Below, piece by piece: positions 1 to 64,000 of a stretch of 64,000 nt of DNA. Source of the stretch: Synechocystis sp. PCC 6714. Lineage in GTDB: Bacteria; Cyanobacteriota; Cyanobacteriia; Cyanobacteriales; Microcystaceae. Below the pieces are notes generated by a model. It was not told the DNA's origin, made no database searches, and saw nothing but the letters and a program-made list of their open reading frames with translations. The position numbers and the translations under genes were made by a program. The DNA lies in NCBI RefSeq assembly GCF_000478825.2, contig NZ_CP007542.1:682001-746000 (forward strand). The letters run 5' to 3'. Numbering within the stretch: position 1 is the first letter of the stretch; the number at the start of each line of letters is the position of its first letter.

Positions 1-836
1 TCGACAAAAGCTTCCACATACAGTGCCGAAGTTGGTGCCCCCGGAAAGGGATCGACAATAATATGGCTTCCCTTAGTGCCACCAATTTTTCGTCCGTTAA
101 CGATACTAACGGGATTTCCCCCCTGCTGAGCTAGACCACAAACCCGGTCCACCCAGGGCCCAGCGGTGTTAATGACGATCGCCTGGGAACTATTAACGAT
201 AAATTTTTCTCCAGTCAGTTGATCTTGGCAATGGATGGCTGTGATCAAGTTATTGTCTTCTTTCTCCAAACCCTTCACCGCCACATAATTGAGCATGGTC
301 GCCCCAGCCGTTTGGGCCGATAGGGCCACTTCTAAAGCTAGGCGCTCCGCATATTCCACCTGGCCATCAAAATATTGGGCTCCTCCCTTTAAGCCTTTTT
401 TCTCCGCCGCTCGAAATAATTGCCGAAACTGTTGGGGCCTTAACATGCGATGGGAAGGCAAAGTTTTATCAAAACTGAGAATGTCGTAAAGAATCATGCC
501 CGCTTGAATTTCCCAATAGGTTCGGCTCGACCAGTCATAAATGGGGATAGTTAATTGCAAAGGTTGCACCAAATGAGGGGCGCTGTGGAGCAAGACTTCC
601 CGTTCCCGCAGAGATTCCCGCACCAGATTAAATTCAAAATATTCCAGATAGCGCAGGCCGCCATGGATTAAGCGGGTGGACCAACTGCTGGTGCCACTCG
701 CAAAATCATCCTTTTCAATCAGCAGGGTTTTTAGTCCCCTTAGGGCCCCATCCCGGGCCGTGCCAACCCCATTAATGCCTCCCCCAATCACAATTAGGTC
801 ATAGGCCGTATTTTGGATCTCTGGGAAATTACGCAT
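1..836 (-). CDS. glpD: Glycerol-3-phosphate dehydrogenase (FAD), N-terminal part, cut by window edge
   Basis: Oxidises sn-glycerol-3-phosphate to dihydroxyacetone phosphate, passing electrons to the membrane quinone pool. I translated the minus strand from an ATG at 836; the frame stays open to base 1, so only about 278 N-terminal residues are present. Near the start there is a dinucleotide-binding stretch LIVIGGGINGVG, followed by GTSSWSTRLIHGGLRYLE, both typical of GlpD/GlpA flavoproteins. It lies 172 bp downstream of ggpS on the same strand and near glpK, which fits recycling of glycerol released from glucosylglycerol. Family assignment is firm; the C-terminus is not visible. Confidence 0.93.
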   Translation of the reverse strand, partial: MRNFPEIQNTAYDLIVIGGGINGVGTARDGALRGLKTLLIEKDDFASGTSSWSTRLIHGGLRYLEYFEFNLVRESLREREVLLHSAPHLVQPLQLTIPIYDWSSRTYWEIQAGMILYDILSFDKTLPSHRMLRPQQFRQLFRAAEKKGLKGGAQYFDGQVEYAERLALEVALSAQTAGATMLNYVAVKGLEKEDNNLITAIHCQDQLTGEKFIVNSSQAIVINTAGPWVDRVCGLAQQGGNPVSIVNGRKIGGTKGSHIIVDPFPGAPTSALYVEAFV

Positions 837-968
837 GGTGGGTAATGCTCCAATGGCGAATAAATTAGGTTGGGGGTTGAGGAAAAATAGCTGTGAAAAA
901 GTCCCCTAAACTTTAACTCTGAGTGATTTTTTAGGGGGATAGGAATAGGTTTGCAAAGCCCCCTTGAA

Positions 969-993
969 CTCCCCACTATGGGGAGAATTTTTT
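969..993 (+). terminator. Hairpin with T-run in the ggpS-glpD gap
   Basis: A perfect 6-bp stem (CTCCCC at 969-974, GGGGAG at 980-985, loop ACTAT) is followed on the plus strand by AATTTTTTT. As a Rho-independent terminator it would act on plus-strand transcripts; on the minus strand it is only a stem-loop just after ggpS. A second possible stem (CCCCTAAA with TTTTAGGGG, about 902-941) lies next to it. The pair could modulate read-through from ggpS into glpD, but the orientation argues against a classical ggpS terminator. Confidence 0.4.
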
Positions 994-1008
994 CAGATTG
1001 ATATTTAT

Positions 1009-2508
1009 TTATGCTTGGGGCGGCTCCCCCAATACCACATCGGCGTAGGCTTCCCGCAGTAGGTGGTTAGCCCATTGCTGAACGTCATAACGTTTAATGG
1101 CGGCATACATTCTGCCCATACGTTTTTTCTGTTCTTCCCGATCCATAGCCAGGGCCTGATCAATAGATTCGTCCATGCGGCTAGAAGCGTAGGGATTGGT
1201 GAGCAACGCATCGGGTAGTTCCACCGCACAACCGGCAAATTCTGAGAGAATTAACACCCCTTCCTCGCCGTTTTTGGCCACTACATATTCCTTAGCCACT
1301 AGATTTAAGCCGTCCCGCAGGGGAGTAATCCAAGCAATGTCAGCGGCGCAGAATAGGGCAATAAGTTCTTCGTAGGCCAGGGGAGAGGTAAACAACTTCA
1401 CCGGAGTCCAGGACAGTTTGGCAAAGCGACCATTAATTTTTCCGGCTAACCGTTCAATTTCGTTTTGGGCGTTGCGGTAAATTCGCATACCTTCCGCTGC
1501 TTTTGCCACCGGCACCACCAAGCTAATTTTCCCCTGGAGTTCAGGACGACGCTCTAGTAAACGCTCGTAGCACATCAGCATTTCTTTCGTGCCTTTGACG
1601 TAGTCCACCCGACCAGCGGAGACAATTAACCTTTTACCGCCTAAGTCCTGTTTAATTTCAGCAATTTTTTCCTGCACATTTTCCTTCGCCACGATCGCCC
1701 GAATATTGGCCGGATTAGTGCCCACGGGGAAAGCATCAAGGTTAATTAGGCGATCGCCATAGCGCAGTTGGGTGGTGAGTTCTGGTTCCGCCAGGGCAGT
1801 GCCGTAGGGAGTGAAAGCTTGATCCACCGGCACCCGACGGGTAATTTCCACCGGCTTGAGACTGCGGGCCACTGCCACAAAATTTTCCACATAACGGGGG
1901 ATATGAAAACCACAGAGGTCACAGGCCAATAGACTTTCAACGATCGCCTCCCGCCAGGGCAAAATATTGAAAATATCCACGCTCGGAAAAGGAGTGTGAT
2001 GGAAAAAGGCAATTTTGGCTTTGGGTTTGAGCTGGCGGATATAGAGGGGCGCTAACCAGAGATTGTAATCATGGACCCAAAACAGAGCATCGTCATCGGC
2101 ATCTTCACAGGCCGCCGCGGCAAACATTTCATTAATTCGTTTGAAATTTTCCCAATCCGAAGAGTCGTAGGTGAACTGCCAGGGGAAGGAGTGGAGGATA
2201 GGCCAAAAAGCTTCCTTGGAGGTGATGTGGTAGAAATTTTTCACCTGCTCCGCCGTCAGGGGCACCCGCCGCACTGTACAACGATCGCCTAGGCCGTCAA
2301 TGGACATTTTTTCCTGGAAATCTTCCCTTTGCTTGGGGGAAACCTGCTTCCAAGCCACCCAGGTACTCTGTTCCGCATCGGCAAAAAAACTTTTCAGGGT
2401 AGGCAAAATCCCATTGGGACTCTTCTTCTCTCGATACACCGTTTTGCCATTTTCCCTGACTTCATCGTAGGGCTCACGGTGGTAGAGGATCACAAGGGAT
2501 GAATTCAT
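1009..2508 (-). CDS. ggpS: Glucosylglycerol-phosphate synthase
   Basis: Joins ADP-glucose to glycerol-3-phosphate to give glucosylglycerol phosphate, the committed step for the main osmolyte of salt-stressed Synechocystis. The protein is a GT20 (OtsA-like) glycosyltransferase. Visible family motifs are HDYNL at residues 146-150, FHHTPFPS at 169-176, the GRVDYVKG nucleotide-sugar region at 299-306 and LRDGLNLVAKEY at 398-409. I chose the ATG at 2508 (499 residues, the length I recall for the 6803 enzyme) over an upstream ATG six codons earlier. It is followed by glpD on the same strand and faces gghA and glpK across a long leader. Expression in 6803 is salt-induced; that is knowledge of the relative, not seen here. 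Confidence 0.95.
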   Translation of the reverse strand: MNSSLVILYHREPYDEVRENGKTVYREKKSPNGILPTLKSFFADAEQSTWVAWKQVSPKQREDFQEKMSIDGLGDRCTVRRVPLTAEQVKNFYHITSKEAFWPILHSFPWQFTYDSSDWENFKRINEMFAAAACEDADDDALFWVHDYNLWLAPLYIRQLKPKAKIAFFHHTPFPSVDIFNILPWREAIVESLLACDLCGFHIPRYVENFVAVARSLKPVEITRRVPVDQAFTPYGTALAEPELTTQLRYGDRLINLDAFPVGTNPANIRAIVAKENVQEKIAEIKQDLGGKRLIVSAGRVDYVKGTKEMLMCYERLLERRPELQGKISLVVPVAKAAEGMRIYRNAQNEIERLAGKINGRFAKLSWTPVKLFTSPLAYEELIALFCAADIAWITPLRDGLNLVAKEYVVAKNGEEGVLILSEFAGCAVELPDALLTNPYASSRMDESIDQALAMDREEQKKRMGRMYAAIKRYDVQQWANHLLREAYADVVLGEPPQA

Positions 2509-3297
2509 AAAATCAGCGGTCTCCAAAAGAAAGAATCAAACAAAGTAACTATTGGGCGTGTCTAGTACGGCTAACGTACCCGACTTCCCGGAACCCAAGT
2601 TAATTCCCGCCGGGGCAATTTAGTACGTTGAATAAAACTTTTCACCGCTAATATCGGTACAGAAAAATTGATTACGTCCTGGGCGAGTCCATAGACATCG
2701 CGTTCCCCCGTGGGGACAATTACGGTGACGGCCCATAAATCTTTGTTAAAGATTACTTAACCAGTCAGTAAAATGCCGTAACACTAATCACCTTTCTCCC
2801 CTGGTCCCGTGGGGAATAGCAACGGCAACCTGCCAATCTTTGGCTTTTGGTGAGCCGTAACCAAACCAGAGAAAAAGTAGTTACTTGTTAAGTATAGTAA
2901 CAGAAAAAGCTTTTCTGGCAAGATTTCTACTTCTGAGGCTGGGAGCATCACCTGGGAAATTCTCCATTGATTGCGGTAAATTCTATTTTTTTTGTTAACC
3001 TTAAAACTATTGGTATGGGCAGGGTGAATTAATTTTTTCCTATTGCTTGATCGCATTTTCCTGTCTTTTTGACTCCCATTTAGCCAAGATGACTTTTATA
3101 GTTTTGTTATGGAGTTTTGATAACATTGAGCTTTATCCCCGATGATCACCTGGCTGAGAACAATAAACATTCTGAACTAATTTGCCCAGGGTCTATCCCG
3201 GGATTGCCAGTGATTTTACCCCCATAGATAGGGAATGGTGGCGCTGAAGATCCTTCTGCCCTAGCAAATTCGGCTTGTTTTGAGCTTATTTTTGAGT
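2509..3297. promoter_or_regulatory. Divergent control region between ggpS and gghA
   Basis: This 789-bp gap separates the osmolyte-synthesis gene (minus) from the hydrolase gene (plus) and must hold both promoters. Besides the small minus-strand ORF it contains two similar blocks about 98 bp apart, near 2707 and 2805, each beginning CCCGTGGGGA and continuing into an ACGGYRACSG-like stretch. No promoter boxes can be assigned with confidence by eye. Confidence 0.5.
2784..3056 (-). CDS. Small ORF upstream of ggpS, possible GgpR-type regulator
   Basis: A 90-codon open frame on the ggpS strand ends about 275 bp before the ggpS start. The product is basic at its N-terminus, with a hydrophobic LFLLLYLTSNYFF stretch and no domain I recognise; an internal ATG would give about 54 residues. 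In Synechocystis 6803 a small ORF called ggpR overlaps the ggpS promoter region and encodes a protein that represses ggpS. Position and strand match, but I could not compare the sequences, so the identity is inference. It may also be a chance ORF in a long leader. Confidence 0.35.
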   Translation of the reverse strand: MRSSNRKKLIHPAHTNSFKVNKKNRIYRNQWRISQVMLPASEVEILPEKLFLLLYLTSNYFFSGLVTAHQKPKIGRLPLLFPTGPGEKGD

Positions 3298-5982
3298 ATG
3301 AAAGAATTAAATCGTATCCATCTTGTCGAAGAAGAAACAGAAAAACTAATGGCTTGGTCCCGCAGAGTCACGGAATCGCCGGAGAACTTTTTCCAAGCGG
3401 CCCGGGAAGTGGTGAAAAAATTGGGGGCCCATTACCGGGATGACGGTCTGACCCAGGTGGGATTTTGGGTGCCTCGGTTAGCGGGGGAAGGGGCTTTTAC
3501 TGAAAAGTTAATTTACCTAGAAGTGTTTACGCCCCTGGGGGAAATCGATTTCCAAGCGCCGGAACAGACTGGCTTGTTTCGTTGGGAAAGGATTGAATTG
3601 CCGCAACAGGGGGAATTTGTTTGGGCGGTGCTGTCGGGGATGCAACCTGGCACTAGGGATCAAGCCGGTTCTTTCTATTGGTTGCGCTATTACGACTCCA
3701 TTTTGTCCAACACGTTGGTCATCCGCGACCCGCTGGCCTATTCCCTGCCCTACGGCATTTTTGCCCCAGCAGAATTGTACGATCTGGAAAAAATACAGAG
3801 GGAACGGGCGGATTTAGATTATCTGCGGCGATCGGCCGCTTTGAACCGTTGCCAGGAAAATCCCGAAAATGTGTTTGATCCCGACCAACTCCAAGCCCAA
3901 CGGGCGGCGGTGCTCAATCCAGCCATTCCCGTAGATCAAAATTTACATCCCGATGAATACAGTGAGACGGCCATTTGTCGGGTGGGGGCTGTTGGCAATA
4001 TTTTACAAATCCATGTCAATACCGCTTCCCCCGAAGGCACCTTAGCGGGGTTAACCAAAATATACCAACGGTTGGGGGAAAAACTTGTCCGGGAAGAACC
4101 CCTCAATGATGCGGAGTATAACTATTTGGGCTACGACGCCATCCAACTGTTGCCCATTGAACCCACCATCGAGTATCGTCTGGAGGATTTTAACCAAGAC
4201 CACGAATTTTTCTCCATTGCCGGGGAAGAGATTGAAGAGATAGAGGTGGAGGAGGGAGCCGTGGTGGTGGAAGAGAAAATCAAAGTTACCCTCCGCAAGC
4301 CCAATACCCAAAATTGGGGCTATGATGTACCGATCCTAGGTTCTGGGGCCACTAACCCCGCTGTGTTGGGGACTCTGCGCCCCGATGAATTGGTGGATTT
4401 CATTGCCACGTTACACAATTTTCCCGGTGGCCCCATCCAGATAATTTACGATTTGGTCTATGGCCATGCCGATAATCAGGCGCTGGAATTGCTCAATCGA
4501 CAGTACTTTAAAGGCCCTAACATGTATGGCCAGGATTTAAACCACCAGTTGCCCATTGTTCGGGCAATTTTGTTGGAAATGCAACGGCGCAAAATTAACA
4601 CTGGGGCCGACGGTATTCGGGTGGATGGGGGTCAGGATTTTCGCTTTTTTAATCCCCTGTCTGGGCGGGTGGAACAGGATGATGCTTACCTGTTGGCTAT
4701 GAGCGATGTGGTGCAGGAAATCCAAGGCCGTAAAAGGTTACTGTTCACCATTTTTGAAGATGGCCGTCCCTGGCCCGAGGAAGGTTGGGAAGAAAAATCC
4801 ACCTACCGGGAGTTAATTGAACTGCGGCCGGAATCCTACCAATGGGGACCACTAATTTTTGCCCATAACACCCCTTCCCTCAAGGGTTTTTGGCAACGGA
4901 AATGGGAACGGGTTTGTGAAGTGATGTACAAAGGCGATCGATGGATCACCGGCTGTGGCAACCACGATACGGTGCGCCGGGGCAACCAAATTGACCATCA
5001 TAATGCGGAAATTAACTGGAATTTGGGCCAAACCTTACCGGAAGTGTTGCACAATGCCTACGACAATCCGGCGACGTTGCTGTGGGTCTATGGCTTTTGT
5101 CCAGGGCTACCGATGGACTTTTTAAATGCCATGATGCATAGTCCTTGGGGCTTTTTCCGCAATACCGACGAACGCTATGGGGTCAAAGTGGCTTTTGAAG
5201 AAGCGGGCTTTCTCGATTGGCAAATTTCCCCGGAGCTATACCAACATCCCCAACTATTTCCCCAACTGAAAGCTTTGGGTTTTGGCAATTTGGAGCTGTT
5301 GCAACGGTTTATGAAGGCGGTGGGGGATGCCATGGTCAAAAAGGATTTTCAGTTGGAAGCGGTGGCCAAGGCCTGTCGCCATTGTTTGGGCTATGAACCG
5401 GAGGAAGACGGGGAAACGGCGGCCTGTGACCTAGATTTGCTCAGTCAGTTCAAGCATGCGGAACAACCGGAATTTGTCACCCGTTTGGATGTGCCCAAGT
5501 TAAAAAAATTTGCCCGGGCTTTTATGGAGGATGGCCACGAAGCTTGCCGGGTTTCCTACTACTTTGACCAAGTGAACCCGGAACGGAGTCGTTTCAATTG
5601 GGCGTTACGCAATTATCGCCGCCAAAATCCCTGGTTACGCCATAATCTCCAGGACGGCGATCGCTTTAACCGGATTCAGGAAAATGGCCATACTCTCTTT
5701 TACGGGCTACGTACCAATCCAGAAACGGCGAATAATGCAGATCCTGACAAAGTAGTCATGGTGACCCATATGGAGGGAGAACCGGCGATTGTTACTTTGG
5801 GGGACTGGTTGCAACTGGATCTACAGGAATGGGAAGTGGCGATCGCCACCCCGGGGGTGAATGTGGATTCCACAGCAGATTCGTTGCGGGTGTTTGAGTT
5901 GCGGGACGGCCAGGGTTTGATTTTACGTAACAGTCGTTCCCAGGGGAATCCTAGGAAAAATGGGAAAGAAATATCTGATTAA
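3298..5982 (+). CDS. gghA: Glucosylglycerol hydrolase, GH13-like
   Basis: Likely splits glucosylglycerol into glucose and glycerol when salt stress ends; the homologous Slr1670 of Synechocystis 6803 was shown to be needed for this. The protein is about 894 residues and has alpha-amylase-type signatures: GADGIRVDGGQDF (region II, with the likely nucleophile Asp) and CGNHDTVRRG (region IV NHD). I chose ATG 3298; an in-frame TTG at 3280 would add six residues and neither has a strong ribosome site. glpK follows after 44 bp, so released glycerol could be phosphorylated by the product of the same transcript. Confidence 0.88.
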   Translation: MKELNRIHLVEEETEKLMAWSRRVTESPENFFQAAREVVKKLGAHYRDDGLTQVGFWVPRLAGEGAFTEKLIYLEVFTPLGEIDFQAPEQTGLFRWERIELPQQGEFVWAVLSGMQPGTRDQAGSFYWLRYYDSILSNTLVIRDPLAYSLPYGIFAPAELYDLEKIQRERADLDYLRRSAALNRCQENPENVFDPDQLQAQRAAVLNPAIPVDQNLHPDEYSETAICRVGAVGNILQIHVNTASPEGTLAGLTKIYQRLGEKLVREEPLNDAEYNYLGYDAIQLLPIEPTIEYRLEDFNQDHEFFSIAGEEIEEIEVEEGAVVVEEKIKVTLRKPNTQNWGYDVPILGSGATNPAVLGTLRPDELVDFIATLHNFPGGPIQIIYDLVYGHADNQALELLNRQYFKGPNMYGQDLNHQLPIVRAILLEMQRRKINTGADGIRVDGGQDFRFFNPLSGRVEQDDAYLLAMSDVVQEIQGRKRLLFTIFEDGRPWPEEGWEEKSTYRELIELRPESYQWGPLIFAHNTPSLKGFWQRKWERVCEVMYKGDRWITGCGNHDTVRRGNQIDHHNAEINWNLGQTLPEVLHNAYDNPATLLWVYGFCPGLPMDFLNAMMHSPWGFFRNTDERYGVKVAFEEAGFLDWQISPELYQHPQLFPQLKALGFGNLELLQRFMKAVGDAMVKKDFQLEAVAKACRHCLGYEPEEDGETAACDLDLLSQFKHAEQPEFVTRLDVPKLKKFARAFMEDGHEACRVSYYFDQVNPERSRFNWALRNYRRQNPWLRHNLQDGDRFNRIQENGHTLFYGLRTNPETANNADPDKVVMVTHMEGEPAIVTLGDWLQLDLQEWEVAIATPGVNVDSTADSLRVFELRDGQGLILRNSRSQGNPRKNGKEISD

Positions 5983-6026
5983 TATTTGTTTTTTATTTAT
6001 TGCAATAATTTTGGGGAGACATTTTC

Positions 6027-7553
6027 ATGACAGCCAAGCAAAATCAGTATGTGATGGCCCTGGATTTGGGCACCACAGGCAATCGAGCCATTTTGTTTGA
6101 CTACGAGGGCAACATTGCGGGACAAGTTTACAAAGAGTTAACCCAGTTTTATCCCAAGGCCGGTTGGGTGGAACATGATGCCCTGGAAATCTGGCAGGAT
6201 ACTAAAACTGCGATGCAGGAGGTGGTGCAAAAAAACGCTATCCAACCGCAACAAATTGTGGCGATCGGCCTCACTGTCCAGCGGGAAACTTGCTTACTGT
6301 GGGATAAAACCACCGGCCAGCCCCTCCACCCGGCGATCGTTTGGCAGGACCGGCGCACCGCCCATTTTTGCCGAGCATTGGAGGCTAAGGGGTATGTAGA
6401 AGAAATCTATGACCGCACGGGCCTTGTGTTGGATGCCTATTTTTCGGCCACCAAGCTCCATTGGCTGTTGGATTGGGTCAAGCAGAACCGGGCAATCGAT
6501 CCGGCCAACCTATTGGCGGGCACCGTTGATAGCTGGGCTCTCTGGAATTTAACCGGCGGCAAAGTCCACCGCACGGACCACAGTAATGCTAGCCGTACCA
6601 TGGTGCTCAATTTGCACAGTTTGACTTGGGACGAAAAATTGTTAGATCTGTTTGGTATTCCCGCCCACATCATGCCGGAGGTTCAACCTAGTTTGAGCTA
6701 CTTCGGCGTGACTGACCCAGAAATTCTGGGGGTAGAAATTCCCATTACCGCCATTTTCGGTGACCAACAGGCGGCCCTCTATGCCCACGGCTGCGATCGC
6801 CCGGGGCTACTGAAATGCACCTACGGCACAGGGGCCTTTTTAGTGGCTAATACGGGCTCAAAAGTTACCCGTTCTCAGCATCGCTTACTTTCCACCGTGG
6901 CCTGGACCCAAACCAACTCCGATCAAAGCTTAAAAACTGACTACGCTTTGGAAGGAAGTATGTTCACCGCTGGCTCCTGTGTGCGATGGCTCCGGGATAA
7001 GTTGGGATTAATCGATTCAGCCAAGGGCAGTGAAACCCTTGCTCGCAGTGTGGATAGTAATGGCGGGGTTTACTTTGTGCCAGCCCTGAGTGGTTTGGGG
7101 GCTCCCCATTGGGACATGAATGCCTGTGGCGCTTTTTTCGGCCTCACCGGCGGCGTGACCAAAGCTCATCTAGTACGTTCTGTCCTAGAGGCGATCGCCT
7201 TCCAAGCCAGGGAAGTGGTGGAGGCCATTAACCAAGATAGCCCCGCTCCCATTCGACAGCTGAAAGTAGATGGAGGAGCCTGTAACAACGACTTTTTGAT
7301 GCAATGCCAAGCAGACGTTTTAGGCATTCCGGTGGAGCGCCCGGTGGTGTTGGATGCCACTGCCCAGGGGGCCGCTTTTGGGGCCGGGCTAACGGTGGGT
7401 TTCTGGCAAGATTACCGGGCTTTAGTGGAAAATCGGGTCATTGACCGAGTATTCGAGCCCGGGGAAAGCTCCTCCAGCGCCCAGGCTAATTTTTCCGTTT
7501 GGCAGGGGGCTGTTGGTCGAGCGAAAAATTGGGTCGAGTCGGCGGCGGAGTAG
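6027..7553 (+). CDS. glpK: Glycerol kinase
   Basis: Phosphorylates glycerol to glycerol-3-phosphate with ATP. The 508-residue protein has FGGY-kinase features: the N-terminal phosphate loop LDLGTTGNRAILFD (most GlpK have DQGTTSSR, a mild deviation), WQDRRTA, the central FGDQQAALYAHGC, GLGAPHWDMNACGAFFGLT and KVDGGACNNDFLMQCQADVL near the C-terminus. It follows gghA by 44 bp and probably shares its transcript. Together with glpD and ggpS it closes a glycerol/glycerol-3-phosphate cycle around glucosylglycerol. Confidence 0.95.
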   Translation: MTAKQNQYVMALDLGTTGNRAILFDYEGNIAGQVYKELTQFYPKAGWVEHDALEIWQDTKTAMQEVVQKNAIQPQQIVAIGLTVQRETCLLWDKTTGQPLHPAIVWQDRRTAHFCRALEAKGYVEEIYDRTGLVLDAYFSATKLHWLLDWVKQNRAIDPANLLAGTVDSWALWNLTGGKVHRTDHSNASRTMVLNLHSLTWDEKLLDLFGIPAHIMPEVQPSLSYFGVTDPEILGVEIPITAIFGDQQAALYAHGCDRPGLLKCTYGTGAFLVANTGSKVTRSQHRLLSTVAWTQTNSDQSLKTDYALEGSMFTAGSCVRWLRDKLGLIDSAKGSETLARSVDSNGGVYFVPALSGLGAPHWDMNACGAFFGLTGGVTKAHLVRSVLEAIAFQAREVVEAINQDSPAPIRQLKVDGGACNNDFLMQCQADVLGIPVERPVVLDATAQGAAFGAGLTVGFWQDYRALVENRVIDRVFEPGESSSSAQANFSVWQGAVGRAKNWVESAAE

Positions 7554-7627
7554 GTTTTTTTCAGCCATGGACTGCGGGAAGATAAGCTTAATTCATTGCC
7601 CATTGCCACCCATGCCCGTTTACAAAG

Positions 7628-8452
7628 GTGCACCCATTGCCCAGTGACATTGCCCCCATCACCAGTACCCAAAACCCCCTGGTTAAAAAATTGCGGCAAC
7701 TGCACCAAACCAAGGGACGCAAACAACAGGGCCAGCTTTTGCTGGAAGGAACCCATTTGGTGGAAGTGGCCCTAGCCCAGGGCAAACGCTTTAACCATGG
7801 CTGTTTCACCGCAGTGTGGCAGGAAAAAAATCCCGCCCTAGTCGATCGCCTAGTGGCCCAGTCCGCCCAAAGCTATTTGGTCAGTGGGGAAGTTTTAGCA
7901 AAAATGGCCAGTACCGTTAACCCCGACGGCGTGGTAGCCACCTTGGCTATGGATCAATTTTGGCGATCGCCTCCCCCCAATCCTCAGTTGGGCTTGGTGC
8001 TGGAACATCTACAGGATCCAGGTAACCTGGGCACCATTCTGAGAACCGCCGCCGCCACTGGAGTAGAAGGGATTTGGTTAACCGCTGACTGTGCTGATCC
8101 CACCAGCCCGAAGGTTCTACGCTCATCCGCCGGCAGTAGCTTGCTTTTGCCCCAGCAACAACTGGAATCTTTGCCGCCATTGTTGGAAAAATTCCAAGCC
8201 CAGGGACTGCAACTGATTGCCACCGTGCCCCAGGGCTCCCAAACCCTCTGGGAAATTGATTTTCAGCGGCCCACTATAGTAATTTTTGGCAGTGAAGGCC
8301 AAGGGCTCAGCGCTCCAGTGCTGGCAATGACTACCCATCAAGTGGCCATTCCCCAGGCCCCGGCAGTGGAATCCCTCAACGTGGCGATCGCCGTGGGGGT
8401 AATGCTCTACGAAGCGAGGCGACAACAATGGTCGGTGTCAACACCAGGATAA
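7628..8452 (+). CDS. SpoU/TrmH-family RNA 2'-O-methyltransferase
   Basis: Predicted S-adenosylmethionine-dependent ribose methyltransferase acting on rRNA or tRNA; the exact nucleotide cannot be read from sequence. The 274-residue protein has an N-terminal substrate-binding part (LLLEGTHLVEVAL) and the knotted SPOUT domain with its three signatures: LEHLQDPGNLGTILRTA, IVIFGSEGQGLS and ESLNVAIAVGVMLYE. Translation seems to start at GTG 7628; the neighbouring glpK ends 75 bp upstream, so read-through is possible. Confidence 0.9.
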   Translation: MHPLPSDIAPITSTQNPLVKKLRQLHQTKGRKQQGQLLLEGTHLVEVALAQGKRFNHGCFTAVWQEKNPALVDRLVAQSAQSYLVSGEVLAKMASTVNPDGVVATLAMDQFWRSPPPNPQLGLVLEHLQDPGNLGTILRTAAATGVEGIWLTADCADPTSPKVLRSSAGSSLLLPQQQLESLPPLLEKFQAQGLQLIATVPQGSQTLWEIDFQRPTIVIFGSEGQGLSAPVLAMTTHQVAIPQAPAVESLNVAIAVGVMLYEARRQQWSVSTPG

Positions 8453-8557
8453 GTTCGGTTCTTTGCCCTCCGATTTTTTCCTGAAATTGTTACAGTGTGT
8501 GTATCCCATCGGGATCAATCCCAAATCGAGTTCCATTACTAGAAGAGGAGATTCACC

Positions 8558-8914
8558 GTGACCCATGAACCCCAACGTCCCCAACCACTATTCGCCGGCA
8601 ATGAAGCCCCAGGCAAAGATAGTTTGTGGACCTATGTTCAAGAATTAAGCCCTGAAACCATCGCTCAACTGTCCCGCCCCGATTCCCAGGAAGTGTTTCA
8701 GGTAATGGAGCGCAACATTATCGGTCTGTTGGGAAATTTACCCTCGGAGCACTTTGGGGTAACCATCAGCACCAGCCGGGAAAATTTAGGCCGTCTTTTA
8801 GCTTCCGCCATGATGAGTGGTTATTTCCTCCGCAACGCCGAGCAACGGTTGGGCTTTGAACAGGCTTTTAAAAGTGCCGGCAACAGCAATGACGGGGGCA
8901 ATCCATTTAGCTAA
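8558..8914 (+). CDS. Conserved cyanobacterial protein, DUF760-like
   Basis: A 118-residue soluble protein of unknown role. It has the pattern SLWTYVQELSPETIAQLSRP, then VFQVMERNIIGLLGNLPSEHFGVTI and a final helix with MMSGYFLRNAEQR, which I associate with the DUF760 family of cyanobacteria and plastids. The start is GTG 8558, set by a strong AGAGGAG ribosome site ending at 8550. It converges with the TPR gene 72 bp downstream. Confidence 0.75.
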   Translation: MTHEPQRPQPLFAGNEAPGKDSLWTYVQELSPETIAQLSRPDSQEVFQVMERNIIGLLGNLPSEHFGVTISTSRENLGRLLASAMMSGYFLRNAEQRLGFEQAFKSAGNSNDGGNPFS

Positions 8915-8986
8915 AATTGGGCTAACCGGAACGAAAAGCAAACGCCCCGAAGCCTAGGATTTTTGACCTTGCCTCACAACTGAATC

Positions 8987-9886
8987 CTAATTGCCATCGT
9001 CAAAACTCTGTTCCATCACCCTTTGACGGGCAGTTTGCAGTAGGGCTTGGTAACTGGGTGAGCTCCGAAGATCAGCAAAAATTGTTTCCCCTTCTATCAA
9101 GCCCAGGTAGGCGGCTGGGTACCATTCCAACACTTTACCCAAGGCGTAAATGCTTTCTGCGTAATTTTTTTGCAGCACCTGGCAAAGGGCAATCTCATAC
9201 CAACTATAGTCGTCGTCTACTTCCACATCTAAAGCCCGGTGATAGCAGGCGATCGCCGCTGGATAACGGTAAAGTTTTTGCCATAGTTCCCCTTGCCGAA
9301 ACCAAGCCCAGTAGTCATTGGGCCGGATTTCCACTGATTTCTTATAGCATTGCAAAGCTTGGGAGTAATGACCCCAACGGCGGAAACAATCTGCCTGGCG
9401 ATACCAAGACCAAAAATCATCCTGACGAACGGTTAATGTTCGCCGAAAAGTGGCGATCGCCGCTTCGTACTGGCCGGAGAGTCGGTAGGATTCCCCGAGG
9501 CGATAGGTGGCCCAATAATCTTTAGGTAAATAATTTAGAGCCCTTTGGAAACAAGGGATAGCCCGCTCAAAATCATCAATTTCGTTGAGGTACACACAAC
9601 CCTGGTCGTACCAGGCCCAATAATTGTCCGGCTGAATTTGGCAAGCATTGTTATAGCTTCCGGCCGCATCTTCATAGCGCCCCAAATGTTCCAGGGTGAT
9701 GCCCCGTTTGTACCAAGCCCAATAGTCCCCAGGGTAGTAGTCCAAAGCCCTTTCGTAGCTGAGCAAAGCATCGTTATACTTCCCCTGTTGCCAGAGGGTG
9801 TTCCCCTGTTGGTACCAACCTTTATAACTATCAGGGCGGCACTCAAGAGGATTAAAAACAGTGGTGCGAGGCGATCGGAAGGTCAT
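8987..9886 (-). CDS. Tetratricopeptide-repeat protein
   Basis: A 299-residue protein made almost wholly of about seven TPR units of 34 residues, each with a strongly conserved W-A-W-Y or similar aromatic block (for example DYWAWYKRGITLEHLGRYEDA). Such arrays form a superhelix that binds partner proteins; the partner is unknown. There is no signal peptide or membrane segment, so it is probably cytoplasmic. The unit-to-unit similarity suggests recent expansion of the repeat. Nothing nearby is an obvious partner. Confidence 0.85.
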   Translation of the reverse strand: MTFRSPRTTVFNPLECRPDSYKGWYQQGNTLWQQGKYNDALLSYERALDYYPGDYWAWYKRGITLEHLGRYEDAAGSYNNACQIQPDNYWAWYDQGCVYLNEIDDFERAIPCFQRALNYLPKDYWATYRLGESYRLSGQYEAAIATFRRTLTVRQDDFWSWYRQADCFRRWGHYSQALQCYKKSVEIRPNDYWAWFRQGELWQKLYRYPAAIACYHRALDVEVDDDYSWYEIALCQVLQKNYAESIYALGKVLEWYPAAYLGLIEGETIFADLRSSPSYQALLQTARQRVMEQSFDDGN

Positions 9887-10052
9887 AGGAAGGCGACCGG
9901 GGAAAATGACAAGGAGACAATGTCAAAAAATTTTTTCTGAAGTGACGGCGAATTGAAGGGACCTAGCGCCTTTGAATCCATATACCAAAATTGTACAAAC
10001 TCCTGGGGCAATCGCCGGATTTATCTGCCTTCCTTGTCAGGGTTAGATCACA

Positions 10053-10296
10053 TTACTCGATTAACCAGCCGAACAGTTCCCCCAAGGTTAAATCCGTGGT
10101 CTGGGCAAAGCTTGACTCCATTTCGTCAAAAATTTCTGGCGATCGACTGGGTTGATAGACAAAGATGGATTTTTCTTTCGGATTAATCAGCCAACCCATC
10201 TCAGTGCCATCATTGAAGTGAAATAAAATACTCTTTACTACTTTTGTTTGACTTTCTTTAAAAGGCAATATTTCAATCATCCAATTAGGCGGCAGG
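10053..10296 (-). pseudogene. C-terminal fragment of a Uma2-family (DUF820) endonuclease-fold protein
   Basis: The 75-residue frame reads MIEILPFKESQTKVVKSI, then GTEMGWLINPKEKSIFVYQP, and ends LTLGELFGWLIE. This matches the C-terminal third of Uma2 proteins, abundant in cyanobacteria and built on a PD-(D/E)XK nuclease fold. The frame extends upstream as YLPPNW (usual Uma2 form PPDW) right up to the edge of the MITE-like element at 10297, where family similarity stops. The roughly 110 N-terminal residues of a whole Uma2 are missing, so I call it a remnant. A short expressed protein cannot be excluded. Confidence 0.65.
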
Positions 10297-10391
10297 TATA
10301 GTTGATTTAATTGAAAGTAAGATAATAACCAGAGTTAAAAGCCTCTTTGGTAAAGACTTTAGTCGTCTCAATCTTACTTTGATTGACTATA
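10297..10391 (-). mobile_element. MITE-like 95-bp element, copy 1 (inverted)
   Basis: The sequence begins TATAGTTGATTTAATTG and ends with TTTGATTGACTATA. It is the reverse complement, with few changes, of the 39430-39524 copy. The ends are imperfect inverted repeats carrying TA at both borders, as expected for non-autonomous relatives of Tc1/mariner-IS630 elements that target TA. It abuts the Uma2 fragment. Confidence 0.8.
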
Positions 10392-10587
10392 GCTATAAAT
10401 CTAGGTCGTCAGCCATAAATTGTTTGTTAATTGACTCATCTTTTCGACACACTATTATACTCACATATACGCACAATGTGCCTCGTCCTTATTTCACTTA
10501 GCTATACTTTGGATCGTCGGAATTTCAACTTTATACCAGAGCTTAATTTATATGATTATATAGCTACAAGTTGAGTAGTTTATTGGA

Positions 10588-11580
10588 TTAATTTCTGATG
10601 TAGCCGGTTTCCACTAAAAAAGCTCGGAGTGCATCGGGGTAGGAGTTATATTGAACTTCTCGCAAACAATTACTTTGATCGTCATATTTTTGGCAATCTG
10701 TTAGTCCCCAGTCCGAATTTTTATCGTAATACTTCAACATTGTTTGCCAACCTTCATCCAGTTCTCCGATCAGAGCTTTGTTGGCCACATAGGCTGCCAG
10801 AAATCCATTTCTTTCGGAATCCTGGGCCATTATTTCTGGTAATTCTTTCGCCATGGAACGGGCATTTTCCTGATGAATGAATTGAAACTCAGGTTCAAAG
10901 GTGGAATTAACAATCTGATTATTTTTAAGTTGCCAAATCTGGGCTGGGGCGGCACTACCAGCATAGGAAGAAAAACGGTAAAGGAAACTATTATCCACCT
11001 CTACGTACTCATCCAAATTATCATTATTGAGGTCTTCCGCCGGATGGGGGCCACCATTAAAAAAGCCAAATTCCTGCACCGACCATTGACTGCCATCTTG
11101 GTTGCCGGTGACTACTTGGACTGCATTACAACAGTGGGCTCCCCCGGTATAGGTGGCAAAAAGCACCGCTGGATAAGGATTGCTCGGATCCATATCGGTA
11201 ATCTGGATTAGAGCAATGGGCATGGGGGACTCTGTGCCTTCTAGGGTGGCGACGGTTTTATTTTTAAATTTAACGGTGACAGTGGGAAACCAACTTTCAT
11301 AGCCATCATTTTTCTCTTGGCGATAGCTGATGCTGGCACTCACATCACCCTTTTCTACCTTTCCGTTTAATTTTGGTTCATCACCGTTGGGATCGAAAGT
11401 CTCGAAAATATATGTGTCTAGGTTTTGAGCCAGTTGCATTTCTCGGCGATCGCCAGCGATTGATTGATGCTGTTTTTCGGTCTGAGGAGAGGATGGATTA
11501 ATGGCACAGGCAGACAGTGGCCAAACGGAAGCTACTGCCAATCCAGCCATTGTTAGGTAGAAACCTTTTTTGATAACCAT
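10588..11580 (-). CDS. Predicted lipoprotein of unknown function
   Basis: A 330-residue protein with a lipoprotein signal peptide: positive MVIKKG start, hydrophobic core and lipobox LSAC, so Cys at about residue 25 is probably lipidated and the protein faces the periplasm. The middle contains FATYTGGAHCCNAVQVV and later EDLNNDNLDEYVEVDN, an Asp/Asn-rich loop resembling calcium-binding VCBS/FG-GAP-like turns. Two further Cys near the C-terminus (DCQKYDDQSNCL) may form a disulfide. I recognise no named family. It is a single gene with miaB downstream in position but read on the same strand upstream of it. Confidence 0.7.
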   Translation of the reverse strand: MVIKKGFYLTMAGLAVASVWPLSACAINPSSPQTEKQHQSIAGDRREMQLAQNLDTYIFETFDPNGDEPKLNGKVEKGDVSASISYRQEKNDGYESWFPTVTVKFKNKTVATLEGTESPMPIALIQITDMDPSNPYPAVLFATYTGGAHCCNAVQVVTGNQDGSQWSVQEFGFFNGGPHPAEDLNNDNLDEYVEVDNSFLYRFSSYAGSAAPAQIWQLKNNQIVNSTFEPEFQFIHQENARSMAKELPEIMAQDSERNGFLAAYVANKALIGELDEGWQTMLKYYDKNSDWGLTDCQKYDDQSNCLREVQYNSYPDALRAFLVETGYIRN

Positions 11581-11665
11581 CTCCGTTGATCCTCAAAAGA
11601 CTGAATTATTGATTGCGCCTAGCTTCCATTGTGACAGGAATTTTCGAGGGCGATAATTTTTTTGC

Positions 11666-13021
11666 TCAGGCGGTAACTAAACTTAAAGCTTCCCCGGTGA
11701 GGCTAAAGGCCCGGGCTTCGGTAATTCTCACCGGCACGGTTTTTCCTAACAGTTCACCAATATTGCCTTGGAAGAAAGTTAAGCGGTTACCCCTGGTACG
11801 ACCCATCACCTGCCCTGGACTTTTGAGGTTTTCCCCCTCCACGAGCACTTCCTCTACCCGGCCGAGGTAACGCTGGGAACGTTCCATGGCTTGGATAGAA
11901 ACCAAATGGTTTAACCTTTGCAGGCGATCGCCTTTGACTTCTTCGGAAAGTTGATTATCCCAAACGGCGGCGGGAGTACCGGGGCGGGGAGAATAGGCGG
12001 CGGTGTTGAGCAGGTCAAAACCCACTTCTTCAACGAGTTGGAGAGTATTTTCAAATTGCGCTTCCGTTTCCCCCGGAAAACCCACAATGACATCAGCACT
12101 GATGGAGGCATCGGGCATATAGCGGCGGATTTTTTCAATGATTTGCAAATATTTTTCCCTGGTATAGCCCCGTTTCATGGCCTTGAGAATGTCGTTATCC
12201 CCAGATTGGAAAGGAATATGGAAATGTTCACAGACCTTGGGCAATTCTTGGCAAGCTTGGATTAACCGTTCGGTGAAATAACGGGGATGGCTGGTGGCAA
12301 ACCGCAGGCGATCGATCCCATCAATGTCATGGATATGGTAAAGCAAATCCGTCAGGGTATGGAGATGGCGACCCGATGGAATTGTACCGGGTAAATCGCG
12401 ACCGTAGGCATCAATGTTTTGCCCCAGTAGGGTAACTTCCTTAAAACCTTGCCCCGCAAGAACTACCATCTCGTCATAAATCGCCTCTGGGGTACGGGAT
12501 TGTTCTACCCCCCGCACATTGGGAACTACGCAATAACTACAGCGCTCATTGCAACCGTAGATAACATTCACCCAAGCTGTAACTGTACTTTCCCGTCGGG
12601 GTTTGGTGATGTCCTCCATAATATGGAGGCTTTCCGTGGCTACCACCTGGCTGCCGGCCCACACCTGTTCCAATAATTGATCTAAACGATTAGCGTGCTG
12701 GGGCCCCATCACTAGATCCAATTCCGGCACCCGTCGCAATAGCTGTTCCCCTTCCTGTTGGGCCACACAGCCCGCCACCACTAGGGTCAATTGCGGTTCC
12801 GTTTGTTTGCGCTTGGCCTGACGACCGAGATAGGAATAGACCTTTTGCTCAGCGTTGTCCCGGATGGTGCAGGTATTGTAAAGAACTAGATCTGCTTGGT
12901 TGGGGTCATCGGTGTAGGTCATGCCCAAATCTTCAAGAATGCCCGCCATTCTCTCCGAGTCTGCCTTATTCATCTGACAGCCGAAGGTGATGATGTGGTA
13001 ACGACGGTGGGAAACATTCAT
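11666..13021 (-). CDS. miaB: tRNA-2-methylthio-N6-dimethylallyladenosine synthase
   Basis: Adds a methylthio group to i6A37 of tRNAs reading UNN codons. The 451-residue protein has the three-part MiaB layout: an N-terminal UPF0004 domain with cluster cysteines in FGCQMN (Cys15), YNTCTI and VAGCVAQ; a radical SAM domain with CNERCSYC (CxxxCxxC); and a C-terminal TRAM domain containing [31 protein letters not shown] and the absence of a second duplicated domain favour MiaB over RimO. The gene is divergent from sqdB, with starts about 126 bp apart. Confidence 0.94.
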
Positions 13022-13045
13022 GGCAGTTAGGGGACAAAGCAGTGA

Positions 13046-14299
<1,254 letters not shown>

Positions 14300-14315
14300 G
14301 TTTACATTCTCCCTA

Positions 14316-14345
14316 CCCTCACTACCCGGTGGGGGTTTTCTTTTT
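14316..14345 (+). terminator. Rho-independent terminator after sqdB
   Basis: A 7-bp stem (CCCTCAC with GTGGGGG, one G-T pair, loop TACCCG) is followed by TTTTCTTTTT. It lies 16 bp after the sqdB stop codon. Confidence 0.8.
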
Positions 14346-14398
14346 GTTGAATATAGCTTAAGTATAATTAATTTGATCTTAATTTGAGAGTGAAACCC

Positions 14399-14683
14399 AT
14401 GGCTGATCCCCTCACCCCTGCTATCAGTGACCGCATTTGTAAGCATATGAATGAAGACCATGCTTCGGCGATCGCCCTTTACGCCCAAGCTTTTGGCCAA
14501 CAAACTGGGGTGGAGTCCGCCCAAATGCAGGCCATTGACCCCGAAGGCATGGATTTATTAATACATAGTGACGGACAAATTAAAACCATCCGCATTGCCT
14601 TTGAGCAACCCCTCCAGGATTCCGAAGACGCTCACCAAGTATTAATTGCCATGGCCAAGCAGGCCCGGAGTCTTGCCAAATAG
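14399..14683 (+). CDS. DUF2470-domain protein
   Basis: A 94-residue soluble protein starting MADPLTPAISDRICKHMNEDH. The N-H-M-N-x-D-H pattern followed by an Asp-Pro-Glu-Gly-Met turn is that of DUF2470, the domain found at the C-terminus of heme-utilisation HugZ proteins and in plastid heme-binding proteins. Here it stands alone, so a role in heme or tetrapyrrole handling is only a family-level suggestion. ATG 14399 is preferred over 14384 because the conserved part begins there. Confidence 0.75.
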   Translation: MADPLTPAISDRICKHMNEDHASAIALYAQAFGQQTGVESAQMQAIDPEGMDLLIHSDGQIKTIRIAFEQPLQDSEDAHQVLIAMAKQARSLAK

Positions 14684-14874
14684 CCAATTTGCTTCGAGTA
14701 AACTACTCCTCCCTGTGAAAGCGAGGAAAGGGGATTCCCCGTCACAATGGTTAAATTTTCCCATTGGGGCCCATGGTCTACATTTCAGCGCCGGCCAGGA
14801 CGAAGTTAAGGGTTTGAGGTGATCATTTTCCCAAGGGTCAATTCAGCCTATTTTTTATAATTCAGCCTATTTCC

Positions 14875-15705
14875 ATGAAGCTTTCGGTCATCATTCCGAT
14901 TTATAACGAAATTCAAACCATTGAAAAAATTCTCAAGAAAATTACTGGGGTGCTGCCGCAAGTATCGAAGGAAATTGTCATGGTGGACGATGGTTCCAAG
15001 GATGGCACTAGGGAATGGTTGGTGGATACTTTTGGGGACCCCGCACAGCATCCGGTTTTAGCCAATCTCGATTTGGCGGGACAATTCCAATGCTTTCCCT
15101 GGGGTCAGCCCAGTCAGCCCAAGGAAACCAATGGCGATCGCCAGGGGAATAGTTTTGTTATGGCTACGGAATGGGAAGTAAAAGTGATTTTCCATCGCCA
15201 GAACCAGGGGAAAGGGGGCGCCCTCCGCACAGCCTTTGCCGCCGCCACCGGGGATGTGTTGATTATCCAAGATGCCGATCTAGAATACGACCCCGAAGAT
15301 TGGGGCCCCATGTGGAAATTGATCGACGGAGGTTGGGCCGATGTGGTCTATGGTTCCCGTTTCTATGGCAATCCCCATCGAGTACTCTATTTCCATCACT
15401 ATTTAGGCAATAAATTAATCACCAGTTTGATTGATTTAGTCTGTAATATTAACCTCAGCGACATTGAAGTTTGTTACAAAATGTTTCGGCGGGAAGTGTT
15501 AGAGGGCCTGCGCTTAACCTGTAGTGATTTCGGTTTTGAAGTTGAATTTACAATGAAGGTAACCCGATCGCCAAGGCGATGGAGAATTTATGAGGTGGGG
15601 GTGGCCTATTATGGTCGTACCTTTGCTGAAGGAAAAAAAATCAATTGGCGGGATGGGGTTAAAGCTTTGGGCTACATTGCCAAATTTTGGTTAACCAATG
15701 CTTAA
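14875..15705 (+). CDS. Glycosyltransferase family 2 (dolichyl-phosphate-mannose-synthase type)
   Basis: Predicted to move a sugar from a nucleotide donor to a lipid carrier or other acceptor on the cytoplasmic membrane face. The 276-residue GT-A protein shows the opening SVIIPIYNEIQTIEKIL, VDDGSKDGT, NQGKGGALRTAF and the metal-binding DADLEYDPED. A block around residues 62-85 lengthens the usual region between the second and third motifs. No membrane helices are evident at the C-terminus. The flotillin-like gene follows after 33 bp. Confidence 0.87.
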   Translation: MKLSVIIPIYNEIQTIEKILKKITGVLPQVSKEIVMVDDGSKDGTREWLVDTFGDPAQHPVLANLDLAGQFQCFPWGQPSQPKETNGDRQGNSFVMATEWEVKVIFHRQNQGKGGALRTAFAAATGDVLIIQDADLEYDPEDWGPMWKLIDGGWADVVYGSRFYGNPHRVLYFHHYLGNKLITSLIDLVCNINLSDIEVCYKMFRREVLEGLRLTCSDFGFEVEFTMKVTRSPRRWRIYEVGVAYYGRTFAEGKKINWRDGVKALGYIAKFWLTNA

Positions 15706-15738
15706 TGTTCGGCCATTTCTGCCCTCCGGAGGCACACC

Positions 15739-17787
15739 ATGCACAGTAAATTCTGGTTCGAATTTCTCCAAGCTTTGCCCAGCATACCGGCGGAGACCAA
15801 GCCTTTGCTGGCGATCGTAGAAGCTAGTCCCGTAGCGGAAGAATTAATCATTGCCCAAGACCCCAATCAAACGTTAGGGGACAACAACTCCACCAATGGC
15901 GCCCTGGGAGGTTTATCTCCCCTGCTGTTTTTTCCTGTGGTGATTATTACGGTCATTTTTCTCATTTTAGTGACCGTTTTCCTTTACACTCGCTTTTACG
16001 TCATTGCCCCCAACAATGAAGCTTTGGTCAGAACCGGCGGTGTTTTTAAAAAAGAACAAATGGTCATTCTCCATGGGGGCTGTATTGTTATTCCTGGCTT
16101 CCACGAAATTACGCGGGTCTCCCTACGGGAAATTTCCATTGACGTGGTGCGGGCCGGAACCTTAGCGGTGCGGACCCAGGACTATATGCGGGCCAATATG
16201 CGGGTAACTTTCTATGTTTGCATTACCCCCAATCGCAATGAAATTTTGACAGCGGCGGCCAGGCTTTCTAAAAAGGGACAAATTTCTGAAGAAAATATTA
16301 AAGATGCCCTGGAAAAACGGGCCGATGATGCTATTCGAGCGGCGGCGAAAAAGAAAAAATTAGCGGAGTTAGATTCCGATAAGTTGGGCTTTGCCGACGA
16401 AGTATTGAACTTAATTCAGGGGGATTTACTCAAGGTAGGTTTAACCCTCAATAACATTGCCATTTCTGAAATTGAAGAAAGTGATACCTACGACGAAAAT
16501 AACTTTTTTGATGCCCAAGGCGTGCGGTTACGCACAGAAACTATTCAGCGTTCTATTCAACAAAAGAAAGAAGTGGAGCTCACCACCAGGGTGGCTATTG
16601 AACAGGGGGAATTAGAAGCAGAGAAAAAAAGTTTAGCCATCAAACGGGAACAGGAAGATGCCAATATTACCCAACAAAAAGAAATTGAATTATTAAAACT
16701 AGCCCAGCGCAAGGAATTGGAATCCCAAGAGGCCCAACAACAGCGAGAAATTCAAGAAGCCAAAGATAAGGAAGAAGCGAAAAAGCAACGCAATAAAATT
16801 CTCCAGGAACAGGCCGTAGAGGAAGAGCGGATTCAAAAGGAATTAGCTATTCAAAATAGTCAAATTGCTTCGGCGATCGCCTTGGAGGAAAAAAATAAAG
16901 AATTAAAGGTGGCCCAGGCGGTGCAAAAACAGGAAGCGGAAGTGGCGGAAATTCAACGCCGTAAAACCATCGAAGCTTCCCAACTGCAAGCGAAGGCGGA
17001 AATTGCCCTGGCGGAACAAAAAACCCAAATTACAGAACAAACAGCGGCGATCGCCATTGCCAACAAACAAAAGGAACGGTTAGAGGCGGAAGCTCTGCGG
17101 GCGGAAGCGGAATCCGGGGTTATCACAGCCCAGGAAGTGGAAGCAGCGGAACGGACCCAAAAATTAGCCGTGATTGTGGCCCAACAGGATGCCCAACAAC
17201 TCCGCATCGCTGAACAAAACGTGGTGGAAATAGACGTATTCCGGCGGCGACGCCAGGCAGAAAGTGCTAGACAGGCGGCGGAATTGGAAGCGGAATCAAT
17301 TCGCACCTTGGCTGATGCTAACCGTCACAAAGCCATGGCCGAAGCGGAAGGGCAAAAGGCCATTATTGAAGCCCAAAATAGTTTGAGCAATGCTAACCGG
17401 ACAGCGGAATTACTGAAAACCATCTGGCCGGAACTGGTCACCCAATTGCCAGATTTGCTCAAGGCTTTAGCACCCCAGCCGGGGGTGTTGGGGGAATCCC
17501 GCATCTATTCTTTCCCTGGGCTAAACGGGGGTAGTGGTGGGAATAACGCCGGCGATATTAATAAACTACTCCTCTCTACCAGTGGCCTAACTTTGCTCAA
17601 TGGGCTATTAAACGAAGGCAAACTTGGCCTGGTGGTGGATCAAGTGAAATCGTTATTGCAGGATCCTCTCACTGCCACTAATTCCCCCCCAGTTTCTGCT
17701 CCAGCCCCAGCGGCAACCGGTGCAAATATTAGCGATAGCGAGATGACAGCGTTGACTAATGTGGATTTTCCAGTGGGGGAACTTTGA
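15739..17787 (+). CDS. Flotillin-like SPFH/band 7 membrane protein
   Basis: Flotillins scaffold membrane microdomains; the specific client here is unknown. The 682-residue protein has one membrane segment at about residues 62-84 (PVVIITVIFLILVTVFLY), then the SPFH domain beginning YVIAPNNEALVRTGG, then some 300 residues of charged coiled coil rich in Glu, Gln, Lys and Ala with EA repeats typical of flotillin/YqiK, and a Gly/Pro-rich tail. A good GGAGG ribosome site at about 15727 supports the start. A TerC-type membrane protein follows. Confidence 0.88.
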   Translation: MHSKFWFEFLQALPSIPAETKPLLAIVEASPVAEELIIAQDPNQTLGDNNSTNGALGGLSPLLFFPVVIITVIFLILVTVFLYTRFYVIAPNNEALVRTGGVFKKEQMVILHGGCIVIPGFHEITRVSLREISIDVVRAGTLAVRTQDYMRANMRVTFYVCITPNRNEILTAAARLSKKGQISEENIKDALEKRADDAIRAAAKKKKLAELDSDKLGFADEVLNLIQGDLLKVGLTLNNIAISEIEESDTYDENNFFDAQGVRLRTETIQRSIQQKKEVELTTRVAIEQGELEAEKKSLAIKREQEDANITQQKEIELLKLAQRKELESQEAQQQREIQEAKDKEEAKKQRNKILQEQAVEEERIQKELAIQNSQIASAIALEEKNKELKVAQAVQKQEAEVAEIQRRKTIEASQLQAKAEIALAEQKTQITEQTAAIAIANKQKERLEAEALRAEAESGVITAQEVEAAERTQKLAVIVAQQDAQQLRIAEQNVVEIDVFRRRRQAESARQAAELEAESIRTLADANRHKAMAEAEGQKAIIEAQNSLSNANRTAELLKTIWPELVTQLPDLLKALAPQPGVLGESRIYSFPGLNGGSGGNNAGDINKLLLSTSGLTLLNGLLNEGKLGLVVDQVKSLLQDPLTATNSPPVSAPAPAATGANISDSEMTALTNVDFPVGEL

Positions 17788-17936
17788 TGGGGATCAACGG
17801 CGATCGCCAAATGGCAGGGGGTAGCGGCACATTACCAAAGCCCCTAATAATGGGATCTGGATAACTGGACATTAGACTTGGACAACCCAGGTTTTTTCGG
17901 TTAATCCCTGGAGGCTTCCACCTATTCCTGTGCCCA

Positions 17937-18656
17937 ATGTTAGACCTAGATTTACTGTTCAATTCCTCCTTTGCAGCGGCCGTCAAAACTCCGTTGATGT
18001 TGCTGGTGCTCATCGCCCTAGAAGCAGTGCTGTCGGCGGATAATGCCATTGCCCTGGCCACCATTGCCCAGGGTTTACCCAATCCCGAACAACAACGGCG
18101 CGCTTTAAATGCGGGTTTATTTATTGCCTACGGTCTGAGGATTCTGCTCATTTTGACCGCCTCCTTTGTGTTGCAATATTGGCAGTTTGAATTGGCGGGG
18201 GCTTTATACTTGCTCTGGCTGGTGGGCAGTTACTTCCTATCTCCGGATGAAGGAGAAAATCACCACAAGACCTTTGAATTTAGTTCCTTTTGGCAAGCCA
18301 TTCCCCTGATTGCCTTCACCGATTTGGCCTTTTCCCTCGATAGTGTCACTACGGCGATCGCCGTGGCGGATCAGTTGTGGCTAATCATTGCCGGGGGCAC
18401 CATTGGGGTTATTGCTCTGCGATTTTTGGCAGGTTTATTTATCCGTTGGTTAGACATTTTTACCCACCTCAAGGATGCTGGTTTTATCACGGTGGGTTTG
18501 GTGGGTTTGCGCTTATTGATCAGGGTCATTAATCCTGACCTCGTGCCACCGGAACTATTGATGATCACCATGATTGGGTTGTTATTTGCCTGGGGCTTTT
18601 CTGAGCGTCGCCCCCCTGAGCTAGTTGAAGAAATTAGCCAAGGTGGAGAGAAATAG
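17937..18656 (+). CDS. TerC-family integral membrane protein
   Basis: TerC/Alx proteins are membrane carriers implicated in metal-ion (notably manganese) export or homeostasis. The 239-residue protein has about seven hydrophobic helices and the family signatures LEAVLSADNAIALA near residue 25 and FTDLAFSLDSVTTAIAV near residue 130, whose acidic residues lie inside membrane segments. The ATG at 17937 was chosen as the first before the conserved region. It sits between a flotillin-like gene and a sucC-like gene on one strand. Confidence 0.85.
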   Translation: MLDLDLLFNSSFAAAVKTPLMLLVLIALEAVLSADNAIALATIAQGLPNPEQQRRALNAGLFIAYGLRILLILTASFVLQYWQFELAGALYLLWLVGSYFLSPDEGENHHKTFEFSSFWQAIPLIAFTDLAFSLDSVTTAIAVADQLWLIIAGGTIGVIALRFLAGLFIRWLDIFTHLKDAGFITVGLVGLRLLIRVINPDLVPPELLMITMIGLLFAWGFSERRPPELVEEISQGGEK

Positions 18657-18687
18657 GCAGATTGAGCTCGAATTTTAGGAATATTTT

Positions 18688-19911
18688 ATGGATTTGTTAG
18701 AGTATCAGGCTAAGGAACTGTTCCGACAGGTGGGCATCCCCATTTTGCCGTCCCAGACTGTCCAGAATACCACTGCCCTCAAACGTCTACAAATTCCCTA
18801 TCCCATGGTGCTCAAGTCCCAGGTGCGCGCAGGGGGTAGGGGTAAAGCCGGGGGGGTAAGGTTTGTAGAAAATACCATCGATGCCATTGCCGCCGCTTCG
18901 GCCATTTTCCATTTACCCATTGCGGACGAATACCCGGAGGTAATTTTAGCGGAGGCCCGCTACGATGCCCAATCGGAATTATTTTTGGCGATCGTACTGG
19001 ATTACCAACGGCAATGTCCTGTATTGATGGGGTCTAGCAAGGGGGGCATTGATGTGGAAACCCTGTTGGAGCATATGCAGAGTGTTTCGCTCCGTACTAA
19101 TTTTTCTCCCTACTTGGCCCGGCGGCTAGCAGTGAAAATGGGTTTGACAGGGCCGTTGGTGGCCACGGTGAGCAGCATTATCGAAAAAATGTATGAGCTT
19201 TTCATCGCCTACGATTTAGACGTAATTGAAATTAACCCCCTGGGCATTAATGCCGATGGTGGTGTAATGGCCCTGGATGGCAAAATTACCGTCAATGACA
19301 CCGCGATCGCCCGTCATCCGGATTTGCTCAATTGGCGATCGGAAAAATGGACTAGGGCGGGACAAAGTTGGCTACCGGGGGACCTAGCCCGGGGTCAGGT
19401 GGGCTTAATTTGTAACAGTGAGGGATTGGCCCTCAGCACTTGGGACTTGCTCGGTTCCTTGGGGGTCACTGGTGCCTATCTATTGGATGAAAGTCGCACT
19501 GACATGGCCTTGGCCACCCAACTGGAACAAGCATTTGATTACCTCAGCCAAGCCCCCCATCTCAAAGGTATTTTTGTTAATTTGGCCACCAGGGAAGCCG
19601 CGACCTCAGCCCTAGCAGAGGATTTAAGGGCCTTTTTGCCCCTTCCTCCCCACCCCCCTAGCGAAGACCGGAGTTTGCGGAGTACCGGCCCTAGCCTTCC
19701 CCACCGGCAGCGTGTACCCCAACGACAGGTTTACACAGGGGAAGTTTTACCGATAGTTATCCGCTTCAGCCGGGGTAATTTAGATAACCTTAAGCAGATA
19801 TACCACAACAGCCTCGTCCATTGGCACAATGATTTGGAAACGGCGATCGCCAAAATGCTCAGTTTAATTCCCCAGGACAATGGACTTTCCCGGGAACAAA
19901 ATAATACATAA
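18688..19911 (+). CDS. sucC: Succinate-CoA ligase beta-subunit-like ATP-grasp protein
   Basis: Would form, with an alpha subunit encoded elsewhere, the ligase joining succinate and CoA with ATP. The 407-residue protein opens LLEYQAKELFRQVGIP, carries the ATP-grasp segments VLKSQVRAGGRGKAGGV and DVIEINPLGI (EINPL is the metal-binding signature) and a CoA-ligase Rossmann domain. Two oddities are seen. The usual GGIxxCD segment after KGIFVN is replaced by LATREAATSALAED, and residues about 319-350 are a Pro/Ser/Arg-rich insert before LPIVIRFSRGN. The sucC symbol is likely, but activity is less certain because of these changes. Confidence 0.8.
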   Translation: MDLLEYQAKELFRQVGIPILPSQTVQNTTALKRLQIPYPMVLKSQVRAGGRGKAGGVRFVENTIDAIAAASAIFHLPIADEYPEVILAEARYDAQSELFLAIVLDYQRQCPVLMGSSKGGIDVETLLEHMQSVSLRTNFSPYLARRLAVKMGLTGPLVATVSSIIEKMYELFIAYDLDVIEINPLGINADGGVMALDGKITVNDTAIARHPDLLNWRSEKWTRAGQSWLPGDLARGQVGLICNSEGLALSTWDLLGSLGVTGAYLLDESRTDMALATQLEQAFDYLSQAPHLKGIFVNLATREAATSALAEDLRAFLPLPPHPPSEDRSLRSTGPSLPHRQRVPQRQVYTGEVLPIVIRFSRGNLDNLKQIYHNSLVHWHNDLETAIAKMLSLIPQDNGLSREQNNT

Positions 19912-19958
19912 TAGCTATTTGTAAACGCCCCGGCGACGATGATGGAAGTTTGAACGGT

Positions 19959-20053
19959 TATAGTCGTTTCTAGTAGGACTGAGGCAGTCAAATTCACCGA
20001 AAAGCTTGTCAATAAAGACTTAAGCAGTCTCGAAATTATTTGAAATGACCATA
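19959..20053 (-). mobile_element. MITE-like 95-bp element, copy 2 (diverged)
   Basis: It starts TATAGTCGTTTC and ends GAAATGACCATA, with the same length as copies 1 and 4. An internal block, TAAAGACTTAAGCAGTCTC, aligns with TAAAGACTTTAGTCGTCTC of copy 1, and both have AAAAGC at about position 41. The ends are imperfect inverted repeats. It lies between the convergent sucC and TolB-like genes. Confidence 0.65.
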
Positions 20054-20141
20054 AAATTTAAACGGTTAAAAGCTTAAAAGTAGCCAGGCCCATTGGTGAT
20101 TTTGCCATCTTCATCCCATCCGTCCAGAAGTTGTTTAATTG

Positions 20142-20693
20142 CTAGGGGGTAATGATAATTTTCCCTTGGGTGTCCATGACCATAATGTCCCATTGGCCGT
20201 CCTGGGCCACTTCAAACGCAATGCGATCGCCATTGGCATTGATGACGGGATTTCTCGTGTCGGCGGCCAGATCGGCGGTTAAATTACGCTTCTGTTCCGT
20301 TTGGCGATCGTAAAGGACGATGTCGGTTTTTCCCTGGCGACTGAGGTTAAAGACAATGTAGCGTCCGTCTTCGGTAATGCTGGGATGACTGGCCACCTGG
20401 TCCAGGGCATTGAGGCGGGGCAGGGTTTCCAGGCGATTATTTTGGAGATTATAGAGATAAATTCCCTGGGTACCGTTGCGATCGGAGGCGAAGACGAGAA
20501 AAGGGTAGCTGACGTGGGGAAGGATTTCCTCCGAGGCACTATTTACCCCCCGGCCACTGCGGTCAAAGGAAAGGTTCAGGTAACGAGGATAGCCACAGCC
20601 CCCCAATAAAAGTACTAAACCTGCCCAAGTTGAAGATCGCTTGAGCAAGTTAGCAAATGTTTGCAGGTAAAGTCGGGGAAGTGGGGTATCCAT
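20142..20693 (-). CDS. TolB-like beta-propeller lipoprotein
   Basis: A 183-residue predicted lipoprotein: after a basic N-terminus and hydrophobic stretch there is a lipobox LLGGCG at about residue 32. The mature part has repeated blades ending in S/D-R-x-G-x-x-x-I-Y-L or similar (FASDRNGTQGIYLYNL, HPSITEDGRYIVFNLSRQG, NPVINANGDRIAFEV), the WD40-like TolB repeat. With about three blades it is too short for a closed six-bladed propeller, so it may oligomerise. Exact role unknown; it is followed after a short gap by rpiA in reverse order (rpiA lies upstream on this strand). Confidence 0.75.
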   Translation of the reverse strand: MDTPLPRLYLQTFANLLKRSSTWAGLVLLLGGCGYPRYLNLSFDRSGRGVNSASEEILPHVSYPFLVFASDRNGTQGIYLYNLQNNRLETLPRLNALDQVASHPSITEDGRYIVFNLSRQGKTDIVLYDRQTEQKRNLTADLAADTRNPVINANGDRIAFEVAQDGQWDIMVMDTQGKIIITP

Positions 20694-20748
20694 ATCCCTT
20701 TTATTTTCCCACCTCGACCCTAGTTAACACGACGCAGTTTAGGGAGAA

Positions 20749-21456
20749 CTAAAATTCCCGCACCGTGGGTTGGCCGTCGATGATTTCCCCTACTAAAATC
20801 ACATCCGCTACCCCCACAAATAAGCCATTTTCCAACACGCCGGGGAGATTGTTGATGGTTTTTTCCAACTCCGCTGGGTTCGCAATGGCATCAAACTTAA
20901 CGTCAATGACCAGGTTGCCTTGGTCGGTGACCACAGGGCCAGCTTTTTTAACCCCCATGCGTAGTTCGGGATTACCACCTAATTTGGCTAAAGCGCGCAT
21001 TACGGGGGTCAGGGCCATGGGAATCACTTCCACGGGCAGTAAAAAAGTGGAGCCTAATTTGTCCACCAATTTGCCGCTGTCCACCACCACCAGGAAAGTT
21101 TCCGCCAGGGCATCGACAATTTTCTCCCTTGTGTGGGCGGCTCCTCCCCCTTTGATCAAATTTTTCTGGGGGTCAACTTCGTCTGCTCCGTCGATGGCAA
21201 TATCAATGCGGTCAACCACATCCAGCGTGGTGAGGGGAATGCCATATTTACGGGCCAACACTTCCGCTTGAAAGGAGGTGGGAATACCTACCACATTTTC
21301 CAATTCCCCTTTTTTAAGACGATCGCCAATGAACTCCAGGGCGTAGGCGGTGGTGGAACCGGTGCCCAAACCGACAATGGAATTGGATTTAACCCGATCA
21401 GCGGCAGCTTTACCCACTGCTTGTTTCATCAAGTTGGCCGCATCTAATTCAGCCAT
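20749..21456 (-). CDS. rpiA: Ribose-5-phosphate isomerase A
   Basis: Interconverts ribose-5-phosphate and ribulose-5-phosphate in the Calvin cycle and pentose phosphate pathway. The 235-residue protein carries [45 protein letters not shown] with the catalytic acid and base residues, and the family C-terminal [13 protein letters not shown]. Length is standard for RpiA. The RRM protein gene lies upstream on the same strand. Confidence 0.95.
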
Positions 21457-21684
21457 AAAAATTTAACCTCCGTTGCTTTGTATTTTAAATTTTTTAATTA
21501 ATGGAATGGATCCGTTAGCGTGACATTAGGCAAAATCCCATCACTCCAAATTATCCAAGCTTTGTTTCGGTTCTATGGTGTTTTTTGATCAAACCCCAAG
21601 CAGGGCAAGGCAATCCGGCGATCGCTGGAGTTAATGTGGGGAAAAACAGGACAACAGGATGAAAAGATTTGCTAAGAGCTTAAC

Positions 21685-22143
21685 CTACTGGGCCGCAGTC
21701 AATTTTTCTTTCAGTTGGGCCAACTGGTCTGCCCAGCGGGGGTCGGGTTGGAAGCTTTCGGTGCTAGTGGTGACGCTGGCACTGGTGGCAGTAGCCTTTT
21801 TATTACCCCGTTTTTTGTCGGTGCGGGGTTGTTTGATTGTTTTTTCTCCACTGGGGGCGGGGGCGTCACTGCTCCCTTCTTCGTCATCTTTTGAGCGGGG
21901 GTTAGCCTTTTCAATTTTTAAAGGGCTATCCATAAAAGATTGACCATTGTATTTCTCGATGAATTCATCCGCCGCTTCGTCGGTGGAAACCGTTACAAAA
22001 GCAAATCCCCGGCATTTACCCGTCTTACGGTCCTTGATAACTTTGGTGGAAACGACGGCATTGGCCTCCGCAAACACTTCCTGTAGTGCTTCCCGCTCAA
22101 TGGATTCTTTGGGTAGGTTACCGACGTAAAGACGAATGGACAT
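21685..22143 (-). CDS. RNA-binding protein with one RRM domain (Rbp type)
   Basis: Binds single-stranded RNA; cyanobacterial Rbp proteins act in mRNA handling, and some help place photosystem mRNAs at thylakoids or respond to cold. The 152-residue protein has an N-terminal RRM with RNP2 LYVGNL and RNP1 KCRGFAFVTV (residues about 4-80), then a long low-complexity tail rich in Lys, Ala, Pro and Ser and a final short helix DPRWADQLAQLKEKLTAAQ. The tail makes it longer than the Gly-rich or tailless Rbp forms and resembles the Rbp3 type of Synechocystis. Confidence 0.88.
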   Translation of the reverse strand: MSIRLYVGNLPKESIEREALQEVFAEANAVVSTKVIKDRKTGKCRGFAFVTVSTDEAADEFIEKYNGQSFMDSPLKIEKANPRSKDDEEGSSDAPAPSGEKTIKQPRTDKKRGNKKATATSASVTTSTESFQPDPRWADQLAQLKEKLTAAQ

Positions 22144-22380
22144 GATCTAAATACCTCCGGGGATATTTTCTGTAGGGGAAATTACTCGGGCAAAGAACCC
22201 TGGTGAATATTAAAAAAGTTGACTATTGACTTGGTGGGCTAACAGTTAACCAAATGTACGATAATCCTAGGCACCAGGCCATGGGGGCAGTGCCCTCTGT
22301 CCCGGTTACTTTTCTTAATAATATCGGCTATTGTCCTTAAAACCAAACAGTTCTGTGCCATGCTGTCATGGCAATGGGGA

Positions 22381-22725
22381 TTAATAGCGGGGAATGGTGG
22401 CATCAACCAAACGGGAATAGGCATCAATTCCCCCGACTACATTTTTGACTTTGCTAAAACCCTGATCCACTAACCAATGGGCCATTTGGTCTGAACGAAT
22501 ACCATGGTGACACAGAACTACGGTTTCTTTGTCGGGATTGTAGCGTTCCTGAATAGTACCTGACCATTGGGCAAAACAACTTAAAGATAGGGTTTCAAAC
22601 CCCGGCAGGGCCGCAATTTCCACTTCATGGGGTTCTCGCACATCAATTAACTGGCGATCGCCGCTGGGGTCAGCCAACATCAAAGCTAAATCCTGGACGG
22701 AAATCTCGCTGGGCATGGAAGTCAT
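22381..22725 (-). CDS. Single-domain rhodanese-like protein
   Basis: A 114-residue rhodanese-homology protein. It has DRQLIDVREPHEVEIA and an active-site loop VVLCHHGIRSDQMAHWL, with Cys as the expected persulfide carrier; the loop is CHHGIRS. I chose ATG 22725, which removes residues that would overlap the SpoIID gene end; the gap is then 31 bp, suggesting one transcript. The sulfur donor and acceptor are unknown. Confidence 0.87.
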   Translation of the reverse strand: MTSMPSEISVQDLALMLADPSGDRQLIDVREPHEVEIAALPGFETLSLSCFAQWSGTIQERYNPDKETVVLCHHGIRSDQMAHWLVDQGFSKVKNVVGGIDAYSRLVDATIPRY

Positions 22726-22756
22726 GGCGGTGGAAAGGGAGTAAAAAGCATGGCCG

Positions 22757-24370
22757 TCAGGGGCGGGTGGTTTGCCCAAGGATCTGCTCGTTGAGTTGTC
22801 TAATTTGAGTGCCAGGATAGTAAAAAGCCAAAATTTGTTCCGCGGACCAGCCCAATTGGGACAATTTATAGGAACCAAATTGGCTCATGCCCACCCCATG
22901 GCCAAAGCCACCACCGACAAAAAAGACACTCTGTAATTGTTGGTTGGCATCGTAGGTGGGTTCCAGGTAAAACAAAGTACTACGGGGAGGGCCAAAGGCA
23001 CTGCGGGCTTCATTTTTGGCCAATTCTACCACCCCCTTATCCGTCAGCACTTCCAGGATTAAAATCCTTCCCGATGGCGATCGCCGAGTGACCTTCATAT
23101 CGTAGATTGTGGTGAAATCTGCCAGAGGATGACGCCGGTTAGTCAGATACTTTTTCAGATCCTGATTCAACTCCGCCAACGTCGCTGGATAGCGCCAGCG
23201 TAAAAACTTCCGCCCCGTTTCGTTAAACCCCTCTTTGAGGTCAATGAATTTACGAAAAGTTGCTTCATCGGCCAAGCTTTGGCTAGATAAATTCCAAATC
23301 GGCTGGGCCGAATCGATGACTGCCTGTAAATAGGGCCGCTCCTCCCCATTCCACACGTCACTAAATTTCGCCGTCACCCCTCCCGCCGTGGAGGAATAAA
23401 GGGCATCCACCAACTGATTGTTGTAGGTTAACACCTGCCCCGCTGTTTGTTTAATGGCTTCGTCTGCCCTAGGGGTGGTGCCACTCAAGCCGTAATAAAC
23501 CTGACAATGGGTGGTGGCACACAACTCATAACCATCGGCGGCAAAGCGACGACGATTTTGCAACGCATAGGTGCGGGCAATGATGGTTTGGGCCTTAGCT
23601 GCCGTGGGGGGAGCACCGGGGCCAATTTCATGGGGAACTACGCCCCGGAGATAGGTTTCCAGGGGCACATGGTTAACCAATGTGTAATTACCGTAGGAGT
23701 TGGGCTGGAGTTGCAACCAACCGCCATAGACGAATTTTTTCTCCCCTTCTGTGACCTGAATTTGATTTTGGGGAGCGGTGACAGTCAATCGGTCAGCAGG
23801 GTAACTTTGGCCATTGATAATTAACACAGCTTGGGGCTTACTATCCAACAGCACACTTTCAAGGTAGGGCAATTGGTAGCCCTGCTTTTTTAGATCCGCC
23901 AGTAGCCAACGGCGCACCAGGGGGCTGTCATACACATCCCGTTTAGCCCACACTTGCCAACGTCCCGGTTGGGTCACTTCCACCGCCAGGCCTTTCCCTT
24001 GCCAACTAAGGGCATCATCCTCCGCCGTTTCAAAGGTGGCATGGTCCCCCAACACCAATACTTCCGTCAGTTTCCTGGGCACAGCCTGACGGCTGATGGC
24101 AATGGTGCCTTGTTTGCCCTGGAGGGTAATTTTTTCCCCTTGGTGATTGACAGCGGTAAAGGTTAGATTGTCATTGCCCACACCGCTAATGGTGATCTGG
24201 TCTTTATCCTCATCCCCAAACCTCTGCACCACCCCCACCTGGAGCAAGACATCCTTGGCCAGAACGGGCAAACTCCCCCCAGCCATTAAACCCAGGGCAA
24301 TAACTACGGTGCCTAAACGTTGAACGGTAACCTTTAATAAATGACGGGTGGGGGAAATAAACATAAACAA
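22757..24370 (-). CDS. SpoIID/LytB-domain protein, exported
   Basis: SpoIID proteins are lytic transglycosylases acting on peptidoglycan; LytB relatives enhance amidases. The 537-residue protein has an N-terminal signal sequence (VVIALGLMAGGSLPVLA), an unassigned beta-rich part, and the SpoIID domain from about residue 235: PLETYLRGVVPHEIGP, AAKAQTIIARTYAL, CQVYYGLS, and near the end GGGFGHGVGMSQFGSYKL. It probably works on the periplasmic cell wall. The rhodanese gene follows closely; the plus-strand TonB-like gene begins about 190 bp away. Confidence 0.87.
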   Translation of the reverse strand: MFMFISPTRHLLKVTVQRLGTVVIALGLMAGGSLPVLAKDVLLQVGVVQRFGDEDKDQITISGVGNDNLTFTAVNHQGEKITLQGKQGTIAISRQAVPRKLTEVLVLGDHATFETAEDDALSWQGKGLAVEVTQPGRWQVWAKRDVYDSPLVRRWLLADLKKQGYQLPYLESVLLDSKPQAVLIINGQSYPADRLTVTAPQNQIQVTEGEKKFVYGGWLQLQPNSYGNYTLVNHVPLETYLRGVVPHEIGPGAPPTAAKAQTIIARTYALQNRRRFAADGYELCATTHCQVYYGLSGTTPRADEAIKQTAGQVLTYNNQLVDALYSSTAGGVTAKFSDVWNGEERPYLQAVIDSAQPIWNLSSQSLADEATFRKFIDLKEGFNETGRKFLRWRYPATLAELNQDLKKYLTNRRHPLADFTTIYDMKVTRRSPSGRILILEVLTDKGVVELAKNEARSAFGPPRSTLFYLEPTYDANQQLQSVFFVGGGFGHGVGMSQFGSYKLSQLGWSAEQILAFYYPGTQIRQLNEQILGQTTRP

Positions 24371-24562
24371 TCAACGGCGATCAATACTAGCTGGGGCAAT
24401 CAAAGGCAATCTCGCATCCTAACCTATCACCTTTGCTCCTTTATCTGGATAATGGGGGGACACTGGCCCGGGGCTAACGCCGATCGCCAAAGGGTTTGTG
24501 TTATTTTGGGGAAACTGTGTAAGTGGCTTTCAGCACCGGCATTTTTTCCCAATTTTGCCCCT

Positions 24563-26086
24563 ATGCAGACTGGGAGCGTCGAAGTTTTTCTGGATGGCGA
24601 TCGACCTATGGCAATGGATTTACCCCTCAGACTAAGCGATAGCCCCTCCCTGGGGCAGGTTTTTACCCCGGTCAATGTGGCAATTTTGGCTTCCCTTGGT
24701 CTCCACGGCTTTATTTTGGGCTTAGCTTTACCCCATTGGCAATGGCAGGAATCCACTGGGGAAAGTTTGGAAGACCGAAATCCCGTTGGTGTGATCGAAT
24801 TAACCCCCGCTGAACAGAGTCGTTTACCAGAGACAGATATTTTTTCTGCCGGTGCCCTTTTTCCCACTGCTCCTGATGGCAGCGCTCCTGGTGCCATTGC
24901 CGCAGATCCCAATTTGCCCACTCCTCCCGGCGGAGACTATAACTACTCTTTGCCCTCGGGGCCGGGCATTATGCCACCACCACCGGCCATGCCCAATCTA
25001 CCGGCTTATCCCAATCTGCCTCCCTTAACCAGCTATGGCAATTTGAGCCGCTTGCCCATTACTAATCCCCCCATTCCTTCTCTGCCCCAGATACCTTCCA
25101 CTAGGCAAATTCCCCGTCCCCCAGGCCTCTTTTCTCCCACTCCAGACCAGGGAATTAACCCCCTCGGCCCAAGCCCCAACCGACCTAATTTTGGGTCCCT
25201 GCCCCCTTCCCAGGGCACAGGCTTTATTACCAGAGCTCCCCAAGGCACTAATACTCCCCAGGAACCGGGCTTGACAGCGGAGGGGGAAGATACTTCACCG
25301 GAAAAATTACGGGAAAATACGCTGGTTTCCATTGCCCAGCAGGGCCAGGCTTTAAAAGCGAAAGATACTATCAACGGCGCCTATCCTCCCATTGCCTGTC
25401 GTAATCGCACAGAGGCACAGGTGGTTTATAACCTTTTCCCCAATGGTCAAAGGGATTTAGTCGGCCGTTCCCGCTACCCCATTTTTAATCAATTGGCTGA
25501 ACAGGCGATCGCCAACCGTAGTTATGGTGAACCCACCCAGGTGACAGTTTCCTTTAAATACGATGCTGAGCTTTGTGGGGGCATAAACCAATTTATCCCT
25601 TCCGGTGGGGAAAATCCTTCACTGCCCACCGTGCCTCCCCCTTCCCAAACCACGCCGGCTCCCGCGGTGACACCAGCCCCCGGCATTGCCCCTACCCTGG
25701 AACCCCAGCGTCCCCGACCGACAACTCCCCCTATTAGTCAGCCTCAAACTGCCCCGCCGGAGGTGAGATCTTCCCCCATTCCCGATGCTCCAGTGCCCCG
25801 GCGACAAACCGCCAGTCCCGCCCCCAGTGCTCCCCCGGTAAATGTTGTCCCAGTGCCGACCCGTTCCGTCCCGACCCCGACGGTTACCCCAGCCCCAACT
25901 TCCTCTCAACCTTCTTTGCCGAAAACTAAAGGGGAAATGTTGCTGGAACAAAATCAAGCTCCTTCCATCGTGCCGCCCCAGCCCAATGGCAATAATGGGG
26001 AAACAGAAGCAGACGAACCCCAAAGCCAAGCCCCTAGCCTGAACAATAACAATGGTTTGCCGGGGCCTATCCAGTCCAAAAAGTAA
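24563..26086 (+). CDS. TonB-like, proline-rich inner-membrane protein
   Basis: About 507 residues. A short cytoplasmic N-terminus precedes one membrane helix (NVAILASLGLHGFILGLALPHW), then a long Pro/Asn/Leu-rich periplasmic region, a compact domain near residues 275-350 (AYPPIACRNRTEAQVVYNLFPNG ... QVTVSFKYDAELC) and a final Pro/Gln/Thr-rich tail. The layout resembles TonB/TolA energy transducers, but a canonical TonB C-terminal domain at the very end is absent. I use ATG 24563; ATG 24608 is also possible. The 24341 start would overlap the SpoIID gene and is unlikely. Confidence 0.7.
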   Translation: MQTGSVEVFLDGDRPMAMDLPLRLSDSPSLGQVFTPVNVAILASLGLHGFILGLALPHWQWQESTGESLEDRNPVGVIELTPAEQSRLPETDIFSAGALFPTAPDGSAPGAIAADPNLPTPPGGDYNYSLPSGPGIMPPPPAMPNLPAYPNLPPLTSYGNLSRLPITNPPIPSLPQIPSTRQIPRPPGLFSPTPDQGINPLGPSPNRPNFGSLPPSQGTGFITRAPQGTNTPQEPGLTAEGEDTSPEKLRENTLVSIAQQGQALKAKDTINGAYPPIACRNRTEAQVVYNLFPNGQRDLVGRSRYPIFNQLAEQAIANRSYGEPTQVTVSFKYDAELCGGINQFIPSGGENPSLPTVPPPSQTTPAPAVTPAPGIAPTLEPQRPRPTTPPISQPQTAPPEVRSSPIPDAPVPRRQTASPAPSAPPVNVVPVPTRSVPTPTVTPAPTSSQPSLPKTKGEMLLEQNQAPSIVPPQPNGNNGETEADEPQSQAPSLNNNNGLPGPIQSKK

Positions 26087-26131
26087 TGGGTTTAGAGTCC
26101 TAGAAGATGAATATTAACCAACCCAATAACT

Positions 26132-26578
26132 ATGGTGGATTTAGGTCGGGCCGGGGAAAGTTTTGTGGCGGCCTGGCTTGGACAACAGGGTGGGGAGATT
26201 TTGCATCAGCGTTGGCGATCGCCGTGGGGAGAAATTGATTTAATTGCCCATTTTCCCGGGACAAAAATCCTCGCTTTTGTGGAAGTGAAAACCCGCAGTG
26301 GCGGTAATTGGGACCAGGGGGGATTGTTGGCGGTCAATGCCCGTAAACAGGAAAAACTACGGCAAACGGCCAGCTATTTCCTTGCCAGTCAGCCCCAGTG
26401 GAGTGATTTGAACTGTCGTTTTGATGTGGCGATCGTTTTTTGTTTGGGTAATTTGGGAGCTAAACCAATCCAAAGCGAGGAAAGCCCCTCCGCCAACTTT
26501 GAACTGGGCCAAGCCATGGTCTGGCAAGGTTATCACCTCCAGTTAGAGCAATATTTAACCGATGCTTTTGGGGGCTAG
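26132..26578 (+). CDS. YraN/UPF0102 endonuclease-fold protein
   Basis: A 148-residue protein with the UPF0102 pattern: GRAGESFVAAWLGQQGGEILHQRW, then WGEIDLIA and FVEVKTRSG, which together give the Asp and Glu-x-Lys of a PD-(D/E)XK nuclease site. The family is widespread with roles suggested in recombination or repair; function is not settled. It follows the TonB-like gene by 45 bp and converges with cinA, leaving 23 bp between stops. Confidence 0.85.
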   Translation: MVDLGRAGESFVAAWLGQQGGEILHQRWRSPWGEIDLIAHFPGTKILAFVEVKTRSGGNWDQGGLLAVNARKQEKLRQTASYFLASQPQWSDLNCRFDVAIVFCLGNLGAKPIQSEESPSANFELGQAMVWQGYHLQLEQYLTDAFGG

Positions 26579-26601
26579 AAAGAGAGGGAAAAAATTCGGA
26601 C

Positions 26602-27852
26602 TCAGCTACTCTGCAAACGCCGCCGCAGATGGTCCAATGCTTGGCAGGCACTCAAATATCTAATCCATTCCCGTCCTCGGCGATCGCCAAATTGCAACAA
26701 AATATGGCTAGCTTGACCATGGGGATCCGCCAGGCCCACATACACCGTCCCAACGGGTTTTTCTGCCGTCCCCCCCCCGGGCCCAGCAATGCCGGTAATG
26801 GCAATGCCCCAGTCTGTACCCAGTCTTTCCTTCACCCCCAGGGCCATGGCTTCGGCGGCGGCTTCACTAACCGCCCCACAGTATTCGATAATTTCTGGGT
26901 CAACCCCCAATAGTTTAATTTTCACCTGGTTATCGTAGGCGATGACTCCCCCCCAAAAGTAGTCAGAACTGCCGGGCTGATCGGTCAACAACGCTCCCAA
27001 ACCACCGCCAGTACAGGACTCTGCCACCGCCACCGTTTCTCTCCGTTGTCGCAATAATTCCCCCACCACCGATGCGATGGTATCTTCATCCTGACCGAAA
27101 TAGTCCAAACCGGCGATCGCCTTAATTTGCTCCACCACCGGATCAATAATTTCCCAGGCCAGGGCTTCGGAGGAAGCGGCACAGGAAACCCTCAAACGCA
27201 CCTCTCCTTTACCGGCGTAGGGGGCCACGGTGGGATTGGTCAAATTGAAAAAATCCGTTACTTTCTCCGCCAGGGCCGATTCACCAATGCCCCGAAAGCG
27301 TAGCACTCGGCTGTAAATACTAGTTTTTCCCCAACCCTGGCTTTGGAGGTAGGGCACCGCCACCCCCTGCCACATCTGGCGCATTTCCGAGGGGACTCCA
27401 GGGAAGGTCAAAATTAACAAATCCGTTTGGGGGTGCCAGATCATGCCGGGGGCCGTTCCCGTCGCGTTGGCCAATACCTCCGCCCCCTCAGGAAGCAGAG
27501 CTTGTTTACGATTATTAGCCGCCATGGGTCGCCCTGTTTGGGCAAATTTTGCCTCAATGTCGGCGATGACAGCCGTGTTTTCCCGCAAGGTCGTCTGAAA
27601 AAAATCCGCTATGGTTTCCGTCGTCAGATCGTCCGGCGTAGGCCCCAAGCCTCCGGTAAAAATGAGAATCTGGGCCCGTTTCTGGGCAATGGCGATCGCC
27701 TGTTTGATGCGCTCCGGGTTATCCCCCACCACGGTTTGGAAATAATGGGGAATGCCAAGGCGGGCCAACTCTTGGGCTAAATATTGACTATTACTGTTAA
27801 GGATTTCCCCCAGCAATAACTCGGTGCCAACACAGATAATCTCAGCCGCCAT
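26602..27852 (-). CDS. cinA: CinA-family nicotinamide-nucleotide amidase / competence-damage protein
   Basis: The 416-residue protein has both CinA domains. The N-terminal MoCF-type part begins ICVGTELLLGEILNSNSQYLAQEL and includes FTGGLGPTPDDLTTETIADFF; the C-terminal part contains VAVAESCTGGGLGALLTD and GIAGPGGGTAEKPVGTVYVG, the amidase site that deamidates NMN in pyridine nucleotide salvage. The N-terminal domain is linked to ADP-ribose pyrophosphatase activity in some homologues. In Synechocystis 6803 the same gene neighbours folE, as here. Confidence 0.93.
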   Translation of the reverse strand: MAAEIICVGTELLLGEILNSNSQYLAQELARLGIPHYFQTVVGDNPERIKQAIAIAQKRAQILIFTGGLGPTPDDLTTETIADFFQTTLRENTAVIADIEAKFAQTGRPMAANNRKQALLPEGAEVLANATGTAPGMIWHPQTDLLILTFPGVPSEMRQMWQGVAVPYLQSQGWGKTSIYSRVLRFRGIGESALAEKVTDFFNLTNPTVAPYAGKGEVRLRVSCAASSEALAWEIIDPVVEQIKAIAGLDYFGQDEDTIASVVGELLRQRRETVAVAESCTGGGLGALLTDQPGSSDYFWGGVIAYDNQVKIKLLGVDPEIIEYCGAVSEAAAEAMALGVKERLGTDWGIAITGIAGPGGGTAEKPVGTVYVGLADPHGQASHILLQFGDRRGREWIRYLSACQALDHLRRRLQSS

Positions 27853-28060
27853 GGAATTAAGCCTGCTAACAAGAAAATATCACTGGGTCATTAAGGTGAT
27901 CAAAACTACTTCTAGGGGAGAAGTTAAATTTAGCCCTATCCATCTCAGCATTGCGAAGCTAATCCAAGCAGATTTTTAACATCTGAGATCGATTACCGAA
28001 CGTTTCTACCAAAACCCTAACCACTCAGATGGGTTTTAGCGAATTCTCCCCAGGAAACAA

Positions 28061-28765
28061 TTAATAGAAATTAGGTTGATGGCGGATCAAGTTTAAGAAC
28101 TCTTCTCTGGTTTTCTGCTCATTTTGGAAAGAACCAATCATGGCACTGGTCACTGTCCAGGAACCGGGTTTTTGTACTCCCCGCATTACCATGCACATGT
28201 GGGTGGCTTCCATCACCACTGCTACTCCTTGGGGATCGAGGATTTCCTGCACTGCCTCAGCAATCTGTCTGGTAAGGCGCTCCTGTACCTGGAGACGGCG
28301 GGAAAACATTTCCACAATGCGGGCTAATTTGCTCAGTCCCACTACTTTTTGGTTGGGAATATAAGCCAAATGGGCCTTACCCATAAAAGGCAACATGTGA
28401 TGTTCACACAAACTGAAAAAATCAATGTCCCGCACCAACACCATTTCGTTATGACCTTCGTCAAAAATGGCGCCATTAACCAACTTTTCCAAGGATTGAT
28501 CATAACCCTGGGTCAAAAACTGCATCGCTTCCGCTACCCGTTTGGGGGTTTTTAGCAGTCCTTCCCGCTCCGGATCTTCCCCCACCGACTCCAGCATGAC
28601 GCGCACGGCGTCCATCATTTTTTCTTTATTTAACTCAACATTTTCGGGATGATATTTTACCTCTTGCCCATTGTGGGTATTACGGTCAGGTAGGGAGGAA
28701 AGCTGATTCACTAATTTGCCGGTGTTCATGCCGTTATTGATGGAATGGGAAGAAGCAATGGTCAC
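28061..28765 (-). CDS. folE: GTP cyclohydrolase I
   Basis: Turns GTP into dihydroneopterin triphosphate, the first step to folate and pterins. The 234-residue protein shows [21 protein letters not shown], with the zinc-binding Cys and His, [23 protein letters not shown] and [20 protein letters not shown], with the second zinc Cys. The N-terminal 45 residues are poorly conserved, so the GTG start at 28765 is uncertain; ATG codons inside that region are alternatives. Confidence 0.95.
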
Positions 28766-29101
28766 AATAAACTAGAGGTTATGGGGATATTTTTTAGTCC
28801 TAATGCCCCAAGCGCCTTGATTGTATCGAATGATGCAGTCTCTAAAATTGTATCCGTAAAAGACCTCCGCATCGCCGACGGGTCTGGATTATGGGTCATA
28901 ATCACAGTCAAGCCAGATGACCCCTGGAGGCCAACTCCGGGGCTAGAGCAATAAAGATTAGGAATTCATTAAGAAATGTAACAATCGATGTTCTAAATCA
29001 TACCATGCCTCCACTGCCTGGCAGGGTAAACAGAGGAGACTTTCCCCTGTTACAGTGTCAGTGACAGGACAACTTTTTGGCATTGGTGCAGGTGGTGAGC
29101 C
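28766..29101. promoter_or_regulatory. Divergent intergenic region folE/pyrR
   Basis: This 336-bp gap holds the divergent promoters of folE (minus) and pyrR (plus). I see no strong hairpin of the PyrR-attenuator kind and no credible gene; a short palindrome-like GTCAGTGACAGGAC at about 29057 precedes pyrR. Confidence 0.4.
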
Positions 29102-29638
29102 ATGGCGGCCCAGATCATTGAAATTCTTTCCCCGGAGGAGATTCGGCGTACCCTTACCCGTCTCGCTTCCCAGGTAATTGAAAGAAATAGTGACCTGTCG
29201 GAATTGGTTCTATTGGGGATCTACACTAGGGGGGTGCCCCTCGCCCATCAGCTTGCCCAGCAAATTGAAATGTTGGAACAAGTTAAAGTACCCGTCGGGG
29301 CGATCGATGTGACCCTCTACCGGGATGATTTGAAAAGGATCAAAACCCGCACCCCGGCTAAAACAAAAATTCCCCTCAGTTTGACTGGCAAAAGGGTTGT
29401 GTTGGTGGATGACGTGATCTATAAAGGTCGCACTATCCGAGCGGCCCTCAATGCGGTGACGGAGTATGGTCGGCCCCAGGTAATTCGTTTACTAACTTTG
29501 GTGGACCGGGGGCACCGGGAATTGCCCATCCACCCTGATTTTGTTGGCAAAACCCTACCCACAGCGGCGGAGGAACAGGTAAAGGTCTATTTACAGGACC
29601 CCGATGGTCGAGACACGGTGGAATTAATTAAAGGTTAA
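29102..29638 (+). CDS. pyrR: PyrR bifunctional pyrimidine regulator / uracil phosphoribosyltransferase
   Basis: In bacilli PyrR binds pyr mRNA to control pyrimidine genes and also makes UMP from uracil. The 178-residue protein has the PRPP loop [32 protein letters not shown] and [18 protein letters not shown], all PyrR signatures. Placement upstream of carB agrees with a pyrimidine role, but RNA-binding attenuation in cyanobacteria is not shown and no antiterminator is evident here. Confidence 0.92.
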
Positions 29639-29651
29639 TTTTCAGCTCAAA

Positions 29652-30080
29652 ATGCAGAATTTTTTTGTCATTGGCTTGCAATCCTGTTTGCGGCTTTTCG
29701 GTGCGTTTTGGATTTTTGGTGGATTTTTGACCCTGCAGGCGGCGCGGGAATCCCTCTTTTTAGACCGGGCTATAGAGGCGATCGCCTTAAAAAAACAGGA
29801 TAGGTTGCTGAGTTATTTTTTATTTTTGGGTAGCATTCTCACTTTAGCCACTGGGGCAGCGTTGGTTTTGGCCAGTCGTTGGGTGTTTTTCCCCTTAACC
29901 CTGTCCATTGTTTCCCAAATGGTTTATTTCTCCTTGCAAAAACGTCGATTTGCCCAGGCCCAAACGGACGAAGAAAAGGAGGATGCCCAGGTACAACCCA
30001 CCACCATCAATGCTTTTAAGACTTCTTGCCTAGTGGCGATCGCCTGTGGCATTGGCTGGGCTGTGGGGGCGATTAAATAG
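29652..30080 (+). CDS. Small membrane protein of unknown function, DUF3611-like
   Basis: A 142-residue protein with about four hydrophobic helices (residues near 5-28, 52-70, 74-95 and 120-140) and a short charged loop AQTDEEKEDAQ between the third and fourth. I recall the cyanobacterial/plastid DUF3611 group as having this shape, but the match is not firm. It starts 13 bp after pyrR and ends about 120 bp before carB, so the three may be co-transcribed. Confidence 0.6.
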   Translation: MQNFFVIGLQSCLRLFGAFWIFGGFLTLQAARESLFLDRAIEAIALKKQDRLLSYFLFLGSILTLATGAALVLASRWVFFPLTLSIVSQMVYFSLQKRRFAQAQTDEEKEDAQVQPTTINAFKTSCLVAIACGIGWAVGAIK

Positions 30081-30198
30081 GATTCCAGCCGGGATTTTTG
30101 GTCAATAAACCTGGATATGGGAACGGGTGGCGATCGCCGATAAAGCCTATACAATGATTGGGATCGAACACCCCATCACGTCTCGGACAGTTTTACCT

Positions 30199-33100
30199 AT
30201 GCCACGCCGCAACGACTTAAACAAAATTATGATTTTGGGGGCTGGCCCCATTGTTATTGGTCAAGCTTGCGAATTTGACTATTCTGGAACCCAAGCGTGC
30301 AAGGCATTGAAAGAAGAAGGTTACGAAGTGGTGTTGGTAAACTCAAATCCCGCTTCGATTATGACCGACCCGGAGTTGGCGGATCGTACCTACATTGAGC
30401 CGCTGATTCCAGAAATTGTCGAAAAGATTATCGAAAAAGAACGGCCGGACGCAATTTTACCCACCATGGGTGGACAAACGGCCTTAAACCTGGCGGTATC
30501 TTTATCCAAATCCGGGGTACTAGAAAAGTATGGGGTGGAATTAATTGGGGCCAAACTGCCGGCGATCGAAATGGGGGAAGACCGGGAATTATTTAAACAA
30601 GCCATGGCCCGCATTGGGGTTCCCGTTTGTCCTTCTGGCATCGCCAGTAGCATCGAAGAAGCTCGGCAGGTGGCCCATGAAATTGGTTCCTATCCGTTAA
30701 TTATTCGGCCCGCTTTTACCTTGGCGGGTACGGGGGGCGGCATTGCCTACAACCAGGAAGAGTACGAGGAAATGGTGCAATACGGCTTAGATCAGTCCCC
30801 CATGTCCCAAATTTTGGTGGAAAAATCTTTGCTGGGCTGGAAGGAATACGAGCTGGAGGTGATGCGGGATTTGGCCGATAACGTGGTCATTATCTGCTCC
30901 ATTGAAAACTTTGATCCCATGGGGGTACATACGGGGGATTCCATTACCGTCGCTCCCGCCCAAACTTTAACTGACAAGGAGTATCAACGGCTGCGGGACT
31001 ATTCCATTGCCATTATTCGAGAAATTGGCGTGGAAACAGGGGGATCAAATATTCAGTTTTCGGTCAATCCTGCCAATGGCGATGTGATTGTTATTGAAAT
31101 GAATCCTCGGGTTTCCCGTTCTTCGGCTCTGGCTTCTAAGGCCACAGGTTTTCCCATTGCCAAATTTGCGGCCAAGTTAGCAGTGGGCTACACCCTCAAC
31201 GAAATTTCCAACGACATCACTAAGAAAACCCCGGCTTCCTTTGAACCCACCATTGACTATGTGGTAACCAAAATTCCCCGCTTTGCCTTTGAAAAATTCC
31301 CCGGAGCAGAGCCGATTTTAAATACCCAAATGAAATCCGTTGGGGAAGCCATGGCCATTGGTCGTACTTTCCAAGAATCTTTTCAAAAAGCCCTACGTTC
31401 TTTGGAAACAGGACGGTTCGGCTTCGGTTGCGATCGCCATGAAACCTTGCCCACCCTTTCCCACCTACGCTCCCAGTTGCGGACCCCCAATCCAGAGCGG
31501 GTTTTTTCCTTGCACCATGCATTTAATTTGGGTATGACGGTGGAGGAAATCCATGAGCTAACGGCCATCGATCCTTGGTTTTTAGACAAACTAGAAGACT
31601 TGGTCAAAACCGAAAAATATATGAAACAGCGGCACCTCAATGATCTAACCGCTGAAGATCTGCGCTACATCAAACAACAGGGTTTTGGCGATCGCCAGAT
31701 AGCCTTTGCCACCAAAACCACCGAAGACGAGGTGCGGGCCTACCGTAAATCCCTGGGCATTATTCCCGTGTATAAAGTGGTGGACACCTGTGCGGCGGAA
31801 TTTGAAGCTTTTACCCCCTACTACTACTCCACCTACGAACCAGAGGAGTGCGAAGTATTGCCGTCGGACAAACCTAAAGTAATGATCCTCGGTGGTGGCC
31901 CCAACCGCATTGGCCAAGGCATTGAGTTTGATTACTGCTGTTGCCATGCCGCCTTTTCCCTCAGTGACGCAGGCTATGAAACGATCATGGTCAACTCCAA
32001 TCCAGAAACTGTTTCCACCGACTACGACACCAGCGATCGCCTTTATTTTGAGCCGTTAACTAAAGAAGACGTTTTAAATATCATCGAAGCGGAAAATCCG
32101 GTGGGCATCATCATCCAATTCGGCGGTCAAACCCCTCTGAAACTGGCAGTTCCCCTACAGGAATATTTAAATAGTGCTAACTGTCCAGTGCAAACCAAAA
32201 TCTGGGGCACTTCCCCCGACTCCATCGACACCGCCGAAGACCGGGAGCGGTTTGAAAAAATTCTCCACGAATTGGAAATCAATCAACCCCCCAATGGCAT
32301 TGCCCGGGATTATGAAGAATCCAGGGTTGTCGCCAACCGTATTACCTATCCCGTGGTGGTGCGGCCCTCCTATGTGCTGGGAGGAAGAGCCATGGAAATT
32401 GTCTATTCCGATGAAGAATTGGAACGGTACATGACCTATGCAGTGCAAATCGAGCCGGATCATCCCATTCTGATCGACAAATTTTTGGAAAATGCCATCG
32501 AAGTGGATGTGGATTCCCTCACCGATAAAACGGGCAAAGTGGTCATCGGCAGTATTATGGAGCACATCGAAGAAGCGGGCATTCATTCTGGGGATTCCGC
32601 CTGTTCCATTCCCTACACCAGCCTTTCCGATGACGTACTAACCACCATCCGCCAATGGACCGAACAATTGGCCAGGGCTTTAAACGTGGTGGGTTTGATG
32701 AATATTCAATATGCTGTCCAAGGGGATCAGGTTTATATCCTCGAAGCTAACCCCCGGGCTTCCCGTACAGTTCCCTATGTGAGCAAGGCCACCGGCCGTC
32801 CTTTGGCAAAAATTGCTTCCCTAGTCATGTCCGGCAAAACCCTAGAAGAACTGGGGGTAACGGAGGAATTTATTCCCCAACACGTAGCAGTTAAGGAAGC
32901 AGTGCTCCCCTTCAGTAAGTTCCCTGGGGCAGATACCCTACTCGGCCCAGAAATGCGTTCCACCGGAGAAGTGATGGGCATTGACAGTGACTTTGGTAAG
33001 GCCTTTGCCAAAGCAGAATTAGGGGCAGGGGTAATTTTGGCCACCAGTGGCACGGTGTTTGTTTCCATGAGCGATCGCACCAAAGAGACCGCCGTACCTG

Positions 33101-33444
33101 TGGTTAAAGATTTGATCGATCTCGGTTTTAAAGTGGTGGCTACCTCCGGTACCCAAAAAGTGTTGGAAGACCATGGCATCGAAGGGGTAGAAGTAATCCT
33201 CAAGCTCCACGAAGGCCGCCCTCACATCATCGACTGGATTAAAAACGGCTGGATTCAATTTATTATCAATACTCCCAGTGGGGAGGAGTCCCAGTTAGAT
33301 GGCCGCACCATCCGCCGGGCCGCCTTGGATTATAAGTTACCAATTATCACCACGATCGCCGGAGGAAAAGCCACTGTGGCCGCTATCCGTAGTTTGCAGG
33401 AGCATCCTTTGGACGTGAAAGCATTGCAGGACTATCTTGGCTAA
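30199..33444 (+). CDS. carB: Carbamoyl-phosphate synthase large subunit
   Basis: Makes carbamoyl phosphate from bicarbonate, ammonia (from CarA) and two ATP for arginine and pyrimidines. The roughly 1081-residue protein has the duplicated ATP-grasp structure: the first half starts [22 protein letters not shown] and the second [22 protein letters not shown], each followed by an MVNSNPET-like motif, and a C-terminal MGS-like allosteric domain beginning about [18 protein letters not shown] 30199 places [10 protein letters not shown] at the N-terminus as in the family; the 30127 start adds unrelated residues. The reverse transcriptase gene begins 64 bp downstream. Confidence 0.95.
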
Positions 33445-33465
33445 TTTGTTATGGTTGGGACATTC

Positions 33466-33487
33466 TAAGCTGATTAAGCCTAGCTTA
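33466..33487 (+). promoter_or_regulatory. Inverted repeat in the leader of the reverse transcriptase gene
   Basis: TAAGCT (33466-33471) and AGCTTA (33482-33487) form a perfect 6-bp stem with a 10-base loop, 22 bp before the RT start. No T-run follows, so it is not a clear carB terminator. It may be an operator or a structured leader. Confidence 0.35.
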
Positions 33488-33508
33488 TCCCATACAACAG
33501 AATAAAAA

Positions 33509-35068
33509 ATGACTTTAACAAGTGATTCAATTCATTGGGCAATTAACTTTTTATATCGTCATTCCGATGGTGATCTTTTTCCGAAAATTTTGGAAATGGA
33601 TGCCGTTTATAATATGGCGGATGAATTTGTAAAATATGTTGAGAATCAAAATTTAGATTTAGATCATTTTAAACCTGGTTCTTGTCGTAGATTTATTGTT
33701 CCTAAAGATGAATTGGCATACCGCCAAGCTACACAATTAGATCCACAAGATTCAATTATTCTTTCTGCGTTAATCTATCAATATGGTCAAGGAATTGAAG
33801 ATCGTAGATTAACAAAAGAAAAGGTATTTAGCTATAGATTTAAACCAGATTCTCAATCAGGCTTTTATGATAGTCAAACCTCCTGGAACCAATTCTGGAC
33901 AAGCGCACACGAGCTAAGTAATGATTTTGATACAGTTTTATATTGTGATATTGCTGATTTTTATAATCAAATTTATCATCATACTGTAGAAAATCAATTA
34001 ATTGCGTCAGGTTTTTCAGATCAAGAAAAAAAATGGATAATTAATTTAATAGGATCAACAACAGCAAAAGTATCTCGTGGAATACCTATTGGCCCTCACG
34101 CTTTACATTTAATTGCAGAAAGTACCATGATTCCTATTGATAACTGTTTGGTTTCTAAAGGAATTAACTTCATTCGTTTTGCCGATGATATCATTGTTTT
34201 TTGTCAATCCAGAAATTCTGCTAAACAATTAGCCTATTCCATTGCATCAACACTAGACAAACAACAAAGATTAACACTTCAAAAGCATAAAACCAGAATA
34301 TATAATTCTGAAGAATTTGAAAAGCTCTGTTTATCTATGATTGAAGACAGACCAATTTCCTCGGATGAAGATAGGATATTAAAAGTTATAAGGAAATATT
34401 CTGATGGTAATCCTTATCTTGCAATTTCTTTCAATCAAATTAATGACGAGGATTGGCTATCCATTTCTGATGAAATAATTACAAAGATCATTAAAGAGTA
34501 TCTTGATAAAGACCAAGTGGATTATATTCGTCTTCGATGGTTTTATCGGAGATTAACACAAATAGGTCATCCTGGTGCCGTAGATATTTCACTACAAGAA
34601 ATTGAGAACTTAAGTCCTTGCCTTGCCAATATATGTGTGTACTTTACTTCTGTGCAATCTATTGAACAGGATAAATGGATTCAAATTGGAGAAAGATTAT
34701 TATCTCTCTTAAATTCTGATGAAATTAAGGAAAATGAATATCTAAAACTTTCTCTTTTAAGTCTTTTTACTAAAAACGAATATATTAATCACTTCTCAAA
34801 ATTAACTGAACAATACGCATCGAGTGACCCATTTGTGAGAAGAGAAATTCTACTGGCTGCGAAACAAAATTATGCTTTTGATTGGCTTCGAGATTACAAA
34901 GAAAATTATCAATCTATGGACCCTTGGCAAAAAAATGCTTACTTGTATGCCATTTCTGGTTTCCCACAAGATGAAAAAGAGTATTTTATAAAAAATGTAT
35001 GTACCTTGATCAGACCTTTTGAAAAAGTTTTAGCTAAATGGGCAAAGAAAAAGAATAATTCTTGTTAA
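33509..35068 (+). CDS. Stand-alone reverse transcriptase of the UG/Abi (defence) type
   Basis: A 519-residue RNA-directed DNA polymerase homologue. The N-terminus has the GDLFPKILE block (21-29) and a VPK...R...LDPQD segment (64-81). The polymerase core follows: motif A CDIADFYNQIYHH with Asp147, motif B SRGIPIGPHALHLIAE (189-204), motif C FADD with Asp226/Asp227 (Phe-Ala-Asp-Asp instead of YADD), and LQKHKT (257-262). Residues 300-519 are alpha-helical without known motifs, like the HEAT-like C-termini of Abi-type RTs. There is no group II intron maturase domain and no retron signature. The gene is AT-rich against both neighbours and free of HIP1, suggesting transfer. Related UG/Abi RTs give phage resistance; this role is inference here. 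Confidence 0.88.
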   Translation: MTLTSDSIHWAINFLYRHSDGDLFPKILEMDAVYNMADEFVKYVENQNLDLDHFKPGSCRRFIVPKDELAYRQATQLDPQDSIILSALIYQYGQGIEDRRLTKEKVFSYRFKPDSQSGFYDSQTSWNQFWTSAHELSNDFDTVLYCDIADFYNQIYHHTVENQLIASGFSDQEKKWIINLIGSTTAKVSRGIPIGPHALHLIAESTMIPIDNCLVSKGINFIRFADDIIVFCQSRNSAKQLAYSIASTLDKQQRLTLQKHKTRIYNSEEFEKLCLSMIEDRPISSDEDRILKVIRKYSDGNPYLAISFNQINDEDWLSISDEIITKIIKEYLDKDQVDYIRLRWFYRRLTQIGHPGAVDISLQEIENLSPCLANICVYFTSVQSIEQDKWIQIGERLLSLLNSDEIKENEYLKLSLLSLFTKNEYINHFSKLTEQYASSDPFVRREILLAAKQNYAFDWLRDYKENYQSMDPWQKNAYLYAISGFPQDEKEYFIKNVCTLIRPFEKVLAKWAKKKNNSC

Positions 35069-35169
35069 AAATGTTTTTTTGATTTGAATAGCATAATCAG
35101 TAATTCCGCAAGCCATGTTAGCGTAGGGAAACTGAAATTTACCACTACTTATCATTGAGGAAAACTTAA

Positions 35170-35388
35170 GTGAAAGCCGAACTAACCGCAATCATTGAAG
35201 CCGCTGAAGAAGGGGGATATTGGGCAATTTGTCCGGAAATTCCTGGAGCCAACGGCCAAGGTGACACCATAGCAGAGGCAAAAGCCAGCTTAAAAAGTGC
35301 TATTCAACTGATTGTCGAAGACCGCCTGGAGGATATTCGTCGAGGGTTAACCAAAGAGGCTATTGAAGAAACGATTCTAATTCCATGA
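35170..35388 (+). CDS. hicB: HicB-type antitoxin
   Basis: A 72-residue HicB antitoxin of the short form, with the partial RNase H-like fold: LTAIIEAAEEGGYWAICPEIPGANGQGDTIAEA followed by a helix AKASLKSAIQLIVEDRLED. No separate HTH or ribbon-helix-helix DNA-binding domain is present. Translation starts at GTG 35170 after a GAGG ribosome site. Its stop overlaps the start of hicA (ATGA), the usual coupling of such pairs. The gene order antitoxin then toxin is the reverse of the classic hicA-hicB order but is common in cyanobacteria. Confidence 0.85.
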   Translation: MKAELTAIIEAAEEGGYWAICPEIPGANGQGDTIAEAKASLKSAIQLIVEDRLEDIRRGLTKEAIEETILIP

Positions 35389-35564
35389 AACGTAAAGAAT
35401 TAGAGAAAAAATTACGACAAGCAGGTTGTTATCTTAAGCGAGAAGGTTCTTCCCACTCTCTTTGGATTAATCCTCAAACTGGAATTATTGAAGCTGTCCC
35501 TAGGCATACAGAAATTAAAGAATTTTTAGCTCAGAAAATACTCAAAAATTTGAATGCGGAATAG
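35385..35564 (+). CDS. hicA: HicA-type mRNA interferase toxin
   Basis: Read directly from the sequence: 59 codons from ATG 35385 to TAG 35562-35564, too short for ordinary ORF lists. The product starts MKRKELEKKLRQAGCYLKRE and contains GSSHSLWIN, in which His24 is the expected catalytic histidine of the double-stranded-RNA-binding-like HicA fold, then VPRHTEIKEFLAQKILK. HicA cleaves mRNA and tmRNA and is held in check by HicB, encoded immediately upstream with a 4-base overlap. The pair looks intact. Confidence 0.87.
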   Translation: MKRKELEKKLRQAGCYLKREGSSHSLWINPQTGIIEAVPRHTEIKEFLAQKILKNLNAE

Positions 35565-35776
35565 TCTTCATCATTTAGATTTAGAACAAAGCAACCATTT
35601 TTTGTTAGATTCCAAAATCTGGTGGAAGTATTGCGACAATGGAATAAGCGGTGTAAGGGTTCTGGCCTCTTTTTGCCAGAGAATCATTCCCCCACTAGTT
35701 TCTCGTCAACCATTGAGGGTTTAATGGGTAATAGAGGGTTAATGTTGCCTTCCTGCCCAGTTCTTCCCTTGGTCCC

Positions 35777-36343
35777 ATGCTGAAAAAATCCCTATCCACC
35801 ACCGTCGTTCTGTTGGTTTTATTGCTCAGTTTTACCCTCACCGCCTGTGGAGGGGTAGGCATTGCTAGTCTACAACGCTACAGCGACACCAAAGACGGCT
35901 ATGAGTTTCTTTACCCCAACGGTTGGATCGGTGTGGATGTCAAAGGGGCTTCCCCGGGGGTGGATGTGGTATTTCGGGATTTAATTGAGCGGGACGAAAA
36001 TTTAAGTGTCATTATCAGTGAAATCCCCAGCAGTAAGTCTTTAGCCGATTTAGGGTCCGCCACCGACGTGGGTTACCGTTTTATGAAAACCGTCAATGAA
36101 GCCTCCCAAGGCGATCGCCAGGCGGAACTAATCAGTGCCGAGGAAAGGAATGAAGAAGGGCAGGTTTACTACAACTTAGAGTACAAGGTTTTGGTGGGGG
36201 ATAGTGTGGAACGCCACGACCTGGCCAGTGTGACTACCAACCGGGGCAAGCTAATTACATTTGACTTATCTACGGCGGAAGACCGCTGGGAAACCGTTAA
36301 GGGTTTATTCGAGACTGTGGCCAGTTCTTTCCATGTTTATTAA
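35777..36343 (+). CDS. CyanoP, PsbP-like photosystem II lipoprotein
   Basis: A 188-residue thylakoid lipoprotein related to the plant PsbP oxygen-evolving-complex protein; CyanoP assists early photosystem II assembly. The signal peptide ends with lipobox LTAC (Cys at about 24). The PsbP fold is seen in YSDTKDGYEFLYPNGWIGVDVKGASPGVDVVFRDLI, SLADLGSATDVGYRFM and LASVTTNRGKLITFDLSTAEDRW. Length and sequence agree with Synechocystis Sll1418. A MITE-like element lies downstream, between it and the convergent sps gene. Confidence 0.92.
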   Translation: MLKKSLSTTVVLLVLLLSFTLTACGGVGIASLQRYSDTKDGYEFLYPNGWIGVDVKGASPGVDVVFRDLIERDENLSVIISEIPSSKSLADLGSATDVGYRFMKTVNEASQGDRQAELISAEERNEEGQVYYNLEYKVLVGDSVERHDLASVTTNRGKLITFDLSTAEDRWETVKGLFETVASSFHVY

Positions 36344-36402
36344 ACTGGGTTGAATAAGTTGGACTGGGCTGACTGAACTATGCTTCCGGTCTTAGGCCGA
36401 AA

Positions 36403-36487
36403 TATAGCCAATCAAAGTAAAATTGGGACGGCTAAGGTTTTTACCAAAGACGGTTTTGGCTCTGTTTAGTGTATTAAATCAACTATA
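36403..36487 (+). mobile_element. MITE-like element, copy 3 (85 bp)
   Basis: It starts TATAGCCAATCAAAGTAA and ends AAATCAACTATA, near-identical at the ends to copy 4. It is 10 bp shorter because part of the right arm (the CTTACTTTC segment) is missing. It lies between the convergent cyanoP and sps genes. Confidence 0.78.
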
Positions 36488-36554
36488 AGTTGTAATCAGT
36501 GATTGCCCAGCCTATAGCCACCTGTTCAGACCAATTTCGAGTAGAGTTTGGGCA

Positions 36555-38717
36555 CTAGCTCCGCTCCAGTAGCTCAAAAAAACGATAATGGGCCAGTCCG
36601 TCCAAAATACCGGCAGCATAACGTTTTTCCGAAAAATAAATTGGCTCAATCTCCGCTAGGTTTGACAACTCTTCGTGGTGGCGGTTGGCTACGACAACAG
36701 AAAGGGTATTGCCTCGCATCATATCTTCATCAGCTCCCGATCCCCCAGCGGTGAAGACGTGCTCTAGGGGAATGTTCCATTGCTGACTCAGCCATCGCAC
36801 CGCATAGCCCTTGGAAGCTCGGATGGGTAAAATATCCAGAAATTGGCCAAAGGAAATAATTGTGTTGACCGTCTGTTCCCCCTTGTGTAATATTTGCCGG
36901 ATCTCTTCTAGGCTAGGGGCGATCGCCGCGTCGTAGAAATAGCTAATTTTGTAGGCGCTGAGTTCTTCCTTCGCTTGGAGGGTTAAACCGGGCAATTCGG
37001 CCAGAAGACGCATAATGGCGTTGCGATTCCATAAATAATCAATGTGATTGCGCCAACTCTGATCGAGGATCAAATCCGGAGAAGAATAAATCTCGGTTCC
37101 CATGCTGGTGATCAACATATCTGGTTGGGGAATGCGATACTCCCGCAAAATTTTCAGCACCGAATCCAATCTTCTCCCAGTGGCAATGCAAAAGCCCACA
37201 TTTTTACGGTGTTGATACAGCACCCCCAGCAACTCATCCAACGTTTGGCGATCGCCAGGTAATCCTCCTTGTAATGCCCCCAGCAAATTTTGATCCAAAC
37301 TGGTAACCAACGCACCGTTATAGTACAAAGTCCGCCGCCGCTTTAAATCACTGCGTTTCAGCACCGAAGACTGTTGCGCCAGGGCATTGAGGGCCGCTAG
37401 GTAACTTTCAACGTGGGAATGCCAAGAATAATGGCGCTTAACCCCTGCCAAACCATTGTTAGAGAGTATTTGCCATTGTTCACCATGGTTCAACACCGTT
37501 AATAACTTATCGGCAATATCCCTTACATCCAAAGGATTAATCAGATAACCATTCTGACAATTTTTAATAATGTCCACTGGGCCCCCATCCTCCGTAGCCA
37601 CAATGGGCACCCCACTGGCCGCCGCCTCAATCAAAGTCAAGCCAAAGGGTTCCGTTAAAGCAGGATTGATAAACACCCCCTGGGACAAAGCAGTGAGACG
37701 AAACAGGGCATACACATCTTCCGCCTGATTTTGTTTGGGGTAAGCTACTTTGCCGTAAAGATCGTAACGATCAATGGTCAACAATAAATCCGTCAGTACT
37801 TCCCTCGGCCCCTGGTCTAAATCTGTGATATCGTCCCGATTGCCCGCCACAATAACCAAGTTAGCCCGGGCCTGTAACTCCGGGGACTGACCATAGGCTT
37901 CAATTAAAGTGTGGATATTTTTGCGGGGATCCGGTCGGGACAAAGCGAGAATGATAGGCTTACGGGGCTTCCGGAGAAATCGTTTCAACTCTCGAACAAT
38001 GGGCGTTTCCCACTCATTCCCATTGGGGGGATAAAACTTTTCTAAATCAGTGCCCGGGGGAATCACCAACATCTGATCTGGCTGGTAATAATCGTATTGG
38101 GCGTACTGTTCCGCAATTTCTTGATGGGTACTGGTGATTACCCTTACCGCTGACCCCAGGGTTTCTTCCTCCGCGTTAATCCGGCGGGCCATGTTATAGC
38201 GGGTTTCAATTTCATCGGCTTTGATGCCACTTAGCAGGAGTCGGGTGCGTTTACTGCGTCCCAGGGAATGTCCTGTGTGTACCAAAGGAATACCTAGCTG
38301 GTGGGAAAGTCGGGTGCCCACATAACCCGCATCGGCATAATGGCTATGGATTACATCGGGCAATTGGGGTTGTGTTTTTAGGTAATCCAGGGCATGGTCA
38401 GCGAAATTGTCCAAATAATCCCAGAGCATTTCCTTGGCAATATATTCCTCTGGGCCACACTCAATGCGGATAATCTGGGCCCGATCGCCGATTATTTCCC
38501 TGGGTTGGCCATAATCTGCATCTACTCTGGGATCTTTAACTAAACGGGTCATTAAATCCACCCTAGCCACCTGGGGATTTTTTACCAGCGCTCGAGCCAG
38601 TTCCAGCACATACTTAGTTTGCCCGCCGGTATCCGCATCTCTACCTAGTTCAAGGTTTTCTCCCCGAATTAAACCGTGGACACTAATTAGTAAAATGTAT
38701 TTGGATGAATAGTTCAT
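36555..38717 (-). CDS. sps: Sucrose-phosphate synthase, two-domain
   Basis: Makes sucrose-6-phosphate from a nucleotide-glucose and fructose-6-phosphate; sucrose is a secondary osmolyte in Synechocystis. The 720-residue protein has a GT4 domain with HGLIRGENLELGRDADTGGQ (14-33), SRPDPRKN (260-267) and EPFGLTLIEA (356-365), then a C-terminal HAD domain resembling sucrose-phosphate phosphatase. In the HAD motif I the sequence is VTSLDQNL (471-478): the nucleophile Asp of DxD is Ser473, so that domain is probably not catalytic and a separate phosphatase is needed. This matches what I know of the 6803 enzyme. Confidence 0.93.
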   Translation of the reverse strand: MNYSSKYILLISVHGLIRGENLELGRDADTGGQTKYVLELARALVKNPQVARVDLMTRLVKDPRVDADYGQPREIIGDRAQIIRIECGPEEYIAKEMLWDYLDNFADHALDYLKTQPQLPDVIHSHYADAGYVGTRLSHQLGIPLVHTGHSLGRSKRTRLLLSGIKADEIETRYNMARRINAEEETLGSAVRVITSTHQEIAEQYAQYDYYQPDQMLVIPPGTDLEKFYPPNGNEWETPIVRELKRFLRKPRKPIILALSRPDPRKNIHTLIEAYGQSPELQARANLVIVAGNRDDITDLDQGPREVLTDLLLTIDRYDLYGKVAYPKQNQAEDVYALFRLTALSQGVFINPALTEPFGLTLIEAAASGVPIVATEDGGPVDIIKNCQNGYLINPLDVRDIADKLLTVLNHGEQWQILSNNGLAGVKRHYSWHSHVESYLAALNALAQQSSVLKRSDLKRRRTLYYNGALVTSLDQNLLGALQGGLPGDRQTLDELLGVLYQHRKNVGFCIATGRRLDSVLKILREYRIPQPDMLITSMGTEIYSSPDLILDQSWRNHIDYLWNRNAIMRLLAELPGLTLQAKEELSAYKISYFYDAAIAPSLEEIRQILHKGEQTVNTIISFGQFLDILPIRASKGYAVRWLSQQWNIPLEHVFTAGGSGADEDMMRGNTLSVVVANRHHEELSNLAEIEPIYFSEKRYAAGILDGLAHYRFFELLERS

Positions 38718-38851
38718 AAGCCTTACAAATTACCATAATTACTGGTGAGGGATGCCACAGGTTACCACGGGGACGATTTTAATGCCTCCAATTAATCAAT
38801 TTCCTGCTCCAGTCCTGCTAGAATGCCGGCAATCTCTGCCCCGAACTCCCC

Positions 38852-39421
38852 ATGATCCATATTAACTGGCAGGCCCTGGCCGCAATTTCTGAGTTACAGC
38901 CCTATTTTGCCGAAGATTTTGCTGGTTTTCAGCAACAAATTGAACAACGTCTGCCGGGATTAATGGCAATCTCCGGGGAAGAATTAGATAACTTAGCGGT
39001 TTTGCGGGTACTGGAAATTTGTAATGGTTGTTTGCAGTGGGCTTTCCGCCGCCAGGATGAACATTGTTTATCGGTGGAGCAAACTAGGGAATGTATGCAA
39101 ACGGTAATTGGCTTTATTAAGCTTAAAAAAATCACCTGTCCCAGCGGCAAAATCATTGGCTTTACCCCGGCGATCGAACAATTAATTGAAGAAGGAACCC
39201 AGCTTTATCGCCAGGCTTTCAAACAAAATAATCAAGTAGCCAAACAAGAATATTACGCTTACTCCACTGCCCAGTTCATTGCCTACGGCGGCGATCGCCT
39301 GGAATGGGCCCAGGACTTAGTAGAAAGGGAATTTAGCCCTCTGCTTACTCCCCATTTTATTCTCCGGGGGAGAAAATATATTGCTCCCTACTTACAGGCG
39401 ATCGTGACAAAATCTGTGTGA
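38852..39421 (+). CDS. Conserved cyanobacterial protein of unknown function
   Basis: A 189-residue, mostly alpha-helical soluble protein without signal or membrane segments. Notable stretches are EICNGCLQWAFRRQDEHCL, a region with three Cys, and EYYAYSTAQFIAYGGDRLEWAQDLVEREF. I recognise no named domain. It is divergent from sps (starts 134 bp apart) and converges with a CheW gene, with a MITE-like element between. The coding character is supported by codon pattern and length. Confidence 0.65.
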   Translation: MIHINWQALAAISELQPYFAEDFAGFQQQIEQRLPGLMAISGEELDNLAVLRVLEICNGCLQWAFRRQDEHCLSVEQTRECMQTVIGFIKLKKITCPSGKIIGFTPAIEQLIEEGTQLYRQAFKQNNQVAKQEYYAYSTAQFIAYGGDRLEWAQDLVEREFSPLLTPHFILRGRKYIAPYLQAIVTKSV

Positions 39422-39429
39422 TCAACTAA

Positions 39430-39524
39430 TATAGCCAATCAAAGTAAGATTGAGACGACTAAAATCTTTACCAAAGACGCTTTTAGCTCTGGTCAGTGTC
39501 TTACTTTCAATTAAATCAACTATA
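39430..39524 (+). mobile_element. MITE-like 95-bp element, copy 4
   Basis: It starts TATAGCCAATCAAAGTAAG and ends TTAAATCAACTATA. The left end aligns with the inverted right end (TATAGTTGATTTAATTGAAA). It begins only 9 bp after the upstream stop codon and lies in a convergent gap of 119 bp, so the transcripts of both flanking genes should run into it. Confidence 0.82.
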
Positions 39525-39540
39525 AACCTAATAAACCAAC

Positions 39541-40035
39541 TCAAAGTAATAGATCGGGATCAAGGAGAAAAACAGTGAACTTCTCCGGTTTTTGTTCCAC
39601 TAACATCACATGGCTAGCAGATTTTAGGGTGTCATTTTGGCGATAGGAAGCGGGCAACTGTCGAATTTGTTGGGGTAACACGTCCATTAGAGTGGGAGCA
39701 TTATTAACTAAAAGACAAAATTCCTCCCCACTACGGTTTTTAGTCAGAATAAAATACTGTTTTGCCTTATCTGTAGGCGGTTGGGGCACTCCGAAAAAGC
39801 GACGATGGAGATCCACCATCGTGACGGAGCGATTTTCCAGATTAACTAAGCCAGTGGCGGATAAGCGAGTGCCATGGGTGGGGCTATGGGGCAAAATTTT
39901 CACCACTAGGGCAATGGGCAAAGCTAGATTAAGTTTCCCAATGGCAAAAAGGAGAAATTTTTCCGGTCGAGCCGAGGGAGCAAAAGGTTGACCAGGGTTA
40001 GCCGCAGAATAGGCAACGGGGGGTGAGATGGCCAT
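39541..40035 (-). CDS. CheW-like adaptor protein
   Basis: A 164-residue protein with a single CheW domain: FLLFAIGKLNLALPIALVVKIL, then GLVNLENRSVTMVDLHRRFF and a final FTVFLLDPDLLL. CheW domains link chemoreceptors to the CheA kinase. It lies 34 bp downstream of pixL on the same strand, so it may be the last gene of the phototaxis cluster, although the characterised pix set already has its CheW (PixI). Confidence 0.82.
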   Translation of the reverse strand: MAISPPVAYSAANPGQPFAPSARPEKFLLFAIGKLNLALPIALVVKILPHSPTHGTRLSATGLVNLENRSVTMVDLHRRFFGVPQPPTDKAKQYFILTKNRSGEEFCLLVNNAPTLMDVLPQQIRQLPASYRQNDTLKSASHVMLVEQKPEKFTVFLLDPDLLL

Positions 40036-40069
40036 ACTATGAAAACAGGTAACTGATAACTTTTAACTT

Positions 40070-43000
40070 TTAGGTGGTAGCTGATAATTGACCACTGGCA
40101 AGCAGCTCATTGACAGCAATGAGAAACTGTTGCTCAATGTAGGGCTTAGTGAAATAGGCATTGGCCCCCAGGGTCATCGCCAACTGTCGATGCTTATCAC
40201 TGCCCCGGGAAGTGAGCATGGCCACCGGAATTTTGAGCATATCGGCATTACGCCGCCGTTGTCCTAGGAACTCAAACCCATTCAGATTGGGCATTTCCAC
40301 GTCGCAAATAATTAAATCAACGTCACTGGTTTGGGCTAGAGTTTTCAGCGCTTCCTGGCCATCCTTAGCCTGCATAACTCGATAACCGGATTTTTCTAGG
40401 GTGAAAGCCAAAGTCCGCCGTAGGGCCGCCGAATCGTCCACCACTAAAATGGTGGCCGGGTGGGTACCATCCCTTAGCCCAGCTCCATCTTCAGAATCAG
40501 AGAAGGATAACTCCGGCGTTGCCAATTGGTCAGAACCCCTCTGCCAGTGCCATTCCAACAGCAGAGCGCCATTGACCACTGGAATCAGGGTCCCGTCGGC
40601 TAGGATAGTCGCCCCATAAAGATAGGACGGAGCCGGTAACAGGGAGGAAAAAGGCTTAATTACCAGTTCCTGTTCCGTCACTAGACGATGGACCTCCAGG
40701 GCGTAGTACTGGTCCCCCAAGCGCAGAATGATTAGGGGCGGATGCCAGCCATCCGGTTGAGGGACAGTGGTCAGCAGTTTACTACCCTGCTGGGGAGTCA
40801 GGGGACAATGGTACGGCAACAATTGGTCCAGAGGGTAGATGGGGATGGTTAACTGTTGCCAATAAAGGAACTTTTGCCCACCACTGGTTTTGAGCTGGTC
40901 TGCCCTCGGCACCATTAACTCCGCCACACTATCAGAAGGAATGGCGATCGCCGTTAAGGCGGTATTATCCTGGCCCACTGAGCAGACTAACAGCTTGGCA
41001 ATGGTGAGGGTCAGAGGTAAACGTAGGGAAAACACAGTACCCCGCCCAGGCCGGGAAGAAACCACCACGTTACCCTTGAGGGCTTGTAATTGTTGGCGCA
41101 CCACATCCAGCCCAACGCCCCGACCGGAGAGTTCGCTCACCTGATCTGCGGTGGAAAAATTGGGCTCAAAAATTAAACTATGGACCTGTTCTGTGCTTAA
41201 CCTTTGCCCCTGCTCCTGGGTGACTAGGCCCCGTTCCACGGCCCGTTGGAGAATTTTGTCGGGGTTTAGGCCGCCCCCATCGTCCCGCATTTCAATGACA
41301 GTCTGGTTGCCTTGGTGATAAGCATGGATTTCGATGGTGCCGGTTTCAGGCTTACCGGCGGCGAGGCGTTGTTCCCGGGACTCAATACCATGGTCAAAGG
41401 CGTTGCGGAGGAGGTGCAGGAGAGGATCGTAGAGTTTTTCGAGGGCTAAACGATCCACCAATACCGCTGTGCCCTGGAGCTTGATTTGCACCGGTTTGTT
41501 GAATTTACTGGCCATATCCCGGAGGAGGCGGGGAAAACGGTTGAGAATTTCCCCTAGGGGCAACATACGAGCCCACATGAGCTCATCCCGAAGGGAGAAG
41601 AGCATTTGCTTTTGGGCATCGACGGTTTGGTTGGAGGCCCGGGCAAAGAGGACAATGTCGTCCACGGTCTCTTCAAGTTGCATCATTTCCTCAAGAATTT
41701 CCTGCAACTGGGCTGAGAGGGAGCCATAGGAATCCATTTCCAGGGCATCGAAGGTGTCATTGAGCCAATCCGTCCGTTGGGGTCGGGGACGGAGTAGACC
41801 TTCGCCCTCGGGCAAAGCCACCAATTGATCTGCCAATTGCCTGAGTTTGAGGGTCATGGCTTGGAAATTGCCAAAACGGAGCAACAAAGAGCGCACAGCG
41901 CCCTGCAACTGTTGGTTTTGCAAAGAAAGGCTATTGCGGTTGATGGCCAGTTCCCCGACCCAATTATTCATCCGCTCCAGGCGTTGGAAGTCGACCCGGA
42001 TGGAAAGGTTAGCGGGGTTTTTCTCCCTGGGCATACCCCGCCGTTCTGGTACTTGACGCACTGGGGGAATATCGGTGAGGACGGGGGCATCCGCTGTGGG
42101 TCCTGGGGCTGGCGGTTCTGGCAAGGATGGTAGGGTAGCAAAAGCTTCTTCCACAGCTTGGACTAGGGCCAGGGTTTCTGTGGTGGAGTCAGTTTCGGGC
42201 TCTGTGGTTATTATTGCTTGGGTGATGGCGCTGTCTGGAGTCAGCCCACCAAAAACTTCTTCTAGGGATGGGGTCGGGGGTTCTTCTGGAAGGGAGTCGA
42301 ACCTCAGTTCCGCTGCCAGTTCACTTAACGGGTCTACTAAAGCTGGTTCTGGGGCATTAACTGGCTCCTCTGGTGCCAGGACCATGGGTTCCGTTGGACT
42401 GTCTTGCTCTTCATCGTCGTCACCAAAAAATAGCTCACTGAGCCGTTGGGGCCTGGGCACGGTGGACAATGGCACGGGGTTAGATGGGGCCTGACTTTGA
42501 CTAGCCAAAGCCATAAGAGGGGCGGAGGGTTCCCCTCCCCGTTGGCGATCGCCGTTTTGGAGAACTTGCACGGAGCTATTTTGCCAATCCAGCAAAGCTT
42601 GGTCTGCAATGGCGGATAACTGCTGTGGGTTAAGGGCCAATGCCCGTTGTACGGTTTCACAAATGGCTTTAAAGCCAGGTAGATTGAGAATTTCCCCGAG
42701 TCCCAGAAAAATTTCCGCTTGGCTACCCAAAACCTGCTCCAACTCTTCCCGGTTTGCCTCCTGCTGGGCCCGGCGCACTGCTTCCATGCCCTGGGCAACA
42801 TCCACTTCAAACACGGAGGCCACCACATCCACGCCCAAGTCTGCGGAGCTGGGCAAAAACTGTTCCCCCGCTACCAGATGCTCCCCTAGCTGGGCTTCCA
42901 GGTTGGTGATGGGCCCTAGGGCCGTTTGCCAGGCCGTTTCCGGGTCGTAGTAACCATGGTCGATTTGTTGCTCCAGGGGATTACGCAAACAGTCAAAGCC

Positions 43001-44329
43001 TTGCAGGAGTAAAGTTTCCAGGGTTTGGTCAATTACCACTTCTTCACTGTAGAGGGCTTTAAAAATGTCTTCGAGCCGATGGGCAATCTCCTTAATGGTT
43101 TCTAGCCCCACACTGGCAGCTCCCCCTTTGAGGGAATGGGCGGCCCGCATGATGCTGTGAACAACGGCGGCGGAACGGTCTTGGCCAATGGCCAACAGCC
43201 CCGTTTCCATTTCCTGTAGCAGGGTGGGTACTTCTTCGATAAAAAATTGGTAGCCTGGTTCTTCTAAATTGACCCTTTCTGGCCCCACTGTGGGCAGGCG
43301 ATCACTGGCGGGAATAGCGGCCTCGGCTCCATTGAGGGGCTCCCCCAGCTCCGCTAAATCGAACTGGCTGAAGACATTATCCTCAGCACTGCTGATGACG
43401 GTGGGAATTTCCCCCAGCTCAGGAAATGCCATGGCCATCCATGGATCACTATTTTCCCCCAATGTCTCTTCGTCAAAACCACCAAATACAGTTTGCAACT
43501 CCAACTCTGCGGTTGTGCCTAATTCTACCCCGGCTGTTTCTACTCCGTTGACCAAAGCTATCAAGGCCGGACTGGGCTCTCCCCCCCGTTGGCGATCGCC
43601 ATGGGCCAAGACCTGTTCACAACTGTGGTGCCAATCCGCTAGGGCCAATGGAGCTAATTGGGTTACCGCAATGGTAGGGGAATGCAAACCCTGGGTCACT
43701 AGGGCCGCAATTGCTTTGAAACCGGGGAGGTTCAAAATTTCTGCTAAACCAGCAAATACTTCTGTTTGGGCAGTGAGGGTTTGCCGCAGAGCCATTTCAT
43801 CTCCCCCGGCTAGGGCAGCGCTAATTTCTGCTAGGCCCGTTTGAATATCCACTTCAAAAAGAGAAGAGACAATGTCCACCCCCAGGTCGGCGGAGCTGGG
43901 CAAAAACTGTTCCCCCGCCGCTAGATGTTCCCCCAGTTGAGCTTCGATTTGGCCAATGAGTGGTAATGCTTGCTCCAACACTTGGTGGTGGTCCAATTGC
44001 CCCGTGGCTATTTGGGTAGTGAGGGCACCTTTAAGGTAATCAAAGCTTTGCAGTAGTAGCCCTTCCATGGTTTCATCCACCACTACGGCTTCGTTGTAGA
44101 GGGCTTTGAAGATGTCTTCGAGACGGTGGGCTAGTTCTTGAATGGCGGGCAGTTGGACGCTGGCGGCTCCTCCTTTCAGGGAATGGGCCGCACGCATGAT
44201 TGTGTGGACTTGGGGGGCGGTTCTACCTTGGCGCAGGCTGAGCAGGGTGGACTCAATTTCGGTGAGCAGTTCAGGGGCTTCTTCGATGAAAAATTGGTAG
44301 GCGTGGTCACGGATGTCGGAGTTGAGCAT
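40070..44329 (-). CDS. pixL: PixL: CheA-type hybrid histidine kinase for phototaxis
   Basis: A 1419-residue kinase relaying the PixJ light signal to type IV pili. Two N-terminal Hpt domains each contain the phospho-His motif MRAAHSLKGGAASV (His49 and His398). A linker rich in Pro and Glu follows, then the dimerisation region (RIDFQRLERMNNWVGELAINRNSL-like), the HATPase with HLLRNAFDHGIESREQR, DDGGGLN and GRGVGLDVV, a CheW-like domain, and a C-terminal receiver with phospho-acceptor Asp in DLIICDVEMPNLNGF. Residues about 10-255 and 360-610 are a tandem duplication covering Hpt plus the GEQFLPSSADLGVD segment. It starts 20 bp after the short MCP gene. Confidence 0.94.
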   Translation of the reverse strand: MLNSDIRDHAYQFFIEEAPELLTEIESTLLSLRQGRTAPQVHTIMRAAHSLKGGAASVQLPAIQELAHRLEDIFKALYNEAVVVDETMEGLLLQSFDYLKGALTTQIATGQLDHHQVLEQALPLIGQIEAQLGEHLAAGEQFLPSSADLGVDIVSSLFEVDIQTGLAEISAALAGGDEMALRQTLTAQTEVFAGLAEILNLPGFKAIAALVTQGLHSPTIAVTQLAPLALADWHHSCEQVLAHGDRQRGGEPSPALIALVNGVETAGVELGTTAELELQTVFGGFDEETLGENSDPWMAMAFPELGEIPTVISSAEDNVFSQFDLAELGEPLNGAEAAIPASDRLPTVGPERVNLEEPGYQFFIEEVPTLLQEMETGLLAIGQDRSAAVVHSIMRAAHSLKGGAASVGLETIKEIAHRLEDIFKALYSEEVVIDQTLETLLLQGFDCLRNPLEQQIDHGYYDPETAWQTALGPITNLEAQLGEHLVAGEQFLPSSADLGVDVVASVFEVDVAQGMEAVRRAQQEANREELEQVLGSQAEIFLGLGEILNLPGFKAICETVQRALALNPQQLSAIADQALLDWQNSSVQVLQNGDRQRGGEPSAPLMALASQSQAPSNPVPLSTVPRPQRLSELFFGDDDEEQDSPTEPMVLAPEEPVNAPEPALVDPLSELAAELRFDSLPEEPPTPSLEEVFGGLTPDSAITQAIITTEPETDSTTETLALVQAVEEAFATLPSLPEPPAPGPTADAPVLTDIPPVRQVPERRGMPREKNPANLSIRVDFQRLERMNNWVGELAINRNSLSLQNQQLQGAVRSLLLRFGNFQAMTLKLRQLADQLVALPEGEGLLRPRPQRTDWLNDTFDALEMDSYGSLSAQLQEILEEMMQLEETVDDIVLFARASNQTVDAQKQMLFSLRDELMWARMLPLGEILNRFPRLLRDMASKFNKPVQIKLQGTAVLVDRLALEKLYDPLLHLLRNAFDHGIESREQRLAAGKPETGTIEIHAYHQGNQTVIEMRDDGGGLNPDKILQRAVERGLVTQEQGQRLSTEQVHSLIFEPNFSTADQVSELSGRGVGLDVVRQQLQALKGNVVVSSRPGRGTVFSLRLPLTLTIAKLLVCSVGQDNTALTAIAIPSDSVAELMVPRADQLKTSGGQKFLYWQQLTIPIYPLDQLLPYHCPLTPQQGSKLLTTVPQPDGWHPPLIILRLGDQYYALEVHRLVTEQELVIKPFSSLLPAPSYLYGATILADGTLIPVVNGALLLEWHWQRGSDQLATPELSFSDSEDGAGLRDGTHPATILVVDDSAALRRTLAFTLEKSGYRVMQAKDGQEALKTLAQTSDVDLIICDVEMPNLNGFEFLGQRRRNADMLKIPVAMLTSRGSDKHRQLAMTLGANAYFTKPYIEQQFLIAVNELLASGQLSATT

Positions 44330-44349
44330 GGCAGGGGCGGGGCCAGGGG

Positions 44350-44904
44350 TTAGGGGAGGGACTGGAGGGCGACGGTGAGCTGTTGCCAGTGTTGTTGGGT
44401 GATTTCCAGGTGTTGGTTGTGGCTGGCAAGTTGTTGGTTACTGTGTTTAATGCTGGTGGTGAGCTCCCGGGCTTGGGATTGGATGGTGACAATCAGGGCT
44501 TCGATGGCGGCGGTGGCTTCAGCGGATTGGGCTGCCAGGCTGCGTACTTCGTCGGCAATGACGGAAAAGCCCCGGCCTTCTTCTCCGGCCCGGGCCGCCT
44601 CAATGGATGCTTTGAGGGCGAGGAGGTGGGTTTGGGCGGCAAATTGGCGGATGGAGTTGATGGAGTTGGCGATTTCTTGGGTGGAACTGTCTAGTTTTTG
44701 GAGTTGTTCGCCGGTGGCGGCCATGGTTTCCCGCACTTGGCCCATGGTTTGGAGGCTCTGCTGTTGCCCCTGGGTAATTTTTTCTTGCAGAAGGGCGTTG
44801 GTTTCGCCTTGGGGCTCGGTTTTGCTTTGGCTGGCAATGGTGGGCATAGGGCTTTTGGAGGTATTAGTTATCGGGGTTCGGTGTCTAGTTATGGGGGTCC
44901 CCAT
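44350..44904 (-). CDS. Short soluble methyl-accepting signalling-domain protein (PixJ2-like)
   Basis: A 184-residue protein that is essentially only an MCP cytoplasmic signalling hairpin: [23 protein letters not shown], then the conserved tip [39 protein letters not shown], followed by a returning helix. It has no membrane helix, sensor domain or HAMP. It sits between pixJ (17 bp) and pixL (20 bp), the position of the second receptor gene in the 6803 pix cluster. The first 35 residues, rich in Thr/Pro/Ser, seem non-conserved, so the true start could be an internal ATG. Confidence 0.85.
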
Positions 44905-44921
44905 TGATGGTGCGGGGGGAT

Positions 44922-47900
44922 TTATTTGACTTTGAACTGTTTCACCGTCTCCTGGAGGGATTGGGCTACGGCTAGCAATTCTTTAAAAGTGGCGGATACA
45001 TTACTGGCTTCGGTGGAGTTTTTGTCAGCGATCTCCGCTACTTGGGCCATGGTTTGGGTAACGGATTGACTGGTTTGGGACTGTTCGATGGCGGCGGCGG
45101 TGATGGCTTCGACTAGTTCACTGATCTGAGCGCTGACGGCGGTGATTTGGTTCAAACTGCGGCGGGTTTCTTCCACTAGACGGGTGCCGGCCACCACCTG
45201 TTCTGTGCCCGCTTCCATGGCGTTGACCACTTCGTTAGTTTCCGCTTGGATGCTGGCCACTAGTTGGGAAATTTCCGCTGTGGCTTCGGCCGACTGGCGG
45301 GCGAGGGAGCGGACTTCGTCGGCTACTACGGCAAAGCCTCGACCTTCTTCTCCGGCATGGGCCGCTTCAATGGCGGCGTTTAGGGCTAGGAGGTTGGTTT
45401 GGTCGGCAAAGCTACCAATGAGGTTCACCACTTTGGAAATCTTTTGGGATGATTCCCCCAACCTTTTTACTTGTTTAGCGGTGGCGGCTACGGTTTCCCG
45501 AATAGCCAAAATACCGTCCACTGTGCGGTTCATGGCCTCTTCCCCCTGATCCACCGTTTGGGTAGCCCGTTGCACTGCAGATTCGGCTTGGGCGGCGTTT
45601 TCCGCCACCTCCTGGATGGATTGGTTCATCGCTTGGAGTCTTTCCAGGGCTCCGGCCACTTCTTCTGCCTGCTTGGTAGCCTGCTGGGCCATTTGCCGCA
45701 CTGCCAACTCATTGGTGTCAGTGGTGTCGGAGAATTGGGTAGCGGCAATTTGTACCTGGGTAACGATGCGCCGCAGGTTTTCAATGGTGGCATTGTAGGA
45801 GTCGGCGATCGTGCCAATTTCGTCTTCAGTGACGTGGGCACGGATGGTCAAGTCACCCCGGCTGACGGGGTCTACTTCCATTAACAGTTCTAAGGCTCGC
45901 TTTTGCATTTTTTCGCGGATTTGCCGTTGCTCCACTTCTGCTATTTTTTGTTGGGCGAGGAGGTCAGAGCGCTCCAATGCTAGCCCCACCTGTACGGTGA
46001 GCTGGCCAAACAGGTCAATTTCGTTTTGGTGCCAGTCCCTGGGACCGGAGCATTGGTGGGCAATCAACAATCCCAATAAATTGCCTTTGTAGTTGATGGG
46101 GGCGACCAAGTTAGCTTTAACTTCAAAGGGTTTGAGCTGGCCGATGTGGCAGGGGGTAAGCCCGGCGTTGTAGATATCCCTGGTGGCTTGGATGCGGCCA
46201 GATTTGTATTTTTCCACATATCTGTCGGCAAAGCAGGGGTCCGCGATGGTTGCCCCCAGGGCTTTGGGGTAATCTTCCGCCACCGATTCGACAATGACTG
46301 TGCCCGCCCACCTTTCATCGAACCGATAGACGATTACACGGTCAGCTTTGAGGGCAAGGCGGATCTCCTGGGCCGCCACATCGAAGACCTGTTCACTGTT
46401 GATGGCGGCAGAGATTTTTAGGGTTAATTCTTTAAGAATTTGGGCTTGGTGGGCACTTTCATTGCGTTCTTGAATCAAGTTAGCCCGGTCCAGGGTGGTT
46501 TGCAGCTCCTCAGTCAATTGTTGTAGAAACTGTTTTTCCCTGGTTTCCCATTGGTGGGTCCTTTGGCAATGATGGGCCATGAGCAGACCCAGGGGGTAGC
46601 TATCTCGATAGAGGGGCACACTCAAGCTGGCTTTGACTTGGTGTTGTTGCAACCATTGCTGTTGACCTGGACCCAGGTTGGCGCTGGCGACATCGTTGAG
46701 GGCCACTATTTGACGAGGGAGTTCGGAGTCTATCCAAGGGTGGGCCTTGCTTTTGTCGATTAAACCCTGTACGCCAAAGTCCAGGGCTTGTACCACCATG
46801 GCATCCCGTTGGTAGCGAGGGTGATAGTAAAACACTAGGCGCTCGCAACCAAATAGCGCCCTGGCTTGGTCGAGGTTTTTTTGGATGACCCCTTGGATTT
46901 CATTGGTGTCGGAAAGGTTAGCCCGGGAAAGTTCTGTCAGTAATTCTGCTTGCTTGAGGGATAAATGCTGTTGCTGTCGCAGTTGCTGAATTTGGGCACT
47001 GAGGGCTTGGATGGTCTGATCGGCGATCGCCAGTTCGTCCCCAGTTATGGCAGGAGGTTGGTCTAGATTTTCTTGAGCATCTTTGGCCCTTAAGGCTAGG
47101 GCTGTCTGAGCTTTGGTATTTTCCCCCACTATCCAATAGGCCACCAGGGCTGCCCCCACCGCGGTGATCAGCAAACCAATCAGAATTTGGTCGCGGATTT
47201 GTTTGGTAGCGGATTCTTTGACCTGTTCTTCCGTTGGTGACACTGGCAAGTTGTCCACACTGCTAAGATTGAGCCCCCCAATCACCCCGGCGGGAATTAA
47301 GCCAATCAACAAAGCCAACAGCACCGCCTTATTACGGAGGGAAAGCCCCCCACTTTGGGCAGATATTTTGGTTGGGGAAGGTACTGAAACCGATAAAGGA
47401 GCAGAGTCTAGGTTTCGGGGATTGGTAATCGCCGTCAGGGGGGCCATGGGGGGTAACTCCACTTTGGGTAGGGATACTGGGGGGGTTAGTTCCGCCACCG
47501 ATTGGGTCAGGGCCACCAGGGCATCGGTGTCAATGGTTTGACTAGGGTTAGTGGCGATGTCTTCCGCGGTGTCAGTCACTTCCATAGTTTCCTCGAGAGC
47601 CTGGGCCATCAAATCCGCCCCATCTATGCCCGGCTCTTCTGCCAAACTTTCCAGAGCCACCGGAGCCTGGACAAAATCGTCAACACCATTATTTTTTTCG
47701 CTAGACCATGGATCTAATGCACTAAATAAGGCATCTGCTTCTTCTCCTTGTTCCCCATTGGTCGCGAGGGAATCGGCGAAATTGCCATCTCCTGACACAT
47801 CATTGTCAGTTTCTGGATCCTCTGCCAGTCCAGCAAAAAGAGTATCTTCACTCGGTTGGTTTCCTGGGTTGGCCACGGATTCGGCGGAGTCAGGGCGGCG

Positions 47901-47924
47901 ATCGGACGAAGGAGTTTGAGTCAT
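44922..47924 (-). CDS. pixJ: PixJ (TaxD1) phototaxis photoreceptor, cyanobacteriochrome MCP
   Basis: Senses light for positive phototaxis and signals through PixL. A 1000-residue protein: acidic N-terminus (1-195), two membrane helices (about 199-220 and 246-264), coiled coil, GAF1 (about 330-480, lacking a bilin Cys), GAF2 (about 500-650), HAMP (about 675-725) and MCP signalling domain with [20 protein letters not shown] (855-874). GAF2 has ADPCFADR, the DXCF motif with Cys564, and the canonical bilin Cys592 in TPCHIGQL. Two such Cys define the DXCF cyanobacteriochrome class, which binds phycoviolobilin and switches between blue and green forms. Confidence 0.95.
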
Positions 47925-48202
47925 GGTGGAGATTTACTGGTCAGGCAGAATGGGGGTAAGGGAGAAGGGGCGCTATTCCTGCCAAAGTCCTAAAACTCTA
48001 GCCGAGGATTTTGCTGTTAAGGGCCATGGGGAAGGAAAATGGACGGAAAAAAACCATAGAGGTTAATGTTGGCCCACTATCGGTGATAGTCGACCAAAAT
48101 TCCAGTCAAAGTTTAGAGAATTTAGACAGTGGTTAGCAAACGGACAAATCAATTAGTTTAATAAACTCAATAAAAATCAATAAAAGTTAATTCAGATTTG
48201 GC

Positions 48203-48775
48203 CTAGCTGTGGGCCGCAAGACGCTCTGTCACCGCCTGGCCATCCAGTACCACATGCATTGCCCCATCCTGGCTAACCCAAAAGCCCCGGACATAGGGAG
48301 CCAGTTCAGCATTAACACTGGCGGGGGGAGGGGATTGGATCCGATCGGTTTCGCACCAGGTAATATCCCCCACACTGGTAACCACTAGCCCCACCATTTG
48401 ATTACGCTGATTCGGCGATCGCCGTCTTTGGCCCGGGTCGGAGTCAAAAGGCACGGCCCCATTCAAAATGATAACTCGATAGTTAGTGCGGGAGCCTAAT
48501 TGGCGATTCCAGGGAGTCAGCCCCAAAAATGCGCCAAAATCAATCACCCAGAGCACCTCTCCACGCCAATTGTGTACCCCCATGGTCCAGGGAGGCATGT
48601 GGGGAATTGGGGTAATCTGCCCCAGGGGCACCGTGAGGATCTCCGTCAACTGGAACAGGGGCAAAATAAGATTGGTGTCCGGTTCCAGCGTAAATTGCAA
48701 AAACTGTTGGCGGGGGTTCTGGATGGTCCCCGGCATGGCATTGGAAGAAAAAGCGTCGGCGGACAAAACAATCAC
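48203..48775 (-). CDS. pixI: PixI: CheW-like adaptor of the phototaxis cluster
   Basis: A 190-residue CheW-domain protein coupling PixJ to PixL. Visible are FTLEPDTNLILPLFQLTEIL, MGVHNWRGEVLWVIDFGAFLGL and VSQDGAMHVVLDGQAV near the end. The frame opens at GTG 48775; the first 20 residues are weakly conserved. It lies between pixH and pixJ with about 280 bp to pixJ, long enough for an internal promoter or processing site. Confidence 0.88.
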   Translation of the reverse strand: MIVLSADAFSSNAMPGTIQNPRQQFLQFTLEPDTNLILPLFQLTEILTVPLGQITPIPHMPPWTMGVHNWRGEVLWVIDFGAFLGLTPWNRQLGSRTNYRVIILNGAVPFDSDPGQRRRSPNQRNQMVGLVVTSVGDITWCETDRIQSPPPASVNAELAPYVRGFWVSQDGAMHVVLDGQAVTERLAAHS

Positions 48776-48916
48776 TCCTGGAGTTTGGAATTGGGGGCAC
48801 CGGCAGTTTAAAAGCTTGGCCGCCCTCTATATTGGGGATTGCAAGCGGGCAACCCATGGAGGTCGAGAGGGGTAAATAATTGCCCAGAGTCGGCATTAAA
48901 ATGCCGGCAAAGAATT

Positions 48917-49276
48917 CTAGACAAACTGTTTGATCACCGTGTTGAACTCTTCCTGGTCAATGGGCTTGGTGATGTAGGCGTCCGCCCCTTGGCGTTTGCC
49001 CCAAAATTTATCCATATCGGTGGCTTTGGTAGAACAAAGAATGACCGGAATGGTTTTAGTTTGGTCTTTGTCCTTCAGTTCCCGACAGATCTCGAAACCA
49101 CTACGCCCCGGTAGAACAATGTCTAAAATGATCACGTCCGGCGTTACTTGGGCTAGTTTTTCCAAGGCTTCTTCCCCGCTGGTGGCAGTGGTGACATTGA
49201 TGCCCAGTTTTTGACAAAAGTCACTGATGATTGAACGTTCTGTGGAGGAATCGTCAATAACAAGTGCGCTGCCCAT
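48917..49276 (-). CDS. pixH: PixH: CheY-like response regulator
   Basis: A 119-residue stand-alone receiver domain. It has the acidic pair in LVIDDSSTE, phospho-acceptor Asp in PDVIILDIVLPGRSG, the Thr/Ser position in VILCSTKATD and the Lys in DAYITKPIDQ. It accepts phosphate from PixL and, by analogy with PilH, modulates type IV pilus motility. It lies between pixG and pixI. Confidence 0.93.
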   Translation of the reverse strand: MGSALVIDDSSTERSIISDFCQKLGINVTTATSGEEALEKLAQVTPDVIILDIVLPGRSGFEICRELKDKDQTKTIPVILCSTKATDMDKFWGKRQGADAYITKPIDQEEFNTVIKQFV

Positions 49277-49400
49277 AATGTTGCCTCAGTTCTTGATTAG
49301 TCGAAAATAAAGTGAACAGTAAACAGTTATAAATCCTAAACCAAATGGCAAAAGCCCTGGCCGGGAATATATTCAGGAAGACCCATGCCCTAGGCTGAAG

Positions 49401-50609
49401 CTATTCCACTGGCACCGATGCCTGGTCATGGAGATGTTTTTTAATCGTTTGTAAAACCATATCCGGGTTAACGGGCTTACTCAAGAAATCGGTGGAGCCG
49501 ACCATTTTGGCCCGTACCCGATCAACAATGCCGTCATTACCAGTGAGGATAACGATGGGAGTGTTTTTAAAAATAGATAATTTACGCAACTGGCCGCAAA
49601 TCTCGTAACCGTTGGCATTGGGCATAACCAGATCCAAGAAGATTAAATCCGGTTTCCGGGCCAACAAAATGGCGATCGCCCTCAGGGGATCATTGACCCC
49701 CACAAATTGGTAGTTAGCCGTGGTGAGAATTTTCTCCATGGTCTGACAAATCAGGGGACTGTCATCTACGCAGGCAATTAGGGGGCCACTGGGCACATCT
49801 GGCTGGGCCACCACCCCCTTCACCGGTGGAGCAATGGGAGGAGGTAAATCGGGGATCTTAATCAGCTCCACCAAGCCCAACTGGAGATAGGGTAACAGGG
49901 AAGTGGTAACGCTCAGCACGTCTCGTTTCATCCGCACCGACAAATCCCGCAGGGACTGATTACCGTCTAGTAACTGTTTCAGGGTTTGGAACACCTGGGG
50001 CGTCGTTCTTTGCCGTAACTGTTCCGCTTGACGAATAACTGGGGCGGCGTTGGGGGAACGATCGGCAATCTTTGCCCCTTGCCACTTACTCCACAATTGC
50101 TGAGACTCTGCGATCATCTGGTCGGCATCAATGAGCACTAGCCTGGTGGAAAGCAAATTATCCTGGCGCAGATCACAGGCCACCTCCATGGATTGGGTAA
50201 TATCGAACAACACCTCCACCACCGTAGCTCGAATTAACCGAGCAGCCTGCTCCCTGGTCACTTTCTGTTGTTCCACCCAATGACAGAGCAGCTGATACTC
50301 CCAACAAATTTGTAAATCCTGGGGATCGATGCTAGCCAAATCAGTTTGGACAGATGCCAAATTGGCGGCAATTTGGGGCAGATAGGAGGCAATTTGCCTG
50401 CGCCAGCGACGCACGGTGTGGGCTCCCCCGGTGGCATACATAATCCGGCCCATGTAGAGGTAAAAAGACCACTGTTCCCCCGTGGCACTGGAAAGAATTA
50501 CTTGTCCGCTAAAGCGGGGTTGCTTCAACCCATCGAAGAAGCTTGCCTGTCGGGAAGCCGTAAATTCCTGAATTGGAACCGAGTGGGAGGAGGGGTTGGA
50601 AGCTGTCAT
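49401..50609 (-). CDS. pixG: PixG: PatA-like response regulator (PATAN + receiver)
   Basis: A 402-residue regulator, first gene of the phototaxis cluster. The N-terminal PATAN/DUF4388-type domain includes FFDGLKQPRFSGQVIL and FYLYMGRIMYATGG; a middle helical region follows, then a C-terminal receiver (about 275-395) with DDSPLICQTMEKIL, phospho-acceptor in PDLIFLDLVMPNANGYE and STDFLSKPVN. PATAN regulators affect pilus motor function and patterning in cyanobacteria. The promoter for the cluster is expected between here and 50790. Confidence 0.92.
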   Translation of the reverse strand: MTASNPSSHSVPIQEFTASRQASFFDGLKQPRFSGQVILSSATGEQWSFYLYMGRIMYATGGAHTVRRWRRQIASYLPQIAANLASVQTDLASIDPQDLQICWEYQLLCHWVEQQKVTREQAARLIRATVVEVLFDITQSMEVACDLRQDNLLSTRLVLIDADQMIAESQQLWSKWQGAKIADRSPNAAPVIRQAEQLRQRTTPQVFQTLKQLLDGNQSLRDLSVRMKRDVLSVTTSLLPYLQLGLVELIKIPDLPPPIAPPVKGVVAQPDVPSGPLIACVDDSPLICQTMEKILTTANYQFVGVNDPLRAIAILLARKPDLIFLDLVMPNANGYEICGQLRKLSIFKNTPIVILTGNDGIVDRVRAKMVGSTDFLSKPVNPDMVLQTIKKHLHDQASVPVE

Positions 50610-50870
50610 TTATCAAAAGGGGTGCAGGTCAACAGCGGGACAGAAGGATGCCATTTCTATAAGCTTGCCTTCAAAGGGGTGCCGATCGCCAAGGTACGCA
50701 AGAAAACTTCATCGACCTTGGTGAAGTCGACTCTGGCAGAAGCTTTTGTATTGTCCATTATCCCACAGTCTTAGGGGAGATCGCCAGCATTGCTCCCTGC
50801 CACCAAGGCTGTAAATGGGGTACAAACAAGAGACAATTACCAAGACAAACTTCTGATAACCACACCACAT

Positions 50871-52625
50871 ATGTCTCCAACTTCTCCCCGTCTGCATTAT
50901 CAAGTGGCGATGGCGGTCCCCCAGACCCATTATTTTGAGATCACTCTAAAAATTCAAGGCTGGCAAAGAGAGTTGTTGGATCTTAAATTTCCTGTTTGGA
51001 CACCGGGATCCTATTTGGTGCGGGAATATGAACGGCATTTGGAAGCTTTTCAAGTTGTTAATGCCACTAATCAACAGCAGTTGTCCTATCAAAAGTTAGG
51101 CAAAGCCCACTGGCAAATTGAGACCAAAAACGTAGAGAATATCACCGTTTCCTACCGGATTTATGCTGATGAATTGACGGTCAGAACTAACCATTTAGAC
51201 CATAGCCATGGTTTTTTCACTGGGGCGGCTTTATTTTTTTATCTGCCGAGTTTTGAAAATATTCCCCTCACGTTAACGGTGATTCCCCCTAAACAAAATT
51301 GGGCGATCGCCACGGCTTTACCCTGTAAGGAAACGGATTTAAACACCGGAGCAAAAACTTTCTTCGCTAAGGATTTTGATACATTGGTGGACAGTCCCGT
51401 GGAAGTGGGTTTACATAGGGACTACGCTTTTACCGCCGGGGGGAAGGGGCATCATTTTATCGTTTGGGGTGAAAGTAATCTAAACGGGGAGCAATTGGTC
51501 AAAGATACGGAGAAAATTATCGCCGTCGAAGCAGAACTATTCGGGAATTTACCCTACGACCATTACTGGTTCATTCTCCACACTGCCAACCAGGGCTATG
51601 GAGGCTTAGAACATAAAGATTCCTGTGTATTGAATTACGACCGCTTTGGCTTTCGAGATCCGGAAAAATATCAGCGTTTTTTACAATTAGTAGCCCACGA
51701 ATTTTTCCATCTTTGGAACATTAAGCGCATTCGTCCCATCGCTCTGGAAAAGTTTGACTATGACCAGGAAAATTACACTCCTTCCCTCTGGTTTTCTGAA
51801 GGTACCACCAGTTACTACGACTTACTAATTCCCCTGCGGGCCGGTCTTTATGATCGCCAGACGTATTTAAAAAATTTAGGCAAGGAAATCACCCGCTATC
51901 TCACCACCCCAGGGCGTTTGGTACAACCTTTGGCGGAATCCAGTTTTGATGCTTGGATTAAGCTCTACCGGAGGGATGCCAACAGCGACAATAGTCAAAT
52001 GTCCTATTACCTCAAGGGGGAATTGGTGACATTAATGCTGGATTTACTGATTCGGGAACGGCATCAAAATCAGCGTTCCTTTGATGATGTTTTGCGAGTA
52101 ATGTGGCAGAAATTTGGGCGGGAAGAAATTGGTTTTAGTCCCGAACAATTGGAACAAATAATTAGTGATGTGGCAGAAACGGATTTAACAGATTTTTTCC
52201 ATACTTATCTCCACACTACGGCGGAGCTACCGTTAAATGAATATCTCCAACCCTTTGGCTTAAAAATTAATCCCGTCAAGGAAGATCTGTCTCCCTATTT
52301 GGGTATCAAAGTTAAATCGGAAGCGGGACAGGAAAAAATTACTTTTGTGGCCGCCTATTCCCCCGCCGCTCTGGCTGGCATTAGTGCCCAGGATCTGTTG
52401 CTGGCGATCAATGGGGTGCGGGTCACCGCCGAACAGCTTCCCCTGCGGCTGAAAGACTACCAAGCCAATGATATGATTCAGTTAACGGTGTTTCATCAAG
52501 ACCTATTGCGGACAGTGGATGTTGTGTTGACATCTTCCCAAGCAAGCCGTTACGAAGTGGTGCCCATTGCCGACCCCTCGGACAGCCAACTTCAAAATCT
52601 GGCGGGCTGGCTAGGTAATTCCTAA
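50871..52625 (+). CDS. M61-family (glycyl aminopeptidase-like) metallopeptidase with PDZ domain
   Basis: A 584-residue soluble zinc peptidase. The active-site helix is LVAHEFFHLWNIKRIRP, with HExxH at 276-280, preceded by GYGGLEHKDS as in the M61 family; the downstream Glu ligand is likely in WFSEGTTSYY. The N-terminal 160 residues form a beta-rich domain and the C-terminal 90 residues a PDZ domain (YLGIKVKSEAGQEKITFVAA...SPAALAGISAQDLLLAINGV). I use ATG 50871; the frame starting at 50790 adds 27 residues unlike the family. Confidence 0.88.
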   Translation: MSPTSPRLHYQVAMAVPQTHYFEITLKIQGWQRELLDLKFPVWTPGSYLVREYERHLEAFQVVNATNQQQLSYQKLGKAHWQIETKNVENITVSYRIYADELTVRTNHLDHSHGFFTGAALFFYLPSFENIPLTLTVIPPKQNWAIATALPCKETDLNTGAKTFFAKDFDTLVDSPVEVGLHRDYAFTAGGKGHHFIVWGESNLNGEQLVKDTEKIIAVEAELFGNLPYDHYWFILHTANQGYGGLEHKDSCVLNYDRFGFRDPEKYQRFLQLVAHEFFHLWNIKRIRPIALEKFDYDQENYTPSLWFSEGTTSYYDLLIPLRAGLYDRQTYLKNLGKEITRYLTTPGRLVQPLAESSFDAWIKLYRRDANSDNSQMSYYLKGELVTLMLDLLIRERHQNQRSFDDVLRVMWQKFGREEIGFSPEQLEQIISDVAETDLTDFFHTYLHTTAELPLNEYLQPFGLKINPVKEDLSPYLGIKVKSEAGQEKITFVAAYSPAALAGISAQDLLLAINGVRVTAEQLPLRLKDYQANDMIQLTVFHQDLLRTVDVVLTSSQASRYEVVPIADPSDSQLQNLAGWLGNS

Positions 52626-52712
52626 TGCCCTGGAAAAATAGGTAGTACACTATTCCCCTTGGGATGACCGGGGTTAAGTCCAGGGAATACAAGTCTTTTT
52701 TCTGATTTTCTG

Positions 52713-53627
52713 ATGCACAAGTTTTTGCCGATCGCCTACTTTGAAGAGAAGTTTGTCCCCTTTGAGGATGCCAAAATCTCCGTTGCCACCCATGCTCTCC
52801 ACTATGGCACAGCGGCCTTTGGGGGTTTACGGGGTATTCCCGACCCGGCGGACCCTAGCACCATTCTGCTGTTTCGTTTGGACCGCCACGGCGATCGCCT
52901 CAGTAAAAGTGCCAAATTTTTACACTACGACATCAGTGCCGAGAAAATTAAAGGAGTTATTGTTGATTTCGTTAAAAAGAATCAGCCCGATAAATCCTTT
53001 TACATCCGCCCATTGGTCTATAGTTCCGGTTTAGGCATTGCCCCGCGGTTACATAATCTGGAAAAAGATTTCCTCGTTTACGGCTTAGAAATGGGGGATT
53101 ATCTGGCCGCCGATGGGGTTAGTTGCCGCATCAGTTCTTGGTATCGCCAGGAGGACCGTAGTTTTCCGTTGCGGGGCAAAATCAGTGCCGCCTACATCAC
53201 CTCCGCTCTGGCCAAAACCGAAGCAGTGGAATCAGGTTTTGACGAAGCTATTTTGATGAATTCCCAGGGGAAAGTTTGCGAAGCCACAGGCATGAATGTT
53301 TTCATGGTACGGAATGGGCAAATTGTCACCCCTGGTAACGAACAGGATATTCTCGAAGGCATCACCAGGGACAGTATTCTCACCATTGCTGCGGATTTAG
53401 GCATTCCCACCTGTCAGCGCCCCATTGACAAGTCCGAATTAATGATTGCCGATGAAGTCTTTTTAAGTGGTACGGCGGCTAAAATCACCCCCGTTAAACA
53501 GATTGAAAACTTTGCCCTCGGTGGCGATCGCCCGGTTACGGAAAAATTACGGGAGGTGTTAACAGCGGTGACAGAAAACCGGGAGCCAAAATATCAAGAT
53601 TGGGTATTTAAAATTTCCCTTAACTAA
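52713..53627 (+). CDS. ilvE: Branched-chain amino-acid aminotransferase
   Basis: Last step of leucine, isoleucine and valine synthesis, using pyridoxal phosphate. The 304-residue class IV aminotransferase shows THALHYGTAAFGGLRG at its start, SFYIRPLVYSSG, GKISAAYITSALAKTEA, in which Lys is the cofactor-binding candidate region, DEAILMNSQGKVCEATGMNVFMVRNG and VFLSGTAAKITPV. Length matches IlvE. gatC follows after 41 bp, the order also found in Synechocystis 6803. Confidence 0.93.
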   Translation: MHKFLPIAYFEEKFVPFEDAKISVATHALHYGTAAFGGLRGIPDPADPSTILLFRLDRHGDRLSKSAKFLHYDISAEKIKGVIVDFVKKNQPDKSFYIRPLVYSSGLGIAPRLHNLEKDFLVYGLEMGDYLAADGVSCRISSWYRQEDRSFPLRGKISAAYITSALAKTEAVESGFDEAILMNSQGKVCEATGMNVFMVRNGQIVTPGNEQDILEGITRDSILTIAADLGIPTCQRPIDKSELMIADEVFLSGTAAKITPVKQIENFALGGDRPVTEKLREVLTAVTENREPKYQDWVFKISLN

Positions 53628-53668
53628 CTGCAAGTTGACCTCCCCCATCCCATCCCTGAGACTAACCC

Positions 53669-53980
53669 ATGTTGGATCAAAGCCAAGTTCAAAAGATTGC
53701 CCATCTAGCCCGTTTAGAAATCACCCCAGAGGAAGAAATTCAATTCGCTTCCCAACTTAGTAGTATTTTGGATTATTTTGAACAATTGAATGAACTGCCT
53801 ACGGAAGGGGTAGAACCCACCACCAGGGTAATCGAAGTTAGCAATGTGCTCAGAGGCGATCGCCAAGTCAGTTGGGGCGGAGACGAGGCAGAAATGGCCC
53901 GCCAAGCTTTACTTGATAATGCCCCGGAACCGGAGGGGGACTTTTTCCGAGTGCCCCAAATTATGAGCAGTGATAACTAA
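53669..53980 (+). CDS. gatC: Aspartyl/glutamyl-tRNA amidotransferase subunit C
   Basis: Small stabilising subunit of the GatCAB complex that amidates Glu-tRNA-Gln and Asp-tRNA-Asn. The 103-residue protein carries [46 protein letters not shown] and the C-terminal [11 protein letters not shown], all diagnostic. gatA and gatB are not in this window. A tRNA-Asn gene is encoded about 310 bp downstream on the other strand. Confidence 0.95.
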
Positions 53981-54290
53981 CCCTATCCCCGCAAACCTGA
54001 CAGGCATGGGATGAAACCCTTGGCTCGTCGGTATTAAACTAGATTGGTTTACCCCAACCGGCGTCAGACTTTCTCTGTCAACATTGACGTACAAAAAGCA
54101 TTTCGATAGCTAATCCAACTGATAGTGAGACATCATCATAGGTTGAAACTCTCCCCTCCCAAAAGTTGCAGAACCTATCCTTGTCTCAGTCCTGTTCTAG
54201 CCATCAGCCCCAACGGAAAAAAGCCAGAGCTCCCCTGCCGGAATTGCCAACTGACAATGGGACCAAATTGAACTAAACAAAACTACCGAA
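53981..54290. other. Intergenic region between gatC and tRNA-Asn
   Basis: No credible coding frame, strong hairpin or repeat is visible. It should contain the 3' end of gatC and tRNA transcripts. Confidence 0.5.
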
Positions 54291-54362
54291 CTCCCCGGGT
54301 AGGATTCGAACCTACGACCAATCGGTTAACAGCCGACCGCTCTACCACTGAGCTACCGAGGA
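54291..54362 (-). tRNA. tRNA-Asn (anticodon GTT)
   Basis: The minus strand folds as a 72-nt tRNA. The acceptor stem pairs TCCTCGG with CCGGGGA (one G-T pair), discriminator G; the D-loop contains AGCTCAGTGGTAGAGC; the anticodon arm is TCGGCTGTTAACCGA with GTT; and the T-arm is TAGGTTCGAATCCTA. The 3' CCA is not encoded. It reads Asn codons AAC and AAU. Confidence 0.97.
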
Positions 54363-54463
54363 TTGACTCAACGATTCAACATCATAGCAACTAAGAGATC
54401 TTTTACACAAGTCTTTTCCTAAAAAAATGTCAAAGTGCCGGAGCTAAGCTTCTTCAGTCCAGT

Positions 54464-55048
54464 TTGTCCCACTGGCCCTATGGCAGGGAAGCAATGTTGA
54501 CCGTTATGCTGAAACAGGCTCCCGTTGTCCATCCCATGGGGGAACAGACCGATTTACCTTTCCTCACCCGTCAATTTTTTATGCTGACCCACCACCGTCG
54601 TCCGGTTTGCCTATCGCTCATTTCCACTGATTTGCCCATTCTTTCCACGTTGGAAACTGCCGCCACTCTTTACCAAAAAGATCTGCACCGTTTTCACCTG
54701 CTCCTCCACCAGGAAAAGGACGAATGCTCCGGTGCTAGTCAGGGCATTTCCCCACCGACCCAACTGCTATGGTTAGAACTCTCTCCCCAGCGCATTGTCT
54801 TGACCCGTCAGGGTGATAGTCAATTTTCCTATCGTCATTTTTGGGAACAGGGAGTTTACGGTATTAGCCGCTATTGGCTTAATGAACAAGAAAGGCATCT
54901 GAGCGATTCTTTTCGGTTACAAAATTACACTAGGGACATTACCCTGCGGGGGGCACCGCTACCGGAATTTTTGCGGGTGGAATATGAACTCTGGGCCGCC
55001 AAACAATGTTTGGGCCACTACGTATTGCATTTGGAAATTTATCATTAA
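54464..55048 (+). CDS. Conserved cyanobacterial protein of unknown function
   Basis: About 194 residues, possibly 184 if ATG 54494 is used. The product is soluble, and the second half is strongly patterned: YGISRYWLNEQERHLSDSF followed by RLQNYTRDITLRGAPLPEFLR and VEYELWAAKQCLGHYVLHLEI. The LRVEYELW and LGHYVLHLEI pattern recurs in cyanobacterial hypothetical proteins as I remember them, but I cannot name a function. A radical SAM gene follows after 76 bp. Confidence 0.65.
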   Translation: MSHWPYGREAMLTVMLKQAPVVHPMGEQTDLPFLTRQFFMLTHHRRPVCLSLISTDLPILSTLETAATLYQKDLHRFHLLLHQEKDECSGASQGISPPTQLLWLELSPQRIVLTRQGDSQFSYRHFWEQGVYGISRYWLNEQERHLSDSFRLQNYTRDITLRGAPLPEFLRVEYELWAAKQCLGHYVLHLEIYH

Positions 55049-55124
55049 CCTTCTATCTTCAATTTGGCGATCGCCGTAGTCATATTTTTGATCCGCCATT
55101 GATTCAACTAAGTATTCGGAGTTT

Positions 55125-56729
55125 ATGCACCAAGCCCAGGCCGAAAGGTTACTATTTACCCCTGCTTCCCCCCAAACCGATGCGGTGCCATTAATTTTTG
55201 CCTTTCCGAATATCTACAGTGTGGGCATTACCAGTTTGGGCTACCAAGTGATTTGGTCAACCCTGGCCCAACGGCCCGATGTGCAGGTTAGTCGCCTTTT
55301 TACCGATGCCCAAGAAGCTTTACCCCGATCGCCGGAGTTGGTGGGTTTTTCCTTTTCCTGGGAGCTGGACTACAGCAACATTTTAACCCTGTTGGAACAG
55401 TTGCAAATTCCCTTACTGGCTAGGGAGCGGGCTTCTGGAGATCCTTTGATATTTGGGGGCGGCCCGGTGCTGACGGCTAACCCCGAACCGTTTGCGGATT
55501 TTTTTGACCTAATTTTGTTGGGGGACGGGGAAAATTTACTGCCGCAATTCATTGATGGTTACCAGGCGGTGCGTCCCTGTTCCAGGGCAGAAAAATTGGA
55601 AAAACTAGCCCAAATTCCCGGTATTTACGTGCCTAGTTTATACGAGGTGCTTTACGAATCGGCTGAGAGCAAAATTAGCCAAATTAAGCCCCAGAATAGT
55701 ATTATTCCGGCCCAGGTGGCCAAGCAAACCTATCGAGGTAATGTTCTATCCGCTTCAACGGTGGTGACCGAAAAAGCCGCTTGGGAAAATATTTTTATGG
55801 TGGAAGTGGTACGCAGTTGCCCAGAAATGTGTCGTTTTTGCCTAGCTAGTTACCTGACATTACCCTTTCGACCAGCGGATACGGAAAAGTCTCTATTACC
55901 AGCCATTGAGCGGGGTTTAAAAGTAACCGATCGCCTGGGATTACTGGGGGCATCGGTGACCCAACATCCGGAATTTAACCAATTGTTAGATTACCTAGGA
56001 AAACCCGAATTTGATCACGTCCGGCTCAGCATTGCCTCGGTGCGAACTAATACTGTGGATGAAAAATTGGCCCAGACTTTAACTAGAAGGGGCACCAAAT
56101 CCCTCACCATTGCCGTTGAAAGTGGTTCCGAAAAACTGCGGCAGATTATCAATAAAAAGTTAAGCAACGAAGAAATTTTCACCGCCGCCCAACGGGCCCA
56201 GGCAGGGGGATTACAGGGGCTAAAATTCTATGGCATGGTGGGAATTCCTGGAGAAACCATGGAGGATGTGGAAACCACGGTTACGTTACTAAAACAGGTG
56301 AAAAAAGTCGCTCCGGGGCTACGTATCACCTTCGGCTGTAGTACTTTCGTCCCCAAGGCCCACACCCCGTTTCAATGGTATGGGGTCAACCCGGAAGCCA
56401 AGCAACGTCTGCAATTTTTGCAGAAAAATCTGCGTCCCTTAGGCATTGATTTTCGGCCCGAAAGTTATAACTGGTCGGTGATGCAAGCCCTAATTTCCCG
56501 TGGCGATCGCCGTTTATCCAAATTACTGTTACTAACCCGCCACTATGGAGATACGTTGGGAAGTTTTAAGCGGGCTTTCAAGGAATTAAAGGGACAATTA
56601 CCCAGCTTGGCGGATACGGTACATGCAGATTGGTCGATTACGGATCAACTGCCTTGGCACCATTTACTGGGGCCTTTACCCCAAACCACTTTGGTAAAAC
56701 ATTTACAAACTGCCCAGGAATTTTTTTAA
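55125..56729 (+). CDS. B12-binding-type radical SAM protein
   Basis: A 534-residue radical SAM enzyme of unknown substrate. The N-terminal half resembles a cobalamin-binding Rossmann domain (FAFPNIYSVGITSLGYQVIW, LIFGGGPVLTANPEPFADFFD, LGDGE). The 4Fe-4S motif is CPEMCRFC with Cys232, Cys236 and Cys239, followed by ASYLTLPFRP. Later segments include SIASVRTNTVDEKLAQTL, VAVESGSEKLRQIINK-like and GMVGIPGETMEDVETTV, as in MiaB- and YgiQ-like families. I place it near the TIGR03960 group. aroA converges, ending 7 bp away. Confidence 0.83.
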   Translation: MHQAQAERLLFTPASPQTDAVPLIFAFPNIYSVGITSLGYQVIWSTLAQRPDVQVSRLFTDAQEALPRSPELVGFSFSWELDYSNILTLLEQLQIPLLARERASGDPLIFGGGPVLTANPEPFADFFDLILLGDGENLLPQFIDGYQAVRPCSRAEKLEKLAQIPGIYVPSLYEVLYESAESKISQIKPQNSIIPAQVAKQTYRGNVLSASTVVTEKAAWENIFMVEVVRSCPEMCRFCLASYLTLPFRPADTEKSLLPAIERGLKVTDRLGLLGASVTQHPEFNQLLDYLGKPEFDHVRLSIASVRTNTVDEKLAQTLTRRGTKSLTIAVESGSEKLRQIINKKLSNEEIFTAAQRAQAGGLQGLKFYGMVGIPGETMEDVETTVTLLKQVKKVAPGLRITFGCSTFVPKAHTPFQWYGVNPEAKQRLQFLQKNLRPLGIDFRPESYNWSVMQALISRGDRRLSKLLLLTRHYGDTLGSFKRAFKELKGQLPSLADTVHADWSITDQLPWHHLLGPLPQTTLVKHLQTAQEFF

Positions 56730-56736
56730 ATTTCCC

Positions 56737-58104
56737 TCAGCCAAGCTTGGCTCTGGCCAACTTACCCTGAGCAATTTCCCCTAAAGTATCAAAAAATTCT
56801 GGATAGGAAATAGCGGCCGCTTCGGCTCGGTTAATAATTGTTTGGCCCCCACTCCCCAAGGCGGCGATCGCCAATGCCATGGCAATGCGATGATCCGTCA
56901 AACTGTCCACTTCTGCTCCCTGTAGCGGGCTTCCCCCCTGAATTTCTAGCCCGTCCGCAAATTCGGTGATTTTAACCCCCATTTTGCCCAATTCCGAAGC
57001 AATGGCCGCCAGGCGATCGCTTTCTTTGACCCTCAGTTCTGCTGCATCTTCAATGCGGGTAATGCCCTCTGCAAAGGCCGCCGCCACCGCCAAAATCGGA
57101 ATTTCATCGATCAGTCGGGGGATAATTTCGCCGCCAAAAGTGCAACCCCGCAGGGCGCTGGATTTTACCAGCAAATCCGCCACTGGTTCCCCCGTTGCCA
57201 ACCTTTGATTTTCCAAGCTAATATCTGCCCCCATCTGGGTCAAAACTTCCAATATCCCTGTGCGGGTGGGATTAATGCCGACATTTTCCACCAACAATTC
57301 TGACCCAGGTAAGATGGATGCCGCCACCAACCAAAAGGCCGCTGAGCTAATGTCCCCCGGCACTACCACCCTTTGCCCCGTTAAATGGGCCGGGCCATGG
57401 ACAGCAACGCTGTGGGTTTCTGGGTCAATGGTCAACTTGGCCCCAAAGGCCTGCAACATTCGTTCACTGTGGTCCCGGGATAGGGCTGGTTCTGTGACCA
57501 TGGTGTCTCCTTCCGTGGTTAACCCCGCCAGTAGAAGACAAGATTTTACCTGGGCCGATGCAATGGGGGAATGGTAATGGATCGGTTTTAGTTGACTTCC
57601 CTGCACTGCCAACGGCGCAAACTTACCGTTACTCCGGGCCCAAATTTTTGCCCCCATTTGTTGCAAGGGTTGAATTACCCGGGACATGGGACGATGACGG
57701 AGCGAATCATCGCCGGTAACGGTGAATAAACAATTCTTTTGCCCTGCCAGCAAGCCCAACATTAAGCGCATGGTAGTGCCGGAGTTGCCCGCATCTAAAA
57801 CAGTGCTGGGTTCCTGTAACTGCCCCAACCCCCTACCTTGAACAATGATTTTTTCCGAATTCAGGGCACTAATTTCTGCTCCCATAGCCCGAAAACAATG
57901 GGCAGTACTGCGGGGATCTTCCCCCAACAACAATCCTTCAATCACCGTTTCCCCCGTGGCGATCGCCCCCAACATCAAGGCCCGATGGGAAATGGATTTA
58001 TCCCCCGGCACCCGCAGACGGCCCGTGAGAGCTATTCCCTGGGCTGGGGGATTAACGGTTAACTGTTGGTGGGATTGATAATTGTTTAGGGACAGCAAAG
58101 CCAT
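56737..58104 (-). CDS. aroA: 3-phosphoshikimate 1-carboxyvinyltransferase (EPSP synthase)
   Basis: Sixth step of the shikimate pathway, the target of glyphosate. The 455-residue protein has [22 protein letters not shown] with the phosphoenolpyruvate-binding Lys, [27 protein letters not shown] and the C-terminal [17 protein letters not shown] and [14 protein letters not shown]. The [11 protein letters not shown] loop with Ala after Gly-Asn-Ser-Gly-Thr needs a full alignment before any class of inhibitor sensitivity is assigned. Its stop lies 7 bp from that of the radical SAM gene. Confidence 0.95.
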
Positions 58105-58290
58105 GGGGAAAAAAGTTATGGGCAGGGAAGATCAAGCTAAATTGTATTTGTATTTCCGGCCGCCGCCAAATTTTTCCCAGGCTGTGAGGGAGACAAAAAC
58201 CCCGCTACCATGGTGGGTACAGGGCCAAAAATTTGTTAACTTTAACAGGCGATCGCCCACTAAACTATTGCTAAACCAGAGGCCAAACCC

Positions 58291-58653
58291 ATGAAATGCC
58301 ATCCTTCCCCCTGGAAATCAATTCTTTTCGCTGGCACCGTCTTTGCCCTGGCTGTTCCCACTGGGGTGCAGTCCCAATCCTATGCTCCCATGGAACCATT
58401 CCCGCAGGATTTACCGGCCACGGGGAACATTAATGATCTAAATGGTTTACAAGAACGGCAGGTGCAAGATTGGTTCACCCCTTCCAACATTAGCACCGAG
58501 TCCCAAACCCTGCTGGAAATTAACACCACCAATGCCCCTGGTCTGAGCATCAATGACCGCAGTAGTCAGATTAAAGAAGAAAATGATTGGCAGAGAACCT
58601 CTTCCGGAGAACCCAAACAAACGGGTTCTGGTTTTCCCTTAGGCACTTTTTAG
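58291..58653 (+). CDS. Small exported protein of unknown function
   Basis: A 120-residue protein with a likely Sec signal peptide (SILFAGTVFALAVPTGVQSQS, cleavage near Ala/Ser 28). The mature part is polar, rich in Asn, Thr, Pro and Gln, with no Cys and no recognised domain; it looks largely disordered. It is divergent from aroA and a single gene. Confidence 0.6.
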   Translation: MKCHPSPWKSILFAGTVFALAVPTGVQSQSYAPMEPFPQDLPATGNINDLNGLQERQVQDWFTPSNISTESQTLLEINTTNAPGLSINDRSSQIKEENDWQRTSSGEPKQTGSGFPLGTF

Positions 58654-58887
58654 TATATTGATGCTGGCAAGATTGGCATTGACTGTTGGCTGTTCAGTAT
58701 TAATTCGGATGGCTAAGTTTTTAGGGGCACTCACTTCGGGGACGCCGGTGACTGCCGATGGGGGAGGGACCTCCGTTGAGGGCGCAAGTCTTGTACTGTC
58801 TAAATCCCCGTTGGGTCGCAAGCCCATGCTGTGGCAATGGTCAGTGTTAGATAGTTTACATTTGTTATTTTAGTAAGCACTTTTTCT

Positions 58888-59868
58888 GTGGAAATTACTT
58901 TTCTTGGCACTAGCTCTGGCGTTCCCACCCGTAACCGCAATGTTTCCAGCATTGCCCTCCGTTTACCCCAAAGGGCAGAAGTATGGTTATTTGACTGCGG
59001 GGAAGGTACCCAACACCAGTTCTTGCGTAGTGAGGTCAAAATTTCCCAGTTAACCCGAATTTTTATTACCCATCTCCACGGCGATCATATTTTTGGATTG
59101 ATGGGTTTATTGGCTAGCTCCGGTTTAGCGGGCACTGGCCAGGGCATCGAACTCTATGGACCAGAAGGTTTAGCCGATTATTTAGAAGCTTGTTGCCGTT
59201 TTTCTAGCACCCACTTAGGTAAACGCCTTAAAGTCCATACCATCAAAGAAAATGGGCTAATTTACGAAGATAAGGAGTTTCAAGTCCACTGTGGTTTGTT
59301 GAAGCATCGCATTCCTGCCTATGGTTACCGGGTGGAAGAGAAGCAACGGCCAGGGCGTTTCAATGTGGAGCAAGCGGAGGCTTTGGGCATTCCCTTCGGC
59401 CCTATTTACGGCCAGTTAAAACAGGGAAAAACCGTCACCCTGGAAGATGGTCGTAAAATTCGAGGTCAGGAACTTTGTGAACCGCCGGAACCGGGTCGGA
59501 AATTTGTTTACTGCACTGATACGGTCTTCTGTGAAGGGGCGATCGCCTTGGCCCAAGGGGCAGACTTGTTGGTGCACGAAGCTACCTTTGCTCATCAGGA
59601 TGCCCAACTAGCTTTTGACCGGCTCCATTCCACTTCCACCATGGCAGCCCAAGTGGCTTTGTTGGCAAATGTCAAACAGTTAGTCATGACCCATTTCAGC
59701 CCCCGCTATGCCCCCGGCAATCCCCTACAGTTGGAAAATTTGTTGGCGGAGGCCCAGGCTATTTTTCCCAACACCCGTTTGGCTAGGGATTTTTTAACGG
59801 TGGAAATTCCCCGCCGAAAAAGTGACCAAGTTCCAGCGCTATCAACATCTCAAACGTCGGCCCCGTAA
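58888..59868 (+). CDS. rnz: Ribonuclease Z (tRNA 3' endonuclease)
   Basis: Cleaves the 3' trailer of tRNA precursors lacking encoded CCA, fitting the tRNA-Asn seen at 54.3 kb. The 326-residue metallo-beta-lactamase protein has [15 protein letters not shown], the zinc motif THLHGDH (His62, His64, Asp66, His67), [11 protein letters not shown], and the downstream HEATFAH and MTHFSPRY zinc ligands. The start is GTG 58888. Its 3' end overlaps that of the convergent HTH gene by 19 bp. Confidence 0.95.
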
Positions 59869-60533
59869 CTAACCTTGGCTCGATAAAGTAAAGCTTCGTT
59901 ATGACGGTAACCGATGTAACGCACTAACACCATCGTCCCCAATTCCGGCGGTGGTTCCGGGCCAATGAATTCATGGCATTGGGGATCGTAGGGCACCATT
60001 TCCCCCACAGTGGCGATCGCCTCCACTTGCCATTGTTGGAGCAGGGCGGCAATGGGTTTAGTGAGGGGCAAAAGTTTCTGGGCGGGCCATTGGGCATTTT
60101 GTTGGGCAGCGACGGCGGCGGTGGGCCATTGCAGTAACCACGGCTCAAGGATTTCCAGGGCTTGCTGTTGCCATTGATTTGCCAATTGTTGGGGTTGATC
60201 AGCTAATTGTTGTTGCAGTCTGTCATATTCCCTTTGCAAAGCCTGAATAGTCTGGTGTGGTTGCGGATTTTGCCCATCCACCGATGGATTTTGGGTCGTT
60301 CCCGGCGGTGTTTCTGTTCCGCCCAATTGTCCCCATAATCCTTCCAGAGATAACCCCAAGGCGATCGCCAATTTGACCATAATGCCGATGGGAATTTGAG
60401 CGATCAGACCCCGCTCTAAACGATACAGATACCAGGTTGAAATACCTGCGGACTCCGCTAATTTGGGGAGAGAATGATAGCCAGCTTGATGGCAAAGATT
60501 TTGTAAATTTTTTCGATAAGGAGTATTAGTCAT
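59850..60533 (-). CDS. HTH (XRE-type) protein with GrpE-like C-terminus
   Basis: A 227-residue protein joining an N-terminal Xre/Cro helix-turn-helix ([39 protein letters not shown], residues about 18-58), a Gln-rich coiled coil ([26 protein letters not shown]) and a C-terminal region [19 protein letters not shown]...[23 protein letters not shown] that resembles the GrpE head (VGxxVpFDPxxHe, GxxVxVRxxGYR). It may be a DNA-binding regulator linked to DnaK-type chaperones; this is inference. It overlaps rnz tail to tail. Confidence 0.75.
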
Positions 60534-60556
60534 AAAAAATTATCTAGTCGTTATAA

Positions 60557-61564
60557 TTAGGTTTTAGATTTAGTTAATTTATTGTTTAATTTTGCCAATA
60601 AATTTTTTAATTTTAGCCAAGCGATTCTTCTACGGGTTAAGGGCTGAATAGTTCGATTAAAAGTAGGATGATAATCAAAAAATTCGTTAATATTTAATAG
60701 AATTATCCTGAGCCGTTCCAAAATATTTTCCCGACGATACTCCGCTAATAGATTCAGGTCTACCCGGCGCCAAGGTCTGGAACCATCAACTACTCCGAGG
60801 ATCCTTTGGCAGTCATAATCTAGGGCATAACCTGCTATTTTTTCGCAGTTAAATCCAGGGTCGAGATAATCAGACAGTCCCCCATTGACGCTGGAAAAAA
60901 CGTGGCAACCACAGGCCATCGCTTCCATTGGTTGTAGGCCAAAACCTTCGCTTACCCCCTGTTGAGCCCAGTATTCCGCTGAATCGTAGAGATAAACCTT
61001 AGCCCGATTGAATATTCCAGTTAAATCTTCCACATAGCTATCAATTACCTTTACCTTACATTGACTCTGTAAAGCGGGAATTAATTGCTTTAGTAAATAA
61101 TGGGAAGATTTGCGGGCCTGGACCAATACATCAATGTCCCTGGCCAATCCCAAATCACTAAAATCTTCAGAGATATGATTGGGCAAATAATACAGCAAAG
61201 AATGCGGCGATCGTTGTCCCCAATAGCCCATAGTATTACGACTGATACAAACAATGGGCAAAGCAGTGGGCAAGTTAAAACCGTAGCCAGTGCTGTGGGC
61301 GTGGTAAATTACCTGATATTTCTGCAATTTTTTTGCCAATTTGGGAATATCAAAGCCCCAACTAATAACAAAAATTACCTGGCCTAGATTTCCTTGGGCT
61401 AGGATATCATCTAAAAACAGAGTGTTTGGTTCCCTCTGTTTATAGGTAACAATGGTGGCGGGACAAATTTCTTGTACCAGCTTGATGATTTTTAATTCTG
61501 CCCAAAGACCACCACAGGCAAACTTTCCTCCTAATCCTGGTAATAAAAAATAAAGTTTACGCAT
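60557..61564 (-). CDS. Glycosyltransferase, GT4-like (group 1)
   Basis: A 335-residue GT-B-type protein. The start LYFLLPGLGGKFACGGLWAELKI is the donor/acceptor N-domain; FNRAKVYLYDSAEYWAQQGVSEGFGLQPMEAMACGCHVFSS carries the E-G-F-G-x-x-x-x-E-A motif of GT4 enzymes; GGLSDYLDPGFNC follows. The acceptor is unknown; cell-surface polysaccharide is a reasonable guess. Composition is more AT-rich than neighbours, and HIP1 is nearly absent, hinting at a different history. purU lies upstream on the same strand. Confidence 0.8.
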   Translation of the reverse strand: MRKLYFLLPGLGGKFACGGLWAELKIIKLVQEICPATIVTYKQREPNTLFLDDILAQGNLGQVIFVISWGFDIPKLAKKLQKYQVIYHAHSTGYGFNLPTALPIVCISRNTMGYWGQRSPHSLLYYLPNHISEDFSDLGLARDIDVLVQARKSSHYLLKQLIPALQSQCKVKVIDSYVEDLTGIFNRAKVYLYDSAEYWAQQGVSEGFGLQPMEAMACGCHVFSSVNGGLSDYLDPGFNCEKIAGYALDYDCQRILGVVDGSRPWRRVDLNLLAEYRRENILERLRIILLNINEFFDYHPTFNRTIQPLTRRRIAWLKLKNLLAKLNNKLTKSKT

Positions 61565-61656
61565 TAAGTTTTTACTAAAATTTAAATAGTTAACGATTAG
61601 CTAACAGAAGGCAAAACCAGCATAGATCGAGACCTTTTTGCTCAATATTCTTAGCT

Positions 61657-62511
61657 TTAAGCAAAGACTACGGTGCGGTTATCATAAACTAGAATTCGGT
61701 GTTGTAAATGTAATCGCACTGCCCTGGCCAGCACCATCCGTTCTAAATCTCGACCTTTGCGGATCAAATCTTCCACATTGTCCCGATGGCTAACCCGCAC
61801 CACGTCCTGTTCAATGATCGGGCCTTCATCCAGTTGGGCTGTGGCATAGTGAGCAGTAGCCCCAATAATTTTTACGCCCCTTTCATGGGCACGATGGTAG
61901 GGATTAGCTCCAGGAAAAGCGGGCAAAAAAGAATGATGAATGTTAATAATATTAGGGAATTTCTCAACAAAATCAGTGGTTAAAATCTGCAGATATTTAG
62001 CCAAAACCACTAGGTCAATTTGATATTGCTTCAATAGGTCTAATTCCGCCGCTTCTTGAGCCAGCTTGTTTTCTTTGGTAATGGGCAAACAATGGAAATC
62101 AATGGCAAATTGGTCAGCAATGGGTTTTAGAGCGGGATGATTGCTAATAATGACTGGAATTTCGCAACGCAACTCCCCCGATCGCCAGCGCCAGAGAATG
62201 TCCAGTAGACAATGGTCTTGCTTGGAGACCCAAAGGGCTAAACGGGGTAACTGGTCAGAAAAATGAATTTGCCAAGTGGCTTTGAGTTGCTGGGCCAATT
62301 GTGACCAGGCTGCTAATAACTCCGGGCGGGATAACCGAAAATTGTCCAACTGCCACTCCACCCGATTCAAAAATAACCCACTGGAAAAATCCGTATGCTG
62401 GTCAGCATGGATAATATTGCCCTGATTTTGATAAATAAATTGGGCAATCTTGGCTACAATCCCCGGTTGGTCAGGACAGGAAACAAGGAGCGTTGCGGTG
62501 AGGTTTGGCAT
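61657..62511 (-). CDS. purU: Formyltetrahydrofolate deformylase
   Basis: Hydrolyses 10-formyl-THF to formate and THF, balancing one-carbon pools and supplying formate to PurT. The 284-residue protein has an N-terminal ACT domain (LLVSCPDQPGIVAKIAQFIYQNQGNI) and a formyltransferase-like catalytic domain with INIHHSFLPAFPGANPYHRAHERGVKIIGATAHYA, containing the catalytic Asn-His, and LDEGPIIEQDVVRVSH. Length is standard. Confidence 0.95.
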   Translation of the reverse strand: MPNLTATLLVSCPDQPGIVAKIAQFIYQNQGNIIHADQHTDFSSGLFLNRVEWQLDNFRLSRPELLAAWSQLAQQLKATWQIHFSDQLPRLALWVSKQDHCLLDILWRWRSGELRCEIPVIISNHPALKPIADQFAIDFHCLPITKENKLAQEAAELDLLKQYQIDLVVLAKYLQILTTDFVEKFPNIINIHHSFLPAFPGANPYHRAHERGVKIIGATAHYATAQLDEGPIIEQDVVRVSHRDNVEDLIRKGRDLERMVLARAVRLHLQHRILVYDNRTVVFA

Positions 62512-62697
62512 TAGAAACGACGGAATACAATCCTAAAACAAAGATGTGTTCAACAATCAGCCCACTTTGTCATTTTGCCACTTACTGCCCCCAGGGGATT
62601 TTTCTGACTATGATGGGGAAAATTGAAAAATTTGCCCTAGCTCAAAATACCTCAGTTTTCCTTAGTTGTTCTTCCTGATACTCCGCTAAATTACCCC

Positions 62698-63402
62698 ATG
62701 GCTAAAATTCTTCCCATCGATCGCCGTCAGTTAATCCAATACGGCGGAGCTTTCCTCGGCACTAGCTTGATGGCCACCATACTAGGCAATCAAATGGCTG
62801 GTAACCCGGCGGCTCAGGCCCAGTCTACTAACCAAACGCCCCAGCAACTATTAACGCAATTGATGGAGGGCAATGGGCGTTTTACCGCACAAAAAAGGGT
62901 TAAGGCCAACCAAGACCTCTATCGTCTTGCGCAAGTGGCCCAAGGACAAAATCCCTTTGCCGCTATCCTCAGTTGTGCCGATTCCCGAGTACCACCGGAA
63001 ATTATTTTTGATCAGGGTTTGGGGGATTTGTTCATCTGTCGCATTGCCGGCAACATAGCCACTCCCCAGGAAGTGGGAAGTTTGGAATTTGGCACCCTGG
63101 TTTTGGGGGCAAAGGTGTTGATGGTGTTGGGACACCAAGGCTGCGGGGCCGTTAAAGCGGCTATGGATGGGGGAGAATTACCGGGACAAATTGCCAGTGT
63201 GATCGAAAAAATTGATATTGGTTCCGTTACCGATGACAGCAGTAATGCCGCCAGCGTGGCCATGGCCACCAAAGCCAATGTTGAACATCAAATGGCCGTA
63301 CTTGGGCAGTCCCCGGTACTGGGCCAGTTAATAGCTGAAGAAAAATTAGTATTAGTGGGAGCTTATTATAACCTTGACTCCGGCGCTGTGACCCTGTTGT
63401 AG
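62698..63402 (+). CDS. ecaB: Exported beta-class carbonic anhydrase (EcaB-like)
   Basis: Interconverts CO2 and bicarbonate outside the cytoplasm. The 234-residue protein starts with a Tat-like signal (DRRQLIQYGGAFLGTSLMATILG, cleavage likely after AQA near residue 41). The zinc site is CADSR (Cys93, Asp95, Arg97) plus His146 and Cys149 in GHQGCGAV, characteristic of beta carbonic anhydrases. It matches what I know of Synechocystis EcaB. The Anbu gene converges, with one base between stops. Confidence 0.92.
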   Translation: MAKILPIDRRQLIQYGGAFLGTSLMATILGNQMAGNPAAQAQSTNQTPQQLLTQLMEGNGRFTAQKRVKANQDLYRLAQVAQGQNPFAAILSCADSRVPPEIIFDQGLGDLFICRIAGNIATPQEVGSLEFGTLVLGAKVLMVLGHQGCGAVKAAMDGGELPGQIASVIEKIDIGSVTDDSSNAASVAMATKANVEHQMAVLGQSPVLGQLIAEEKLVLVGAYYNLDSGAVTLL

Positions 63403-63403
63403 T

Positions 63404-64000
63404 TCAGTCGATTAAAAAGTCTTCGCCGGAATCGCTTTGGTTGGCTTCCCATTCCACATTGGGCATGGACTCAAAAGCCTGCCGCACATAGGATTCCCAG
63501 AGGCTACGCATTTTGGCTAAATAGGGGTCTCCCAGGCGTAGTTCCAGGGTATGGCGGATGGAAAAATGATTAGCCTCCACCATGGTCAGATTAATGGGGG
63601 GCCCCACGGAAATGTTCGACTTCATCGTGGAGTCAATGGACAGCAAAGCGCATTTGGCCATAGCTTCCAGGGGGGTATCGTAGGTGATGGTGCGATCCAA
63701 TAAAGGCTTACCGTACTTAGTTTCACCAATTTGTAAAAAGGGTGTTTCCTTGGTGGCTTGGATAAAATTTCCCTGGGGATAAATTAAATACAAAGCCTGT
63801 TCTGGTTCCCCTTTAATTTGTCCCCCCACTAAAAAATTACACTGGAAATCAATGCCATCTTTTTCTAGCCAAGGACGATCTTTTGCTTGGATTTCCCGCA
63901 CCTTTACCCCCACATAGGTGGCGATTTCATGCATGGTGGCAATGTTGTGGAGATGTTCCCCTTCGTCCCGCTGAATATCCCGGTCAATCTGATGGAGCAC
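63404..64000 (-). CDS. Anbu-type proteasome-like protease, C-terminal part
   Basis: The frame runs off the right edge, so only the last 198 residues are visible and the N-terminal nucleophile cannot be checked. FQCNFLVGGQIKGEPEQALYLIYPQGNFI followed by TPFLQIGETKYGKPLLDR matches Anbu (ancestral beta subunit, COG3484), a homologue of HslV and the proteasome beta subunit widespread in cyanobacteria. A C-terminal acidic tail (SDSGEDFLID) follows. Anbu often sits with transglutaminase and alpha-E genes, which would lie beyond the window. Confidence 0.88.
   Translation of the reverse strand: MLHQIDRDIQRDEGEHLHNIATMHEIATYVGVKVREIQAKDRPWLEKDGIDFQCNFLVGGQIKGEPEQALYLIYPQGNFIQATKETPFLQIGETKYGKPLLDRTITYDTPLEAMAKCALLSIDSTMKSNISVGPPINLTMVEANHFSIRHTLELRLGDPYLAKMRSLWESYVRQAFESMPNVEWEANQSDSGEDFLID

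Follow-up and report, generated by a model that had tools for sequence, protein, structure and literature searches.

The window analysed here, a 64,000-nucleotide stretch of the Synechocystis sp. PCC 6714 genome, contains a reverse transcriptase (RT) gene that begins 64 nt beyond the end of carB (33444) and is followed after 101 nt, on the same strand, by a gene pair for a HicB-like antitoxin and a HicA toxin (35170-35564; Table 1). Downstream of hicBA lie a PsbP-family gene and then an opposite-strand glycosyltransferase and sucrose-phosphate phosphatase domain gene. The first-pass annotation had described a stand-alone RT of the UG/Abi lineage next to carB and had proposed it as a candidate undescribed defence system. 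carB is indeed its neighbour, on the upstream side, and the core RT motifs A, B and C lie at the positions given there; the hicBA pair did not feature in that description.

Table 1. Features of the RT locus (positions in the window)
Feature	Position	Strand	Remarks
UG7 (DRT8-type) RT gene	33509..35068	+	Intact ORF, 519 aa, ATG start
Motif A region, D147-I-A-D150-F	33947..33961	+	D147 and D150 in 74/74 alignment rows
Motif B, SRGIPIGPHALHLIAE, residues 189-204	34073..34120	+	No counterpart to the Gln of the QG in the DRT2 control
Motif C, FADD, residues 224-227	34178..34189	+	DD in 74/74; position 224 is Y or F
Tyr303 codon, candidate protein-priming residue	34415..34417	+	Y in 72/74; predicted loop
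C-terminal helical domain, about residues 301-519	34409..35065	+	High-pLDDT predicted helices; class 1 UG/Abi RTs matched by Foldseek over the whole chain
HicB-like antitoxin neighbour	35170..35388	+	HicB_lk_antitox 26.1 bits, just below the cut-off of 27; phrog_497 HicB-like
HicA toxin neighbour	35385..35564	+	HicA_toxin 41.3 bits, cut-off 27
Strain-specific stretch (RT and hicBA), carB to PsbP-family gene	33452..35659	.	Nucleotide homology to relatives breaks off

Pfam RVT_1 matches the protein with 56.4 bits (cut-off 29.6). Conservation was counted in a 74-row alignment of relatives, which includes the RT of the window and excludes L013, L067, L084 and the broken copies. D147, D150, G191, G195, R223, D226, D227 and K261 are invariant in all 74 rows, and the RT of the window retains all 21 columns that are invariant across this alignment. 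The N-terminal block reported earlier is real and reads D20-x-D22-x-F24-P25 (D20 in 74, D22 in 70, F24 in 71 and P25 in 72 of the 74 rows). The Phe of FADD, which had been singled out as a point of interest, proved to be ordinary, as this position is F in 24 rows and Y in 50. Motif B of the window RT is GIPIGP, and position 194 is Gln in 0/74 rows.

Assignment of the reverse transcriptase to UG7

The PADLOC model Drt8 (PDLC03783) matches the window RT end to end (residues 3-515) with 534.5 bits, about 400 bits above the next-best UG group, RT_UG21 (136 bits); the best PADLOC Drt4 and Drt6 models reach only about 70 bits. Drt8 matches all 74 alignment rows (best E 2.2e-176), as does RT_UG21 more weakly (best E 1.5e-61), and no NCBIfam model reaches its cut-off on the window RT. 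We take Drt8 to be UG7, from the order of PADLOC accessions, in which UG models are seemingly numbered alphabetically and Drt8 occupies the place expected for UG7. NP_442332.1 is presumably a protein of Synechocystis PCC 6803 and, on that account, probably represents the window RT gene or its ortholog. The 2021 myRT paper moved NP_442332.1 from UG3 to UG7 and gave HicB as a co-occurring domain (PMC8934634, in excerpt). In a tree consisting of the 74 Drt8-matching RTs only, the window RT falls inside a four-row clade (100/99) with copies from Pseudanabaena, Nostoc and Richelia.

The profile search against UG/Abi models gives a clear assignment to Drt8 (UG7). The earlier description as a stand-alone RT of the UG/Abi lineage and of defence type holds. 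The suggestion of an undescribed or unassignable group was wrong, given the margin of 534.5 over 136 bits and the published association of UG7 with a HicB neighbour (PMC8934634). The group and the defence label of this RT are already known, and the gene does not in itself constitute a new system.

At equivalog level the protein does not qualify as a group II intron RT (TIGR04416 gives it 57 bits, where 300 would be needed), and Rfam yielded no match between 28000 and 41000. The retron model, with 40 bits, stays far below its cut-off of 235, and there is no long repeat pair at the RT gene, as far as Rfam and a general repeat search can reveal msr/msd RNA or template and variable repeats. The source genome encodes a second RT of defence type (L002 1207-2856; C1, near 539675), for which PADLOC ranks Drt4 first (623 bits) and Drt6 second (559 bits).

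Distribution and surroundings of the gene

The RT gene has a GC content of 31.2%, compared with 49.1% for the window; when the window is cut into 241 overlapping stretches of equal length, only one has a value as low. No homolog of the RT protein and no DNA match to hicBA were found in the four other Synechocystis genomes compared, two of which (G045 and G047) contain weak matches to RTs of other kinds. The gene is therefore not part of the core genome, and presence at one site in all strains with core-like composition, which the first-pass annotation had named as evidence against its reading, was not seen. Nucleotide homology to the relatives breaks off close to the carB end, at 33440-33451, and picks up again at the PsbP gene, at 35660 (G046), 35691 (G044), 35824 (G047) or 35864 (G045). 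Of the five genomes of the genus, only the source genome has carB close to the PsbP-family gene; because they lie apart in all four relatives, the site (window 33444-35700) marks a rearrangement junction, as opposed to a simple insertion.

Of 386 cyanobacterial genomes, 6 contain a full-length Drt8 match (>500 bits), the source genome counted. At E <= 0.001 the model matches 172 of the 386, nearly all much more weakly, and these weak matches are probably other RTs. Relatives were found with a seven-sequence alignment as query, and the best 80 of 213 confirmed relatives from genome contigs were kept; the window RT as a single-sequence query retrieved no loci from viral or genome contigs. The rows of the tree span 11 phyla, and the phylum labels require 22 changes (minimum 10; mean of shuffles 44.2), which indicates phylum signal together with mixing. 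Viral contigs contain only seven distant relatives (25-30% identity) and phage records one partial match; plasmid records of Rhizobium leguminosarum contain three full-length relatives at 56% identity. With its low GC, its absence from relatives in the genus and its patchy occurrence in cyanobacteria, the RT gene looks horizontally acquired.

An ANME-1 archaeon carries a UG7 RT with 45% identity on an archaeal contig (L072), followed by what appears by eye to be a long inverted repeat. In G188, a 126-aa frame (L023) preserves the C-terminal part of a UG7 RT as a relic and resembles, by eye, the copy at L015. In Lysobacter telluris (L064 1657-3192), the RT is probably an integron gene cassette, since two similar attC-like sites flank it on both sides. 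Integron carriage as a general trait of UG7 was rejected, as a relaxed attC scan gave p <= 0.03 at 10 of 80 loci, little above the chance expectation for 160 tests; at the window RT this relaxed scan detected no attC-like sites.

Neighbouring genes and flanking DNA

The neighbourhoods of 80 UG7 loci (833 ORFs within about 4 kb) contain no cluster that recurs at more than six loci, and the cluster that reaches this number consists, by eye, of generic ABC ATPases. Related RTs have 144 proteins encoded within 700 bp of them. In a scan of 133 of these proteins (10 of the 11 left out are very long), among the 25 commonest families listed no PADLOC family occurs more than four times and no Pfam family more than three. 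In the absence of a recurrent partner family, UG7 looks like a single-gene system. Some relatives lie beside defence-like genes (HerA, SIR2-like, PD-Lambda-3, PDC-S02 and PDC-S57), as expected for genes of defence islands. The window itself was rejected as a defence island: its 45 other large ORFs gave five weak PADLOC family matches, the best at 5.8e-10. In three cyanobacteria (L071, L073 and L074), the UG7 RT follows, at a distance of about 140-160 bp, a gene that belongs to one cluster in all three. This gene probably encodes alanyl-tRNA synthetase, based on one match to Pfam tRNA-synt_2c in L071, the only one of the three scanned. At L014, a related UG7 copy lies beside a pair that resembles Phd/PIN by eye.

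An alternative is that the RT belongs to a multi-gene DRT8 system, in which a PD-(D/E)XK nuclease, or an effector such as Cap17, is encoded elsewhere or has been lost. Excerpted literature ascribes a PD-(D/E)XK domain to DRT8 (PMC12596737) and tabulates Cap17 with it (PMC10952713). By Pfam, however, neither PD-(D/E)XK nor Cap17 was detected in the window RT or its scanned neighbours (2 + 9 genes), although profiles easily miss PD-(D/E)XK folds. The 133 scanned neighbours of relatives match 149 Pfam families; the 25 listed include a single PD-(D/E)XK family (YhcG, L090). We regard a multi-gene system as unlikely and, because the PD-(D/E)XK part was not seen, we class the gene as a UG7 RT rather than as a complete DRT8 system in the sense of PMC12596737.

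A second alternative, in which the RT would be a class-2-like enzyme that copies a noncoding RNA (ncRNA) encoded inside its own gene or at another genomic site, draws on the requirement of DRT2, DRT3 and DRT9 for such RNAs (PMC12596737, in excerpt). Its bearing on UG7 was assessed by blastn on 400 nt on each side of the gene, with 75 UG7 loci and, as control, seven DRT2 genes; L080, L084, L089, L091 and L108 were dropped from the UG7 set, which from the outset did not contain L102 and L105, both truncated by contig ends. All 10 DRT2 pairs with at least 64% protein identity have about 300-380 nt of upstream sequence in common, and three pairs share downstream DNA too. At 51-57% identity, 4 of 5 DRT2 pairs share 27-42 nt, and at 42-45% none of six does, so that the test fails at such distances. 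Among UG7 pairs, a flank match was found in 5 of 7 at 85% identity or above and in 3 of 61 at 65-85% (two through the same upstream gene, one through a 55-nt downstream stretch). At 55-65%, where the control works, there was none in 308 pairs (400 nt on each side), and at 45-55% and 30-45% there were 2 in 355 and 1 in 1200, respectively. The adjacent conserved ncRNA that marks class 2 (DRT2 and DRT9) was thus not seen within 400 nt on either side of UG7 genes. The test spans only these 400 nt per side and would miss an RNA encoded within the ORF or at a distance. Against it also stand the lack of an Rfam match near the gene, the narrow gaps to carB and hicB, and a predicted fold closer to class 1 than to DRT9 (see below). 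We consider an ncRNA-templated enzyme quite unlikely.

The RT and HicBA might be imagined as one retron-like unit in which the RT or its DNA restrains the HicA toxin. The genes adjoin on the same strand, 101 bp apart, both are absent from the four other genomes of the genus, and a HicB neighbour is listed for NP_442332.1 (PMC8934634, in excerpt), an RT that may be the same gene. However, HicA is already paired with HicB, and among the 833 neighbour ORFs of the 80 UG7 loci the window's hicBA proteins match only their own copies. Adjacency of this kind is also cheap, since Synechocystis 6803 has 69 type II toxin-antitoxin loci, with hicA among the commonest (PMC4963859, in excerpt). The HicB-like neighbour is probably independent of the RT, and a joint unit is improbable. 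A passenger without present function would find support in the broken relatives (L080, L089 and L091) and the C-terminal relic in G188, but the window copy is intact with every invariant column kept, and this is the least credible reading.

Predicted fold, proposed mechanism and known systems

AlphaFold2, run on the 74-row alignment, gave a confident model (pLDDT 94.9, pTM 0.93) in which the chain past residue 300 is predicted to form consecutive helices. The first-pass annotation had noted a helical C-terminus with no recognised domain and proposed a search for HEAT-like repeats. The region is indeed predicted to be all-helical and has no Pfam domain; the HEAT- or alpha-Rep-like layout is a reading of the helix order. 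Foldseek ranked DRT6 (9wy8; E 5.9e-13, TMq 0.60) first, followed by UG15 (9l9s), DRT4 (9vdo), Abi-P2 (7r08), AbiA (8oz7) and AbiK (7z0z), with group II intron RTs from rank 19 and the ncRNA-dependent DRT9 first at rank 26. Superpositions on class 1 structures are loose (whole-chain TMq 0.42-0.60, rmsd 7-16 A). In a sequence-profile comparison with the PDB, Abi-P2 comes first, followed by UG15/DRT4 and DRT6. In the model, the window RT has the combination that defines class 1 UG/Abi RTs, an RT with an alpha-helical repeat C-terminus, and UG7 is placed by resemblance with class 1, on the basis of the Foldseek ranking and a motif B without Gln.

Class 1 RTs have HEAT-like repeats, and studied members need no nucleic acid template for DNA synthesis (PMC13174585), which is in part protein-primed (PMC13174585, PMC13275509, PMC9508834; all in excerpt). 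Antiphage activity has been reported for DRT8 in general, while its mechanism is listed as unresolved in extracts of two 2026 reviews (PMC13213688, PMC13314766); no mechanistic study of UG7 was found in the literature searched, whose coverage leaves out many journals. From its family membership, its patchy distribution and the defence-like genes beside some relatives, we infer that the window RT is a defence gene. We hold it to be reasonably probable that it is an acquired single-gene UG7 (DRT8-type) RT, a class-1-type template-free, protein-primed polymerase that acts by abortive infection.

The enzyme probably primes untemplated DNA on a tyrosine of its own. In AbiK and Abi-P2, which are template-free and protein-primed, the priming Tyr lies in the N-terminal fingers (PMC9508834, in excerpt). 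This residue lacks a conserved counterpart in UG7, where only Ser7, of the S, T and Y residues at positions 1-60 of the window RT, reaches 70% conservation, so that the choice of a UG7 priming residue is a guess by conservation. Conserved hydroxyl residues elsewhere in the protein include Tyr303 (72/74), Tyr378 (73/74), Tyr156 (71/74), Thr75 (71/74), Thr262 (73/74), Ser108 (68/74), Ser189 (68/74) and Tyr109 (65/74). Tyr156 is common to Abi-P2 and UG15 (IYxHs) and probably structural. The first candidate would be Tyr303, which lies ahead of the helical domain, in the loop that the model predicts between helices 285-298 and 313-317.

In the proposed mechanism, the trigger would be infection, or a phage factor that stabilises the RT product, as reported for DRT4 (PMC13213688, PMC13314766; in excerpt). 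An RT oligomer would then make untemplated or protein-directed DNA, starting on a hydroxyl residue of the RT, with Tyr303 as best candidate and Tyr378 and Tyr109 as alternatives. The helical C-terminus would stand in for a template and hold the growing strand, and the DNA product or the bound enzyme would halt growth of the infected cell. More tentatively, UG7 might constitute a single-gene template-free branch that primes on a family-specific residue, the linker Tyr303, and not on an N-terminal Tyr as in AbiK, perhaps with a Drt3b-like protein-dictated sequence; we consider this possible, though doubtful. The alignment, the model and the flank test narrow the hypothesis for UG7 to a single-gene, ncRNA-free, class-1-type polymerase with named candidate residues.

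Among known systems, the window RT shares with the UG7 RTs (PADLOC Drt8) a full-length profile match, all motifs, length and the helical C-terminus, and it differs from DRT8 as described in excerpts of PMC12596737, which includes a PD-(D/E)XK part. DRT2 is, like UG7, a UG defence RT, but its motif B reads GIPQGSP (control L165) where the window RT has GIPIGP, and it is preceded by about 300 nt of conserved sequence, which UG7 lacks in its 400-nt flanks. Abi-P2, AbiK and AbiA have a fold similar to that of the window RT, Abi-P2 being closest by sequence profile, and differ, in the case of AbiK and Abi-P2, in their N-terminal priming Tyr. The nearest solved folds are those of DRT6 (9wy8) and DRT4/UG15 (9l9s, 9vdo), at 13-16% identity in structural alignments; motif B of DRT4 is likewise GxPxGP without Gln, and these enzymes join an RT to a helical domain, as the window RT is predicted to do.
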